Part shown: piece after piece, positions 1 to 64,000 of the stretch
Layout of the letters: each line of letters opens with the position of its first letter
Position numbering within the stretch: position 1 is the stretch's first letter
From: an uncultured Prevotella sp.
GTDB taxonomy: Bacteria; Bacteroidota; Bacteroidia; Bacteroidales; Bacteroidaceae
NCBI RefSeq assembly: GCF_937863835.1
Contig: NZ_CALMHT010000021.1
Location: 1 to 64,000, forward strand
Length of the DNA: 64,000 nucleotides
Reading direction: 5' to 3'
Notes under the pieces: generated by a model
What the model was told of the DNA's origin: nothing
Seen by the model: the letters and a program-made list of their open reading frames with translations, nothing else
Databases searched by the model: none
Translations under genes and position numbers: made by a program

Positions 1-493
1 GGAAGATTACCAAATCTGCCCGACCAAACAAGTTTAGACAGTCCGATTTGGCACACTTCTCCACTCGGGCTTGCATTTTTTACGCTTTCGGACAAGTTCC
101 ATTTGGTTCTTTTTATCAGTCACAATCTCAGAAGATTTTGGATTTTCAATATGTCCTTTTTCGTCCACCTCCATTTCTACGTCTTCCCTGAGCGCATCTG
201 TATTGCCGTTCTCGTTTCGGTGCAAAGGTATTTCCGGGATTGCACGGAGATGCAAGGTCAAGCCTCCTGTTTTATGCAAAAATCTCCACACCTCATGCTT
301 CGGGTAGTATTTTTCCTAAAAACCTTGCATATCCTAATCCCTACCTTCGTATGGCACCTGAAACGAAAACGACCGATGCGACAGGAAGACGCATTAAAAA
401 AATGTCGGATAGACGAGGAGCATATAAAATGAGTGAAACTCAAACTCCCTCAGCTCTTGGATCCACATTAATTATTAATCAAAATAAACGGAT

Positions 494-652
494 ATGACAG
501 CATTGGCAGACATCAGACAGACAACGCAATTCGTGGGGATTAAATTCCTTACCTTGGTATTGCAAGCCGTCCTTTGGGCTTTGGGCATCCTTTGGAGCAT
601 CGTCAGAGAGATTATTAACGGACTTTTCCGAGTGGTGATAGGTGTGATCTGA
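494..652 (+). CDS. Short hydrophobic protein (52 aa), mobile-element remnant
   Basis: ATG at 494 reads MTALADIRQTTQFVGIKFLTLVLQAVLWALGILWSIVREIINGLFRVVIGVI*; lies in a decayed conjugative-element region. Confidence 0.35.
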   Translation: MTALADIRQTTQFVGIKFLTLVLQAVLWALGILWSIVREIINGLFRVVIGVI

Positions 653-805
653 ACGGCAACATTTCCTCTTTCGGTGAACTTTATAGAGAACTGAACAAGG
701 ATGCACGCAGAGACTTCATCGACTACATTTTCAGCGAGGTGAACCATCAGGAACTTATAGGTATCATCAAGGAAACAATCTGATAACAATTAAAAAAACA
801 GCGAT

Positions 806-1649
806 ATGAAATCAACAGACCATTTCAAGAGAACCATCCAAAACTATTTGGAGCAGCGGGCAGCGGAAAACGAACTCTTTGCAAAGAACTACCGCAAACC
901 GAATATTTCGGTATAATGACCACTTGCAACGGCTTTCAAGTGTTGCGATACTTCTTTGTGTCGGCAAAATATAAAGTCGGTCAGAAAGCGGAATATTTCT
1001 TAAGCGAGTTGTACAGAAGTGGATGGACGGAAAGGTAAAGCAAGCAACCATTGCAAGACTAAGACTCAACAGTGTAATGTACTATGATGGATAGAACTTT
1101 TCTTCACCGCTTGAAGTAAGGGCAAGGGAAATAAGAGCCTACAAGATTTATCCGTCAGCCTATTATCCGACACGCAAGGTATTGCCCGAAATCAGACAGA
1201 GAGGTTTTAAAGGTAAACTTTACAATCTGCATCCGCTTGACTTGTTCATCCCCTTGTTGACAAGCAACAAGATGGAAACCATATTCAAATCGGGGCAGCA
1301 CAGCCTTTTCCAATACCTTGCAACGACTAACCAAAGCAAAGCAGACACCCTTTGGACATCGGTCAAGATAGCCATCCGCAACCGATACACCATCAAGGAT
1401 GCATGTCTGTGGTGCGACTATATAAAACTGCTTGACTATTTCCATAAAGACCTGCACAGTCCAAAATATGTATGCCCCAGTGACCTCAAGACGGAGCACG
1501 ACAGCTATGTGAAGAAAAAGCGTGAGCGGATGGAAATGGAGCGTATCAGAGAACAACGGCAGAAGGCATTGGAGGACGAGGAACGTTTCAAGGAACTCAA
1601 AGGTAAGTTCTTCGGTATACAGTTCACGGACGGAGAGATCATCATTTAG
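806..1649 (+). pseudogene. PcfK/PcfJ-like conjugative element genes, deleted and frameshifted
   Basis: Starts MKSTDHFKRTIQNYLEQRAAENELFAKNYRKPN (PcfK-like N-terminus), runs straight into PcfJ-like EYFGIMTTCNGFQVLRYFFVSAKYKVGQKAEYFLSELYRSGW, stops, then an open PcfJ C-terminal part (1182-1649; LPEIRQRGFKG...YTIKDACLWCDYIKLLDYFHKDLHSPKYVCPSDLKTEHD). Confidence 0.6.
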
Positions 1650-1711
1650 GATGGTGGCAAAGACCCGGAATTCTTTGCTCACCATATATAATAGGTAGCA
1701 TACACGATTGC

Positions 1712-2083
1712 TTAATTCTGAATATTCTTTCCAAAGCTGGGTGGATATATCTTTGCTTCTTCATATTGCTCTTCAAAAGGCTTAATATGGGCATAACAAA
1801 TAGGCTTTGGGTCGAACGACAGAAAGAAATCAGAATACTGAATGGTGGTACGGAATGATGACGTCGCCTCAGACAATTGTTTGGCAATGTTCAACAAATG
1901 CTCAGCATTGGTATTCAGCTCATCCTCTGCCATAGCAATAATGGCATTGGTGTCCTTGTATTGGAGATAGAATTAGGATAGAACAAAACTATCTTTATAC
2001 ACAAGAGCCTTGTTCTTCTCATATTTGACCAAAAGATTATTGATAGTCCGTAGGTCGGTTGCTATGGATGATAAGTTTGTCAT
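1712..2083 (-). pseudogene. Unknown ~123-codon gene with an internal TAA, downstream of AbiEii
   Basis: Minus strand reads MTNLSSIATDLRTINNLLVKYEKNKALVYKDSFVLS*FYLQYKDTNAIIAMAEDELNTNAEHLLNIAKQLSEATSSFRTTIQYSDFFLSFDPKPICYAHIKPFEEQYEEAKIYPPSFGKNIQN* in one frame. Confidence 0.5.
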
Positions 2084-2099
2084 CGTGATTCAGACTTAA

Positions 2100-2897
2100 T
2101 TACTTGATCAATAGTTTGTCAATAAGTTTTTCACGCACCAATTCGTATGCTTCAATTGGATCAAAAGACATTTCTGGGCGAATAAGTAATTGTGTATCTC
2201 CTAAGAAGTCTGGATCTTGCATCTTTTCTTCCATATTGAGGATGTATTGCTTATGTGTTGGAGGTTGGTTGACAACAAAACTCATATACTTACGATAGCA
2301 GCGAATGACATCATCTAAATTTACATCGGTTTTAGTCAATGCTTCATACAAGTCGAATAAATCACGACCTTTTTTGCGTTGATACAATGCACGAAGCTTA
2401 GTGCCGAGTAATTCTGCAAAATGGTAGGTTGTGATTTCACAAGAGCCTTTGAACCACTGGCTATCAACAGTAAAAGGGTGTTTTACAAGTCCCATTTCAT
2501 TGAAATGTTCGAAGCAATTGATTTCAAGTTTCAGACGAATTGGCATGATTGGCGGAATTTCCGACTTCATGCGAAATAGCATAGTGTTATTGTACCTCTT
2601 CTGCTTGGTTACACGATCAGGCATAAAGTCCAGAACCTCACCAAGACGAAACATGATTGGCTTGATTGGTCCTGATGCTATCTGAACAAGGTCAATATCT
2701 TCACTATATCTCGGCTGAGGAGACATATAGAGTTTGTGGAGGGCTGTGCCTCCTCGAAACGCCAATTGGCTTGCCAAAAACTCGTCGCTGAAAATTGCGA
2801 CCAACGTACGTGATATGAGCAAATCCTGCTCAACCTGCACATTCTCTTTCCATGGAACTTGAATACTCCATTCCTGTATTGATGCTCTGTCTATCAT
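2100..2897 (-). CDS. AbiEii/AbiGii-family nucleotidyltransferase toxin (type IV TA)
   Basis: FRGGTALHKLYMSPQPRYSEDIDLVQ nucleotidyltransferase motif; start chosen at MIDRASIQEW, giving a 4-nt ATGA overlap with the upstream gene. Confidence 0.88.
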   Translation of the reverse strand: MIDRASIQEWSIQVPWKENVQVEQDLLISRTLVAIFSDEFLASQLAFRGGTALHKLYMSPQPRYSEDIDLVQIASGPIKPIMFRLGEVLDFMPDRVTKQKRYNNTMLFRMKSEIPPIMPIRLKLEINCFEHFNEMGLVKHPFTVDSQWFKGSCEITTYHFAELLGTKLRALYQRKKGRDLFDLYEALTKTDVNLDDVIRCYRKYMSFVVNQPPTHKQYILNMEEKMQDPDFLGDTQLLIRPEMSFDPIEAYELVREKLIDKLLIK

Positions 2898-3697
2898 AAA
2901 TCGTCTGGCTCTATTGTTTGATTTATTATAACATTCCATCGGTCGTCTATTGGACATTCATCTGTAGAATGGTCTGAATCCAATGGAATTTTCTTCATTC
3001 GTTTATTGTTTGATTTGAGAAGGTTGAACAGTATATTTGCCTGCTCTGTCTCTTCCAATATAACATCTGCAATATATCCTAACCGTTGTAATGTGGGAAT
3101 ATTGGTTACAGAAAGTAAGAATTCGAACTGCTTGCTGAAATCTGTATATTCCAAAAGTTCTTCTAAAACAGTGGCAGCCATAGAAAGCCCACCTATCTGT
3201 TGATTATATTGAACTAAATCGACAGCCGTTAGTTCCGGGGTGGAGAATTTTACTCTACCTGTCTCAGAATTCCTTTGCACGAGTAAGTTCTCAGGAATCT
3301 CACGACGATAGTTCCACATTAACTGATTGTTATACTGGCTGGAAGTAGTAGCCTTGGGTAATAGGGTCGTTACTGAAAACTTTTGCGGTCGTTGATGTGC
3401 TGCACCATGTAATTCGGCTGCACTTAGCAGACTTATATAATAAGGTTTACCTAAATATGTCATCAGTTGGTCGATATAATATAAAGGTGGAACAACCCCA
3501 CGAGCGGAATATTGCACAGGTATTACCGTATAAAAGCATTTATAAACAGGTACAATTATCGATTGCTTTGACAAACGATATAATTCAGAGGTAATAACCT
3601 TAACAGATGTATTGGGAAATTTTTCTTTTACGTCTGCTATGGAAAATGTAGGTTTTCCTGCTATTTCACGTTGCTTTATCCAATTTCTTATAGTCAT
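2894..3697 (-). CDS. AbiEi-type antitoxin / transcriptional regulator (type IV TA)
   Basis: 267 aa with N-terminal winged-helix-like region; immediately upstream of and overlapping the AbiEii gene. Confidence 0.82.
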   Translation of the reverse strand: MTIRNWIKQREIAGKPTFSIADVKEKFPNTSVKVITSELYRLSKQSIIVPVYKCFYTVIPVQYSARGVVPPLYYIDQLMTYLGKPYYISLLSAAELHGAAHQRPQKFSVTTLLPKATTSSQYNNQLMWNYRREIPENLLVQRNSETGRVKFSTPELTAVDLVQYNQQIGGLSMAATVLEELLEYTDFSKQFEFLLSVTNIPTLQRLGYIADVILEETEQANILFNLLKSNNKRMKKIPLDSDHSTDECPIDDRWNVIINQTIEPDDL

Positions 3698-3714
3698 ATG
3701 CGTCTATTTTGGTG

Positions 3715-3785
3715 CAAAGATAAGCAATATCTGCTGATTTACGCACTAAAAAAGACATTATTTGCTATTCTAAGGCAAAATAGTG
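3715..3785 (-). promoter_or_regulatory. AbiE promoter/operator region (predicted)
   Basis: Minus-strand -7-like TATCTTTG (3715-3722) and an imperfect inverted repeat CATTATTTGC / GCAAAATAGTG (3756-3765, 3775-3785). Confidence 0.35.
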
Positions 3786-3893
3786 TATGAATGATACGAA
3801 AATCAATCTATAATGATTATTTTATCCGTTTAGTTTGCCAAATGCCTCGTTCCTTTTGAATCTCATAATACTAATTCATCCAATCGGCAAGTG

Positions 3894-4055
3894 TCAAACT
3901 CTGTTTTGATTCCTCCAATTGAATATATTTGCTTGGCTCCTGTGATGTTCATAAGTACGTTTCCCATTCTCATATCTCTCCAGATATATTGACTTGCGTC
4001 CATCCGCTTTATTCTTAAAGTAGAATTTGACAGGCTCCTTTTTATAGGTGTTAAG
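3894..4055 (-). pseudogene. Fragment of tyrosine-integrase N-terminal arm-binding domain
   Basis: Minus frame: LNTYKKEPVKFYFKNKADGRKSIYLERYENGKRTYE, which resembles the N-terminus of Bacteroidota integrases; no catalytic domain follows. Confidence 0.4.
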
Positions 4056-4061
4056 ATTACT

Positions 4062-5111
4062 ACACATAGCTTCCTGCAGTCTTGTAATGAAGTATTCGCA
4101 GATTGTCCTAGGACATTGCTTCGTGAACATTATCGTTGTCAGCCAAAGATTATAGAGTTCTGTAATCAAATGTTCTACGATGGCGAACTGGTAACGATGA
4201 CCAAGGATGGTAGGAGTGGAGACACACTGAGCGTGATAAGGACTGTACCTGGCAATCATGCTAGAGGGCATGTAAATCAAAGAGAAATAGATGTTATAGC
4301 CGAGGAAGTGATGCCGAATATTTCTCCAGATGAATCTGTGGGAATCATATCTCCATACAGAGATCAGGCGTCTGCTATTAATGAACAATTGCATCGGGAT
4401 ATAGCAAGCACTGTCCATAAATATCAAGGACGAGAATGTGATACCATCATCATGAGCATGGTGGACAATGAACCGACATCCTTCTCTGATGATGCCAATC
4501 TCTTGAACGTGGCTATATCAAGAGCCAAATCTAAGTTGTGTATAGTCGCCACAGGTAATGAACTGCCTGAGGATAGTATTCTAGCTCAGTTGATAGGTTA
4601 TATCAAGTATAATAACTTTGAAACGAAAGATAGTAAGCTACATTCTGTTTTCGATATTCTTTATAGACAATATACCCTGCAGAGGCTTGAATATGAGAAA
4701 GCAAAGGGAGCAGATTTTGGAGAATTATCAGAAAATGTAATTTATGATACCCTTAAGAAAGCAATATCGATTTTAGAATTAAGGAATATCGCTATTCTGT
4801 GTCATTATCCACTCTCGAGGCTTATCGTTGACGGACGTGTTACATCGGATGAACAGAAAAGGTTTGTCAACAGTCCACTCTCCCATGTTGATTTCTTGTT
4901 ATACAATACGATAACTAAACGTCCGTTGCTTTGTATGGAGGTGGACGGTTGGCAATTCCATCATACAGAAGTCCAGAAACGTAGAGATATTATTAAGGAT
5001 AAAATCCTGGATAAGTACGGATTGAAACCTGTGAGATTATCCACCACATCTGTTGTTACCATAGATACAATCAAGAATATATTAATAGAAACATTAAAAT
5101 CAAAAGCATAA
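4062..5111 (+). pseudogene. 5'-truncated SF1 (AAA_12/UvrD-C-like) helicase C-terminus with a PD-(D/E)XK/Vsr-like nuclease domain
   Basis: SCNEVFADCPRTLLREHYRCQPKIIEFCNQMFYDGELV...VGIISPYRDQ...TVHKYQGRECDTIIMSMVDN...NLLNVAISRAKSKLCIVA, then HVDFLLYNTITKRPLLCMEVDGWQFH...KDKILDKYGLKPVRL; frame extends upstream of the listed start but the N-terminal motor motifs are absent. Confidence 0.7.
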
Positions 5112-5147
5112 TGGCAAAATTATCATGCACGATAATTTGATGTAACA

Positions 5148-6731
5148 TCACCTATTCAGCAACGTCCTTTCATCATCCATATCATCATAACGACTATTTC
5201 CACCAACCTCCCATTCTCTGTTACTATCTTGGGAACCGGCTTTGTGTCTAAGTAGGCTGGTAATGGTGTTGATGATATCTTTGTTAATGTGTATATCCGT
5301 TTGCCGTTCTGTTGGCAGTTTTGTATGCGAATTAGCTCCAGGTTTCAGACGTTGAGTGTCAAATCCGTAGTCTTCCATACAGATTATGGAACGATTATGA
5401 AAGTCAATGCAATAGCTCTTACCATTTGTTTGAAAGATAGACATCCCGCTATCAAATAATGACGAGCGCAAGTTTGTAATTTCCGTATCCTCAAAGAGGC
5501 TTCGAAGCTGATTTACTGTTGCCGCTAGATGTTTTTGTAAGGCATCTACAATGGAAATTTGTTCAATGTCTTCTATTTTTCCAAACTTGCAGAGCAAATT
5601 ACGCTCAATCTCATTTACAGGTGAGAAGGATTGTAACCATTGGAGCTTGTCATTATAACGCAATGTGTTGCGGATGTTTTCATTCAATAAGATGCGTTCG
5701 TTACGAAATGCTATGCGTCCCTTCGTGACATAGCTTCCGAACTGGCGCCAAAGCAGTGTGTTCAAATCATAAGTAGATAGTTTCTTGTTATCTTCAAGTA
5801 TAGCATCAATAAACATATCAATCTTTTCCAGTCTCTCTTCGCGGTTCTGGAAACTGAGTAACTGTTTCATAGATAGCACTTCACTTCCCTTATATACTAT
5901 TTTGTTCTTGTGGTCTATAATCATATAACCATACGGTTTATCCTTTGAACCAAAGAATATGAGGTCTACACCGAAACGTTTTTTCATTATTTGCTTCAGT
6001 TCTTCCTTGGAAACTGCCATTTGGTGATATTTGCGAAGAATAGCACGTAGCTGATTTTTACGTTTTTGCTCTGCTTCATCAAGCAGGCTATATTTGGTCA
6101 TGAGAGATTCAATCGGTATTGTACCTAAAATACACCCGCCACGTTTGACACATAACCGGTCGTCTTTCTCGAAACATTCATATCCATCAGATTCAAGAAT
6201 GGCTTTAAACTGACTGAGACTGGCAAATCTGTATTGAAGTGCTTGTGCCAACATTTGTTGCACCTTTTGGCTTATGTCTTGATCAAGTAGTTTGTTGATG
6301 ACCTGCTGAGAATGAATGCGCTCATGGTTATGATCTATCTTGTGCCCGTCCGGGGCGACACGACTGGTGATGATGTGAATATGATTGTTGGCCGTATCGT
6401 GATGAGAATATATAAGCAATGGCTGACCTTCTTCGGCATACCCCATTTCTCTAAGATATTGATGAGCAAAGTCCATTAACTGTTCTTTGGTATATTCATC
6501 TCCACGGCAGGATATCGCCAGATGGAATTGTGGCTTACGTATGCGTTTATTGATACGTGATGAGTATTCGACCAAATATTGTTTCAAGTCATCAGGCGTG
6601 TACTTGCCAACAGCACCTACAAAACCGAAATTTGTAATCTGTAGCAGTTCTGCTTTGCCCTGGACGACTTTTCGCTCATTGTAATCTACTGCATGAAAAT
6701 TTGAACTTGATGGTAGAATAGTAGCAATCAT
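5148..6731 (-). CDS. Relaxase/mobilization nuclease (MobB-like, PF03432 family)
   Basis: Relaxase-like HHDTANNHIHIITSRVAPDGHKIDHNHERIHSQQVINKL motif; pairs with the upstream MobC-like gene. Confidence 0.85.
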   Translation of the reverse strand: MIATILPSSSNFHAVDYNERKVVQGKAELLQITNFGFVGAVGKYTPDDLKQYLVEYSSRINKRIRKPQFHLAISCRGDEYTKEQLMDFAHQYLREMGYAEEGQPLLIYSHHDTANNHIHIITSRVAPDGHKIDHNHERIHSQQVINKLLDQDISQKVQQMLAQALQYRFASLSQFKAILESDGYECFEKDDRLCVKRGGCILGTIPIESLMTKYSLLDEAEQKRKNQLRAILRKYHQMAVSKEELKQIMKKRFGVDLIFFGSKDKPYGYMIIDHKNKIVYKGSEVLSMKQLLSFQNREERLEKIDMFIDAILEDNKKLSTYDLNTLLWRQFGSYVTKGRIAFRNERILLNENIRNTLRYNDKLQWLQSFSPVNEIERNLLCKFGKIEDIEQISIVDALQKHLAATVNQLRSLFEDTEITNLRSSLFDSGMSIFQTNGKSYCIDFHNRSIICMEDYGFDTQRLKPGANSHTKLPTERQTDIHINKDIINTITSLLRHKAGSQDSNREWEVGGNSRYDDMDDERTLLNR

Positions 6732-6790
6732 TATTATATCAATGTTGTAATGTTTAAAAGGAGTAATAATTGATTAGTATAATGGTATAA

Positions 6791-7174
6791 TCATAATTTA
6801 GTCAATTTCTTGGCTATCTGATGTTGTTCCCGCTTAATGTCGCAAAGAAGGCCCTGAAGCTCTTCTATTTTAGGGAAAAGCACTTGCTTGAAGTATGGCA
6901 TAGTAAGTTCTTCTCCTATGGCAAGTTCATTGGCTCGCTTTACTATCTGATTAAAGTTTCCACCCATCCAGGATAAGTCTTGCTGATATTTTCGGTATAA
7001 GGCAATCATCTCATTGAGAGCATCAAATTTTCCTATGGTTGCTTTGTCATCAAAGATTTTGATAGCATCCCATACCATGCTGCTAATTGTCCTGTAATTA
7101 ACAGCTTTCTCTTTCAGTAGTCGTTCTTCTTCAGGCGACATCCTTATCCACAATCGTTTCGTCTTATGTCCCAT
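6791..7174 (-). CDS. MobC-like relaxosome accessory protein
   Basis: MGHKTKRLWIRMSPEEERLLKEKA...DLSWMGGNFNQIVKRANELA; start chosen at the internal Met (ORF extends to 7210). Confidence 0.8.
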   Translation of the reverse strand: MGHKTKRLWIRMSPEEERLLKEKAVNYRTISSMVWDAIKIFDDKATIGKFDALNEMIALYRKYQQDLSWMGGNFNQIVKRANELAIGEELTMPYFKQVLFPKIEELQGLLCDIKREQHQIAKKLTKL

Positions 7175-7214
7175 TTCTTCTATAAATAAAAGGCCGAGTT
7201 GCGAGGGCATTTTC

Positions 7215-7304
7215 CCAACTTCACAGAAGTTGGCAAGTTACTTTTGAAGGCGAAACTCCGTTTTGTCCGCACAAAAGTACAACTTGCTAAACAAATTCTG
7301 CAAA
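7215..7304. other. Candidate oriT / mob promoter region with nested inverted repeats
   Basis: CCAACTTC-ACA-GAAGTTGG (7215-7233); GCAAGTTACTTTTG (7233-7246) versus CAAAAGTACAACTTGC (7272-7287); TTTTGT-CCGC-ACAAAA (7261-7276); minus-strand TTTG-N21-TACTTTTG. Confidence 0.45.
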
Positions 7305-7610
7305 GCCGGTTGAACCTCCCACACATGGCTCTCCATTCAAAGTTACAAAGATAACTTTAGGGAAAAGATGTTCATCACGAAATTAGTTACGACAAACCGA
7401 TAATAGATGCAATTGATGGTTGCTTAAATGAAATAATCATTGATTCAAATAATGCAAGAATATATAAATAGGATATTGGTACAATGTATCATTACATCAT
7501 TCGAGTAGCGCTATATTAGACCATTTATCTAATTGAAAATCATTGCCCGAATATTCGTTTTTCTCATAATAATTTAGTAACTTTGTCATATATAAATATG
7601 AATGACCATG

Positions 7611-7787
7611 TCAGCTTTAGAAGGTGCCATCATAGGGCATTACATAGGAAAATATATAGTGAACGCGATCATAGAATTTTTCCAGATTGTATTCCTTGCC
7701 TTCAAATTAATATTCATCATTTTGAAGTGCGGATTTTATGGCATTTCATGGCTGATACATAAATCCGCAACAATCAAGTTGAAATGA
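7611..7787 (+). CDS. Small hydrophobic protein
   Basis: MSALEGAIIGHYIGKYIVNAIIEFFQIVFLAFKLIFIILKCGFYGISWLIHKSATIKLK; strongly hydrophobic centre. Confidence 0.4.
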   Translation, partial: SALEGAIIGHYIGKYIVNAIIEFFQIVFLAFKLIFIILKCGFYGISWLIHKSATIKLK

Positions 7788-7896
7788 TTGCTGCGGATTA
7801 CATAGCTTAACATCTTTATTTTATCGAATTCTGTAATTTTGTGGAATACTCATTGATGGTGCTCTTCAGAATCTTCGCATAAATCTGGGTTGTACG
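7718..7896. repeat. Left copy of imperfect direct repeat (integrase 3' end plus terminator hairpin)
   Basis: Aligns by eye with 16265-16436, including ATACATAAATCCGCAACAATCAAGTTGA and TTTTGTGGAATACTCATTGATGGTGCTCTTCAGAATCTT. Confidence 0.85.
7816..7896 (-). pseudogene. 3' terminal fragment of tyrosine integrase
   Basis: Minus translation TTQIYAKILKSTINEYSTKLQNSIK*, nearly identical to the C-terminus of the intact integrase at 16356-17495. Confidence 0.8.
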
Positions 7897-7928
7897 GAAA
7901 TCATGCTGCTATATTTAATTATGAACAA

Positions 7929-9800
7929 CTATCCTTCAAGTGTTCGTACAGCATTAAGTATTACTAAGATAGTTACACCCACATCTGCAAATACTGCCAT
8001 CCACATTGTAGCGATACCAAAAGCTGCGAGTACAAGGACTAGAACCTTAACAAAAATAGCAAATATAACATTTTGCCTTGCGATTCTAATTGTTCGACGA
8101 GCAATATTGACAGCAACTGCTATTTTATTTGGTTTATCATCCATAAGAACTACATCTGCCGCCTCAATGGCTGCATCGGATCCAAGTCCGCCCATTGCTA
8201 TTCCGACATCTGCCCTAGCTAATACAGGAGCATCATTGATACCGTCTCCAACGAAAGCTAAATAGGTTTTTCTTTTTTTCTCTTTGATAATACGCTCCAA
8301 ATATTTCACTTTATCTGCAGGAAGAAGTTCTGCATGATATTCATCCAAACATAGTTCTTTTGCAACGGCCTCTCCAACTTCTTTTCGATCGCCCGTAAGC
8401 ATTATCGTTTTTTCAATACCTTCTGCTTTCAGGGCGGCAATCGCATCTTTTGAATCTTCCTTAATCTTATCTGATATAACGATATGCCCAACGTACAATC
8501 CATTGACAGCGATATGAATAATTGTACCGCTCTTTTCACATGGCTTCCATTTTGCCCCAATAGAATCCATCATCTTGGTATTACCTACGCAAACAATCTC
8601 GCCATTCACCTTTGCACGAATACCATGGCCTGATATTTCTTCTATATCTTCTATCTTGCAGTCATCGTTTTCATTGGGATATGCATTTCGCAAAGAAATG
8701 GCTATAGGATGTGTAGAGAAACGTTCAACATGAGCGGCTAAATGTAACAATTGATTTTCATTAATATTATTTGGATGAATGGTGCTAACTTCAAATTTCC
8801 CTTCTGTCAACGTTCCTGTCTTATCGAAAACGACAATTCCAATTTTGGCAAGTGTCTCCATGTAGTTTCCTCCTTTTATGAGTATTCCATTCTTGCTAGC
8901 TCCACCAATGCCTCCAAAAAAAGTGAGGGGAACAGATATAACCAATGCACATGGGCAAGATACTACCAGAAATGTCAATGCGCGATTTAGCCACACAGGA
9001 AATGTTACCATAAAATCATAAGAAAAAAGAGGTGGTAAGATAGCTAGAGCAAGTGCCACAGACACTACGATTGGTGTATAAACTCGAGCAAATTTAGCAA
9101 TAAAGGTTTCACTCTTCGATTTATTTACACTTGAATTTTCTACTAAGTTAATAATCTTAGAAACTGTAGACTGTCCGAAGTCTTTCGTGACTTTTACTTT
9201 GAGTAAACCAGATATATTAACGCAACCTGATATAACGGTATCATCTACGTTTATTTCTCGAGGAAGACTTTCACCTGTCAATGCAACTGTATCCAGATTG
9301 GACGAACCTTCCATCACTATGCCATCAAGAGGAACCTTCTCTCCTGGTTTTATTACAATAATTTCTCCTACAGCTATGGTTTCTGGTGATACTACACTAA
9401 TAGCATTACCACGTAACACATTAGCAGAATCAGGACGAATGTTCATTAAATCCGAAATAGACTTTCGGCTGTGCCCCTCTGCTATGTCCTCAAACAGTTC
9501 TCCCACTTGAAAGAACAGCATAACAAACACCGCCTCTGGAAATTCTGTTGCACTTCCTGGCAAGAAACCAATACACAATGCTCCAAAAGTGGCAATAACC
9601 ATAAGGAAGTTTTCATTAAAGACATTCCCTTTGGCTAAGCCCACAAGAGCTTCTTTAATAACATCGTATCCCACCAGTAAATATGGAACAAGATATACTA
9701 TCAGAAGTTGCCAAACGGCTAAATTAGCCATTCTTTCAACTATAACAGCACCTATCAAAAGTATTGCAGAAACTATTATTTTAAACAATTTTTGGTTCAT
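7929..9800 (-). CDS. Heavy-metal translocating P-type ATPase (Cd/Zn/Co type)
   Basis: VVSCPCALVISVPL, VVFDKTGTLTEG, FVGDGINDAPVLARADVGIAMG; no N-terminal HMA domain seen. Confidence 0.93.
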   Translation of the reverse strand: MNQKLFKIIVSAILLIGAVIVERMANLAVWQLLIVYLVPYLLVGYDVIKEALVGLAKGNVFNENFLMVIATFGALCIGFLPGSATEFPEAVFVMLFFQVGELFEDIAEGHSRKSISDLMNIRPDSANVLRGNAISVVSPETIAVGEIIVIKPGEKVPLDGIVMEGSSNLDTVALTGESLPREINVDDTVISGCVNISGLLKVKVTKDFGQSTVSKIINLVENSSVNKSKSETFIAKFARVYTPIVVSVALALAILPPLFSYDFMVTFPVWLNRALTFLVVSCPCALVISVPLTFFGGIGGASKNGILIKGGNYMETLAKIGIVVFDKTGTLTEGKFEVSTIHPNNINENQLLHLAAHVERFSTHPIAISLRNAYPNENDDCKIEDIEEISGHGIRAKVNGEIVCVGNTKMMDSIGAKWKPCEKSGTIIHIAVNGLYVGHIVISDKIKEDSKDAIAALKAEGIEKTIMLTGDRKEVGEAVAKELCLDEYHAELLPADKVKYLERIIKEKKRKTYLAFVGDGINDAPVLARADVGIAMGGLGSDAAIEAADVVLMDDKPNKIAVAVNIARRTIRIARQNVIFAIFVKVLVLVLAAFGIATMWMAVFADVGVTILVILNAVRTLEG

Positions 9801-9835
9801 ACGATAAATAATATTAGTAAATACATTCTTATAAA

Positions 9836-11014
9836 CTACTCTTCGCCTGTTTCATTCTTTTTCATTTCGGAAAGTATATAATAGGCGTTATCAAGTGCAA
9901 AAATTGTATTGTTGCTTATTCTTTCAGCTTTCACAATTTCCACATATCCATTTTCTGTCCTTCCCTTCTTTACCTCAATAGGATGAAAAAGCCACTTGTT
10001 ATTTTGATGTGTCACTGAAAAAATATATGATTTTCCTGAATCATCCACGATTCCCTCTTCAGGTATTGCGACAAGGTTTTTTATACTTGATTCTATCTTT
10101 CCACAGAGATACATTCCCACGATAAGCCCTCGCTTTGCTCCATCGATACTGACACGCACATGTACAGCCTTGGGGTTGCTGTCGAATGTGGTTCCCACAG
10201 AATACACTTTCCCTGTATATGTTGCACCAGTGGCAGATTTCAAGGATAGTGAAACTTTCTGACCAACTTTTACCATTGGAATATCTTTTTCAAAAACCAG
10301 AAGATCTGCATAAACATTGTTTATATTGACGACACGAAACATCGGGGTTTGAGAATCGGCAAACTGACCTGTCTTTATACTAATTTTTTCCACTGTACCA
10401 TTGATAGGGCTTTTAACAGCTATGCTCATAATGGCCTTACCTTTGCGCACACTGACAGGATTTATTCCAATAAGATTGAGCTGTGACTCCGTCGTCCGAA
10501 GTTCTGCATTTAAAGAATTATATTCCGCCTGTATCTGTTGGAAATCTTTTCCTGCACCAATTTTCTCTGCATAAAGTTTTTTCTGGCGATTATATTCTTG
10601 GGCAACAAACTTCATACGATTGTATGATGTTAAATAACGGCTCTGCAAATCAAGCAAATCGGGATGTGACAGACTTGCCAAAACTTGTCCGCGACTAACG
10701 GTTTGTCCCTCTTTTACAAATATCATCTTTACATTAGCTCCAATATATGGTGATACTGAAGCTTCACTCTGTGGCATTACGGATAATGTACCATTGGCTT
10801 CTATCAGCCCATGAAACTTATAAGTGGGCATCTTGCCAATGGTAACATTGAGAGAATCCTTTTGAGCGTCGGTAAGAGATACGTCGGCCTGTGACGCATT
10901 TCCATCGCGAACAGAGGTACTAACTTCTTTTGACTGTTCTTCTTTTTTCCCACAAGAAGACAGAATAACTGTAGAACTAACTACGATAACTACATATAAT
11001 AATTTGTATTTCAT
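9836..11014 (-). CDS. Efflux RND periplasmic adaptor (CzcB/CusB family)
   Basis: Lipoprotein signal (VILSSCGKK), barrel-sandwich hybrid and hairpin regions; upstream gene is CzcA-like. Confidence 0.88.
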   Translation of the reverse strand: MKYKLLYVVIVVSSTVILSSCGKKEEQSKEVSTSVRDGNASQADVSLTDAQKDSLNVTIGKMPTYKFHGLIEANGTLSVMPQSEASVSPYIGANVKMIFVKEGQTVSRGQVLASLSHPDLLDLQSRYLTSYNRMKFVAQEYNRQKKLYAEKIGAGKDFQQIQAEYNSLNAELRTTESQLNLIGINPVSVRKGKAIMSIAVKSPINGTVEKISIKTGQFADSQTPMFRVVNINNVYADLLVFEKDIPMVKVGQKVSLSLKSATGATYTGKVYSVGTTFDSNPKAVHVRVSIDGAKRGLIVGMYLCGKIESSIKNLVAIPEEGIVDDSGKSYIFSVTHQNNKWLFHPIEVKKGRTENGYVEIVKAERISNNTIFALDNAYYILSEMKKNETGEE

Positions 11015-11031
11015 TTCTTTTGTATATATGA

Positions 11032-14000
11032 TTAATAATAATATTCCAAATTAAATTTCGTGATCAGATATTCACTATAACAATTCCAATAGTCCAATTG
11101 AATTTGGGCAGCATCTTTCATGTTTTGGATGAATCCAATGTAATCTGTTGCTCCCTTTAGATAGTACTGCATAGCGGCTTGTTGCTGCTCTTTGGCCAAA
11201 GGAAGAGCTGTCTCATTATAATAGCTCAAGGAACTTTTCCATTTTTCATATTGACCAGTGGTGGTATTTCGTTGTGATGTCAATTCTCGCTGCTGAAGAT
11301 CATAGTTCTGCTGAGCAATATCACACTGTATCTTTGCAGATTTAGTACGTCCAGACTGAGCTCCAAAGAAAAGCGGTATACTTAGACCAACTTGATAGGA
11401 ATAATAGCCCGATACTGATCCTATCTTTTGCCGACCGTAATCAACAAAAAACTTAGGAAAGAATTCTGATTTTTCCATTTTATACTTGCTTCCCGCAAGT
11501 TTTATCTTTTCATCAGCAAATTGCAATGTAGGATGAATTGTCGATGGTTGAATAATATCAGTTGACAATCCGGCAATGCTACCGTCTGTTGTATAAAGAA
11601 TTTTGTCTCCAAGCCAACGATTGAGATTTCTTAGTGCTATCTGTTCATCTTGAATTGCCTGCTGCTTCATCAGCCTTATCTGTCGAGCTTGGTTTTGGGC
11701 TGAGATATATTCTAACTTCGAGGTAGCTTCAGTCTCGTAACGCAATTTTGCGGCTTTCTCAAAATTCCTATAAATAGAATCAAGTCTATCATATACTATC
11801 AGACGTTGGTGAGCCACATAAGCCGTTCCATAATCAATACTCACTTCACGACGCAATTCTATCTCTGCTACCTTAACTTGTGCTTTGGAAACATCTATTT
11901 GTTTACTATAATATTTAGAACGGGCTCCTATTCCTAGAATATCGAGATTCTGTCTGACTGATATTAGTGTTGTTATGGCATTGTTACCTCTACCCTTTTC
12001 TTCAGTACCTGTGGATATTTCAGTAGTTCCAATATCCCAAGCGGTACGTTTCAGCTCCGTTTGAGCTTTCACATCCAACCTGGCTGATTTAATTGACGGA
12101 TAAGTATCTATTGCCATCTGAATAGCCTTGTTGAGTGATATAGGCTGCTGGGCTTTCATTGCCGAAGGCATTGCCAACATCATAATAACAAAGGCTGTTG
12201 ACGATATCATCTTGCCAGGCAGAGGGTGCTTACCGATTCGTTCTTCCAAAGCGTACAAGATGGGCACAACTATCAATGTAAGCAATGTTGCGCTAAACAA
12301 CCCTCCAATAACGACGGTAGCTAATGGCCGCTGAACTTCTGCTCCTGCAGAACTAGAAACAGCCATTGGCAAGAATCCCATCATGGCAGCAGTAGCTGTA
12401 AGGAGTATAGGACGCAATCTTTCGCGTGTTCCATTTTTAATGCGATCTATTACATTTGTCATTCCTTTTTCTTTTAATGAATTAAACCTATTAATTAATA
12501 CAAGTCCATTGAGTACTGCAACTCCAAAGAGGACAATAAACCCTACTCCTGCTGAAATACTGAATGGCATGCCACGCAAGACAAGTGAGAAAATACCTCC
12601 GATGACGGCAAGTGGCACAGCCATATATATCATCAAAGCCTGCTTAACAGATTTCAGGGCGAAATAGAGTAAGATGAAAATAAGCAGCATCGCTATTGGC
12701 ATTACAATCATCAGGCGAGCCTTGGCATCTTGCAAGTTCTGAAATTCTCCGCCATAAGTAATTCGATAGCCCGCCGGCATCTTAAGTTCTTTGTCTAGTT
12801 TCTTCTGGATTTCTTCTACAAGCGACTGAACATCCCTTCCTCGTACATTCACCCCAACATATATTCGCCGTGAGGCCTGATCTCTTGATATTTGCATTGG
12901 ACCTGGCTGATAACTGATATCAGCCACTTCTTTCAATGGAATAAGCTGCCCGTCTGGCAAGTCGACATATAAATTTTGCAAGTCTTCTATGCCCTTTCGC
13001 TCTTTCTGATCAAGGCGTATTACCATATCGAAACGTTTTTCCCCTTCGAAAATCACTCCAGCCTTACTGCCGGCAAATGCAGCACTCACATACTGATTCA
13101 GTTTTTCTATATTCAGTCCATATTGGGCTATTTTTTGATGATCGTACTTTACTGTTATTTGTGGAAGTCCTGACGTTCGTTCAAGTGATACGTCTCCTGC
13201 TCCTTTTATCTTGCTGATGATGCTAACCATCTTTTCACCCATTTCATTTAATTTATCAAGGTCATCACCATATAGTTTCACTGCAACATCTTCTCGTATA
13301 CCTGTTAGTAACTCATTAAATCGTAATTCTACAGGTTGCGAAAATGAGAAATTCAAACCCGGAAGCACACTTAGTTTAGCCTTAATCTTCTCAATCAATT
13401 CTTCTTTTGTCTTTGCTGATTTCCATTTACTCATGTCTTTTTCCAGAATTATGAAACTGTCAGTATAATCAAATCCCATAGGATCGGTCGGTATATCAGC
13501 AACACCAATTCGGGCACATACGGTTTTAATTTCAGGGAAACTCTTTAGTAATAACCGTTCCACCTCTTCTTCTCGTTTTATAGTTTCGGATAGAGAACTG
13601 CCTGGGCGCAAAAATGTCTGCATGGCAATATCACCTTCATCTAAACTAGTCATAAACTCTCCCCCCATGCGACTAAACGCTATTACTGCCATAGCAAATA
13701 AAGAAATAGCAACGGAAAGAATAAGTGTTTTGTGACCAAGTGAGAAATTCAAAAGCGGTTCATAGCCTGCATGTATTTTATTCATTAATCTCAAACTAAA
13801 TTCCTCAAGTCTGTTTTCTAAACGAGTAATAATACTGTTCGGCTTTCTGGATGGACGCAATACTATAGATGAGATCATTGGTACGTACGTAAGACATAGG
13901 ATAATTGCACCTATTATGGCAAAAGAGAATGTTAAAGCCATAGGTTGAAACATTTTACCGCTCACACCTGAAAGAAACAGTATGGGCGTAAATACGATAA

Positions 14001-15363
14001 GTATGATAAGTTGTCCGAAAAAGGCAGAACCCATCATTGTGGATGCCGAATCGTAACTTATGGTATCCATAATATCTCGATTGAATTCCATTTTCTTTTT
14101 CGTTCTTGATTCTATCTTATGAGTAATACCTTCAACGATTATCACCGCACCGTCCACTATAATTCCGAAATCAATGGCTCCTAAGCTCATTAAATTGGCC
14201 CATACCCCAAAAATGCGCATCAGAATAAAAGCAAAAAGAAGAGCTAACGGTATAACCGACGCCGTGATAATGCCACCTCTAATACTTCCTAAGAGCAGTA
14301 CTAGTACGAAAATAACAATAAGAGCACCTTCTATCAAATTGCGTCCAATAGTACTTGTTGTGCGTTGAATGAGATTGGAACGATCAAGAAATGGCTTTAT
14401 CGTAATACCAGGAGGTAATGACTTTTGAACTGACTTTATCCGTTCTTTTACACTTCTTACAACTTTGTCAGAGTTGGCTCCTTTAAGCATCAGTATCATG
14501 CCACCTACAGCCTCATGGCCATCTTGCGTGAAGGCTCCATAACGTACTTGCTCACCAAATCGGACATCTTCTGCGACATCACTTACTAAAATCGGAATTC
14601 CATTTTCCTTCTTTACAACAATACTTTTTATATCATCTATCGACTTCAATAATCCTTCTCCGCGAATAAAGTTTGCCATGTGATCCCGCTCAATATAAGC
14701 CCCGCCTGTGTTGATATTGTTTTTCTTGAGTGATTCAAACACATCGGATATCGTTATGTTCATAGCATTTAGACGTTCTGATGATAGAGCAATTTCATAT
14801 TGTTTTATACTGCCTCCAAACGAATTCACCTCTACAACCCCTGGCATCATTGCCATTTGACGTTTTACGATCCAGTCCTGTATTGTACGCAATTCTTGCG
14901 GCGTATATTTTGAGGAATCTTTGGGAACCAATGTGTATTGAAATATTTCTCCGAGACCTGTTGTAATTGGTCCCATTTTCGGCGTTCCAAAACCTTCCGG
15001 TATTTGTTCTTTTACTTCACTTAATTTTTCTTGTACCAACTGACGTGGCTGGTATGTGCCCATTTTATCCGTAAAAATAACGGTAACGACAGAAAGCCCA
15101 AATCTAGATACAGATCGAATATCCTTTACTCCAGGTAAATTAGACATGGCTAATTCAACTGGATAAGTGACAAACTGTTCTATATCGCCTGTTGACAGAT
15201 TTTCTGCAGTAGTAATTATCTGGACTTGATTGTTAGTAATATCGGGCGTTGAGTCAACATTAATGGTACGGAGGGAGTAAAAGCCACCACCGATTATTAT
15301 AACGACCAGTAATAGTACGACAAATTTATGTCGTATGGAATATAAAATGATTTTATTGATCAT
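11032..15363 (-). CDS. CusA/CzcA heavy-metal RND pump fused to a CzcC/TolC-like outer-membrane factor
   Basis: 1443 aa: RND permease (N ~1030 aa), then an internal signal-like STAFVIMMLAMPSAMKAQQ and a TolC-like coiled-coil domain. Confidence 0.92.
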   Translation of the reverse strand: MINKIILYSIRHKFVVLLLVVIIIGGGFYSLRTINVDSTPDITNNQVQIITTAENLSTGDIEQFVTYPVELAMSNLPGVKDIRSVSRFGLSVVTVIFTDKMGTYQPRQLVQEKLSEVKEQIPEGFGTPKMGPITTGLGEIFQYTLVPKDSSKYTPQELRTIQDWIVKRQMAMMPGVVEVNSFGGSIKQYEIALSSERLNAMNITISDVFESLKKNNINTGGAYIERDHMANFIRGEGLLKSIDDIKSIVVKKENGIPILVSDVAEDVRFGEQVRYGAFTQDGHEAVGGMILMLKGANSDKVVRSVKERIKSVQKSLPPGITIKPFLDRSNLIQRTTSTIGRNLIEGALIVIFVLVLLLGSIRGGIITASVIPLALLFAFILMRIFGVWANLMSLGAIDFGIIVDGAVIIVEGITHKIESRTKKKMEFNRDIMDTISYDSASTMMGSAFFGQLIILIVFTPILFLSGVSGKMFQPMALTFSFAIIGAIILCLTYVPMISSIVLRPSRKPNSIITRLENRLEEFSLRLMNKIHAGYEPLLNFSLGHKTLILSVAISLFAMAVIAFSRMGGEFMTSLDEGDIAMQTFLRPGSSLSETIKREEEVERLLLKSFPEIKTVCARIGVADIPTDPMGFDYTDSFIILEKDMSKWKSAKTKEELIEKIKAKLSVLPGLNFSFSQPVELRFNELLTGIREDVAVKLYGDDLDKLNEMGEKMVSIISKIKGAGDVSLERTSGLPQITVKYDHQKIAQYGLNIEKLNQYVSAAFAGSKAGVIFEGEKRFDMVIRLDQKERKGIEDLQNLYVDLPDGQLIPLKEVADISYQPGPMQISRDQASRRIYVGVNVRGRDVQSLVEEIQKKLDKELKMPAGYRITYGGEFQNLQDAKARLMIVMPIAMLLIFILLYFALKSVKQALMIYMAVPLAVIGGIFSLVLRGMPFSISAGVGFIVLFGVAVLNGLVLINRFNSLKEKGMTNVIDRIKNGTRERLRPILLTATAAMMGFLPMAVSSSAGAEVQRPLATVVIGGLFSATLLTLIVVPILYALEERIGKHPLPGKMISSTAFVIMMLAMPSAMKAQQPISLNKAIQMAIDTYPSIKSARLDVKAQTELKRTAWDIGTTEISTGTEEKGRGNNAITTLISVRQNLDILGIGARSKYYSKQIDVSKAQVKVAEIELRREVSIDYGTAYVAHQRLIVYDRLDSIYRNFEKAAKLRYETEATSKLEYISAQNQARQIRLMKQQAIQDEQIALRNLNRWLGDKILYTTDGSIAGLSTDIIQPSTIHPTLQFADEKIKLAGSKYKMEKSEFFPKFFVDYGRQKIGSVSGYYSYQVGLSIPLFFGAQSGRTKSAKIQCDIAQQNYDLQQRELTSQRNTTTGQYEKWKSSLSYYNETALPLAKEQQQAAMQYYLKGATDYIGFIQNMKDAAQIQLDYWNCYSEYLITKFNLEYYY

Positions 15364-15654
15364 GATTTTAAAATTTCTTACAATTAACTAAATGGATTAT
15401 ATGTAAATTATATATGAGAAGATACCATTCTTCTCCTAAGATTAATTACATTAATGACACATGAATGTCAGATGAAATCGCAATTTTTGGAAGGCACATG
15501 ATCTTGAAAACTATATATTTAGCAATACATAATTGCCAATAGTATTATATAGTCAAGCAATTCAATAAATTCAAACTTATTGGATTCTCTCTATGTTAGA
15601 TGATCTATAGTAATTGAATATGTAAAGAATTACCTTCTCAAAAATGTTGTATTA

Positions 15655-16056
15655 TTACAAAAGGGGAGGTCCTCTTCTTGAATGTGCAGTATTATTTGCT
15701 TGAGTCAGTTCCGCATAATTAGTTGGATAATCAATAATCCTGCAATCACTATTATTAAAATCAATTATTGTGTTTGTAAATATACCTAATAGCCACGGAA
15801 TTTGAGATAAAGAAATGTCATATGCATTTGTTGCGCTCTTCACATTGCTTGTAAAATTACGAATTTGCTGCAATGGACATCCTTCTTCTTCATTTTGAGC
15901 ATGTGAGGTATGATTATCATTGATATTTCCGTCAATGGCACAAATTTCCTCAATTGTACATATCTGATTGTTGTGATGATGATGCAACATGGGGGCTGTC
16001 AACATCATCATTATCAATGCTATTGCAATAGATGATATGTATTGTATTCTTTTCAT
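15655..16056 (-). CDS. Small secreted His/Cys-containing protein (DUF6769-like), putative metal-binding
   Basis: N-terminal signal/TM, then HHHHNNQICTIEEICAIDG...HTSHAQNEEEGCPLQ, C-terminal RRGPPLL; beside the metal RND genes. Confidence 0.55.
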   Translation of the reverse strand: MKRIQYISSIAIALIMMMLTAPMLHHHHNNQICTIEEICAIDGNINDNHTSHAQNEEEGCPLQQIRNFTSNVKSATNAYDISLSQIPWLLGIFTNTIIDFNNSDCRIIDYPTNYAELTQANNTAHSRRGPPLL

Positions 16057-16081
16057 TTGACTACAAAAGTATATATAATTC

Positions 16082-16100
16082 TTTGCAACTGAGTTGCAAA
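16082..16100. promoter_or_regulatory. Candidate operator: perfect inverted repeat TTTGCAACT-G-AGTTGCAAA
   Basis: 19-bp palindrome ~25 bp upstream of the His-rich small protein; minus-strand TACTTTTG lies between. Confidence 0.55.
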
Positions 16101-16264
16101 AGAGGTAAATAGCCCAAAATTTTGTTTTATTAACTCATTGATGGCAAGTGATCTACTTCTCTCAATACATATAGTCTGCAACTAATTCTAAATATGAGTT
16201 CATAACATATTCATCTTTGTTGGTCGCCGTTCTATTTCAGATGTGTTATTTACTGTATATTTTT

Positions 16265-16436
16265 CTTCATTTTGAAGGATGCATCTCATAGCTAATACAT
16301 AAATCCGCAACAATCAAGTTGAGATGATCGCTGCGGATTAAGTAGCTTAACGTCTTTATTTTATCGAATCCTGCAATTTTGTGGAATACTCATTGATGGT
16401 GCTCTTCAGAATCTTGGCATAAATCTGTGTAGTACG
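16265..16436. repeat. Right copy of imperfect direct repeat (integrase 3' end plus terminator hairpin)
   Basis: See left copy 7718-7896. Confidence 0.85.
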
Positions 16437-17495
16437 AATGTCTTCATGACCTAACATTCTGGCTACATCTTCAATAGGCACGCCATGTGAAATAGCTAAA
16501 GTTGCGAAGGAATGTCTGGCAACATGAAAGGTCAGACTCTTGCGAAGTCCCATGGCATGTTGAATGAGATGTAAATACTCATTTCCCTTTTGGTTCGTAA
16601 TTTTGGGTAAGTTGTAATCGTACTTCTTTAATACTTCCATTGCCGGGGTTAAGATAGGGGTAAAAAACTTTGTACCTGTTTTGAGCCGTTTGCCATCTAT
16701 ATAGTATATATTTCCAATCTTTTCCGTCATCTGATCGAAATTGAACACCTGTACATCACAATATGCAAGGCCGGTATAGGCAGCAAAGATGAAAAGGTCT
16801 CGCACATGGTCCATAGGCTCCGTCAACTTAATTGCTCTCAATTTGTCCAATTCATCCTCTGTTAGAGGTTGTCGTTCTTTGCTCTTACCTCGGCTCAATT
16901 TGACACGTTCGTATGGATCAACAGGAATCATATCGGCCATTCGCAGATAGCGCGTCACTTTACGAAGGTGTTTGTGGTAGGTGTGCACAGACACGTCTGT
17001 TCTGGAACCATCATGCAACCATTCGTCGAATTCAAGAATGTTTTTAGGAGTGAGGTCTGCAAATGTTTTGATTTTGCCGAAACGTTTCACTGCCTCCAAA
17101 GTGCAGATTTTGTGCTTACGAGTGCCGTCACTGAACCTTTCCTTATCAATGCTCTCCTTCAGATAGATAATGAAGTTTGTCGCTTGATCTGTCCCTTTGT
17201 AGAAATTATTACTTCTGGATTTCTTCTTACTTAAGTAATAACTTTCAAACTGCTGAACTGTCATTTCGTCATCGAACAAAAGCATTGCTGAAATGATGTC
17301 TTTACAGCGCTTTAGCTCATTCTGTACTTCTAATGACGAAATCATGTCTTTAAGCTCATTGGGTCTGCACTTACCAAGTCCAATGAACTTACGACCTGTG
17401 CGACTCAAATAAATTTGGATTTCAACATAGCCAAATCCACATTTTTCAACTGTTTTTCTTCTGTTAAACACAACAGAAACTCTTTCGCGTACCAT
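16356..17495 (-). CDS. Tyrosine-type site-specific recombinase / integrase
   Basis: YTGLAYCDVQVF, FHVARHSFATLAISHGVPIEDVARMLGHEDIRTTQIYAKI catalytic motifs. Confidence 0.95.
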   Translation of the reverse strand: MVRERVSVVFNRRKTVEKCGFGYVEIQIYLSRTGRKFIGLGKCRPNELKDMISSLEVQNELKRCKDIISAMLLFDDEMTVQQFESYYLSKKKSRSNNFYKGTDQATNFIIYLKESIDKERFSDGTRKHKICTLEAVKRFGKIKTFADLTPKNILEFDEWLHDGSRTDVSVHTYHKHLRKVTRYLRMADMIPVDPYERVKLSRGKSKERQPLTEDELDKLRAIKLTEPMDHVRDLFIFAAYTGLAYCDVQVFNFDQMTEKIGNIYYIDGKRLKTGTKFFTPILTPAMEVLKKYDYNLPKITNQKGNEYLHLIQHAMGLRKSLTFHVARHSFATLAISHGVPIEDVARMLGHEDIRTTQIYAKILKSTINEYSTKLQDSIK

Positions 17496-17555
17496 ATTAA
17501 AGCGTTTTTATGCGGCTTTCGAGTTTATGGAAAAATGGAAAAACAGCGAGAAAGC

Positions 17556-17611
17556 TTGTATCACAATTTTTTGTATCACACACCTGTTTCTGTAACACAT
17601 GTTGTATCACA
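17556..17611. repeat. Three direct TTGTATCACA decamers, candidate integrase arm-type sites
   Basis: Exact TTGTATCACA at 17556-17565, 17571-17580, 17602-17611, upstream of the integrase start. Confidence 0.5.
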
Positions 17612-17731
17612 AAACCTTCCCGAGAGGTCTTTTTTGTTCCCATTAATTCCCGTTAGCCGCGGGGTTAAACATTGGTATTAATCCCTCTAAACCAACGAAT
17701 TGGAACGCAAGTGCATGTATAAGAACGAAAA

Positions 17732-17757
17732 AGAGGGACACCTTTCGGTATCCCTCT
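17732..17757 (-). terminator. tRNA-Lys terminator
   Basis: AGAGGGACACC-TTTC-GGTATCCCTCT hairpin followed by a T-rich tract on the minus strand. Confidence 0.7.
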
Positions 17758-17771
17758 AAATCCGTGATTTG

Positions 17772-17844
17772 TGATCCGCTTGGGGTTCGAACCCAAGACC
17801 CCAACATTAAAAGTGTTGTGCTCTACCAACTGAGCTAGCGGATC
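17772..17844 (-). tRNA. tRNA-Lys(TTT)
   Basis: Minus: GATCCGCTAGCTCAGTTGGTAGAGCACAACACTTTTAATGTTGGGGTCTTGGGTTCGAACCCCAAGCGGATCA; CCA not encoded. Confidence 0.95.
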
Positions 17845-17873
17845 ATGCCGCGCTTTTTTTTGTTAAGCGAGTG

Positions 17874-17905
17874 CAAAGGTACGGCGTTTTTTTTAAACCA
17901 CCAAA
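17874..17905 (-). promoter_or_regulatory. tRNA-Lys promoter (Bacteroidota type)
   Basis: Minus: TTTG-N20-TACCTTTG. Confidence 0.7.
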
Positions 17906-19006
17906 TTATTCACTGCTTTTTTCGGGAATTTCATCATTTTCTTGTTCCTTGGTTACATATCTTTGATAGTAAGCAATGATTATAGTCGTTAACGGGAGGG
18001 CGATGATAAGACCGATAAATCCAAGCAGCGTACCCCATACCGATAAGGACAGAAGTAGTATGGCCGGGTTCAGTCCCATGGCCTTACCCATAATCTTAGG
18101 TGTAAGAACCATATCTGCTATAATCTGTACAACGGCAAAGACAGCCAAGGCGGATAACAGGATAATCCAGAAATTCTGTCCGGTGTCGGCAGATTTAAGC
18201 AGAGCAAGAAATACAGTGGGTATCAATGCAAATGTATGAAGATAGGGTATCAGGTCCATAATACCAATCAATATGCCCAAGCCGATGGCCATGGGGAAGT
18301 CGATAATGGTAAAACCGATGCAGAATAAGATGCCGACACAAAGTGCGACAAGACTTTGACCACGTATATAACTGTTCAATTCTCTCTCTACATCTCCAGT
18401 CAGTGTTTTCCAGAATGGTCTGTTCTTCTTAGGAAATATCTTGATGAAATTGGAAGACAGCGTCTCGTAATCCATCAGAATGAAGAACATATATAACAAG
18501 GTGATGAGGGACGCTACAATACTGATGATGACATTGGCGGTTTGTCCTAATACTGAGAACAGACCGGGCATGGCGTTCTTAATAGCCTCAGTCACCTCTT
18601 TGTTCTTGAAAAACTTTTCGATACCCGAATTGTTGTTTCTCAACCATTCTTGTATGGTGGCAGGAAAATTCCTGATGTGGGTGGTCTGATGAAGATATCT
18701 TGTAGCCAAATCTCCCAACTTCTCGAATTGCTCAATCATAGGTGGAATGATGAGGTACAGTATTCCCCCCAGGACGGCAATGACAAATACGAGTGTTACG
18801 ATGATAGATACGACTCTACCGGGGAAGTGCAATTTGTATTGTACGAAACAGACTATTGGATATACCAGATATGCCAACAGCCATGCAACAAAGAATGGAA
18901 GAAGTACCTCGCTGAGATAATTGGTAATGTAAAGGATGGCCATGACAAGAAGGGCTGTCAGTGACCAACGTATAAATTTGTCGAAAGTGATTTTCTGGTC
19001 TAACAT
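17906..19006 (-). CDS. AI-2E family transporter (PF01594)
   Basis: Multi-TM, with LGILIGIMDLIPYLHTFALIPTVFLALL and ILADMVLTPKIMGKAMGLNPAILLLSLSVWGTLLGFIGLIIALPL-like region. Confidence 0.92.
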   Translation of the reverse strand: MLDQKITFDKFIRWSLTALLVMAILYITNYLSEVLLPFFVAWLLAYLVYPIVCFVQYKLHFPGRVVSIIVTLVFVIAVLGGILYLIIPPMIEQFEKLGDLATRYLHQTTHIRNFPATIQEWLRNNNSGIEKFFKNKEVTEAIKNAMPGLFSVLGQTANVIISIVASLITLLYMFFILMDYETLSSNFIKIFPKKNRPFWKTLTGDVERELNSYIRGQSLVALCVGILFCIGFTIIDFPMAIGLGILIGIMDLIPYLHTFALIPTVFLALLKSADTGQNFWIILLSALAVFAVVQIIADMVLTPKIMGKAMGLNPAILLLSLSVWGTLLGFIGLIIALPLTTIIIAYYQRYVTKEQENDEIPEKSSE

Positions 19007-19125
19007 ATTTTCTGTTTATAGTATGAATACTCTTTTCTTAAACCCATATTAGGTGCAAAAATACAAAGACGTTTTAAAAATTGCAAAGAAATGGCCGCTT
19101 TTTTTGAATAAATCAAATAATTATA

Positions 19126-19133
19126 TATATTTG
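19126..19133 (+). promoter_or_regulatory. -7 element (TATATTTG) of rsmI
   Basis: TATATTTG ends 8 nt before the ATG at 19142. Confidence 0.45.
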
Positions 19134-19141
19134 TACTCATT

Positions 19142-19846
19142 ATGGGAATACTATATATAGTTCCTACACCGGTAGGGAATATGGAAGACATCACTCTGAG
19201 GGCTATTCGTATCTTGAAAGAGGCAGATTTGATATTGGCAGAGGATACAAGAACATCGGGTATCCTGTTGAAACATTTCGAGATCAAGAACAATCTGATG
19301 TCTCATCATAAATTCAATGAACATGGTACTTCTGCCGGAATAGTTGAAAGATTGCAGGCGGGACAGACTGTGGCGCTTATCAGTGATGCCGGAACTCCTG
19401 GCATTAGTGATCCCGGTTTCTTTCTGGTGCGCGAGGCTGTCAAGTCGGGTATAACGGTACAATGTCTGCCGGGTGCTACGGCGTTTGTTCCAGCCTTGGT
19501 GGCTTCAGGACTGCCGGATGACAGGTTCTGTTTCGAAGGTTTCTTACCGCCCAAGAAAGGAAGGGCTACCAGACTGGAAGGTCTGAAGGATGAAGTCCGC
19601 ACGATGATCTTTTACGAGTCACCCTACAGACTGGTAAAGACATTGCAGCAATTTTCAGACGTATTCGGCGCGGAAAGACAGGTCAGTGTCTGCCGCGAAA
19701 TATCTAAGATACATGAAGAAAGTGTAAGAGGTGAACTGCAAGAGGTCATTCAGCATTTTACGGATGTGGAACCACGTGGGGAAATTGTCATTGTCCTCGC
19801 CGGGAAAAATACAAAGGAACATAAAAACAAAGAAGAAAATATATGA
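19142..19846 (+). CDS. rsmI: 16S rRNA (cytidine(1402)-2'-O)-methyltransferase
   Basis: LYIVPTPVGNMEDITLRAIRILKEADLILAEDTRTSGILLKHF...LISDAGTPGISDPGF. Confidence 0.96.
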   Translation: MGILYIVPTPVGNMEDITLRAIRILKEADLILAEDTRTSGILLKHFEIKNNLMSHHKFNEHGTSAGIVERLQAGQTVALISDAGTPGISDPGFFLVREAVKSGITVQCLPGATAFVPALVASGLPDDRFCFEGFLPPKKGRATRLEGLKDEVRTMIFYESPYRLVKTLQQFSDVFGAERQVSVCREISKIHEESVRGELQEVIQHFTDVEPRGEIVIVLAGKNTKEHKNKEENI

Positions 19847-20694
19847 AAAAAGGATTATTGTATATCGCTGTATTATCGTTGGTATTTGTGGGATGTAACA
19901 ATAACAAACCGCAGACAAATATAGTGACGGCTCAACAGACTGACTCGTTGCAGAAGATATTGGCACAAAAAGATAATGAGATAAATGATATGATGGGGAC
20001 CCTGAATGATATCAATGAAGGTTTCCGTGAAATAAATGAGGCTGAAAACAGAGTAGCCCTTGCTAAACAGGGTGAGGGCACGGATATGACTCAAAGGATA
20101 AAGGAGAATATCATGTTCATCCAGACTACGATGAAGCAGAACAGAGAACTGATCAGCAAACTGAAAGAGCAGTTGAGGGAAAGTTCTTTTAATAGTGTTC
20201 AACTGAAACGTACGATTATCAATCTTACAAAACAGTTGGATGCAAAAGACCAGCAGTTGCAGCAGTTGCGCGCCGAACTGGACGCAAAGGATATACATAT
20301 TTCCGAACTGGATGAAACGATTGCGAATCTGAACACGAATGTATCAAGTCTGACCGATGAGAGTAATCAGAAAACGCAGACTATCAATAACCAGGACAAA
20401 CAATTGAATTCGGCTTGGTTTGTGTTCGGAACGAAGAAGGAACTGAAAGAGCAACATATCATTGAGGATGGAAAAGTGTTGCAGGCTTCATTCAATAAGA
20501 ATTACTTTACCAAGATTGATATCCGTGTGGACAAAGATATCAAGTTGTATTCGAAATATGCCAAACTGCTTACTACACATCCGGCAGGCTCATATAGTAT
20601 ACAACGGGATGCCAGTGACCAGTTTATCCTGCATATCTCTAACCCACAGTCTTTCTGGAGTACCAGCAAGTATTTGGTGATATTGGTGAAATAG
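19843..20694 (+). CDS. Coiled-coil lipoprotein, unknown function
   Basis: Lipobox LVFVGCNN; long heptad-rich helix; C-terminal globular part. Confidence 0.75.
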   Translation: MKKGLLYIAVLSLVFVGCNNNKPQTNIVTAQQTDSLQKILAQKDNEINDMMGTLNDINEGFREINEAENRVALAKQGEGTDMTQRIKENIMFIQTTMKQNRELISKLKEQLRESSFNSVQLKRTIINLTKQLDAKDQQLQQLRAELDAKDIHISELDETIANLNTNVSSLTDESNQKTQTINNQDKQLNSAWFVFGTKKELKEQHIIEDGKVLQASFNKNYFTKIDIRVDKDIKLYSKYAKLLTTHPAGSYSIQRDASDQFILHISNPQSFWSTSKYLVILVK

Positions 20695-20702
20695 ATAATA
20701 TA

Positions 20703-20735
20703 ATAAAAGGTGATTGAATGACAATCACCTTTTAT
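20703..20735. terminator. Bidirectional terminator
   Basis: ATAAAAGGTGATTG-AATGA-CAATCACCTTTTAT, between convergent genes. Confidence 0.85.
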
Positions 20736-21174
20736 TTTTGAAGAAATCCTGTATAATCTGGCGGCATTCATCTTCCAATATCCCGGATTGAACTATGGCT
20801 TTGGGATGAAAAGAGCCCGGTGCCAGTTTGCGATAACCGCGCTTTTCGTCGCCTGCTCCGTAAACAATACGTGATATCTGTGCCCAACCTATGGCACCGG
20901 CACACATGCTGCACGGTTCCACTGTGACATAAAGGGTACAACCGTCCAGATATTTACCGCCCAATAAATTGGCTGCGGACGTGATGGCCTGCATCTCTGC
21001 GTGGGCGGTGACATCACATAATGTCTCAGTCATGTTATGGGCACGCGAGATAATCTTGTCTTTGCATACGATGACCGCGCCTATCGGTATCTCACCTTCA
21101 TCTAAGGCTTTATGCGCTTCGTCCAAAGCGAATTGCATATACCTTTCATCTTTCTTTATTTGTTCTTCTTCCAT
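20725..21174 (-). CDS. tadA: tRNA adenosine(34) deaminase / nucleoside deaminase
   Basis: HAEMQAI and PCSMCAGAI zinc deaminase motifs; start chosen at MEEEQ (ORF extends to 21255). Confidence 0.9.
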   Translation of the reverse strand: MEEEQIKKDERYMQFALDEAHKALDEGEIPIGAVIVCKDKIISRAHNMTETLCDVTAHAEMQAITSAANLLGGKYLDGCTLYVTVEPCSMCAGAIGWAQISRIVYGAGDEKRGYRKLAPGSFHPKAIVQSGILEDECRQIIQDFFKNKR

Positions 21175-21221
21175 ATATTGTTCTTTTTCGTGCAAATTTA
21201 CAATAATTTCCCGACTTGTGT

Positions 21222-21252
21222 TTTGTCGGGTAGGATAAAAATCGTAATTTTG
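21222..21252 (+). promoter_or_regulatory. Promoter of YraN-family gene
   Basis: TTTG-N19-TAATTTTG. Confidence 0.65.
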
Positions 21253-21271
21253 CAATTAAAATAATAGAATA

Positions 21272-21640
21272 ATGGCGGCGCATAATGAATTAGGACGTTG
21301 GGGCGAGATAAAGGCGGCTGAATATCTGCAACAGAAAGGTTATGTTATCCTGCATCGTGACTGGAAATATAAACGGCGTGATCTTGATATAGTGGCCTTC
21401 AAAGATGATACGTGCGTTATCGTGGAAGTGAAAACTCGTGCTGATGCTTATATCATGGCACCCGAAATGGCTGTTGACCGCCAGAAAGTAAGAAGTATCA
21501 TGGTCGCAGCCAATGCTTACATTAAATTATACCGTATTGATAAGGATATCCGTTTCGATATCATATCTATTGTCGGTTCGAACGAAAACGACATCAGTAT
21601 TAATCATATAGAGGATGCTTTCCTGCCTATACCATATTGA
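21272..21640 (+). CDS. YraN family protein (UPF0102)
   Basis: NELGRWGEIKAAEYLQQKGYVILHRDWKYKRRDLDIVAFKDDTCVIVEVKTR. Confidence 0.93.
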   Translation: MAAHNELGRWGEIKAAEYLQQKGYVILHRDWKYKRRDLDIVAFKDDTCVIVEVKTRADAYIMAPEMAVDRQKVRSIMVAANAYIKLYRIDKDIRFDIISIVGSNENDISINHIEDAFLPIPY

Positions 21641-21644
21641 CAAA

Positions 21645-22388
21645 ATGAAGACGGAACTTATATATCTGGAACAAACGGATTCGACAAACCGCTATCTACG
21701 CGAGAACCATTTATCCTCTCTTATAGATGAAGATAAGATGGTGGTGGTATGGACTGGATATCAAACGGCCGGTAAGGGACAAGGTAGTAATGTATGGGAG
21801 TCGGAAAGGGATGAAAATCTTCTGTTCAGTGTTTTGGTGCATCCTGTTTCCGTACCTGTCAATAAACAGTTCGTGCTGTCTATGGCGATAGCTTTAGCTG
21901 TCAAGAAGACGTTGGATACGTATACGGATGATATAACTGTCAAATGGCCCAATGATGTATACTGGCGTGACAATAAAATCAGCGGAACACTGATAGAAAC
22001 TACAATTACGAGCCATGGTATCCGAGATTGTGTATTCGGTACGGGCATAGATATCAATCAGAAGGAATTTCATTGTACGGCGACCAATCCGATATCGTTG
22101 TATGGAATATTGGGTAAAGAGACCGACCCTAAGTGTGTTCTGGATGATGTCGTTGAGAAATTAAAAGAATATATGACGCTGATCAAAAAGGGTGATTACA
22201 GGGATATACGTGACGAGTACATGTCGTCTTTATATAGAAGTCAAGGTCTGTTTCCATATAGTGACAGTGAGGGACTGTTCCGTGCTTCGATAGAAGGTGT
22301 GGAGGATGACGGTCATCTATTGCTTCGGGATACGGATCACAAAATACGTCGATATGCTTTCAAAGAAGTGAAATATATCATAGAGTAA
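21645..22388 (+). CDS. birA: Biotin--[acetyl-CoA-carboxylase] ligase
   Basis: QTDSTNRYL, GYQTAGKGQGSNVWESERDENLLFSVLV, VKWPNDVYWRDNKISGTLIE. Confidence 0.93.
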   Translation: MKTELIYLEQTDSTNRYLRENHLSSLIDEDKMVVVWTGYQTAGKGQGSNVWESERDENLLFSVLVHPVSVPVNKQFVLSMAIALAVKKTLDTYTDDITVKWPNDVYWRDNKISGTLIETTITSHGIRDCVFGTGIDINQKEFHCTATNPISLYGILGKETDPKCVLDDVVEKLKEYMTLIKKGDYRDIRDEYMSSLYRSQGLFPYSDSEGLFRASIEGVEDDGHLLLRDTDHKIRRYAFKEVKYIIE

Positions 22389-22409
22389 ATAATTAAATCA
22401 TTACACAAT

Positions 22410-23120
22410 ATGGCAAAGTACAAGAGAATTCTATTAAAGTTGAGTGGCGAAAGTTTAATGGGTAAACAAAGTTTTGGTATAGACCCTGAACGCCTGGGAG
22501 AGTATGCAAGTCAGATAAAAGAAATATCTGATATGGGAGTGCAGATAGGAATTGTAATCGGCGGTGGAAACATCTTCCGCGGACTGAGTGGCACGGGAAA
22601 AGGATTTGACCGTGTAAAGGGTGACCAGATGGGTATGTGCGCTACGGTGATCAACTCATTGGCACTGAGCAGTGCCTTAGGTTCACTGGGCGTAAAAACG
22701 AAGGTGATGACAGCCATCCGTATGGAACCTATCGGCGAATTCTATAACAAGTGGAATGCCATAGAGGCGATGGAGAAAGGTATAATATGTATATTCAGTG
22801 CCGGGACAGGAAATCCTTATTTCACGACAGACACAGGTTCTTCTCTTCGTGGCATAGAAATAGAGGCAGATGTCATGTTGAAGGGGACACGCGTAGACGG
22901 CGTCTATACAGCTGATCCGGAAAAGGACCCGACAGCCACCAAATTTAAAGATATCACTTATGATGAGATATACACAAAGGGACTGAAAGTAATGGATCTT
23001 ACGGCAACGACCATGTGTAAGGAAAATAATCTGCCTATCTATGTCTTCAATATGGATGTAGTAGGCAACCTGAAAAAGGTTATGAACGGTGAAGAGATAG
23101 GAACACTAGTTCACAATTAA
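22410..23120 (+). CDS. pyrH: UMP kinase
   Basis: YKRILLKLSGESLMGKQSFGID...VIGGGNIFRG...DVMLKGTRVDGVYTADPEKDP. Confidence 0.97.
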   Translation: MAKYKRILLKLSGESLMGKQSFGIDPERLGEYASQIKEISDMGVQIGIVIGGGNIFRGLSGTGKGFDRVKGDQMGMCATVINSLALSSALGSLGVKTKVMTAIRMEPIGEFYNKWNAIEAMEKGIICIFSAGTGNPYFTTDTGSSLRGIEIEADVMLKGTRVDGVYTADPEKDPTATKFKDITYDEIYTKGLKVMDLTATTMCKENNLPIYVFNMDVVGNLKKVMNGEEIGTLVHN

Positions 23121-23419
23121 GATTCTTCTTCGAATTTAACATATTCTCCCTCTTTCGGGGAGAATATTTTTCTTTTAGACACATCGGGATTTCTTGTGTC
23201 TATGATAACATCATCGTTACCTGATGTCTGTTTTTCTTTTCCTCCTGTATAATCCCTGCTGTCGAATCCGCCAGGATTCCCGTTATTCATGTTCTTTGCA
23301 AACTCCTCCGCCGTTTTCTTTGTCTTATGTATAATCTTATATACATTAAATACAAATTTTCCAATCACGAAAGCGATGATAGAAAAAAAGACGAGAATGA
23401 AAACAAGGAATCCATACAT
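23117..23419 (-). CDS. DUF4834-like small membrane protein
   Basis: Single N-terminal TM, polar tail; convergent with pyrH. Confidence 0.6.
   Translation of the reverse strand: MYGFLVFILVFFSIIAFVIGKFVFNVYKIIHKTKKTAEEFAKNMNNGNPGGFDSRDYTGGKEKQTSGNDDVIIDTRNPDVSKRKIFSPKEGEYVKFEEES
23141..23167 (+). terminator. pyrH terminator inside the convergent CDS 3' end
   Basis: ATATTCTCCC-TCTTTCG-GGGAGAATAT then TTTTCTTTT. Confidence 0.7.
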
Positions 23420-23422
23420 TAT

Positions 23423-24130
23423 CTATTTGTTTCTTTTGTTTGAAATAACCGACAGAATTACATACCAGGCTATGATAATAGCAAAGCCACCAAGCCGAAA
23501 TACGAGAAGTAAAGGAATGCAGGAAAGAATAAAGACATATTTTATTTCATTACCCTTCCAGTTCCAATGTTTAAACTTTAGGGCAAACATTGGAATCTCC
23601 GCAATAAGAAGATAACAGCACAAGATGATTAATCCTAATACAAGAGGTAATACGACCGTACCGTGGTCTTCTAATGACGTGCCAGTAATCAGTGATGCCC
23701 AAAACAAGGCATTGGCAGGTGTCGGTAAGCCGATAAACGAAGTTGTCTGCCGCTCATCCAAATTGAACTTAGCTAACCTCAGCGCCGAAAATGCTGCTAT
23801 GACAAAAGCGAAATAGGGTAATACGGGTCTTGCAAATTCGAGAGATGACGGATATTCGATTGTATAAAGCAAACAAAAAACCATAGATGCCGGCGCGACA
23901 CCGAATGTGACATCATCGGCAAGAGAGTCGAGCTCCTTTCCGATAGGTGAAGAAACACCCAGAAGTCTTGCGCTCATCCCGTCAAAGAAATCGAATACTG
24001 CACCTATCACAATAAAAAGGAATGCTTTGTCGGATGCTCCTGCCAATGCAAACGATGTGGCAATACAACCGGAAATCAAGTTGCAGCAAGTAAGTGTATT
24101 GGGTATGATTTTTGTTATGCAGTTAGCCAT
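23423..24130 (-). CDS. pssA: CDP-diacylglycerol--serine O-phosphatidyltransferase
   Basis: DFFDGMSARLLGVSSPIGKELDSLADDVTFGVAPA (CDP-alcohol phosphotransferase motif). Confidence 0.95.
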   Translation of the reverse strand: MANCITKIIPNTLTCCNLISGCIATSFALAGASDKAFLFIVIGAVFDFFDGMSARLLGVSSPIGKELDSLADDVTFGVAPASMVFCLLYTIEYPSSLEFARPVLPYFAFVIAAFSALRLAKFNLDERQTTSFIGLPTPANALFWASLITGTSLEDHGTVVLPLVLGLIILCCYLLIAEIPMFALKFKHWNWKGNEIKYVFILSCIPLLLVFRLGGFAIIIAWYVILSVISNKRNK

Positions 24131-24131
24131 T

Positions 24132-24821
24132 TTATTTCAGTTTAGCAATGACGGTAAGGTCACCGGTAGTGCTTTGTCCCATTTTTACGCAAACCTCAGT
24201 ACCTATAGGCAAAAATACATCAACTCGGGAACCTAGTTTGATAAAACCGAGGTGCTCGTCGATATAGCATTCTTCTTCCTCTTTTGCGTATGTGATGATT
24301 CTTCTGGCTACAGCTCCGGCAATCTGACGGCATAATATTTCCGTACCGTCTTCTGTCTCTATCATAATGTCTGCGCGCTCATTTTCTTCACTGGCTTTAG
24401 GCAGAAACGCTTTATGGTAATTGCCGTTCTGATGATGGACAAACTTCACTTTCCCGTCTACAGGGAACCAGTTGGCATGAACGTTGAACAAACTCATAAA
24501 GATTGAAATCATCAAACGCTTATCATGGAAATATTCGTTTTCCTCCACTTCTTCGATAACGACAATCTTACCGTCGGCAGGTGCAACTACAACTTTATTG
24601 GTCTCACCATTAAAGTAACGTATCGGGCATCTGTAGAAATTTGTAACTATACAATAGATGACAGTACAAATAACAGTAAAGCACCAAAAAGGTATCGTGG
24701 TTTCAAAAGAGCGCCATAAAATGACGGCGACGGCAATGATAAAAAATAATCCATAGATTAGCGTATCAGTTCCTTCGCGGTGTATTCGTATCTTCTTAAG
24801 TTTTTTAATTCGTTCTCCCAT
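24132..24821 (-). CDS. psd: Phosphatidylserine decarboxylase proenzyme
   Basis: [17 protein letters not shown]...[17 protein letters not shown] (LGST-like, here LGSR). Confidence 0.93.
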
Positions 24822-24897
24822 TGTATTTTTCGAAGCTTCGTTCAGTTTGCAAAGGTAATCCTTTTTTATGTATAATACAAATTTTTCGACTTTTTCT

Positions 24898-24928
24898 TTT
24901 GTTATCTCAGCTATAAAGAGTATCTTTA
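24898..24928 (+). promoter_or_regulatory. dnaE promoter
   Basis: TTTG-N19-TATCTTTA. Confidence 0.6.
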
Positions 24929-24959
24929 CAACTTGAAAATATCACAATCTATATACAAC

Positions 24960-27900
24960 ATGCAGGATTTTGTTCATTTACATGTACATACATATTACTC
25001 TATTCTAGATGGTCAGGCCAGTGTTCAGAAACTGGTCGATAAGGCTATCGCAAATGGAATGAGGGGGATGGCGGTTACCGATCATGGAAACATGATGGGT
25101 ATAAAAGATTTTTATAATTATTGCAAGAAGAAAAATGCCAAATTAAAGGAGGAAGGTAAACCTGAGTTTATCCCTATTCTGGGATGTGAAATGTATGTGG
25201 CGCATCATAATAAGGAGGATAAAGTAAGGGATCATGGAGACCAAAGTGGTTATCACCTGATCGTCTTGGCTAAAAATGCACAGGGTTATCATAATCTTAT
25301 CAAATTGGTTTCTCGTGCCTGGGTAGACGGGTTTTATATGCGTCCCCGTACCGACCGCAAGGATTTGGAAAAGTATCATGAAGGACTTATCGTGTGTTCA
25401 GCCTGTATAGCAGGTGAGGTTCCTGCAAAGATATTAAAAGGCAATATAGAGGGAGCCCGTGAGGCTGTGGAATGGTATCACAACTTGTTCGGTGATGATT
25501 ATTATCTTGAATTGCAGCGTCATGAAGTGAAAGATCCGAATATCCGTGCGAACAGAGAAACGTTTCCTTTGCAGCAGAAAGCCAATAGGGTCTTGATAGA
25601 GTTTGCCAAAGAATACGGTATCAAACTGATTTGTTCGAACGATAGTCATTTTGTGGACCAGGAGAATGCTGAGGCTCATGATAGATTACTCTGTCTTTCT
25701 ACAGGTAAGGACTTGGATGACAGCAACCGTATGCTGTATTCAAAACAGGAATGGTTCAAGACAAGGGAAGAAATGAACGAAGTGTTCTCGGATATGCCTG
25801 AAGCCCTTTCGAATACTTGTGAAATATTGGATAAGGTAGAGCAATATACAATAGATCATGCGCCTATTATGCCTTTCTTCCCGATTCCGGAAGAATTCGG
25901 AACAGAAGAGGACGTACGGAAAAAATTTACGGAAGAACAGCTCTTTGAAGAGTTTACCCGTGATGAGAACGGTAACGTTATTATGTCGCATGAAGAGGGT
26001 GAGAAGAAAATTAAGAAATTAGGCGGGTATGATAAAATTTATCGTATCAAGTTTGAAGCGGATTATCTTGCTAAACTGGCTTATGATGGAGCCCGACACA
26101 TATATGGCGACCCGTTGCCTGATGAAGTTTCAGAACGTGTTAATTTTGAATTGCATGTGATGAAGACGATGGGTTTCCCCGGTTACTTCCTTATCGTGCA
26201 GGATTTCATCAATTCAGCCCGTGATGAATTGGGCGTGATGGTCGGTCCGGGACGTGGCAGCGCCGCCGGTTCTGTTGTGGCTTATTGTCTGGGAATAACC
26301 AAAATAGACCCTATCAAGTATGATTTGCTTTTCGAACGTTTCCTGAATCCTGACCGTATATCTCTTCCGGATATTGATACCGACTTTGATGATGACGGTC
26401 GTGGAAAGGTATTGGATTGGGTGACCGACAAATATGGAGCAGACAAGGTGGCGCATATTATCACTTACGGTACAATGGCTACGAAATTGGCAATAAAGGA
26501 TGTGGCACGTGTCGAAAAACTTCCACTGAACATATCGAATGATCTTTGCAAGAAGATTCCTGATAAATTGCCGGACGGGTTGAAGATGAATCTTCCCAAT
26601 GCTATAAAATGTATACCCGAACTGAGAGACGCTGAGGCTTCTAACAATAAACTGTTGAGTGAGACGATACGTTATGCCAAGATGCTCGAAGGTAATGTGC
26701 GCAATACAGGTATACATGCCTGCGGAACTATTATCTGCCGAGACCCAATCAGTGACTGGGTGCCTGTTTCTACAGCTGAAGATAAGGCTGACCCGGGGCG
26801 TAAACTGTTGTGTACACAGTACGAGGGTAGCGTGATAGAGGAAACGGGACTTATCAAGATGGACTTCTTGGGACTTAAAACTCTTTCGATTCTGAAGGAG
26901 GCTGTTGAAAACATCCGTCAGAGTAGGGGCGTGGAAATAGATCTGGATACGATTCCTATTGATGACCCGGAGACATATCAGTTGTATTGCGAAGGGCGTA
27001 CGATCGGTACGTTCCAGTTTGAGTCTGCCGGTATGCAGAAATATTTGCGCGAACTTCATCCGTCGACATTCGAAGACCTTATTGCGATGAACGCCCTTTA
27101 CAGACCGGGACCAATGGATTATATACCTGATTTTATCGACAGAAAATTAGGTCGAAAACCGGTGATATATGATATTCCATGTATGGAGAAATACCTGAAG
27201 GACACTTATGGTATTACAGTCTACCAGGAGCAAGTCATGTTGCTCAGTAGACAATTGGCCGGTTTTACCCGTGGTGAGAGTGATACACTCCGTAAGGCGA
27301 TGGGTAAGAAACTGAAGGAAAAACTAGACCATCTGCATCCTAAATTCATAGAGGGTGGTCAGAAGAACGGACATAAGAAAGAAGTCCTGGAAAAGATTTG
27401 GGCTGACTGGGAGAAATTCGCTTCGTATGCCTTCAACAAGAGTCATGCCACCTGCTATTCATGGGTTGCCTATCAGACAGCCTATCTTAAGGCGCATTAT
27501 CCTGCTGAATACATGGCTGCTGTTATGAGCCGTAACTTGGATAATATCACTGAAATCACCAAACTGATGGATGAATGTAAGGCGATGGGAATAGAAACAT
27601 TGGGACCGGATGTGAATGAAAGTCGTCAGAAGTTCAGTGTCAATACCCATGGCGCAATCCGTTTCGGTTTGGCGGCGGTGAAGGGTATCGGTGGTTCAGC
27701 GGCTTCTGCAATCATTGAAGAACGTGATAAAAACGGAGTCTATAAGGATGTTTTTGATGTGGTGCAACGTGTAAGTCTGTCGGCCTGCAACAGAAAATGT
27801 TTCGAAAGTATGGCGTTGAGTGGCGGTTTCGACAGTTTTGATATCAAACGGGAACAATACTTTGCCGATAATAATAAAGGTGACACCTTTATGGATACCC

Positions 27901-28670
27901 TAATGCGTTACGGACAATTGTATCAATCAGAAAAATCCCAGGCACAAAATTCGCTTTTCGGCGAAAGCAATTCGGTAGAAATAGCTACACCGCCGATTCC
28001 AAATGCAGAGTCGTGGAGTGATATTGAAAAATTGAATAAGGAACGTGAACTGGTCGGCATATATCTTTCAGCTCATCCGTTGGATGAATACAATTATATA
28101 CTGGAGAATATGTGCAATACCCATTGCAGTGAGTTGGGTGAAGATAAAGAAGAACTTGCAAAAAGAGAAGAAATCAAAATAGGTGGCATCGTTACAGGGG
28201 TAAGACCCAGATTTACAAAGACGGGTAAACCCTTTGGCGTTGTTACTTTAGAGGATTTCGAAGGAACTGGAGAACTTGCTCTTTTCGGTGATGACTGGAC
28301 AATGTGGCAGGGGAAACTTCAAGAGGGTTATACGATATGCATTACGGCGAAGTGTCAGCAGCGTTATAAGGACAGCACTTTTTATGATTTAAAGATATCC
28401 AATATAGAATTTCTTCAGGATATAAAAGATAAAAATGTAGGGAGCATTACGATCATGATGGATGTTTCAAAACTAGATGATACGATGGTTTCCGATTTGT
28501 CGACAATGATAGCTGACAATCCTGGGTCTACTGAATTGTTTTTCCAAATCAGAGATGTAGCAAATAATAGTAACATTAAACTGAAGAGTAGAACCAAAAA
28601 CATCAATGTCGCCCGTGAACTTTTGTCATATATAAAAGAAAATCCAGCGCTCGATTATACAATCAACTGA
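24960..28670 (+). CDS. dnaE: DNA polymerase III subunit alpha
   Basis: PHP N-terminus [74 protein letters not shown]. Confidence 0.98.
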   Translation: [1236 protein letters not shown]

Positions 28671-28726
28671 TGATGGCATACCGTTTGCAGTCTATAGATA
28701 TTTAATAACAATAAATAATAATAAAA

Positions 28727-29041
28727 ATGGAAGTACAGATTACAAGTGAAAATTTTGAGAGTTTGAGGAATGGCGATTTACCATTGGTTATCGATTTCTG
28801 GGCTACATGGTGCGGACCTTGCCGTATGATTGCACCAATCGTTTCAGAACTGGCAGGAGAATATGATGGTAAAATTGTGGTTGGTAAGTGTGATGTTGAA
28901 GAGAATGACGACTTGGCAGCGCAATTTGGCATACGCACGATTCCTACTCTCTTATTCTTTAAAGGGGGAGAAGTAGTAGACAAGTTCGTAGGTGCATCTA
29001 CAAAGGCAAAATTGGAAGAAAAATTCAGATCTCTCCTATAA
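28727..29041 (+). CDS. trxA: Thioredoxin
   Basis: FWATWCGPCRMIAPIV; GIRTIPTLLFFKGGE. Confidence 0.96.
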   Translation: MEVQITSENFESLRNGDLPLVIDFWATWCGPCRMIAPIVSELAGEYDGKIVVGKCDVEENDDLAAQFGIRTIPTLLFFKGGEVVDKFVGASTKAKLEEKFRSLL

Positions 29042-29042
29042 T

Positions 29043-29375
29043 ATGGCTAATATAGACGAAGAACTTCAGATGGATGCAGAGGAAGATGCACGTGAAGTGG
29101 AATTTATTAAGAATCAGCTTCCATCGGAACTGAAGACGAAATTCAGTGATGAGGACTATTATTATATCTTAGATAAGATAGTAGACTATTACTATACCAG
29201 TGGCGTATTGGATGCAGAACCGGATAAAGACGGTTATGTGGATATCGATATAGATAAAGTATCCGAATATGTGTGCAAGAAAGCAAAAGAAGACAAGCGT
29301 GGACCTTATGATCCGCAGGATGTCTTCTTTGTAGCTCAGGCTGATATGGATTTTGAAGAGCAGAACTTATCCTAA
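29043..29375 (+). CDS. Conserved hypothetical acidic protein
   Basis: MANIDEELQMDAEEDAREVEFIKNQLPSELKTKFSDEDYYYILDKIVDYYY; starts just after trxA. Confidence 0.75.
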   Translation: MANIDEELQMDAEEDAREVEFIKNQLPSELKTKFSDEDYYYILDKIVDYYYTSGVLDAEPDKDGYVDIDIDKVSEYVCKKAKEDKRGPYDPQDVFFVAQADMDFEEQNLS

Positions 29376-29780
29376 AGAAACCGTTCTTCGTCCGTTCTCT
29401 TGCTCGGAGATGGTCACTTTTATGGCTTCTTCGGGCAAGAGGTTTTCTATTAATTCAGGCCATTCTATAAAACATGGAGCACCACTATAGAAATAGTCTT
29501 CATAGCCCATGTCATAAACCTCTTCCAGTTTCTTTATTCGGTAAAAATCAAAATGATATATCGGTTCGTCTGTATTGGTACGATATTCATTTACGATTGC
29601 GAATGTGGGTGAAGTAATAACATCTTCCACACCAAGACATTCACATATCGACTTGATAAAGGTCGTCTTTCCCGCACCCATTTTACCATAGAATGCAAAT
29701 ACTTTGCTGTTGCCCATATTGGCAATGAATTCTTCTGCCGCTTTGCGGATATTGGCAAGATCTTCAATTTCTATTTCCAT
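29367..29780 (-). CDS. tsaE: tRNA threonylcarbamoyladenosine biosynthesis ATPase
   Basis: AFYGKMGAGKTTFIKSICECLGVEDVITSPTFAIVNEY. Confidence 0.95.
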   Translation of the reverse strand: MEIEIEDLANIRKAAEEFIANMGNSKVFAFYGKMGAGKTTFIKSICECLGVEDVITSPTFAIVNEYRTNTDEPIYHFDFYRIKKLEEVYDMGYEDYFYSGAPCFIEWPELIENLLPEEAIKVTISEQENGRRTVSLG

Positions 29781-29797
29781 TGTATATTTATTTATGA

Positions 29798-31432
29798 TTA
29801 TCTTTTTCTTCCTGTCAGGGTGATGATTGGTATAATGATTTCTTCCATGGAGATTCCTCCGTGCTGGAATGTGTCTTTGTAGTAGGACACGTAGTAATTA
29901 TAGTTGTTCGGATATGCAAAAAACGAATCGCCCGAGGCAAATACATAAGTAGTGCTGAGGTTAGGGGCAGGTAGTTGGGCTTTTCTTGGATCGTGAATTA
30001 CAAAAACGTCTTTTGAATCATAAGAAAGATTCTTACCCAGTTTGTATCTCAGGTTGGTGTTCGTGTTCCTGTCACCTATGATTTTTATCGGTTTGTCTGT
30101 CCTTATACTGCCATGATCTGTCGTTACCAGTATTTTATAGTCGCTTTGGGCGAGTATTTTGAACAGGTCGCTCATCACGGAGTGTCTGAACCAACTCTGT
30201 GTGATACTTCTATAGGCAGACTCGTTGTTGGCCAGTTCCCTAACCATTTTGGATTCGGTACGGGCATGACTAAGCATATCTATAAAATTGAATACGACAA
30301 CGTTCAGGTTGTTCTTTTCCAGTTCTTTAAACTGCTGTATGAATTTCTCTGCACCGGTTGAATCGTTTATCTTATGGTATGAGAAAGAGTCATGTCTGCG
30401 GTATCTGTCAAGTTGGGTTTGTATCAGAGGCTCTTCATTCAGATTCTTTCCTTCCTCTTCATCTTCGTCAACCCACAATTCAGGGAACATCTCTGCTATC
30501 TTGTTAGGCATCAGTCCACTGAATATGGCATTTCGTGCATATTGTGTTGCTGTAGGAAGGATACTGAAATATAAATCTTCATCTATATCAAACATGTCGC
30601 CAATCTCCTGCGCGAGGACACGCCACTGGTCATATCTGAAATTATCTAGTACAATGAGAAAAACCTTTTCACTTTGGTTCAGTATGGGAAAAACTTTCTT
30701 CTTAAACACTTCAGGACTTAACATCGGTCTGTCTGTATCGTCTTCTTGCCGTGGCTTCGTGTTGTTACGGTTAGCCATCAACCTTTGCAGATTATTTCCT
30801 GTCTGAGATACCGTGTTCTGTTGAGGGGCAACCCATCGCAAATAATTGTTCTTGATATATTTGGTAAATCCGATGTTGGCTTCCTCTTTCTGCATTTTTA
30901 GCATCTCTGTCATGTTACTGTCAGTACTGCTGAGTTCTAGTTCCCAGTGTACCAGACGCTTGTATACTTCAATCCAGTCTTCGTAAGATTTGCAGTCGGA
31001 TATCTGCATGGCGATATCCTGAAAGTTATGCTGATAACTGTTTTGCGTTACTTCGGTAACGATTTCCTTACGGTGGATATTCTTTTTGAGCGTAAGAAGA
31101 ATCTGGTTCGGATTAACAGGCTTGATAAGATAATCTGCAATTTTCTGACCGATGGCCTGGTCCATAATGTTTTCCTCTTCACTCTTGGTCACCATAACCA
31201 CGGGGGTAGCCGGCAATATCTCCTTTATTTTCTGTAAAGTCTCGAGTCCACTTATGCCTGGCATCATTTCGTCCAGCATAACAAGGTCAAAGTTATGTTG
31301 CTTGCATTGGTCTATGGCATCAGTGCCATTGCTAACCGTTACCACTTCATAACCTTTCTTCTCAAGGAACAAGATGTGAGCTTTTAATAGTTCAATCTCG
31401 TCATCCACCCATAGTAATAGTCCGTTATTCAT
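29798..31432 (-). CDS. porX: PorX: response regulator receiver plus PglZ-type alkaline-phosphatase domain (T9SS regulation)
   Basis: Receiver LLWVDDEIELLKAHILFLEKKGYEV...LVMLDEMMPGISG; C-terminal VFLIVLDNFRYDQW...VTTDHGS. Confidence 0.9.
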   Translation of the reverse strand: MNNGLLLWVDDEIELLKAHILFLEKKGYEVVTVSNGTDAIDQCKQHNFDLVMLDEMMPGISGLETLQKIKEILPATPVVMVTKSEEENIMDQAIGQKIADYLIKPVNPNQILLTLKKNIHRKEIVTEVTQNSYQHNFQDIAMQISDCKSYEDWIEVYKRLVHWELELSSTDSNMTEMLKMQKEEANIGFTKYIKNNYLRWVAPQQNTVSQTGNNLQRLMANRNNTKPRQEDDTDRPMLSPEVFKKKVFPILNQSEKVFLIVLDNFRYDQWRVLAQEIGDMFDIDEDLYFSILPTATQYARNAIFSGLMPNKIAEMFPELWVDEDEEEGKNLNEEPLIQTQLDRYRRHDSFSYHKINDSTGAEKFIQQFKELEKNNLNVVVFNFIDMLSHARTESKMVRELANNESAYRSITQSWFRHSVMSDLFKILAQSDYKILVTTDHGSIRTDKPIKIIGDRNTNTNLRYKLGKNLSYDSKDVFVIHDPRKAQLPAPNLSTTYVFASGDSFFAYPNNYNYYVSYYKDTFQHGGISMEEIIIPIITLTGRKR

Positions 31433-34343
31433 TTAATATGTCCTCCAAATCATCATAAAAGTTATCTTCGCTTTCTTTGTCGTTCTTATTGCTCTTTTCC
31501 TCTTCAATCTTATCTTGTTTTATTTCCTGTTCTTTCAGTCGTTTGTCTGGATTGACAGGCTCTGGATTCAACAAGAGCGGTTCGGTTGTGACCTTGAGAG
31601 GTGCGAAATGCTTGTCATAGAACTTGTCATAGTCTTTATAACTGTATTCTTTCCCTATCAGTTGCTTGTTCTTCTCACTGATGATGATACCTCTGCATTT
31701 CGATAATTCTTTGGATACCGCTTTGTCGGTATATAGTTTTCTGGCATATTGCAGAGCTTCGTCGTAGTTGCGGAACCCGTTTATTTCCATTCTTCTCAAC
31801 ACGCCGTCATCAACAATATTCAGGTCGAAATTTCTGACGAGGAAATTGGAAAAGTTATATTTGGCAATGTCGTATAACAATTGATTCTCATTAAGCGTGT
31901 CAGCTTTATATACCAGCATAAACGAGAAATCTATATCCCTTTCAGCAATCAACTTTTTTGCGGCAGTCGTATCACTGTCGTTCAATACAGCATTGCGCCT
32001 GTCCCATACATCACCGATATCAAATTTTCCGCCGCGTAGTTTACGTCCACTATTGACTCCTTTCAGTATCATACCAGCCATCTCACTGATTCCACTCTTC
32101 GGGTATTTTTCTATAACTTCTTTCATGTTGTTGATACAACCATTGGCATCACCGTCATTAAGCAGGCGCAGACCGTCGATGAAAATAAATTTATCGCGGT
32201 TCTTCCCCAGTGGAAATCTTGATTTGGAAAGTTGACTGTTTGTTTTAACTTTTGAAAGATGATTCGATTTGAAGGCATCGTAGGTGTCGGCATACAGTGA
32301 ATCTTCTATGTGAATACCGAATTTTGCATTCTCGGCATAATACGGATCGGACAGCAATGTCGTCCATTGATTGTCGGGGTATTTGTTTTTCAGTTTGTTC
32401 AGATAGTTGTCCGCCATCTTATTATTGCCTAATCTTGAATACAGCAGATATAAATGATAGTAGGCGTCAGGTGTCTTTTCGTAATCAGGATAATTGTCTA
32501 CCAGTCTTGTCAAACTCTTCTCGCTAAGATTCAGATTATCCAATTTATCCTTGAAAATAACGCCCGAATTGTAAAGTCCGTCTTCGATGATAGCGTTACT
32601 GGCTTTTATCTGTTCGTCTGTAAACGGTATTTGTGCCAGATAATACTCACGTTTGTGTGGATCGTTGACAGCACTGTCAACGGCATTGTTCTTGATGGAA
32701 TCATTATTCGTGTCTGCCATTGCAGAACCGTTCGTGTTGTCGGCGCTGTTGTCTGTCCCGTCAACTTTAACCACAGTCTTGTTTATTCTTTGCCAGTTGT
32801 CTACATTATCTCTCTTTCCCCATTGCTTTTGGAAAGAAGCCTTGCCTTGGATGATGGCCGTTTGGTTGTAGAAGTACCATAACCCCTGATTGTCTGTGTT
32901 ATTGGTGGTATTGTTGTTTACGTTTGTATTATTCCCTCTGGCACCTTGTTGCTGAGTGTTCTTTTCAGCATTAGCTACCTCGGTGGCTTTTTTCTCTTCC
33001 TTTTCTTTCTTTTTGAGAGCATCTATTACTCTGTCTATGGACATGTTGCGGTTCTGTTCGGACATTTTGGCCAGAGTCTGAAGAGAGTCTTGCAATTGTA
33101 CCGCATCAGTAAAAGGAACCAGTTCGTCCAGCACTTTGGAACGGTCGGACATTTGTTCATAGTCTTTCCTGTCCTTATCCAATAGTCCGATAGCCGTACC
33201 ATAACATCTGCGTGCGTCACTGTACTTTCCCTTATTCCAATAAATGTTGCCGAGATGTAATAACAGAACACCTTTCTCGATACCGCTGCGCGTTGATTTA
33301 TTGGCACCCTTCTCGTATGAAGCAATCGCGTTACTCGTGTCGCGCTGTGCCAGATAGATGTTACCTATGGCATAATATACTTGGTCAAGATATTCCTTGT
33401 TCTTGTCCGACATAGCCATACGTTTCAGTTTGCTGACCATCTGTTTCGTCTGCCCTTTTGCCAAGACCTCGGTCTGCGCTATCCTTGCGTTAAACTCGGT
33501 TTCATAAGGCGGACTGAGCCGAATCACTTTTTTGTATGCTTTATAAGCGTCCTGCTTTTTGTTTAAAGCATTCAGCATCTGTCCCATGATAAACCATTCA
33601 CGTGCTTTTTGTTTTCTTCTTTTCTCTCTGCCTATCATTTTGCGCAAGAAAGGTATTGCTTCCTCATATTTCCCCTGACGTATGTAATAGTCAGCATAAG
33701 TACAGTTCCATTCTCCTACAGCACGCCAGTCCATCGAGTCACGTTTCATTTTCGTTATGACATCTTCCGCATCGTAAAACCATCCTAATTCTGTATAGCA
33801 TCTAGCCAACCAAGCACGTGCTTTACCATAAATAGCCGGTTGGTCGCTATACAATCTGCTCATGTAAGAAAAAGTAGCGGCGGATTCTTCAAATTCTCCT
33901 TTTTGGAATTGCGCTTTACCCATGAGCAACCATGCCTTCCATAAGAAAGGGTTATATTCGCGTCTGTTGAGCCAAGCGATGTCCCGTTCGGTCTTTTTTC
34001 GGTTCTTATCCCAAACAGGACGACGTTTGATACTATGTCTTTTTATAGCCTTTTCGCATTTTTCTATCGTCCTGTCAAAGTTGCCCTTTCCTAGGTCTTT
34101 GCTTGTCTTGTTGCCTACGGCAAAAAGAGGAAGTATTTCGGTGAAATTGTCTTTATTGCCGTTCTCTTTTTCAATGTAACCGTCAATATAAGCCAAACTA
34201 CCATTATAATATGTGTTGTATTTTGCATTAAAAGAGTGCCACCATCTGCTCTGTGATGTGTTTTTGCTCGTAGAACATCCCCCTATAGTGATCATCAACA
34301 CTATAGGTATTAATAAGATGATATGTTCTACTTTTTTTTTCAC
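31425..34343 (-). CDS. TPR-repeat lipoprotein, SprE/PorW-like
   Basis: Lipobox MITIGGCSTSKN; WHSFNAKYNTYYNGSLAYIDGY; multiple TPR-like repeats; overlaps porX by 8 nt. Confidence 0.7.
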   Translation of the reverse strand: MKKKVEHIILLIPIVLMITIGGCSTSKNTSQSRWWHSFNAKYNTYYNGSLAYIDGYIEKENGNKDNFTEILPLFAVGNKTSKDLGKGNFDRTIEKCEKAIKRHSIKRRPVWDKNRKKTERDIAWLNRREYNPFLWKAWLLMGKAQFQKGEFEESAATFSYMSRLYSDQPAIYGKARAWLARCYTELGWFYDAEDVITKMKRDSMDWRAVGEWNCTYADYYIRQGKYEEAIPFLRKMIGREKRRKQKAREWFIMGQMLNALNKKQDAYKAYKKVIRLSPPYETEFNARIAQTEVLAKGQTKQMVSKLKRMAMSDKNKEYLDQVYYAIGNIYLAQRDTSNAIASYEKGANKSTRSGIEKGVLLLHLGNIYWNKGKYSDARRCYGTAIGLLDKDRKDYEQMSDRSKVLDELVPFTDAVQLQDSLQTLAKMSEQNRNMSIDRVIDALKKKEKEEKKATEVANAEKNTQQQGARGNNTNVNNNTTNNTDNQGLWYFYNQTAIIQGKASFQKQWGKRDNVDNWQRINKTVVKVDGTDNSADNTNGSAMADTNNDSIKNNAVDSAVNDPHKREYYLAQIPFTDEQIKASNAIIEDGLYNSGVIFKDKLDNLNLSEKSLTRLVDNYPDYEKTPDAYYHLYLLYSRLGNNKMADNYLNKLKNKYPDNQWTTLLSDPYYAENAKFGIHIEDSLYADTYDAFKSNHLSKVKTNSQLSKSRFPLGKNRDKFIFIDGLRLLNDGDANGCINNMKEVIEKYPKSGISEMAGMILKGVNSGRKLRGGKFDIGDVWDRRNAVLNDSDTTAAKKLIAERDIDFSFMLVYKADTLNENQLLYDIAKYNFSNFLVRNFDLNIVDDGVLRRMEINGFRNYDEALQYARKLYTDKAVSKELSKCRGIIISEKNKQLIGKEYSYKDYDKFYDKHFAPLKVTTEPLLLNPEPVNPDKRLKEQEIKQDKIEEEKSNKNDKESEDNFYDDLEDILNE

Positions 34344-34741
34344 ACTGTTTCGTTATCTCCTATAAGCATGATCACTTCATCTTTCAGTTGGTCGGGAATG
34401 TTGATACCGCGAAGTATCAGACTTCTGTTCCAATCTTTTATCTCTTCTTGTCTCATTGTGTACATCACTTCCCTAAACTGTTCCGCTTCTTCATCTGAAT
34501 ATTCGTTGGCCTGTTTACCTTTATATGCATCCAACTCCTCGTCATCAAAGTATTCTATTTCTTTTGTTGATGCTTCCATCAGGCATTCCTGTTCACACTT
34601 GCTATTTGTTCCGTCGCATGTGGCGCACGAAGTGTTTGTTGCATTGACAATCTCGGGTACACCATCACGGTGCTTAGACATTAATCCAAGTATGGCGGCA
34701 ATAATTCCCAGGACAATGAGCGCAATAACAAGAATAATCAT
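34340..34741 (-). CDS. Small membrane protein with Cys cluster
   Basis: N-terminal TM, CATCDGTNSKCEQEC, acidic tail; overlaps the downstream gene by 4 nt. Confidence 0.65.
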   Translation of the reverse strand: MIILVIALIVLGIIAAILGLMSKHRDGVPEIVNATNTSCATCDGTNSKCEQECLMEASTKEIEYFDDEELDAYKGKQANEYSDEEAEQFREVMYTMRQEEIKDWNRSLILRGINIPDQLKDEVIMLIGDNETV

Positions 34742-34754
34742 ATAGAGTCCTTTT

Positions 34755-36005
34755 TTATTCTTCTGTCATAGTAAACCCAACTTTTTCCAAGTCATTCCAA
34801 TAGCTTGGATATGATTTTGTCACTACGTGAGGGTCGTTTATTTTCAATCCAGGGATTTTGATGGCTGCCGGTGCAAATGCAAGTGCCATTCGGTGATCTT
34901 CGTACGTATCAATCGAAATGTCTTTCAGCGGTTCACATCTTTCACCGTCCCAAACCAGGTTCGAATCATCTTCTTCCCTTATGATATAACCCAACTTCTT
35001 CATCTCGGTTTTCAAAGCTGATATACGGTCTGTCTCTTTGATCTTGAGTGTCCTCAAACCTGTAAAGCGGAATGGTATATTCATCATGGCGCAACATACA
35101 ACGAAAGTTTGTGCCAAGTCAGGGCAATTCACAAAATCATAATCCAGTCGTGGTACTTTTCTCGTCAATTTTTTCAGTTTAACGGTGGTAGGAACACCTT
35201 GTTCCTTACTTTCGAATAAGGTTTTGACACCCAGCAGACTGAATATATATCTGGCAATCGAATCACCTTGCATGCTGCCATCCATCAAACCGGTAAATTG
35301 TATTTCATCTTCACGATTTTCGTTGATGGCCAAGATCTCGTACCAGTACGAAGCTGCACTCCAGTCGCTTTCTATATAGTAGTCGCGTGATGTGTATGGC
35401 TGAGGTTTTACCGTTATCGTATCAATATCACTCCAATCGGCATCGGCGCCAAATTCTTTCATCATCCATAGAGTAAGGTCTATATACGGACGCGAAATGA
35501 TATCCCCGGTCAGTTTAAGTTCCAGTCCCTTTACCAGTACCGGACCAATCATAAGAAGGGCTGATATATATTGAGAACTGATTCCGCCGGATATCTCGAG
35601 ATGCCCACCGTCATGTTTGCCACCAGTGATTTTCAGAGGAGGAAATCCCTCTTCACCCATATATTCGATATCTGCCCCAAGAAATCTTAAAGCGTCAACT
35701 AGTACACCGATAGGACGGTGCTTCATCCTTTCTGTTCCAGTGATAATGTGAGAGCCCGGAGTTACAGACAGATAGGCTGACATAAACCGCATGGCTGTAC
35801 CGGCAGCTTTGATGTCAATAACATCAGGCATATTTTCGAGAGCCTTGATGATTACTTCCGTATCGTCGCAGTCGGATAGATTCTCAGGCATTTTTTTACC
35901 CCCTGAAAGTGCATATATGATCAGTGCTCGATTACTTATGCTCTTCGAAGCGGGCAAATTCACCGTTGAATTGATTGTGTCGGGTGCTTTTATTGTATAT
36001 TGCAT
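34755..36005 (-). CDS. aroA: 3-phosphoshikimate 1-carboxyvinyltransferase
   Basis: LPASKSISNRALIIYALSGG; GTAMRFMSAYL; KETDRISALKTEMKKLG; DHRMALAFAPAA. Confidence 0.95.
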   Translation of the reverse strand: MQYTIKAPDTINSTVNLPASKSISNRALIIYALSGGKKMPENLSDCDDTEVIIKALENMPDVIDIKAAGTAMRFMSAYLSVTPGSHIITGTERMKHRPIGVLVDALRFLGADIEYMGEEGFPPLKITGGKHDGGHLEISGGISSQYISALLMIGPVLVKGLELKLTGDIISRPYIDLTLWMMKEFGADADWSDIDTITVKPQPYTSRDYYIESDWSAASYWYEILAINENREDEIQFTGLMDGSMQGDSIARYIFSLLGVKTLFESKEQGVPTTVKLKKLTRKVPRLDYDFVNCPDLAQTFVVCCAMMNIPFRFTGLRTLKIKETDRISALKTEMKKLGYIIREEDDSNLVWDGERCEPLKDISIDTYEDHRMALAFAPAAIKIPGLKINDPHVVTKSYPSYWNDLEKVGFTMTEE

Positions 36006-36370
36006 TATAGTACCTTATTATTATAATACAAAGGTAGTGCAAATTCGTTGAAAAAACAAAAAAATTAGTCTATTTTAGAATTCTATATCATAAAACTGCT
36101 TTAAAATGCACATTAACATTCTTTATTGCATACTTTATTTTAAGTATATTAAGGATTTTGACTCTTTTAATGGCAAACAACTGTTAACTATAGTGGTCAT
36201 AATGTTAAAAAACAAATATTTGGCAGAATTTCTAAAAAAAATATTTGGAAGTTAAAAAAATAGTTTCTATATTTGCGACATACAATTACGAGAAAGAGAT
36301 TTTTACGAGATTTTTAGTTTAAGAGAGTTTATTACGAGATTTACAATTTTATTAATGGAGAGATGTTATT

Positions 36371-37648
36371 ATGAGAAAATTTATTGTTATAATCGGCTAT
36401 GCTGTTTTAGCAGTTTTGTTTATGTTCCTCGCTTCCTGCACAGCAGAAATGAATGAGATAACAGAAACAAGTTCAAGTTCAGAATCAACTGTTGCAACTA
36501 CTGTAACAAAATCTGGATCAGTGTACGAGTTGAATGATGTAATACCAGAGTATTACCACTTCTTGCCTCAGATGGCAGATTCAACTTCTATTTTGTGTAA
36601 AGCAGTGAAGTATGCAAAAGAGAATTGGAAACAGGTAGATTTCTACAATGTTACTTATTCGTCATCAGACACTTCTTTACCGAAATTATCAGGTAGAGTA
36701 TATGCACGCAAAGATTATGCAGACAGCAAGTCTTTCAAAGGCATTATTCTTTATAGTCATTCTTCAATGGCAGCCAATTCAGAGAGTCCGTCTGTTACAG
36801 ACAATTACATGATGGCTTTATTCGCAACAGCAGGTTATGTAGTCGTATGTCCTGATTACCTCGGCTTTGGAGCTTCACAGCATTATCCACAGTATTTCAT
36901 GAACCGCGAATCAACAGCTTTGCAGGCAATCGATATGCTTAAACAAGTTCGTTCTTGGTTCTCTACAAACGGAGTAACTGTAGGGGACAAACTATATAAC
37001 ATCGGTTATGCTGAAGGTGGTAACGCTGCTTTGGCAATAGAAAGACTGGCAGAAGAACAATATTCATCAGAGATACAGTTTACGAAAACTTATTCAGGCG
37101 CTGGTGCTTACGATATAGACGCTACATATAGAAATATGGTAAGTACAAACGAGATGACATCACCTTCTCTACTGTCATTCATTATCACAGGAATTGATAA
37201 TGCAAACAATATGAATCTTGACTATACACAGATATTCAAAGGACAATTGTTATCACAGTATACAGATTTATTATATTCGAAAAATTATACTATGGATCAG
37301 ATTACTGCAAAGATCGGTTCTACAAAGTTTACAGACGTTTATTCTTCAGAGATGGCTGATACAACCAGCACACTGTCATTGAAGTTACGCCAGGAAATGA
37401 AGAACAACTCTTTGGTATCAGGTTGGAAATACACAGGTACTCCTATCATGCTTTTCCATAGCACAGAAGATACTGTTATTCCTTCTCTCAACACAACAGA
37501 GATGGCAGCCAAATTAAATAACGACGGTTACACAAACAGTAATTTACAGGTCATCAACAAGTCTATGGGAAATCACGGTACAGCAGGTCTATACTTCAAT
37601 TTCATAGCATTATTGGACATCGCAGGTGTAAATTATACTGTAGAATAA
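36371..37648 (+). CDS. Secreted alpha/beta-hydrolase-fold lipoprotein (lipase-like, possibly inactive)
   Basis: Lipobox FLASCTAE; VCPDYLGFGAS; nucleophile-elbow position reads GYAEGG; HSTEDTVIP; NHGTAGL. Confidence 0.8.
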   Translation: MRKFIVIIGYAVLAVLFMFLASCTAEMNEITETSSSSESTVATTVTKSGSVYELNDVIPEYYHFLPQMADSTSILCKAVKYAKENWKQVDFYNVTYSSSDTSLPKLSGRVYARKDYADSKSFKGIILYSHSSMAANSESPSVTDNYMMALFATAGYVVVCPDYLGFGASQHYPQYFMNRESTALQAIDMLKQVRSWFSTNGVTVGDKLYNIGYAEGGNAALAIERLAEEQYSSEIQFTKTYSGAGAYDIDATYRNMVSTNEMTSPSLLSFIITGIDNANNMNLDYTQIFKGQLLSQYTDLLYSKNYTMDQITAKIGSTKFTDVYSSEMADTTSTLSLKLRQEMKNNSLVSGWKYTGTPIMLFHSTEDTVIPSLNTTEMAAKLNNDGYTNSNLQVINKSMGNHGTAGLYFNFIALLDIAGVNYTVE

Positions 37649-37668
37649 TAGAAATTTATAACAAATAA

Positions 37669-37700
37669 TTTGTATTTCTCATAATTAGTGCTTACCTTTG
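37669..37700 (+). promoter_or_regulatory. tRNA-Pro promoter
   Basis: TTTG-N20-TACCTTTG. Confidence 0.7.
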
Positions 37701-37723
37701 CGTCCGCAAAAAGAAATTATTAG

Positions 37724-37796
37724 CGGGATTTGGCGCAGTTGGTAGCGCACACGTCTGGGGGGCGCGAGGTCGCAAGTTCGAGTCTTGTAATCCCGA
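37724..37796 (+). tRNA. tRNA-Pro(GGG)
   Basis: CGGGATTTGGCGCAGTTGGTAGCGCACACGTCTGGGGGGCGCGAGGTCGCAAGTTCGAGTCTTGTAATCCCGA. Confidence 0.93.
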
Positions 37797-37810
37797 CATT
37801 AATAACAAAA

Positions 37811-37852
37811 GGGAGTTGTAATCAGTGGATTTCAACTCCCTCTCTCTTTTTT
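37811..37852 (+). terminator. tRNA-Pro terminator
   Basis: GGGAGTTG...CAACTCCC followed by TCTCTCTTTTTT. Confidence 0.8.
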
Positions 37853-37931
37853 ATTATCAAGGTATTGAACTGCCGGACAGTAAAAACACTAAACCACAAT
37901 AAGATAATTGTCAATATTCAGTCAGAGATTT

Positions 37932-38036
37932 TACAGAGTGCCTGTGTAAACACATTACAGCGGTGCTGTAAACACTCTACAGCGGTGCTGTAACAATGCT
38001 ACAGAAGTGCAGTAACCTCTCTACAACGCTTCCGTA
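37932..38036. repeat. Array of five imperfect palindromes, ~22-bp period
   Basis: TACAGAGTGCCTGTGTA (37932), TACAGCGGTGCTGTA (37956), TACAGCGGTGCTGTA (37978), TACAGAAGTGCAGTA (38000), TACAACGCTTCCGTA (38022); spacing 24, 22, 22, 22. Confidence 0.85.
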
Positions 38037-38054
38037 ATTTTTTTAAAAGATAAG

Positions 38055-39653
38055 CTAATTGTACGTATCGTGTTTATTGTAGACTAAGATAGCATAGGGT
38101 TCGTCGTCATATCTAATGTATCCCTTTGGAATACCATTATCAAGTGTTTCTTGGGGCAAAATAACGATTCCCTGCCGTGGAAATTCATTCTCTTTTGCAT
38201 CATCATCAATGATTAGAGCGGGATGTTTGATATAAACATCAATATCATCTATTCTGCTCATTTTGTAGACATAGATATACGACAAGTCGTATTTTCTTGA
38301 TAGTTGCTTGGCTGTCTGACACACATGACGATATCCAATGTATGGATTGATTGTGGATATATTCAGTCCGATACAGAAAACCGCTGCAAACAGCCCCGCA
38401 AATAATGAATATATCGAATATGTCTTTTTACCTATAAATAAAACCGTCATAGAAGCGATACCTGCAGCAGAAAAAACAATAGCTGCAGGGATCAATGCCG
38501 GTGTAGGAAGTGTGATAAGGTCGTACTTGTCCATTATGATCAGACAGGGAAGTATTAAGGCAAAAAGCAGAGATGGAATGAATAAAGCCAGTGACACGAG
38601 TGCTGATTCTTTTATTTTGTAGAAGAGAAGTGTTGTAAAATAGATAAAAAAAGGTATAGCAGGAAGCATGTAAATTTCTATTTTGGAACTGATTAGTGAT
38701 AACAGTATAAACGTACTGACGGATACAGTCAAAAAGAACTTTTCTTCTGTCGTTTGAATGAGATTCCTATATGTTCCATGAATCAAACATACGAGTCCGA
38801 GTATTGACCATGGCGCAATGGTGTACCAATAACTGATGATATAATAATAAAAGGGGTGATCGTGACGAAATGAATGGATAGCCCTTCCGAATGTCTGATG
38901 AAGTAATTGGTTCTTAATATATGCGATACCTCCTTCTTGATAAACACACGTGAACCATACGGCGCAAAGAAAAAACAGGATGCACCATGTCTTCATGCCC
39001 CAGTAGTGATGGAATGCTCTGATTCTTTTTGTTAACAGCAGATAGCCCGTTGTACCTGCCAACGGGATTAATATCCCCATGGGGCCTTTGGTGAATACAG
39101 CCATAAAGATACATAGAGGGAATAAATATGTATATGCAACTTTTGTGCTCCTGTTGACCTCCATCTGATAGAATAAATAAAATGCGATGACAATAAACAT
39201 ACACATCAGCATGTCCATTCTGAGAATAATACCTGCACCGATGAAAAGATCACTGCTCAGTAGTAGCAATATAGCCGTAATTCTGGTTTGTCGGGAAGCG
39301 GATCTTCTGATCCATAAGTCAAAAATATATGCGACAATGAATGTAGGTACAAGAGAGAAAAAGGAAAGAAACCACATCAGATGGCATCCGAATATCTTGC
39401 GACCTAACATGACAATCCATAAGTATAAAGGAGGCTTGTCTGCATAGATTTCCCCATGATTGGTAAAAGCGAAGTAGAGTCCGCGATGTAAAGCCTCGTC
39501 TGCAATACTGAGATAACGAAGTTCGTTGGAAGGTGTGAAATCGCGTGCAATGATTAGAGGCAGTAATGCGACAACGATTGCTATAAATATGAGTAGGATA
39601 ATTCGTTCTGTGATGATATCACATTGCTTATAATGTGCAAACTTTGTTCTCAT
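38055..39653 (-). CDS. ArnT/PMT-family glycosyltransferase
   Basis: Multi-TM; SNELRYLSIADEALHRGLYFAFTNHGEIYADKPPLYLWIVMLGRKIFG. Confidence 0.85.
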   Translation of the reverse strand: MRTKFAHYKQCDIITERIILLIFIAIVVALLPLIIARDFTPSNELRYLSIADEALHRGLYFAFTNHGEIYADKPPLYLWIVMLGRKIFGCHLMWFLSFFSLVPTFIVAYIFDLWIRRSASRQTRITAILLLLSSDLFIGAGIILRMDMLMCMFIVIAFYLFYQMEVNRSTKVAYTYLFPLCIFMAVFTKGPMGILIPLAGTTGYLLLTKRIRAFHHYWGMKTWCILFFLCAVWFTCVYQEGGIAYIKNQLLHQTFGRAIHSFRHDHPFYYYIISYWYTIAPWSILGLVCLIHGTYRNLIQTTEEKFFLTVSVSTFILLSLISSKIEIYMLPAIPFFIYFTTLLFYKIKESALVSLALFIPSLLFALILPCLIIMDKYDLITLPTPALIPAAIVFSAAGIASMTVLFIGKKTYSIYSLFAGLFAAVFCIGLNISTINPYIGYRHVCQTAKQLSRKYDLSYIYVYKMSRIDDIDVYIKHPALIIDDDAKENEFPRQGIVILPQETLDNGIPKGYIRYDDEPYAILVYNKHDTYN

Positions 39654-40263
39654 GATTATTTTTTATAAGTATGAGGTTCCTGATGGTAGCAATGATGTTG
39701 AATTGACCAAGTACCTGAATCCAGTCCTCCCGGTAACTACCATAACAGATAATTAATAAGGAACCAATAAAACTGATGATCCAGAATCCGGTTGACAGTT
39801 CTGAACGTCTATGCCGATATGAATAATACCATTGATACAGGAAACGCGAAGAAAACAGGACGTTGCCCACCAGACCGACAATCAACATCCATTGAGGCAA
39901 GTTTTGGTCATACACAAAGGCTTCTCTGAATCCAGATAAATGGGCTATGATATAGAGCAATGCCATCAGAGGAATGAAATAAAGCAAAGGACGTATGAAC
40001 ACGGGAATTTTGTCCCATACTCTTTTCATTTTCAGATTCCATATATAGATGAATACTGACATAAACTGGCCGGCTAAGATGGCTATGTCTGATTTCAACC
40101 ATCCATAAGTAAAATAGAGATAACAGCCGATCAGACTAAAAACCCAATAAAGTGAGGGTGTCACCACTTTACGTTGCTTTTCTGACAAAAACCATTGCAG
40201 AAGGACGCGTATTGAAAAACAGGAGAGTGCTGCCACTCCTATCATATTTGTGAGTATATTCAT
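39628..40263 (-). CDS. Lipid-A-disaccharide-synthase N-terminal-domain (LAB_N) membrane protein
   Basis: RVLLQWFLSEKQRKVVTPSLYWVFSLIGCYLYFTYGWLKSDIAILAGQ and SSRFLYQWYYSYRHRRSELSTGFWIISFIGSLLIICYG: two LAB_N-like repeats. Confidence 0.85.
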   Translation of the reverse strand: MNILTNMIGVAALSCFSIRVLLQWFLSEKQRKVVTPSLYWVFSLIGCYLYFTYGWLKSDIAILAGQFMSVFIYIWNLKMKRVWDKIPVFIRPLLYFIPLMALLYIIAHLSGFREAFVYDQNLPQWMLIVGLVGNVLFSSRFLYQWYYSYRHRRSELSTGFWIISFIGSLLIICYGSYREDWIQVLGQFNIIATIRNLILIKNNHENKVCTL

Positions 40264-40264
40264 A

Positions 40265-40996
40265 TTAAATATACTGTGATTTGATTTGATAACGAATAGC
40301 TCGCTTCTTCATCCAACGGTAGGCGAAGCAGTCTATGAACGGCCCTTTAAGCCTGTTCCAGAGATGGAATTTGGACTGTCCGGATATACGTGGATAATGG
40401 TGGACGGGTATCTCTTTGAACCTGCCGTCCTGTTGAAGCATTATCAAGGCTGGAAGAAATCTGTGCATCCCGATAAAGAACGGAATCCGTTTGGCATATT
40501 CAGTTTGTATCACTTTCAACGGGCATCCTGTGTCTGTAGCGGTGTCTCCTGTCATCAATCGGCGAAACCTATTGGCAATTTTAGACTGAATACGTTTGAA
40601 GTGAGAATCCTTTCTGTTGGCCCGGATGCCTGTGACAAGCGGAAATTCATTCGCATAGGAGAGGAGAATGTTGAAGTCGAGAGGATCTGTTTGAAGGTCG
40701 GCGTCAATATATCCCACCCATTGCGACTCAGCATAATCGATTCCCGCTTTGATGGCGGCGCTCAGTCCTCTGTTGCCATCGAAACAAAGATAAAAGAAAT
40801 GATGACGTGCCTCGCATTCTTTTTTTATGAGATCTTGACTGTTGTCGGTCGATCCATCATTGACAAAAAGAACGCATGAAGGCACAGCACCTTGCGCTAT
40901 AAATTCCCCGAGTGCCGTTGCCAATCTGGCAATGCCTTCTTCTTCATTGTATACAGGAACGATTACTGTAAATTGATAATGTAGTGTATTGTTCAT
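40265..40996 (-). CDS. Glycosyltransferase family 2 (ArnC/DPM-like)
   Basis: FTVIVPVYNEEEGIARLATAL...FVNDGSTDNSQDLI...GYIDADLQTDP. Confidence 0.92.
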   Translation of the reverse strand: MNNTLHYQFTVIVPVYNEEEGIARLATALGEFIAQGAVPSCVLFVNDGSTDNSQDLIKKECEARHHFFYLCFDGNRGLSAAIKAGIDYAESQWVGYIDADLQTDPLDFNILLSYANEFPLVTGIRANRKDSHFKRIQSKIANRFRRLMTGDTATDTGCPLKVIQTEYAKRIPFFIGMHRFLPALIMLQQDGRFKEIPVHHYPRISGQSKFHLWNRLKGPFIDCFAYRWMKKRAIRYQIKSQYI

Positions 40997-41002
40997 TTAT
41001 TC

Positions 41003-42031
41003 TTATTGATAATAATCATTATACCAGGAGACAAATTGTTTTAGTCCTTCATGAAGTTGAACATGTGGCTTGTAACCATGTTCACTGAACAGACGGGACG
41101 AATCTGCGTAGGTTTGATATACATCTCCTTTTTGCATAGGTAGGAACTCCTTCTTAACCTCTTTACCCATTTGACGTTCAAGTTCACTGATGAAGTCCAT
41201 CAAAGGAACACGATGTCCGCATCCGATATTATAAATCTTTGTTGGAATCCCTGAAGTACATTCTTCTTGTCGTGGCGGGCATTCCAATGTACAGAGTATT
41301 CCTGATACGATATCGTCAATGTAGGTGAAGTCACGAAACAAGTTCCCGTTATTAAAGACTTTAATTGTTTTACCGTTCTTAATTGCATCAGAGAATAGCA
41401 TCGGTGACATATCAGGTCTGCCCCATGGACCGTAGACCGTAAAGAAACGGAAACCTGTTGTTGGGATTCTGTATAATGCAGAATATGCATGAGCCATTAA
41501 TTCGTTGCTCTTTTTGAATGCTGCATATAAACTTACAGGTTGGTCTGTCTTTTCCGATTCTGTGAAAGGAACATGATTATTGAGACCGTAGACGCTTGAA
41601 GATGACGCATATATCAAATGTTTTACCGAATGATACCGGCATGCTTCAAGTATGTTCAAGAAACCTAATATATTGCTTTCCATGTAACAATAGGGGTTGG
41701 ATATTGAATATCTGACGCCAGCTTGACCGGCAAGGTGGATGACATAATCAAAGCTGTTGTCCATAAAAAGTTGATCTATACCCGCTTTGTTCTCCAGTTT
41801 CATCTTTATAAAAGTAAGGTTCGGAAACGTTGTACTTTGATACTTCTTGTTATTTCCTGATGAATCATAATATACGCCAAGCCTTTTTAATCTGTCAATC
41901 TTGAGTTGGGTGCTATAATAGTTGTTGAGATCATCAATACAGATAATCTCACAATCTGTTTTTAATAATTCCAAAGTCAGTTGATTGGCTATAAATCCAG
42001 CGGCACCGGTAATAAAAATTTTCTTCTTCAT
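41003..42031 (-). CDS. NAD-dependent epimerase/dehydratase (UDP-glucuronate 4-epimerase-like)
   Basis: IFITGAAGFIANQLTLELLKTDCEIICIDDLNNYY; YAAFKKSNELMAHAYS. Confidence 0.92.
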   Translation of the reverse strand: MKKKIFITGAAGFIANQLTLELLKTDCEIICIDDLNNYYSTQLKIDRLKRLGVYYDSSGNNKKYQSTTFPNLTFIKMKLENKAGIDQLFMDNSFDYVIHLAGQAGVRYSISNPYCYMESNILGFLNILEACRYHSVKHLIYASSSSVYGLNNHVPFTESEKTDQPVSLYAAFKKSNELMAHAYSALYRIPTTGFRFFTVYGPWGRPDMSPMLFSDAIKNGKTIKVFNNGNLFRDFTYIDDIVSGILCTLECPPRQEECTSGIPTKIYNIGCGHRVPLMDFISELERQMGKEVKKEFLPMQKGDVYQTYADSSRLFSEHGYKPHVQLHEGLKQFVSWYNDYYQ

Positions 42032-42416
42032 TTAAAATGTAATAAAACTGCGTTGATTGACGTAAATATTCTTCTCTCTCTGATTTTCAACCATTATTAT
42101 AAGCCTTCATATTTATTTTTCGTACAAAGTTATAGCCTTTTCCCATAATTGCGGTGTTCTACAAATGGACATTTGTGTTCATATTTTCTCTATTGAATGT
42201 TGCATCATCTATTTGAGACATTAATATAGATATAAAGAACAGTGGCACCCCGATGTATTATATTAGAATAAAGACGATTGATTATTAAATAATTCGCAAA
42301 AAATAACTGCAAGACAATAAATATCACTAACTTTGTCATCGGTAAACATTGCGGTGTAAATTCGCGGTATACCTATCATTAGTTATCATTTAATAGAAAA
42401 TACGTTAGTACTAACA

Positions 42417-43439
42417 ATGAAAAGAATCTATCAACTTGTCGTTTTACTATTGTTCGTCAGTTTGTCGACTTATGCCCAGCAGCATGGTCCTAGACGATTT
42501 GTGTTCAACACACAAGATCCCATGGTACATGATCCGGTAATGGCCAAAGAAGGAAACAGATATTATGTCTTCTATACAGGTATGGGTATTGACAATATAT
42601 CGTCTACCGACTTGATAACATGGAAAATGGAAACGCCGGTATTCAAGAGCGTTGCAGGTTGGATAAAAGATGCGCTTCCCTTATTCAACGGCCATACATG
42701 GGCTCCTGATATTATTTACTATCAGGGAAATTACCATTTGTTTTATGCATGTTCCGCTTTTGGTAAAAACACGTCTCTGATAGGACATGCTGTCCGTTCC
42801 ACGCTCAATCCGGAAGATACGATTCATCCATGGATAGATAAGGGAAAGGTGATAGAATCTTTCCCAATGAAAGATAATTGGAATGCCATCGATCCGAATA
42901 TCATTGTAGATGAAAAAGGGAATCCTTGGATGACTTTCGGTTCTTTCTGGGACGGGATACAACTCGTCAGACTCAGTAGTGACTTATGCAAGACTGTCGG
43001 AACCCCGTTTACGATAGCCCGCCGTTATGATGTAACTCCGAAACTGAGTAAGAAACCTGGAGAAAATGCTGTTGAGGCGCCTTTTATCTTTCGTCATGGA
43101 GATTATTACTATTTATTCGTATCATGGGACTATTGTTGTCGGGGTGACAAAAGCACTTATAAAGTGGCCGTAGGTCGTTCCAAACAAATAACTGGTCCTT
43201 ATCAGGACAAAAATGGAATTAAAATGGAAAAAGGTGGCGGCTCCGTCGTCATAGCTAATAATGATGAGTTCAATGCATCCGGACATTGTGCCGCTTATCA
43301 TTTTGACGATAAGGATTATTTCGTATGTCATGCTTATTCCAGAAATGAATTCGGTGAATCCAAATTGATTATCAGAAAGATGACATGGGATCAAGATGGT
43401 TGGCCTATCGTTAGTCTGAACAGGTCTGAAACAAAATAA
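42417..43439 (+). CDS. Glycoside hydrolase family 43 (arabinan endo-1,5-alpha-L-arabinosidase-like)
   Basis: Signal peptide; VHDPVMAKEGNRYYVFYTG; WAPDIIYYQGNYHLFYACSAFGKN; NAIDPNIIVDEKGNPWMTFGSFWDGI. Confidence 0.9.
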   Translation: MKRIYQLVVLLLFVSLSTYAQQHGPRRFVFNTQDPMVHDPVMAKEGNRYYVFYTGMGIDNISSTDLITWKMETPVFKSVAGWIKDALPLFNGHTWAPDIIYYQGNYHLFYACSAFGKNTSLIGHAVRSTLNPEDTIHPWIDKGKVIESFPMKDNWNAIDPNIIVDEKGNPWMTFGSFWDGIQLVRLSSDLCKTVGTPFTIARRYDVTPKLSKKPGENAVEAPFIFRHGDYYYLFVSWDYCCRGDKSTYKVAVGRSKQITGPYQDKNGIKMEKGGGSVVIANNDEFNASGHCAAYHFDDKDYFVCHAYSRNEFGESKLIIRKMTWDQDGWPIVSLNRSETK

Positions 43440-43625
43440 AAAAAAGTCAATGTTTTGGTGTTTTATCAAAAATCAAATTAAAAAGATTATAAATCACAGT
43501 ACATCATCATAGTTTATTCATATTTTTGTTTCCGAAAAAGTCTTGGGCAATAAATATAAGATGCTGTAAACTGCAGTTTTACGGGAATGAAGCCGACCCG
43601 ATGACAATGCAGTCATGACTTCTGA

Positions 43626-43712
43626 CGAATATTATTCGAAATGGCTAATGAGAAGGAGGAAATATCACTGGAAATCTTTAAGAGTTACTTCCGATTTCAG
43701 AGCGGAATAACT
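43626..43712 (+). promoter_or_regulatory. Leader/operator region upstream of aldehyde dehydrogenase
   Basis: CGAATA-T-TATTCG palindrome (43626-43638) and hairpin AGTTACTTCCG...CGGAATAACT (43683-43712). Confidence 0.35.
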
Positions 43713-43753
43713 AAAAATCTATTAAAACATTATTAATATTTGAATCAAGTACA

Positions 43754-45190
43754 ATGAAAGAACTTAAAATGTATATCAACGGAAAGTTCGTTGATAACAA
43801 AGAAGGAAAAAGGATTGACGTATTAAACCCGTCAACAGAAGAGGTAATCAGTCGTCAGCCGGAAGGTTCTGAGGCAGATGCCGCTGCCGCAGTAGATGCT
43901 GCAGAGAAAGCACAGATTAAATGGGAAAAAGTAGCTCCCGTTGAGCGTGGCCATTATCTCAATAAACTTGCAGATGGCATCCGTAAGCATGCTGCCGAAT
44001 TTGCCGATATTATTGTTCGTGAAGGCGGTAAAACGCAGGCTTTGGCAAATGTCGAAGTAGGTGTAACAGCCGAATATTTTGATTACATGGCAGGGTGGGC
44101 ACGCCGTTATGAGGGCGAAATTATCCAGAGTGACCGTCCGAATGAGAATATCTTCTTGTTTAAGAAACCGATAGGCGTAACTGCAGGAATACTCCCATGG
44201 AACTTTCCTTTCTTCCTGATTGCCCGTAAGGCTGCTCCAGCTTTGGTAACAGGAAATACCATCGTTATGAAACCGAGCCAGTTGACTCCTGAAAATATGT
44301 ACCTTTTCTCAAAGGTTTGCCAAGAGGTAGGTTTACCGGATGGTGTCATCAATGTTATTTATGGTCGCGGTTCCGTTATCGGTCATGCTTTGGCAGGCAA
44401 CCCGAAAGTGGGTATGGTAAGTCTGACGGGAAGTGTGGCGGCAGGACAGCAGATTATGCTGGCAGCAGCTCCGAACATCACAAAAGTATCGTTAGAATTA
44501 GGTGGAAAAGCGCCTGCCATCGTACTGAAGGATGCCGACCTGGACCTTGCAGTCAAATCAATCATCGATTCACGCGTAATCAACACAGGTCAGGTATGTA
44601 ACAACGCTGAACGTGTATATGTCCACAAGAGTGTCAAAGATGACTTTATGCAGAAACTGATAGCCGGATTCAAGGCTGTCAAGACTGGCGATCCTTCTAA
44701 AATCGCAGACCTTGATATGGGGCCGATGATTGAGAAGAAGGCATTGGAAACCGTACTAGGCAAGGTGGACAATGCTGTGAAACAGGGTTGCGGGCTGATT
44801 TGCGGTGGTCATCGCATCGGTGACAAAGGTTACTTTATCGAACCGACTATTCTCGATGGTGCAAAACAGAATATGGATATTATTCAACAAGAGACCTTCG
44901 GACCAGTCTTGCCTGTTGTGGAATTTGACACAGACGATGAAGTTATCGCTATGGCAAACGATTGTGAATATGGATTGACGTCGTCTATTTATACAAAAGA
45001 TCTCGATACCTCGTTCAAGTTTATGCGTGAACTGAAGTTCGGTGAGACTTATGTCAATCGTGAAAACTTTGAAGCTATTCAGGGCTTCCATGCAGGCTGG
45101 CGTAAGTCGGGTATCGGCGGTGCTGACGGCAAACACGGACTAGAAGAATACCTACAGACTCATGTGGTATATCTTGACACTCAATATTAA
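43754..45190 (+). CDS. aldA: Aldehyde dehydrogenase, lactaldehyde dehydrogenase-like
   Basis: PWNFPFFLIARKAAPALVTGNTIVMKPSQLTP; VSLELGGKAPAIVLKDADLDLA; NTGQVCNNAERVYV. Confidence 0.9.
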   Translation: MKELKMYINGKFVDNKEGKRIDVLNPSTEEVISRQPEGSEADAAAAVDAAEKAQIKWEKVAPVERGHYLNKLADGIRKHAAEFADIIVREGGKTQALANVEVGVTAEYFDYMAGWARRYEGEIIQSDRPNENIFLFKKPIGVTAGILPWNFPFFLIARKAAPALVTGNTIVMKPSQLTPENMYLFSKVCQEVGLPDGVINVIYGRGSVIGHALAGNPKVGMVSLTGSVAAGQQIMLAAAPNITKVSLELGGKAPAIVLKDADLDLAVKSIIDSRVINTGQVCNNAERVYVHKSVKDDFMQKLIAGFKAVKTGDPSKIADLDMGPMIEKKALETVLGKVDNAVKQGCGLICGGHRIGDKGYFIEPTILDGAKQNMDIIQQETFGPVLPVVEFDTDDEVIAMANDCEYGLTSSIYTKDLDTSFKFMRELKFGETYVNRENFEAIQGFHAGWRKSGIGGADGKHGLEEYLQTHVVYLDTQY

Positions 45191-45208
45191 TATATAATAA
45201 GGTATCAT

Positions 45209-45234
45209 GGGGACGGTATTTAACGACTGTCCCC
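45209..45234 (+). other. Intergenic hairpin between aldA and lutA
   Basis: GGGGAC...GTCCCC inverted repeat, little U-tract. Confidence 0.4.
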
Positions 45235-45253
45235 AAACTAAATCATAATAAGA

Positions 45254-45991
45254 ATGAAAATCGGATTATTTGTCCCATGCTATGTGAATACGCTTTTCCC
45301 GGAAGTAGGTGTCGCGACTTATAAATTGTTGAAGCATCTGAATATAGATGTGGACTATCCACTCAACCAGACCTGTTGCGGACAACCTATGGCGAATGCA
45401 GGATTTGAGAAGAAGGCTATTCCTCTCGCCGAACGTTTTGAAGACATGTTTAAAGACTACGACTATGTTGTAGCCCCATCGGCAAGTTGTGCTGCTTTCG
45501 TAAAGTTGAATTACCCTCGACTACTCGAAGGAAAACACTTTTGTCAATCGAGCGATAAGATAATGGATGTATGCGAATTTTTGCATGACGTACTCAAAGT
45601 GACGAGTTTGCCAGGAAAGTTTCACCATAAGGTGAGTTTGCACAACAGTTGTCACGGTGTACGGGAGTTGAACCTTTCATCGGCTAGTGAACTGAATATT
45701 CCGAGTTATTCAAAAATCAAAGACCTTTTGTCGCTAGTAGAGGGTATCACAATCTATGAACCCGACCATGTTGATGAATGTTGCGGATTCGGCGGTATGT
45801 TTTCTGTAGAAGAACCCGACGTATCCGTCAGGATGGGAACAGATAAAATAAAAAACCATATTGCCACCGGTGCCGAGTATATTACAGGTCCGGACAGTTC
45901 CTGCTTGATGCACATGCAGGGCATCGCCCGCCGAACAGGTGCGCCTATTAAGTTTATTCATGTTATACAAATATTAGCCGCAGGATTATGA
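45254..45991 (+). CDS. lutA: LutA-like (Fe-S)-binding lactate oxidase subunit
   Basis: NQTCCGQPMANAG; HNSCHGVRELNL; DECCGFGGMFSV cysteine-rich CCG domains. Confidence 0.9.
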   Translation: MKIGLFVPCYVNTLFPEVGVATYKLLKHLNIDVDYPLNQTCCGQPMANAGFEKKAIPLAERFEDMFKDYDYVVAPSASCAAFVKLNYPRLLEGKHFCQSSDKIMDVCEFLHDVLKVTSLPGKFHHKVSLHNSCHGVRELNLSSASELNIPSYSKIKDLLSLVEGITIYEPDHVDECCGFGGMFSVEEPDVSVRMGTDKIKNHIATGAEYITGPDSSCLMHMQGIARRTGAPIKFIHVIQILAAGL

Positions 45992-47355
45992 GCACAAAAC
46001 ATTCAATAGCTGCACAACAGTTTCTTTCGGACCAAGAACAGTCACAATGGCATAATCAATCAATATGGTATGCACGCGCGAAACGTGACACGATGGCAAA
46101 GGGACTTCCCGAATGGGAACAGCTCCGTGACCTATCAAGTGCTATCAAGCGCCATACAGTTACCCATCTTGATTATTATCTAGAAGAGTTTGCAAGACAT
46201 GCAGAACAAAACGGAGTGATCGTCCACTGGGCAAAAGATGCCAAGGAACACAATGAAATCGTATATGATATACTTCAGAAACATCATGTTAAAAAACTAG
46301 TCAAGAGCAAATCTATGCTAACAGAAGAGTGCCGACTCAACGATTTTTTGTTTTCAAAGGGTATAGATGTTGTGGAAACAGACTTGGGTGAACGTATTCT
46401 TCAGTTGATGAAGATAGCACCTTCACATATTGTTATGCCTGCCATCCACATCAAACGTGAACAAGTGGGTAAACTTTTTGAGGAGAAACTTCATACGGAG
46501 AAAGGAAATTTTGATCCTACTTATCTTACTCGTGCTGCAAGGATGCACCTGCGAAACGAGTTTATGACTGCCGATGCAGGTATGACAGGAGGCAATTTCG
46601 GAGTGGCTGCAACGGGTGATGTTGTGGTATGTACCAACGAAGGTAATGCGGATATGAGTACATCAATGCCTAAACTGCATATTGCTTCCATCGGATTAGA
46701 AAAGATTATTCCCGATTATCAATGTCTGAGTGTATTCCAAAGACTACTTGCCCGTTCGGCAACAGGACAGCCGACAACGACATATACCTCGCATTTCCGT
46801 AAAGCCCGACCGGGAGCGGAAATGCATATCGTACTTGTCGATAATGGTCGTAGCGACATACTCGGCAATGCCGATCATTGGGAAACACTGAAGTGCTTGC
46901 GTTGCGGTGCATGTATGAATACTTGTCCGGTATATAGACGCAGTGGAGGTTACTCTTACACCTATTTTATCCCGGGTCCAATCGGCATCAATCTAGGTAT
47001 GCTTCGCAACCCGGAAGAGTATAGCGACAATGTGTCGGCATGTTCACTTTGCTGCTCTTGCGATAATGTCTGTCCGGCAAAGGTGAACTTGTCAGAACAG
47101 ATTTACCGTTGGCGTCAGACTCTTGACTCTGTAGGTAAGGCGGATCCGATGAAAAAGATGATGTCGAAAGGCATGTCGTACCTTTTCAACCATCCATCTA
47201 TCTATCAGACTAGTTTGAAATTTGCCCCGATCGTCAACCGTATGCCACGGTTTATCACTTACAACGGGATAAACGCTTGGGGAAGAGGGCGAGAATTGCC
47301 TACTTTTGCGAAAGAATCATTTGAACAGATGTGGAAAAAAGGTAAAGTGAAATAG
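45988..47355 (+). CDS. lutB: LutB-like iron-sulfur lactate utilization protein
   Basis: GMTGGNFGVAATGDVVVCTNEGNADM; CLRCGACMNTCPVYRRSGGYSY; CSLCCSCDNVCPAKVNLSEQ. Confidence 0.93.
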   Translation: MSTKHSIAAQQFLSDQEQSQWHNQSIWYARAKRDTMAKGLPEWEQLRDLSSAIKRHTVTHLDYYLEEFARHAEQNGVIVHWAKDAKEHNEIVYDILQKHHVKKLVKSKSMLTEECRLNDFLFSKGIDVVETDLGERILQLMKIAPSHIVMPAIHIKREQVGKLFEEKLHTEKGNFDPTYLTRAARMHLRNEFMTADAGMTGGNFGVAATGDVVVCTNEGNADMSTSMPKLHIASIGLEKIIPDYQCLSVFQRLLARSATGQPTTTYTSHFRKARPGAEMHIVLVDNGRSDILGNADHWETLKCLRCGACMNTCPVYRRSGGYSYTYFIPGPIGINLGMLRNPEEYSDNVSACSLCCSCDNVCPAKVNLSEQIYRWRQTLDSVGKADPMKKMMSKGMSYLFNHPSIYQTSLKFAPIVNRMPRFITYNGINAWGRGRELPTFAKESFEQMWKKGKVK

Positions 47356-47357
47356 CT

Positions 47358-47939
47358 ATGAGCAGTAAAGAATCAATATTATCAAATATCAGGAAGAATA
47401 TCCATCAGCAGTTTGAAATGCCAAATATGGATATCAAGGGTATTCAATACGAAGACACTGTAGGCCAGTTTATCGGTATCAGTGAAATAGTGGGCGGTCA
47501 TGTGGTCATTATGAAAGAGGGGGATGATATCAATGAGGTTATCCGGAAGTGTTATCCTGATGCCCAAAAGATAGCCTCAAATCTACCAGAGGTAACAATA
47601 GCCACTGTCAATCCCGACAATGTGGATAAAGCACAAGATCTCAACGATACAGATGTGACTGTCGTTAAAGGAGATATTGGCGTTGCGGAAAATGGATGTA
47701 TCTGGATTCCACAGGCCACAAAAGAAAAAGCTGCTTATTTCATCTGCGAATATCTGACAATTGTAATCAGTCGCAAAAATATTGTAAACAATATGCATGA
47801 GGCTTATAGTAAAATCCAATTCAATGATTATGGTTTCGGATCATTTATCTCTGGTCCGTCGAAGACAGCCGATATTGAACAAGCTCTGGTAATGGGCGCA
47901 CAGAGCGCACGGGGCGTTACTGTGATTCTGACAGAATAA
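47358..47939 (+). CDS. lutC: LutC/YkgG-family lactate utilization protein
   Basis: VVKGDIGVAENGCIWIPQA...FISGPSKTADIEQALVMGAQSARGVTVIL. Confidence 0.9.
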   Translation: MSSKESILSNIRKNIHQQFEMPNMDIKGIQYEDTVGQFIGISEIVGGHVVIMKEGDDINEVIRKCYPDAQKIASNLPEVTIATVNPDNVDKAQDLNDTDVTVVKGDIGVAENGCIWIPQATKEKAAYFICEYLTIVISRKNIVNNMHEAYSKIQFNDYGFGSFISGPSKTADIEQALVMGAQSARGVTVILTE

Positions 47940-47962
47940 AAAAAAGACAGGGACGATATACT

Positions 47963-47993
47963 AAGGAGTGTGCGCAACGCATACTCCTTTTAT
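47963..47993. terminator. Bidirectional terminator after lutC
   Basis: AAGGAGTGTGCG-CAA-CGCATACTCCTT then TTA. Confidence 0.7.
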
Positions 47994-48460
47994 TGATTAG
48001 GAATCTCACCCGTTTCACAATCTTTATTACCGATCCAAGGAGTTTCCTGTGGATTCTTTTTACCTGCATGGTAATATTTGTGTTTTACAGGACCGTTAGT
48101 TACAATATATTCATTCCAGTCTATCAATGGAAAAACTATCCCGTACAGACCTATTGCGGATATGATATTATTTGTCTTATATCTGTTATGTAATACTACT
48201 TCTGCATATAGGGAATGATGTATCACTTCTATAGAATTGTATGTGTAGAACATGCTGTCGGCATCTTCGTCTGTAGCCATGTTGTCAGCACTCTTCTTTT
48301 TTATATCCGACTTAACGAAAGATGTAATAGTTCTCTTGATGTGCTTCTCTGATGGTATAGTGAAGTGTGCGACAAACAGCATTGCCACTATGACAGCTAT
48401 TGTTATAGTTTTTGCATTTATCAATTTGGGCTCCTTCTTTTGATAGAATGATTTTGGCAT
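47990..48460 (-). CDS. Hypothetical membrane-anchored protein
   Basis: N-terminal TM TITIAVIVAMLFVAHF, no recognised domain. Confidence 0.65.
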   Translation of the reverse strand: MPKSFYQKKEPKLINAKTITIAVIVAMLFVAHFTIPSEKHIKRTITSFVKSDIKKKSADNMATDEDADSMFYTYNSIEVIHHSLYAEVVLHNRYKTNNIISAIGLYGIVFPLIDWNEYIVTNGPVKHKYYHAGKKNPQETPWIGNKDCETGEIPNQ

Positions 48461-48546
48461 AACCTAATCCGATTTTGATGATTTAGAACTGTTACCGATG
48501 GCAAAGATATATTAAATCGGAGAATAATCAAAATAATCAATGATTT

Positions 48547-49854
48547 TTATTTTATTCTGAATCTCAAACCCAGTTTTAAACTGAAATTGGTGGGATGTTC
48601 TTTATAGATTGTTTGGATATCGCTTCCGTCGTCGAAGTAATAGCTTACTCCCGGTTCTACGTAAATGCCGCAGTTGGGTATAAAACTGTATTGCAGTCCT
48701 GCTGCACCGTTTACTGACCATTGTGGATGATGATTGTGAATCTTTTCACTCCCACTGGATTCCACTGTGTTGTCTATAACATAATCAGTATTAAGTTTCC
48801 CGTCAATACATATTTCCCCCATTCCGCCGCCGGAGAGGTACACAGAGACACCTTTCCTTTCCCACATATTATATATGATGTTAAGGGGAATGCCAAGGTA
48901 ATGCAACTTCTGGTTGCTCTGATAATTGTTATTCGCATTACCCGAATAGATGTCTGAAGTAAGATATGTGTATGTGATGCCACTTTCCAAAGCCCATCGG
49001 CGGTTTATCTCATACGATACGGTGATACCAAACCTTATCGGTTGTTTGTGCTTGATGTCTGTTTTGGTATCCTTCGTGAAGTTATTTGTCAGTACGTCTG
49101 TCAGCGGATTGTTGATATTTGGCTGATATACCATACTTGTAAAACTCATATTATCAGCATCACATTGAAGATTGTTATTAGATTTCGCCGCCATCAGTGT
49201 ACTGCTGTAAGCACTGTTGTTGTCGGCTGCTACAGGGATGTTGGAAGCGTAAAGGTTAAATTTGAGGCCCGATTCTGAATGTCTCTGTGTGTTCTTATAG
49301 AGTTGGGCATAAACATCATTGTAATGATTGCCGGTCTTTCTTCTGTCTTCAGTCTTTGCGATTACTGTAGTTTCTGACTGCCGCTTTTCGTTTGTCACAA
49401 CTTGATTCTCTTTTATCGTGTCACTTATCGTATTGTTAACAGTTGATTCTCTACTTGGCTCATCATACTGCATGGGTGAAGATGCGTGACGAACAAAGAT
49501 TCTTTTGTAACTTTGCTGTTTCGTAGTGGGAGCATCTGCCATTAAATCTTTCTGATCAGAAAGAGGTTCATTTATAGAATGGTTGCCGGAAGGATGTTCT
49601 ATTTTTGAAACATGTTTCAAGGAAGAATCCATAACAGAATACTTGTTTGCTATGAATATACCGAAAAGGCATAATATGGCGGCCGCTACGGCAATAGACG
49701 AATATCTGATCCACACTGATTTCGCATGACGATTCCTGTCGATGTCATCAGTAGAATGAATAGACTTCTCAATATTGTCCCATAGTCCTTCAGGTGCCTG
49801 TTCTTCATAATCAAACATCTTTTTGGGGAGTTTGTCGGTCCAATCTTGTTTCAT
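48547..49854 (-). CDS. Anti-sigma-like N-terminus/TM with C-terminal outer-membrane beta-barrel-like domain
   Basis: WIRYSSIAVAAAILCLFGIFIA TM; C-terminal alternating beta-strand barrel ending RFRIK; start overlaps the sigma gene end. Confidence 0.75.
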   Translation of the reverse strand: MKQDWTDKLPKKMFDYEEQAPEGLWDNIEKSIHSTDDIDRNRHAKSVWIRYSSIAVAAAILCLFGIFIANKYSVMDSSLKHVSKIEHPSGNHSINEPLSDQKDLMADAPTTKQQSYKRIFVRHASSPMQYDEPSRESTVNNTISDTIKENQVVTNEKRQSETTVIAKTEDRRKTGNHYNDVYAQLYKNTQRHSESGLKFNLYASNIPVAADNNSAYSSTLMAAKSNNNLQCDADNMSFTSMVYQPNINNPLTDVLTNNFTKDTKTDIKHKQPIRFGITVSYEINRRWALESGITYTYLTSDIYSGNANNNYQSNQKLHYLGIPLNIIYNMWERKGVSVYLSGGGMGEICIDGKLNTDYVIDNTVESSGSEKIHNHHPQWSVNGAAGLQYSFIPNCGIYVEPGVSYYFDDGSDIQTIYKEHPTNFSLKLGLRFRIK

Positions 49855-50426
49855 CTTCGTTCCTCCTTTCCTGTCTTATTATATTCGTTTATCCATTTTG
49901 CCAGCATCCTTCTAGCTCTGAGATATTGAGATGCCGATGATGATTCCTTGATGCCTAAAATTGCAGCAATTTCCTTATGACTTTTCTTTTCAAATACATA
50001 CAAGTTGAATACGGTACGATAACCATCAGACAATCTTTTGATCATTTCTTGAATCACTGTTGCCGGCACATCGTCTGTATCAGGCTCATCTTCTGGTATA
50101 TCCGGTAGACAGTTGTCATCATCAATGATCGTCATTTTCTGTTTCGCCTTGATAAAATCTATTGCCTCGTTAACAACGATTCTTACCATCCAAGCTCTCA
50201 GAGATCCTTTTCCACGATATTCGAAAAGATGGAATCTGGATAATATTTTTATAAAACTGTCTTGAAGTACATCTTTCGCATCATCGTTGTTCGGAATATA
50301 TCTGTAACATACGGCGGAGAGGTATCCTATATGATTGGAATAGAGCTCTCTGATTGCTGTATTCTCATGAGCTTTAACCCTCTTGCATAGTATCTGTTCA
50401 CTGTCTTCCACCGTATTATCTCGCAT
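49851..50426 (-). CDS. ECF RNA polymerase sigma factor
   Basis: Sigma-70 region 2 (DAKDVLQDSFIKILSRFHLFEYRGKGSLRAWMVRIVVNEAIDFIK) and region 4 (EKKSHKEIAAILGIKESSSASQYLRARRMLAKWI). Confidence 0.95.
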   Translation of the reverse strand: MRDNTVEDSEQILCKRVKAHENTAIRELYSNHIGYLSAVCYRYIPNNDDAKDVLQDSFIKILSRFHLFEYRGKGSLRAWMVRIVVNEAIDFIKAKQKMTIIDDDNCLPDIPEDEPDTDDVPATVIQEMIKRLSDGYRTVFNLYVFEKKSHKEIAAILGIKESSSASQYLRARRMLAKWINEYNKTGKEERR

Positions 50427-50442
50427 CGCCTACAGTGTATAC

Positions 50443-51060
50443 TTACATTCCTGCTTTTTCTCCTTCGAATGCAAACGAATGTATTTTTCTTAATGGCACA
50501 GTCTTGTTATCTACATATATTGCATTTATTTCCAACTTAAAGCCTATCTGGTGCTTACTTGCATTGAAAATACCGAAACCACTTGAAGGCGGATTACTTG
50601 AGAATAATATATTCACCTTATGAACTTTTCCGTCATAGTTAATGTCGAAATCCATACTCTCGGATATAACCTTGTATGATATAACACTGCCGATCGCATT
50701 GAAGTGAAAAACAGAGTTTATGTCTTTATTTTCTGTTTTCAATAGAGCTTCTTTGATCTTTGTACTGTCTTGGATACAGGCAGCTATCACTTCGTTAGGG
50801 AAAGCTTTCGTTACAATAATGGAATCACTGCCGTTGCCCGAAACGACGGCAGTGATGTTATCTTTAGTTTGTTTTGTATCATCATCATCCGTGTAGGTTA
50901 CAGAACCTGTATAAGTACCTGTCATTGACAGAAAGTAGGATACACGTTCCTCGTTTGATAATTGGTCTGTGCCGTTTCTCTCATCGTCTTTCAGACACGA
51001 TGTTAGGCAGATGCAACCAATTACACATAGCGTGATGAATATGATACTCGACTTTTTCAT
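50443..51060 (-). CDS. DUF4840-like lipoprotein (paralog 1)
   Basis: Lipobox CLTSCLKDD; MTGTYTGSVTYTDDD; FDINYDGKVHKVNILF. Confidence 0.7.
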   Translation of the reverse strand: MKKSSIIFITLCVIGCICLTSCLKDDERNGTDQLSNEERVSYFLSMTGTYTGSVTYTDDDDTKQTKDNITAVVSGNGSDSIIVTKAFPNEVIAACIQDSTKIKEALLKTENKDINSVFHFNAIGSVISYKVISESMDFDINYDGKVHKVNILFSSNPPSSGFGIFNASKHQIGFKLEINAIYVDNKTVPLRKIHSFAFEGEKAGM

Positions 51061-51072
51061 TTCACTTGGATT

Positions 51073-51702
51073 CTAGTATTTACTTGATGCAAAAAGATAT
51101 GTGTACGTAGAAGTGAAGTAGGTGCTATAAGATGTCTTATCTATATAAATACCTGATGCGAGCATAACTAAAGAAGCGTAACCGGTACTTATAGTATATG
51201 TGCCAAGGCAATAATTCCATTGGAATGGAATGATAATGTTGTGAGTAGCTCCATCGTATGTAAGATCGAAACTGATGCTATATGGGTTGACCACAAAATT
51301 AATGTATGTGCTTGTCACATAACTTGTACTAGGAACGCCATAAAGTAGTTTCACGGTTTGGTTAGGAGCCGACTTCAACGCTGTCTTCAATGCTTTTAAT
51401 TCTGATATGTTGGAAGTGCTGTCATTAATATCTTTAGCATACGAGCTGACAGGGAAATTAGCTACGGTAATAATGGAATCACTGGATAATCTCCATACTA
51501 TAGTCGTAGTGGAGTCGTTAGCTTTGGAAGCGCTTGACTGAATAAAGTAAGCCTTCCCGTTATAAGTACCTGACATCTGGGATTGATACTGTTTTTGGGC
51601 GGCTGTGTTGATAGTCGTATCATCTCCGTCGCCGATACATGATGAAATAAATAGTGTTGCCGCTAGCAACAACATGATTGTGATTAGATTTGACTTTCTC
51701 AT
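51073..51702 (-). CDS. DUF4840-like lipoprotein (paralog 2)
   Basis: Lipobox LFISSCIGD; MSGTYNGKAYFIQ; FDLTYDGATHNIIIPF; parallels paralog 1. Confidence 0.7.
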   Translation of the reverse strand: MRKSNLITIMLLLAATLFISSCIGDGDDTTINTAAQKQYQSQMSGTYNGKAYFIQSSASKANDSTTTIVWRLSSDSIITVANFPVSSYAKDINDSTSNISELKALKTALKSAPNQTVKLLYGVPSTSYVTSTYINFVVNPYSISFDLTYDGATHNIIIPFQWNYCLGTYTISTGYASLVMLASGIYIDKTSYSTYFTSTYTYLFASSKY

Positions 51703-51796
51703 TTTGTTTTTGTTTTTGTTAATTGATTGATATTTTTACTGAAAACGAAAAAAAGATGAAACCTTGCATCGAAAAAGCAAAAAAGTGAGAATATTT

Positions 51797-52390
51797 TTAG
51801 ATTCTCTTTCCTTCGCTATGAAGTAGGTTCATAAATTCCTCGCGTGTCTTAGCCTGATTGAAAGCACCACTGAAGTCGCTTGTCGTGGTGATACTGTTTT
51901 GTTTTTCTACACCCCGCATCTGCATGCACATGTGTTTAGCTTCCACGACAACCATTACGCCAAGTGGTTTGAGTGTCTGTTGTATACATTCCTTTATCTG
52001 TAATGTCATACGTTCCTGCACTTGCAGACGATGACTGTATATGTCTACGACCCGTGCTATTTTGCTTAGTCCTGTGATATAGCCATTAGGTATATAGGCT
52101 ACGTGCACTTTTCCATAAAAAGGTAATAGATGATGTTCGCACAAAGAGAAGAAATCTATGTCTTTTACGATTACCATCTGATTGTATTTTTCTTCGAAGA
52201 GGGCATCAAGCAGCACTTGATGTGGATCCATACTATAACCGCGTGTCAGTACCTGCATAGCCTTGGCTACCCGCATCGGGGTTTTAAGAAGACCGTCGCG
52301 CTCGGTGTCTTCTCCTAAGAGTTTCAATATACTTTTGTAATGTGATGCCAGGCCGTCAAGACCATCGCGATATTCTGTTTCCGGATTCAT
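51797..52390 (-). CDS. folE: GTP cyclohydrolase I
   Basis: [53 protein letters not shown]. Confidence 0.96.
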
Positions 52391-52403
52391 TGTCTATGTC
52401 TTA

Positions 52404-53141
52404 TTAATATTGTATACTGATCTTACCTTTTACGATACACGCCTGTCTATATCCAAGCCTTTGTACGTTGATAAGCATCCTGTGGGCTTCTTCGTATGAG
52501 CGGTAATTGCCTACACGGCATATCCAACGTGGTGAATAGAAATGTACATATATAGGTTGGTCAGGGTAGTTCATCTTGATGTCATTTCCGATATTTTGAG
52601 CTTTTTGTCGGTCGGATCTTCCATTCCCGCCTGCATAAGCCTGTACTCTGAATCCCGTCACCTTATAACTCTTACGCATCACTTTTTTGCGAAGGTCTAC
52701 GGTAGGGATGTCAATATCGAAATCGGTATCCTCAGTTTCAGTCGTTTTTGGTTTCGTAGTTGCTTCATTCTTCGGAGTCGTAACATGAGTTGGCTCATGT
52801 GTCGTCGTTCCACGTGCAATATCATGCGCGACAACCTTATCCGCATCCTCCTTCTTAACAGTAGTTGAATGTTGGCTAATCGGCTTTTTTACAGGTTGTT
52901 CTGTTTGCACTTTATGTGTAACAACAGTCTGCTTCCCGTTTACTAATTCGTCAATATCTTGACTTTCCTGTACCGTTACAGTTCCATGTCCAGGTACATC
53001 TTTCTGCAGATTATTCAGAAAATTCTGTGCTTGGACAACAGGTACGTTGAATAGAACGATTAATAATAAAGTGACGAATTGTTTCATTTTGGTTCTGTTT
53101 TGAAATATCGCAGACCTATAATGCAATAGGTCTGCGATCAT
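52404..53141 (-). CDS. SPOR-domain protein
   Basis: C-terminal GFRVQAYAGGNGRSDRQKAQNIGNDIKMNYPDQPIYVHFYSPRWICRVGNYRSYEEAHRML. Confidence 0.88.
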   Translation of the reverse strand: MIADLLHYRSAIFQNRTKMKQFVTLLLIVLFNVPVVQAQNFLNNLQKDVPGHGTVTVQESQDIDELVNGKQTVVTHKVQTEQPVKKPISQHSTTVKKEDADKVVAHDIARGTTTHEPTHVTTPKNEATTKPKTTETEDTDFDIDIPTVDLRKKVMRKSYKVTGFRVQAYAGGNGRSDRQKAQNIGNDIKMNYPDQPIYVHFYSPRWICRVGNYRSYEEAHRMLINVQRLGYRQACIVKGKISIQY

Positions 53142-53150
53142 ATAGATTAA

Positions 53151-55226
53151 TTATTTCTTCCAAGCGTCGATGATACCCTTGAAGTCTGCGGCTTTCAGAG
53201 AAGCGCCACCGATAAGACCACCGTCGATATCAGGTTTAGCGAACAACTCAGGAGCGTTGGAAGCTTTACAACTACCGCCATATAGGATAGATGTATCCTC
53301 TGCAACCTGCTTGCCGTACTTGTCTGCTACACAACTGCGGATGTATGCGTGAATCTCTTCAGCCTGGTCAGCAGTGGCAGTCTTGCCTGTACCGATAGCC
53401 CAGATTGGTTCGTAAGCGATAATGATATTTTTGAATTCAGCCTCTGTAAGATTGAATACGCTACCAGCCAATTCAGCCTTAACGACCTCATTCTGTTTGT
53501 TTGCTTCACGCTCTTCCAGACTTTCACCGATACAGAAGATAACCTTCAGACCATTCTTCAGTGCGAGAAGAACTTTCTCTTTCAGAATCTCAGGAGTTTC
53601 TGCGTAATAACCGCGACGCTCGCTGTGACCTAAGATAACATACTGAGCACCAGTACTCTTTACCATCTCTGCAGAAACTTCTCCAGTGTATGCACCCTTC
53701 TCTTTGTCAGCGCAGTTTTCAGCACTAAGACCGATGATGTCCTGATTCAGGAACTGAGCGATAGAAGCCAGGTGGATGAATGGTGTACCGATGATAACAC
53801 CACAATTAGGCTTTTCAGCTGTTAATGTCTCGTTCAACTCTTTTGCAAGAGCGATACCATCTTGCAGGTTCATGTTCATTTTCCAGTTGCCTGCTACAAT
53901 TTTCTTTCTCATTTTCTTATGTTTTAAAAGTTGATATATTTTGTTAGACTTCTCTTTATTCTTTACCCATTTGCTCCAAGCCCATGTACGGTCGGCCAAC
54001 GTCAGTAATACCAGCGGCAGTACAAACCAAAGTACAATTTTCAATATTTTGCCTGGTACGGAATCTTCGGGCATCGAACCTATTTCACTTTTCTCGAGAC
54101 GTTTGTTCAACTGTGTCTCGTCCGGCAGTGAATTGTGACTCCATTTGCGTATGATTGTACCATTCTTAATCAACATCAAACCCGGATTACTCCTGATGAT
54201 TGTTTTAAGAGTCGTCTCGTCTGTATTGCAAAATGGATATTCCGCACCCGTCATATCCTGCCATCTCGTTATGGCCTTTCCTGTGCTTGCGGTAAGACAT
54301 AAGAACCGGTACCCGTTATCATGGCAATATTCATATATCTGATTGATCTGGTCGAGTTGACTGTCGTCCGCCACTTCTAGATGAGGAGATATCAGCAGAA
54401 AGGAATATCCTTTGTAGTTAAGTATCTGATCTGTTATGTCTTCGCCGTCATCGGTCTTCTGTATAGAGAAGTCGTGGATGGGCGGTACATATCCCTCGGA
54501 TGTTTGAATTGTCTTGCTGTCGATGAATTTCCATGTCGAATCGGGATAATTCTCTGTCGTAAATTCCTTACGCTGTCCGTTCTTCTCCAGTATGAAAGTG
54601 GTTTCAAACTGAGGTTGTTTCGCATTGGCCGGAATTTCCATGCCTTTCTTGATGTTCGCTCCGATATGATAGGGCCGGAAATCAAACAGAGGCAGATTGT
54701 ATAGACAGTAACCTGATATGAACAGGATGAAAACAATCGTGTAATTGATTACGATCCACTGATTGCTTTTGCTGACGAATCTTACCATTCGGAGAGGATT
54801 GATACATACTGTTATGGTAGCCATAAGCAATATGATGTTCTTGAAGAATGTCTGCCAGTTGGTCAGCTTCAGTGCATCACCGAAACATCCGCAATCACTT
54901 ACTGGGTCAGTCAGCGCAATCCATAATGTGATGATTGTCATCACAGATATGAACGCGAGAATAATTCTGGACACGATACGTCTGCGTATGGCAAAGAGTA
55001 ACAGAATTCCTAAACTGAATTCCAAAGCAGACAACAGTATGGAGACTGCCAGCGTAATGTAATCAGGTATATATTCGGCAATATGCATCGCCTCCAGATA
55101 ATCCGTTATCTTGTATAGTGTGCCCAACGGATCGACGGCCTTAACGAATCCTGAGAATATAAAAGTTATAGCCAGTAGAAATCTACAGACATTGGTAATC
55201 AAATATTTCAAGAATTTGACAGTCAT
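53151..55226 (-). CDS. tpiA: Single 691-aa ORF: DoxX-like membrane protein (BT_3928-type) fused in frame to triosephosphate isomerase
   Basis: N-part [29 protein letters not shown]-part from 53912, [19 protein letters not shown]...[14 protein letters not shown]...[14 protein letters not shown]...LYGGSCK; no stop between ([19 protein letters not shown]). Confidence 0.85.
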
Positions 55227-55229
55227 TGC

Positions 55230-55784
55230 TTACTCTCCGTATGTGAGCTTGATAACACCGAATACGGCGTAATTGATGATATCCATATAGTTCGCGTCGA
55301 TTCCCTCTGATACGAGTGTCTCACCCTTCAGATTCTCAATTTCCTTGATCCTCTCTATTTTTGTTAATATGAAATCCGTATAACTGCTTACGCGCATAGA
55401 TCTCCATGCCTCATCGTAGTCGTGGTTCTTTTTCTTCATCAGTTCCAGAGCCTCGTTGGCATATTTATCATACATCGTCATGGCTTTGTCACTGCCCATG
55501 TCTACCGTATCGGCAAATCCCAGTTCCAGTTGTATCAGTCCTATAATACCGTAGTTGATAAGCGCCACGAACTCAGGTCTGATACCTTCGCCGACCAGTG
55601 ATTCTTTCTTTATTTCAAGACTACGTATCCGTTTTGCTTTTATGAACAATTGGTCTGTCAGGGCAGTAGGGCGCAATATTCGCCATGATGCCCTGTAATC
55701 GTGCAATTTCTTCTCAAAGAGAGAGCGACATTCGGTCATAACACTCTCGAATTGAGCTTCTGTACTAATTGATTCTTTTGACAT
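55230..55784 (-). CDS. DUF1599 protein (two repeats)
   Basis: Duplicated motif KLHDYRASWRILRPTALTDQLFIKAKRIRSLE / KKNHDYDEAWRSMRVSSYTDFILTKIERIKEIE. Confidence 0.88.
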   Translation of the reverse strand: MSKESISTEAQFESVMTECRSLFEKKLHDYRASWRILRPTALTDQLFIKAKRIRSLEIKKESLVGEGIRPEFVALINYGIIGLIQLELGFADTVDMGSDKAMTMYDKYANEALELMKKKNHDYDEAWRSMRVSSYTDFILTKIERIKEIENLKGETLVSEGIDANYMDIINYAVFGVIKLTYGE

Positions 55785-55850
55785 ATCATTAAAATTGGTG
55801 GCAAAATTAATCATTTTATATGAAAACAGCAAATATAATTAATTTTTTTG

Positions 55851-55858
55851 TACCTTTG
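55851..55858 (+). promoter_or_regulatory. -7 element TACCTTTG upstream of the CCA-transferase
   Basis: TACCTTTGC 24 nt before the ATG; -33 not clear. Confidence 0.5.
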
Positions 55859-55881
55859 CATCCGCTAAAGAAATAATAAGA

Positions 55882-57309
55882 ATGAAGTTTTTGTCAAATC
55901 AGGATTTAGCTGTTATTCTCGATAAAGATATTTTTCATAAAATCTCCGACGCAGCTGATAGTTTGGGCGTGGAGTGTTATGTTGTAGGTGGATATGTAAG
56001 GGATTTATTCCTTGAACGTCCGTCTAATGATATAGATGTCGTTGTTGTCGGAAGTGGAATACAGGTCGCCGATGCCCTTAAAAAAGAGTTGGGTAGAAAG
56101 GCACGTATCACGGTGTTCCGTAATTTCGGGACGGCGCAGGTGAAATATAAAGACATGGAAGTGGAATTTGTCGGTGCCCGGAAGGAAAGCTATAGTCATG
56201 ATTCGCGTAAACCTATTGTTGAAGATGGTACTTTGGAGGATGACCAAAACCGCAGGGATTTTACAATTAATGCCATGGCCGTATGTCTGAACAGTTCACG
56301 ATTCGGTGAATTGGTAGACCCTTTTGATGGTTTGACTGACATGGAAGATGGTATCATCCGAACCCCTTTAGATCCTGATATCACATTTTCAGACGACCCT
56401 TTACGTATGATGCGTTGTGTCAGGTTCGCCACCCAATTGAATTTCTTTATAGAAGATGAAACATTTGAGGCTCTTGAACGTAACACTGACAGACTCAAGA
56501 TTGTAAGCGGCGAACGTATTAAGGATGAACTCAACAAAATCATGATGACTCCTACACCGAGTAAGGGATTTGTGGAACTCCAACGTTGCGGACTCCTTCA
56601 TGTTGTGCTTCCCGAACTGTCTGTTTTGGATATTATCGAAACAAAGGACGGACGGGCCCATAAGAATAATTTTTATCATACATTGGAGGTCCTTGATAAC
56701 GTATGTCGCAAATCGGATAATCTATGGCTCAGATGGGCTGCCCTTATGCATGATTTGGGTAAAACCAAATGCAAGCGATGGGACCCCGTTGCCGGATGGA
56801 CTTTCTATAATCACAATATAGTTGGATCCAAGATGGTTCCCGTGATATTCCGTCGACTTATGCTGCCGATGGATGGTAAGATGAAATATGTACAGAAACT
56901 TGTCGACCTCCACATGCGTCCGATAGCGATAGCTGACGAGGTTGTCACGGACAGTGCCGTACGTCGACTCCTTAATGATGCCGGCGATGATATTGATGAT
57001 CTGATGACATTGTGCGAGGCTGATATTACAAGTAAAAATTCAATAAGGAAACAACGATTCCTGGATAATTTCCGTATCGTAAGAAATAAATTGGCGGAAC
57101 TGAAAGAGAAAGATTATAAACGTTTGCTGCAGCCATGTATAGATGGAAATGAAATCATGGAGATGTTTCATCTTAAACCTTGTCGCGAGGTGGGTATGCT
57201 CAAACAGGCGCTGAAAGATGCTGTGCTTGATAACAAAGTTGAAAATGAACGAGAACCTTTAATGAAACTCTTATTGGACAAAGCGCAGAAAATGGGACTA
57301 GTTAAATAG
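55882..57309 (+). CDS. CCA tRNA nucleotidyltransferase / polyA polymerase family with HD domain
   Basis: CYVVGGYVRDLFLERPSNDIDVVVVGSG; RRDFTINAMA; RWAALMHDLGKTKC. Confidence 0.94.
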   Translation: MKFLSNQDLAVILDKDIFHKISDAADSLGVECYVVGGYVRDLFLERPSNDIDVVVVGSGIQVADALKKELGRKARITVFRNFGTAQVKYKDMEVEFVGARKESYSHDSRKPIVEDGTLEDDQNRRDFTINAMAVCLNSSRFGELVDPFDGLTDMEDGIIRTPLDPDITFSDDPLRMMRCVRFATQLNFFIEDETFEALERNTDRLKIVSGERIKDELNKIMMTPTPSKGFVELQRCGLLHVVLPELSVLDIIETKDGRAHKNNFYHTLEVLDNVCRKSDNLWLRWAALMHDLGKTKCKRWDPVAGWTFYNHNIVGSKMVPVIFRRLMLPMDGKMKYVQKLVDLHMRPIAIADEVVTDSAVRRLLNDAGDDIDDLMTLCEADITSKNSIRKQRFLDNFRIVRNKLAELKEKDYKRLLQPCIDGNEIMEMFHLKPCREVGMLKQALKDAVLDNKVENEREPLMKLLLDKAQKMGLVK

Positions 57310-57381
57310 TATTTTCAATGCTAATATTCTGAAAAACTCATAGCATATATAGTAAGATATGTTAAATATTATATGTGGAGG

Positions 57382-57412
57382 TTGTAACCTTTACATTGTT
57401 TATGTAACTTTG
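57382..57412 (+). promoter_or_regulatory. Promoter of RND efflux operon
   Basis: TTG-N20-TAACTTTG. Confidence 0.55.
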
Positions 57413-57494
57413 CACTCCGAAAACTAATTATCTCAAAAAAGTTTTCAAGAGAGATATATGATTAAAATATAAATGTATTAGTATATAATTAGGT

Positions 57495-58697
57495 ATGAAA
57501 AAGAACAAATTGATGTTGATTTTTGCCTTGGCAGCCATACTGGTGTCGTGTGGCGGTAGTAAGAAACAAGGTAAACCGGATTTTGGCGATGATCAGTACG
57601 CCGTAAGAACAATACAGACACAGCCTACAGAGTTGCAGACTACTTATCCTGCAATCATCAAAGGTGTGCAAGATGTTGAAATCCGTCCGAAAGTTTCAGG
57701 ATTTATCACAAGATTATGTGTCCATGAAGGACAAGTTGTAAGAGCCGGTCAGTTATTATTCGTAATTGATAATGTAACTTATGCTGCGGCTGCCCGTCAG
57801 GCCAGAGCCGCTGTGAATTCAGCCAAAGCTCAGTTGAATACATCCCGTTTGACCTATAACAATAATTTGAAATTGTTTAAGAATAATGTTATTGGTTCGT
57901 ATGAATTGCAGTCGGCCAAGAATTCACTGGAGTCGGCGATGGCTTCTCTGGCACAGGCCGAGGCCAGTTATGTATCAGCCAAGCAGAATCTTGATTTCTG
58001 TTATGTGACAAGCCCTGCCAACGGCGTAGTAGGCGACCTTCCATATAAGGTAGGTGCATTGGTAAGTGCATCAAGTCAGGAACCGCTGACAAGAGTCTCT
58101 AATATATCTACCATGCAAGTCTATTTCTCTATGACAGAGAAAGATCTTCTTGAAATGACCAAAACAGCTGGTGGACTTCACGCTGCCATCAAGGATTATC
58201 CACCTGTAAAACTGCAGTTGGCCGATGGTACTATCTACGATCATAATGGTAGGGTAGCTACTGTAAGTGGAGTCATAGACCAAACTACAGGTTCCGTATC
58301 AATACGTGCCGACTTTGTTAATCCTGAGCATCTTCTTAAGAGTGGCGGTTCTGGTTCTATTGTTGTTCCTCACACCAATACAAACGCTATCATTATTCCT
58401 CAGGATGCGGTAGCTGATGTTCAGGACAAACATTTCGTATATATCGTAGGCGAAGGCAATAAAGTGAAATATACTGCTGTGACGGTAGATGCCAATAACG
58501 ATGGCAATAATTATATTATCACAAGCGGACTTCGCCCTGGAGACCGTATTGTTGTAAAAGGAATTTCATCTCTTACCGACGGAATGAAGATTACTCCTCT
58601 TACAGAGGCACAGTATGCCGAGAAAATAAAGAAGACACAGGCATTGGGAGCTGACCAAAGTGATATCAGCAAACTGAAGAAAGACTTTGGCAAGTAA
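57495..58697 (+). CDS. RND efflux periplasmic adaptor (AcrA/MexA-like)
   Basis: Lipobox ILVSCGGS; IRPKVSGFITRLCVHEGQVVRAGQLLFVID. Confidence 0.94.
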   Translation: MKKNKLMLIFALAAILVSCGGSKKQGKPDFGDDQYAVRTIQTQPTELQTTYPAIIKGVQDVEIRPKVSGFITRLCVHEGQVVRAGQLLFVIDNVTYAAAARQARAAVNSAKAQLNTSRLTYNNNLKLFKNNVIGSYELQSAKNSLESAMASLAQAEASYVSAKQNLDFCYVTSPANGVVGDLPYKVGALVSASSQEPLTRVSNISTMQVYFSMTEKDLLEMTKTAGGLHAAIKDYPPVKLQLADGTIYDHNGRVATVSGVIDQTTGSVSIRADFVNPEHLLKSGGSGSIVVPHTNTNAIIIPQDAVADVQDKHFVYIVGEGNKVKYTAVTVDANNDGNNYIITSGLRPGDRIVVKGISSLTDGMKITPLTEAQYAEKIKKTQALGADQSDISKLKKDFGK

Positions 58698-58724
58698 TAC
58701 GTATTATAGAAAGATTGAAAATAC

Positions 58725-61700
58725 ATGAAACTAGATAAATTTATAAAACGCCCTGTACTGTCAACGGTAATTTCTATCTTGATAGTAATATTGGGTATCA
58801 TAGGACTTATATCACTGCCTATTGAGCAGTATCCTGATATCGCGCCGCCTACTATTATGGTTCGCGCATATTATCCTGGAGCCAATGCCCAGACAGTGTT
58901 GAATTCAGTCCTTGCTCCCTTGGAGGAACAGATTAATGGTGTGGAAGGAATGACCTATATGACTTCTTCCGCCACCAATGACGGTTCTGCTAGTATTACC
59001 GTATACTTCAAGCAGGGTATGAATGCCGATATGGCACAGGTCAATGTTCAGAACCGTGTGTCACAGGCTAGTGCTCTGTTGCCTTCCGAGGTTACTCAGG
59101 GAGGTGTCACGGTCATGAAACGTCAGACATCCACTGTATTGTTGTTCGCATTGGTTAGTCCTGATAACAAATATGATGAGAAGTTCTTGGCCAACTATGC
59201 CAACATTAACATTATTCCTGCCGTAAAGCGTGTTAATGGAGTAGGAGACTGCGAATCGTTCGGAACGAAGAATTATACCATGCGTTTATGGCTCGATCCG
59301 GCCAAAATGAAGCAGCATAATCTGATTCCTTCTGATATTTCGGCAGCCCTTGCCGGTCAGAACGTGGAAGCTGCTCCTGGTAAATTCGGAGAACAGAGCA
59401 ATAATCAATATGAATATACCATTCGATATAAAGGTCGTCTCAAAACACCTGAAGAGTTTGGTAACATGATAATTTCCAGTGATCAGAACGGACAGACTCT
59501 TCGTGTAAAGGATGTTGCCCGCGTAGAGATGGGTGCACTCTATTATTCTGTAATTCAGGCACTGAACGGTCATCCTAGTACGATGATGATGGTCACTCAG
59601 ACAGCAGGTTCTAATGCTACCCAGATTGCCAACGATGTGAAGAAAACGTTGGAATCGCAGAAGGAATTATTCCCTCCAGGTCTAGAGGTTAAGTACATGC
59701 AGGATGTTACCGAGTTTATCAATGCATCCATAGCCGACCTGGTAAAGACCTTGTTCGAGGCTTTCGTACTTGTGTTTATCGTGGTTTATATATTCCTGCA
59801 AGACTTCCGTTCCACACTCATTCCGCTTGTTGCGGTTCCGGTGTCGTTAATCGGTACGTTCTTCTTCTTATATGTATTCGGGTTCTCTATCAACCTGCTT
59901 ACCCTTGCCGCTCTAGTGCTAGCGATAGCCATAGTGGTCGATGATGCCATAGTGGTCGTTGAGGCCGTCCATGCGAAGTTGGACTTAGGTTATAAATCGG
60001 CACGCCTTGCGTCTATAGATGCGATGAACGAAATATCGGGAGCTATCATATCAATCACGTTGGTGATGGCATCTGTGTTCATACCGGTATCATTTATCGG
60101 TGGAACATCAGGTACATTCTATAAGGAGTTCGGTATTACGATGGCCATTGCCATTGTCATTTCCGCTGTCAATGCGTTGACATTGTCTCCAGCCCTTTGT
60201 GCGATGCTTCTTAAACCGAAGAATCTTGATGGTTCTGCACGTAAATTGAGTGCTATTGACCGTTTCCATGTCGGATTCAATACAGCATATACTAAGATAC
60301 AAGGTAAATACAAAGTTGGTGTCCGCCACTTGGTAGAACATCCAGTTATCGCAAGTTTGATAGTCATTATTGGTATTGCCGTATTAGGCATCACCGCAAT
60401 GAATACAAAAACAGGACTTGTGCCTGACGAGGATACCGGAACGTTGTTCTGTACCGTATCCACTCCTCCGGGTACCAGTCTGAAGAAAACGAATGCAGTA
60501 ATGGACCAGGTCGACTCTATGTTAGCCACTAACCCAGCTATTGATGCAAGTCTGCGTATCACAGGTTACAACTTCATAGCAGGTCAGGGTTCCAACCAAG
60601 GTACATTCGTCATCAAACTGAAACCGTTCGAAGAGCGTAGTAAGGCTGAAGGTATACTTAAATATATTGGTGTGCACAATGAAGGTTCTACCATGATACT
60701 GGGTATGATATACAAGCAGACTGCAGCTATCAAGGGTGCACAGATACTTGCATTCCAGCCACCTATGGTACAGGGATTCTCTGCCACTAACGGTTTGACA
60801 TTCTCTATGCAGGACCGTACCGGTGGAAGTGTAGACAAGTTCTTCAATATTACACAGAAGTTCCTTGCAGAACTCAACAAGCGTCCTGAAATCAGTAACG
60901 CTATGACATCATACAATTCCAACTATCCTCAATTCATTATAGATGTTGATGTTGCCAAATGTAAGCAGAGCGGTATACAACCGAGTACCGTACTGACCAC
61001 AATGCAAGGTTATTTCGGAGGACTCTATGCTAGTAACTTCAATGCATACGGTAAGCTGTTCCGTGTGTATATACAGGCGGATCCAAGTGCACGTGCAGAT
61101 GTCAAGAGTCTCAATAATATTTATGTCCGTACGTCAGCAGGAACGATGGCACCAATCAACGAATATGTAAAACTGACCAAGGTTTATGGTCCTCAGGACA
61201 TTAACCGTTTCAACCTGTTTACATCTATTAATGTCAATGCATCGGCAGGTGACGGATATTCTTCAGGAGATGCCATCAAGGCTATAGCCGAAGTGGCCAA
61301 GACCAGTCTGCCGGCAGGATATACTTATGATTTTTCGGGTCTTACCCGTTCAGAACAGGAATCAAGCAATTCCACGATGCTTATATTCTTACTCTGTATC
61401 ATGTTCGTTTACCTGATTCTGAGTGCACAGTATGAGAGTTATCTGTTGCCATTGTCAGTAATTCTGTCTATACCGTTCGGACTTGCAGGTGCCTACCTGT
61501 TTACCAATATGTTCGGTAAGAACAATGATATCTATATGCAGATTGCACTGATTATGCTGATCGGACTTCTAGCCAAGAACGCCATTCTTATTGTGCAGTT
61601 CGCTTTGGAGCGCCGTCAGACTGGTATGGCAGTGTCGTGGTCGGCAGTACTAGGAGCTGGAGCCCGTCTCCGTCCTATCCTGATGACTTCTCTCGCTATG

Positions 61701-61955
61701 ATCATCGGTTTGGCTCCAATGCTTATTCCTACAGGAGTAGGAGCGAACGGTAACCTTACTTTGGGTGCGGCAGCTATCGGCGGTATGCTTATAGGTATGC
61801 TCTGTCAGATTATGGTAGTGCCTGCTCTGTTCTATATCTTTGAGACTTTGCAGGAGAAGATCAAGCCTATCGAGTTTGAAGACGAGAATACCTCTTTGGT
61901 AGATACTGAACTGGCGCAATATACCCGTCCAAAGGAATTGCAGAAGAACGATTAG
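58725..61955 (+). CDS. Multidrug efflux RND permease (AcrB/HAE1-like)
   Basis: FIKRPVLSTVISILIVILGIIGLISLPIEQYPDIAPPTIMV; TM4 AIAIVVDDAIVVVE. Confidence 0.97.
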   Translation: MKLDKFIKRPVLSTVISILIVILGIIGLISLPIEQYPDIAPPTIMVRAYYPGANAQTVLNSVLAPLEEQINGVEGMTYMTSSATNDGSASITVYFKQGMNADMAQVNVQNRVSQASALLPSEVTQGGVTVMKRQTSTVLLFALVSPDNKYDEKFLANYANINIIPAVKRVNGVGDCESFGTKNYTMRLWLDPAKMKQHNLIPSDISAALAGQNVEAAPGKFGEQSNNQYEYTIRYKGRLKTPEEFGNMIISSDQNGQTLRVKDVARVEMGALYYSVIQALNGHPSTMMMVTQTAGSNATQIANDVKKTLESQKELFPPGLEVKYMQDVTEFINASIADLVKTLFEAFVLVFIVVYIFLQDFRSTLIPLVAVPVSLIGTFFFLYVFGFSINLLTLAALVLAIAIVVDDAIVVVEAVHAKLDLGYKSARLASIDAMNEISGAIISITLVMASVFIPVSFIGGTSGTFYKEFGITMAIAIVISAVNALTLSPALCAMLLKPKNLDGSARKLSAIDRFHVGFNTAYTKIQGKYKVGVRHLVEHPVIASLIVIIGIAVLGITAMNTKTGLVPDEDTGTLFCTVSTPPGTSLKKTNAVMDQVDSMLATNPAIDASLRITGYNFIAGQGSNQGTFVIKLKPFEERSKAEGILKYIGVHNEGSTMILGMIYKQTAAIKGAQILAFQPPMVQGFSATNGLTFSMQDRTGGSVDKFFNITQKFLAELNKRPEISNAMTSYNSNYPQFIIDVDVAKCKQSGIQPSTVLTTMQGYFGGLYASNFNAYGKLFRVYIQADPSARADVKSLNNIYVRTSAGTMAPINEYVKLTKVYGPQDINRFNLFTSINVNASAGDGYSSGDAIKAIAEVAKTSLPAGYTYDFSGLTRSEQESSNSTMLIFLLCIMFVYLILSAQYESYLLPLSVILSIPFGLAGAYLFTNMFGKNNDIYMQIALIMLIGLLAKNAILIVQFALERRQTGMAVSWSAVLGAGARLRPILMTSLAMIIGLAPMLIPTGVGANGNLTLGAAAIGGMLIGMLCQIMVVPALFYIFETLQEKIKPIEFEDENTSLVDTELAQYTRPKELQKND

Positions 61956-61969
61956 AATATAGAGAAATT

Positions 61970-63358
61970 ATGATGAAAAAAAGAAATATAATAGCAATCA
62001 TGTCAGCAACTGTTCTTATGAGCAGTTGCGGACTATATAACAAATACGAACGTCCGGATGTGAATACAAAAGGACTGTATCGCGACTCGGTATCCATTAC
62101 AGATACATTGGCAGCCCGTGATACATCCAACTTTGGAAATCTACCGTGGCGTACTGTATTTACGGATCCGCAGTTGCAAGACCTGATAGAACGCGGACTG
62201 ACGCATAGCACGGATATGTTGAATGCTGCTCTTAACGTAAAGATGGTCGAGGCACAGTTGATGGTCGCCAAATTGGCTTTCGTGCCTTCGTTCACATTCT
62301 CTCCTCAGGGAACAATCGCTTCATGGGATGGTAATAAAGCTTCTAAAACTTATTCATTGCCCGTCTCAGCAAGTTGGAGTGTCGACTTGTTCGGAAATCT
62401 GTTGAATGTAAAGCGCAGTACCCAGATGGCATTATTGGCCACCAAGGATTATCAGTTGGTCGTTAAGACAAAGATTATCTCGAATATAGCCAATATGTAC
62501 TATACATTATTGATGCTTGACAAAGAACTGGATATCGTCAATAATATGACAGGGCTGACAAAGAGCACCTGGGATATGATGAAACTCCAGAAGGAACTGG
62601 GCAGGACAAAGGAAACTAGTGTACAGACAGCCGAAGCCAATTACTATTCTGTTTTGGCTCAGGCCACGGAATTGAAAAGACAAATCAGAGAGGTCGAGAA
62701 TTCAATGTCTTTACTTTTAGGTGAACCGGCTCAGACGATAGTTCGCGGTAAATTGGAAGAACAGAATCTTCCCGAGTCATACAGTACAGGTATCGGTATA
62801 CAGTTGTTAGCCAACCGTCCTGATGTTCATTATGCAGAAATGAGTCTTGCCGGATGCTTTTACGATGTAGAGACAGCCCGTTCTAAATTTTACCCTAGTA
62901 TCACGATTTCAGGTACTGGCGCTTTCACAAATAATAGTGGTGCAGGGATTGTCAATCCAGGTAAGATGCTGCTCAGCGCAGTAGGTAGTCTGGTTCAGCC
63001 TATATTCAACCACGGCATTTACATAGCCGGTCTGAAAGTTGCCAAATATAAACAAGAACAAGCATTCAACACATGGCAGAATGCCGTATTGTCTGCCGGA
63101 AGTGAAGTAAGCAACGCACTCGTGTTGTACAATTCTTCAGTTGAGAAGTCTCGTCTGGAACAGAAACAGATAGAGAGTATGACCAAAAATGTATCGTACA
63201 CTCAAGACCTGTTTAAGATGGGCAGCAGCACTTATCTCGAAGTAATAGGTGCACAACAGACGTTGCTTAATGCCGAGTTGTCTAAAGTACAGGACGATTT
63301 CTACAAGATGCAGGCCGTGGTAGACCTTTACTACGCATTAGGCGGAGGCAGAAACTAA
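61970..63358 (+). CDS. TolC/NodT-family outer membrane efflux lipoprotein
   Basis: Lipobox LMSSCGLYNKYERP; PWRTVFTDPQLQDLIERGL; ANRPDVHYAEMSLA. Confidence 0.94.
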   Translation: MMKKRNIIAIMSATVLMSSCGLYNKYERPDVNTKGLYRDSVSITDTLAARDTSNFGNLPWRTVFTDPQLQDLIERGLTHSTDMLNAALNVKMVEAQLMVAKLAFVPSFTFSPQGTIASWDGNKASKTYSLPVSASWSVDLFGNLLNVKRSTQMALLATKDYQLVVKTKIISNIANMYYTLLMLDKELDIVNNMTGLTKSTWDMMKLQKELGRTKETSVQTAEANYYSVLAQATELKRQIREVENSMSLLLGEPAQTIVRGKLEEQNLPESYSTGIGIQLLANRPDVHYAEMSLAGCFYDVETARSKFYPSITISGTGAFTNNSGAGIVNPGKMLLSAVGSLVQPIFNHGIYIAGLKVAKYKQEQAFNTWQNAVLSAGSEVSNALVLYNSSVEKSRLEQKQIESMTKNVSYTQDLFKMGSSTYLEVIGAQQTLLNAELSKVQDDFYKMQAVVDLYYALGGGRN

Positions 63359-63375
63359 CATAAAATAGAATGATT

Positions 63376-64000
63376 ATGAGTAATATAAGTCCAAAAGCAG
63401 AAATAGACCCGAAAGCGAAGATTGGTAACAATGTTACAATCTATCCTTTCGCCTATATAGAAGGTGATGTTGAGATCGGAGATGGCTGTGTGATATATCC
63501 TTATGTCAGTATTATGAACGGAACCCGTATGGGTAAAAACAATAAAATATTCCAGAATACTGTCTTGGGGGCATTGCCGCAAGATTTCAACTACCGTGGT
63601 GATGATTCCATATTGATTATCGGTGATGACAATATCATACGTGAGAATGTGGTTATAAACCGTGCAACGTTTAGCACAGGCAAGACCGTGATAGGCAATC
63701 GCAACTTTATCATGGAAGGTGTACATGTGTCTCATGATGTCGTGATAGGCAATGGCTGTGTGTTCGGTTATGGCACCAAGATTGCCGGCGACTGCGAGAT
63801 ACATGATGGTGTCATCTTCTCGTCTGGCGTCATCGCGAATCCGGGAGCCCGTGTAGGTATAGCGGCGATGGTACAGAGCGGATGCCGTTTCAGTCGCGAC
63901 ATTCCACCTTATATCGTTGCCAGCGGCAGTCCTATAGGATACGGAGGTATCAATGAGAAGATATTGACTAACCATGGTGTAGATGAAAAAGACCTTGACC
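63376..64000 (+). CDS. LpxA-like UDP-GlcNAc acyltransferase, truncated by window end
   Basis: MSNISPKAEIDPKAKIGNNVTIYPFAYIEGDVEIGDGCVIYPYVSI...PQDFNYRGDDSILIIGDDNIIRENVVINRATF...MEGVHVSHDVVIGN; hexapeptide repeats; open to the window end and absent from the ORF track. Confidence 0.88.
   Translation, partial: MSNISPKAEIDPKAKIGNNVTIYPFAYIEGDVEIGDGCVIYPYVSIMNGTRMGKNNKIFQNTVLGALPQDFNYRGDDSILIIGDDNIIRENVVINRATFSTGKTVIGNRNFIMEGVHVSHDVVIGNGCVFGYGTKIAGDCEIHDGVIFSSGVIANPGARVGIAAMVQSGCRFSRDIPPYIVASGSPIGYGGINEKILTNHGVDEKDLD

Follow-up and report, generated by a model that had tools for sequence, protein, structure and literature searches.

Intergenic arrays of palindromes with a 22-bp period in Prevotella and other Bacteroidales: candidate protein-binding sites carried in part by mobile elements

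Results and Discussion

The array and its surroundings

The window (the whole 64-kb stretch of DNA that was analysed) contains a tRNA-Pro (GGG) gene at positions 37724..37797 of the forward strand, followed on the same strand by a terminator-like hairpin of the tRNA, AGGGAGTTGTAATC/GATTTCAACTCCCT with a T run, at 37810..37850. Downstream of this hairpin, and separate from it, lies an array of five dyads at 37932..38036. The array is directly preceded by TTGTCAATATTCAGTCAGAGATT (37906..37931, forward strand), a remnant of the end of a shared "leader" that precedes other arrays of the same genome. On its other side, a convergent gene for a 532-aa PMT_2-type glycosyltransferase (38055..39653, reverse strand) ends 18 bp from the array.

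The first dyad, TACAGAGTGCCTGTGTA (37932..37948), is a terminal unit with a wider loop and is the counterpart of the TTTTACGGAGCGCCTCCGTAAAC terminal dyad seen in other copies. Dyads 2 (37956..37970) and 3 (37978..37992) are the identical 15-mer TACAGCGGTGCTGTA. Dyads 4 (TACAGAAGTGCAGTA, 38000..38014) and 5 (TACAACGCTTCCGTA, 38022..38036) are degenerate, the latter being the terminal unit on the tail side, and a T run follows it to about position 38044. The dyad centres fall at 37940, 37963, 37985, 38007 and 38029 and are thus 23, 22, 22 and 22 bp apart, which gives a 22-bp period with a first step of 23 bp. The original prediction, made from the letters of the window, had described five palindromes here at a phase of about 22 bp with degenerate right-hand units, and the array is present as described.

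When the window was searched for TACAGNNNTGCTGTA with up to 2 mismatches, we observed 16 matches against 4.5 expected, a number reached by 0 of 100 shuffles. TRF reports a single 22-bp tandem array in the 64-kb window, at 37945-38025. An Rfam search returned the tRNA as its sole match and none for the array. We rejected a CRISPR array, since the period is 22 bp and the spacers, 5-7 bp in length, are drawn from a small set, whereas CRISPR arrays have 24-48 bp repeats and unique spacers. An intrinsic terminator was likewise rejected: the array holds one weak match, on the reverse strand, without a real T run, and the terminator of the tRNA stands apart upstream. Both exclusions had been predicted.

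Dispersed copies in the same genome

A 161-bp region including the array matches 13 further places in the genome from which the window comes (G000), with E-values from 2e-20 to 8e-4. These places correspond to about a dozen arrays, each with 2-6 units, and nearly all of them are intergenic. A two-dyad pattern gave 73 loose matches in the genome, compared with 11 for the reversed pattern. The scan for further copies that had been proposed as a check therefore found them, and the suggestion of a mobile intergenic palindrome family is upheld by these dispersed copies with their common leaders and tails, as well as by a MITE with IS982-type ends in Hoylesella loescheii that is discussed below.

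The flanks of the arrays are modular, with two leader types and two tail types that occur in differing combinations; the loci L040 and L041 share 86% identity over 548 bp. Ten copies have a leader and two known neighbours; in eight of them the leader lies 3' of a same-direction gene or tRNA. Three arrays follow tRNAs (tRNA-Pro, -Gln and -Arg). One leader type is also found without an array, in MITE-like elements that bear a TTTAGGCCTAAA hairpin instead, indicating that the array behaves as a separate module.

Several other features of this genome were seen beside the arrays. MITE-like elements with ends ACRTCAYAACRTCGC are located at L287:1830-2240 and L288:1750-2260 (contigs C155 and C122); each has a central imperfect hairpin of about 90 bp built on AAATTTAGGCCTAAATTT, and an outer end identical to the leader beside some 22-bp arrays. 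A second repeat, made of GGTGGAGG-type direct units (GGTGGAGGATRGGTGGAGGTTTGGTGGAGG), comes after the tail of some arrays (L040:3178-3302, L041:2787-2911, and L048:2189-2313 and 3007-3049), and L048 also carries a 40-nt piece twice as perfect inverted copies. One contig ends within an array (L049:2930-3038); short-read assemblies are therefore probably interrupted by the arrays, and the true number of units may be higher than counted.

A conserved period with variable arms

A blastn search with an array against 59 relatives gave no match, and neither did searches of phage and plasmid collections. The strict core pattern likewise had no match across the genome contig collection, because each species has its own arms. 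A second genome of the same genus, G068 (which we take to be uncultured Prevotella RUG413), carries arrays whose arms differ from those of G000 (YTCCAG/CTGTAR). At least 13 are present, and each of the 13 has four internal units between terminal dyads TTTTACGGAGGC..CCGTAAAC, which resemble those of G000. When 18 array copies from the two species were aligned, T-N-C ... G-N-A at 22-bp steps was invariant, and little else was.

This skeleton, T-N-C-N9-G-N-A every 22 bp (18 fixed bases), has an exact match in 143 of 398 same-genus genomes, with up to 335 matches in one of them. The reversed pattern (ANG-N9-CNT) matches about 60 genus genomes, counted by eye, and is itself a phased dyad rather than a clean null. 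Many Bacteroidales records carry the skeleton, among them H. loescheii, Segatella paludivivens, Parabacteroides and Bacteroides, with arms that vary by species (TACAG, TCCAG, TACCA, TACAA, TTCCA, TTCAA and GTCCGA). Outside the order but within the phylum, about 2 of 390 genomes match, both through plain non-dyad tandem repeats. Many matches outside Bacteroidales (Paenibacillus, Streptomyces, Helicobacter) were judged, from their units alone, to be ordinary tandem repeats. The period is conserved in relatives and the sequence is not; conservation of phase was the outcome on which the original prediction had staked itself. Phased 22-bp dyad arrays (e.g. TTCCCYGTTTRGGGAA) were also seen in IMG/VR viral contigs, which may be phage or mis-assigned host DNA (L361:11180-11304, L366:1611-1757, L367:10386-10510 and L368:420-524).

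The period was measured with and without the motif. In a motif scan of 400 kb of G312, which we take to be H. loescheii DSM 19665, the inner distance and the gap sum to 22 bp, with almost no other combination. Motif-free dyad scans gave 22 bp and the multiples 33 and 44; in G312 the signal was at 22 bp with few at 33, and all 22-bp matches of a 15-bp-dyad scan fell within motif arrays. A TRF peak at 22 bp was observed in G026, G312, G223, G117 and G016, the last of these although it is without any motif match, and was absent from the E. coli and Markov-sequence controls. After similar units were collapsed, no other period between 17 and 39 had as many families as 22 bp in any of the five genomes (15, 5, 8, 4 and 7 families). 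Dyad symmetry is present in many of these families and weak or absent in several, which makes the period a broader feature than the motif. The 22-bp tandem repeats of Hallella multisaccharivorax (TTACACCRTAAAGGCAATGCGA; L142:518-608 and L178:2960-3050), which have little dyad symmetry, likewise suggest a period that extends beyond the palindrome. G016 also contains 44-bp tandem arrays of up to 8.9 units around CCCCTCCCAAGGAGGGG, exactly 2 x 22 bp (L417:14750-15140, L419:6131-6257 and L421:11607-11999). Arrays with zero indels made up 62% of the total versus 53% among other tandem repeats (P=0.22); indels are therefore not significantly rarer, and we dropped indel suppression as evidence of selection on the phase.

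Gene context was counted in 400 kb of G026, with genes taken from simple ORF calls. The 48 intergenic arrays comprise 21 in convergent, 26 in codirectional and 1 in divergent gaps, against a background of 34, 73 and 29 among 136 gaps. In H. loescheii, the corresponding figures for 35 arrays are 15, 16 and 4, against 37, 93 and 32 for all gaps. Arrays avoid divergent (promoter) gaps. The enrichment in convergent gaps is modest in these two genomes and absent in G016.

Conservation within a unit

The H. loescheii consensus is TTCCANNTNANNTGGAA plus a 5-bp spacer. Across 106 distinct units, the arms and the T.A core are near 2 bits and the loops near 0. In flank-oriented H. loescheii arrays the conservation profile is mirror-symmetric (r=0.80, P=0.03), a result that we regard as supporting rather than decisive given that units were picked by their arms, which favours symmetry at arm positions. 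A near-perfect symmetry (r=0.99) obtained earlier was in part produced by mixing the two orientations and was discarded in favour of the oriented value.

We observed no covariation between the arms of a dyad in G000, G068 or two H. loescheii families, and in 68% of G068 dyads one arm position differs between the two arms, more often than in shuffles. Selection on single hairpins would be expected to leave such covariation; the conserved feature is therefore not the paired hairpin. As in an operator array on dsDNA, the half-sites are dyad-symmetric and lack pairwise covariation. Judged from the letters, the conservation pattern is that of a putative symmetric dsDNA recognition site whose half-sites would be read independently.

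Interpretation and alternatives

The arrays occur in dispersed copies with an exact period, the family of the window array has a T-N-C/G-N-A skeleton, and in some genomes arrays hitchhike inside MITEs. The explanation that we favour, with a probability of roughly 45%, is that they are arrays of putative dsDNA protein sites, set in a two-turn phase and carried by mobile elements, at gene 3' ends. Within a unit, two half-sites in opposite orientation are spaced by about 11 bp. A half-site thus comes with each helical turn and a whole dyad with every second turn, nearly on one face of the helix. The arrays would then serve as dsDNA sites at which dimeric proteins line up and bind cooperatively. 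MITE-like transposition or local recombination may have spread the arrays, which may be kept where they are harmless or where they act at gene 3' ends, possibly as a transcription block, an insulator or a topological anchor between converging genes. The different arm families, often several per genome, could be bound by distinct proteins that share a similar geometry. A cooperative protein-binding array was among the options originally proposed, and it is the one that fits best with the exact two-turn period and the non-covarying half-sites. The 22-bp spacing common to many unrelated repeats of related bacteria, most of which lie next to gene ends, suggests an unrecognised DNA-binding platform. 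The several 22-bp families with weak or no dyad symmetry are not explained by a pure operator model.

A broader proposal, which we put forward more tentatively and consider rather unlikely as it stands, is that Prevotella and related Bacteroidales harbour an intergenic class defined by geometry and not by sequence. Under this proposal, exact 22-bp arrays, usually dyad-symmetric and with many unrelated arms per genome, would be docking platforms at gene 3' ends for a protein family or for one protein that reads geometry.

The main rival to these protein-site readings is a neutral one, to which we give a clearly smaller chance than to the favoured explanation. It holds that some process of replication, recombination or transposition tends to make 22-bp tandem duplications in intergenic DNA, that palindromes are favoured seeds, and that the arrays are functionless, remaining at gene 3' ends because insertions are tolerated there. 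The 22-bp peak spans unrelated sequences, some of them non-dyad, and extends to a genome without the motif; moreover, indels are not suppressed, copies are carried by MITEs, and tolerance would itself leave few arrays in divergent gaps. However, a duplication bias sits poorly with the very uneven conservation within a unit, with two species that have the same skeleton in different letters, and with the four full internal units retained in 13 of 13 G068 arrays.

It is improbable that the array is no more than the inside of a transposase-mobilised repeat, REP/BIME-like or MITE-only, with no role beyond mobility. Evidence for such an origin comes from H. loescheii, in which about ten arrays of the alpha family lie mid-way in an element of about 588 bp with the 18-bp TIR TACGCGAGTTCGGGATAA. 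This TIR occurs about 150 times in the genome and also bounds a gene for a 305-aa IS982-family transposase. The leader of G000 that is found in other MITE-like elements without an array points the same way. In contrast, we found no match to the H. loescheii IS982 transposase in G000 or G068, and none to a Y1 (RAYT-type) transposase, PF01797, in G000, which is 99.7% complete; the G000 array thus depends on neither. The H. loescheii beta, G068 and G117 arrays have no long common ends, and the same array architecture occurs with at least three unrelated flank types. We therefore rejected a RAYT link for G000, and an IS982 link is limited to one H. loescheii array family, the array in the window having other flanks. 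An IS982-family insertion sequence of about 1,046 bp, with ends common to the high-copy array-bearing MITE, was located at L283:681-1727 of H. loescheii.

Least probable is the structured RNA 3' end for the convergent gene that had originally been offered, in which transcribed chains of small hairpins would stabilise or terminate transcripts from both sides: the location at 3' ends and between converging genes agrees with it, as does folding that is better than in shuffles on either strand (z -3.4 and -3.8), but good folding is to be expected of any palindrome array, the best structure pairs adjacent units and not single dyads, and the differing, non-covarying arms, the tRNA's own upstream terminator, the lack of a real T run at the array's one terminator-like match and the Rfam result all speak against it. 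Overall, the mobile family of the original prediction has held up and its structured RNA is disfavoured, and a phase common to many unrelated sequences across the genus was unforeseen.

Intergenic repeats of Bacteroidales have hardly been described, and one genome can hold dozens of arrays of unrelated sequence with a common two-turn period. If the arrays bind protein, they would represent a system for organising the chromosome or insulating transcription in gut and oral bacteria that are abundant; if mutation gives rise to them, the 22-bp duplication bias would itself amount to a mutational signature that is new.

Comparison with known systems

Iteron and centromere-like arrays, such as the 22-bp iterons of R6K and the parC site bound by ParR, consist of helix-phased sites that load protein cooperatively; each is a single locus linked to a protein of replication or partition. 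The present arrays differ in that dozens of copies are dispersed on the chromosome, and no replication or partition gene was found beside them. With IS982-family MITEs the likeness is confined to one array family in one species: the H. loescheii element of about 588 bp shares its ends with an IS982 transposase gene and can be classed as an IS982-derived MITE, whereas the G000 array cannot.

REP/BIME sequences and RAYT-linked REPINs are Y1-linked hairpins of 20-40 bp with a GTAG or CGTC tag, present as singles or pairs (PMC3733652, PMC3116915). Like REP/BIME sequences, the arrays are built of short, multi-copy intergenic palindromes, often 3' of genes or between converging genes. They are set apart by the exact 22-bp tandem phasing, by the absence of a GTAG/CGTC tag at the dyads in the window, and by the absence of a Y1 match in G000.

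Among the open-access papers that we searched, none describes a 22-bp phase rule in Bacteroidales. The nearest known system is the BrickBuilt MITE of Porphyromonas gingivalis, a MITE/minisatellite of dispersed intergenic tandem repeats with about 19 copies and a 23-nt unit (PMC4596501). BrickBuilt has been reported from P. gingivalis and P. gulae only and has IS5-like ends, GAGACCTTTGCA; repeats of 22 and 41 nt that had been described before in strain W83 are cited in the same paper (PMC4596501). The period of the present arrays is 22 bp and not 23, and no dyad phase rule was described for BrickBuilt, a distinction that rests on the published description and not on the letters of the repeats. 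Furthermore, the leader in G000 starts with AAAACGTCACAACGTCGC, and the copies read had no GAGACCTTTGCA-type ends. What the two have in common is that both belong to Bacteroidales and combine dispersed intergenic copies, units of about two helical turns, and leader and tail segments.
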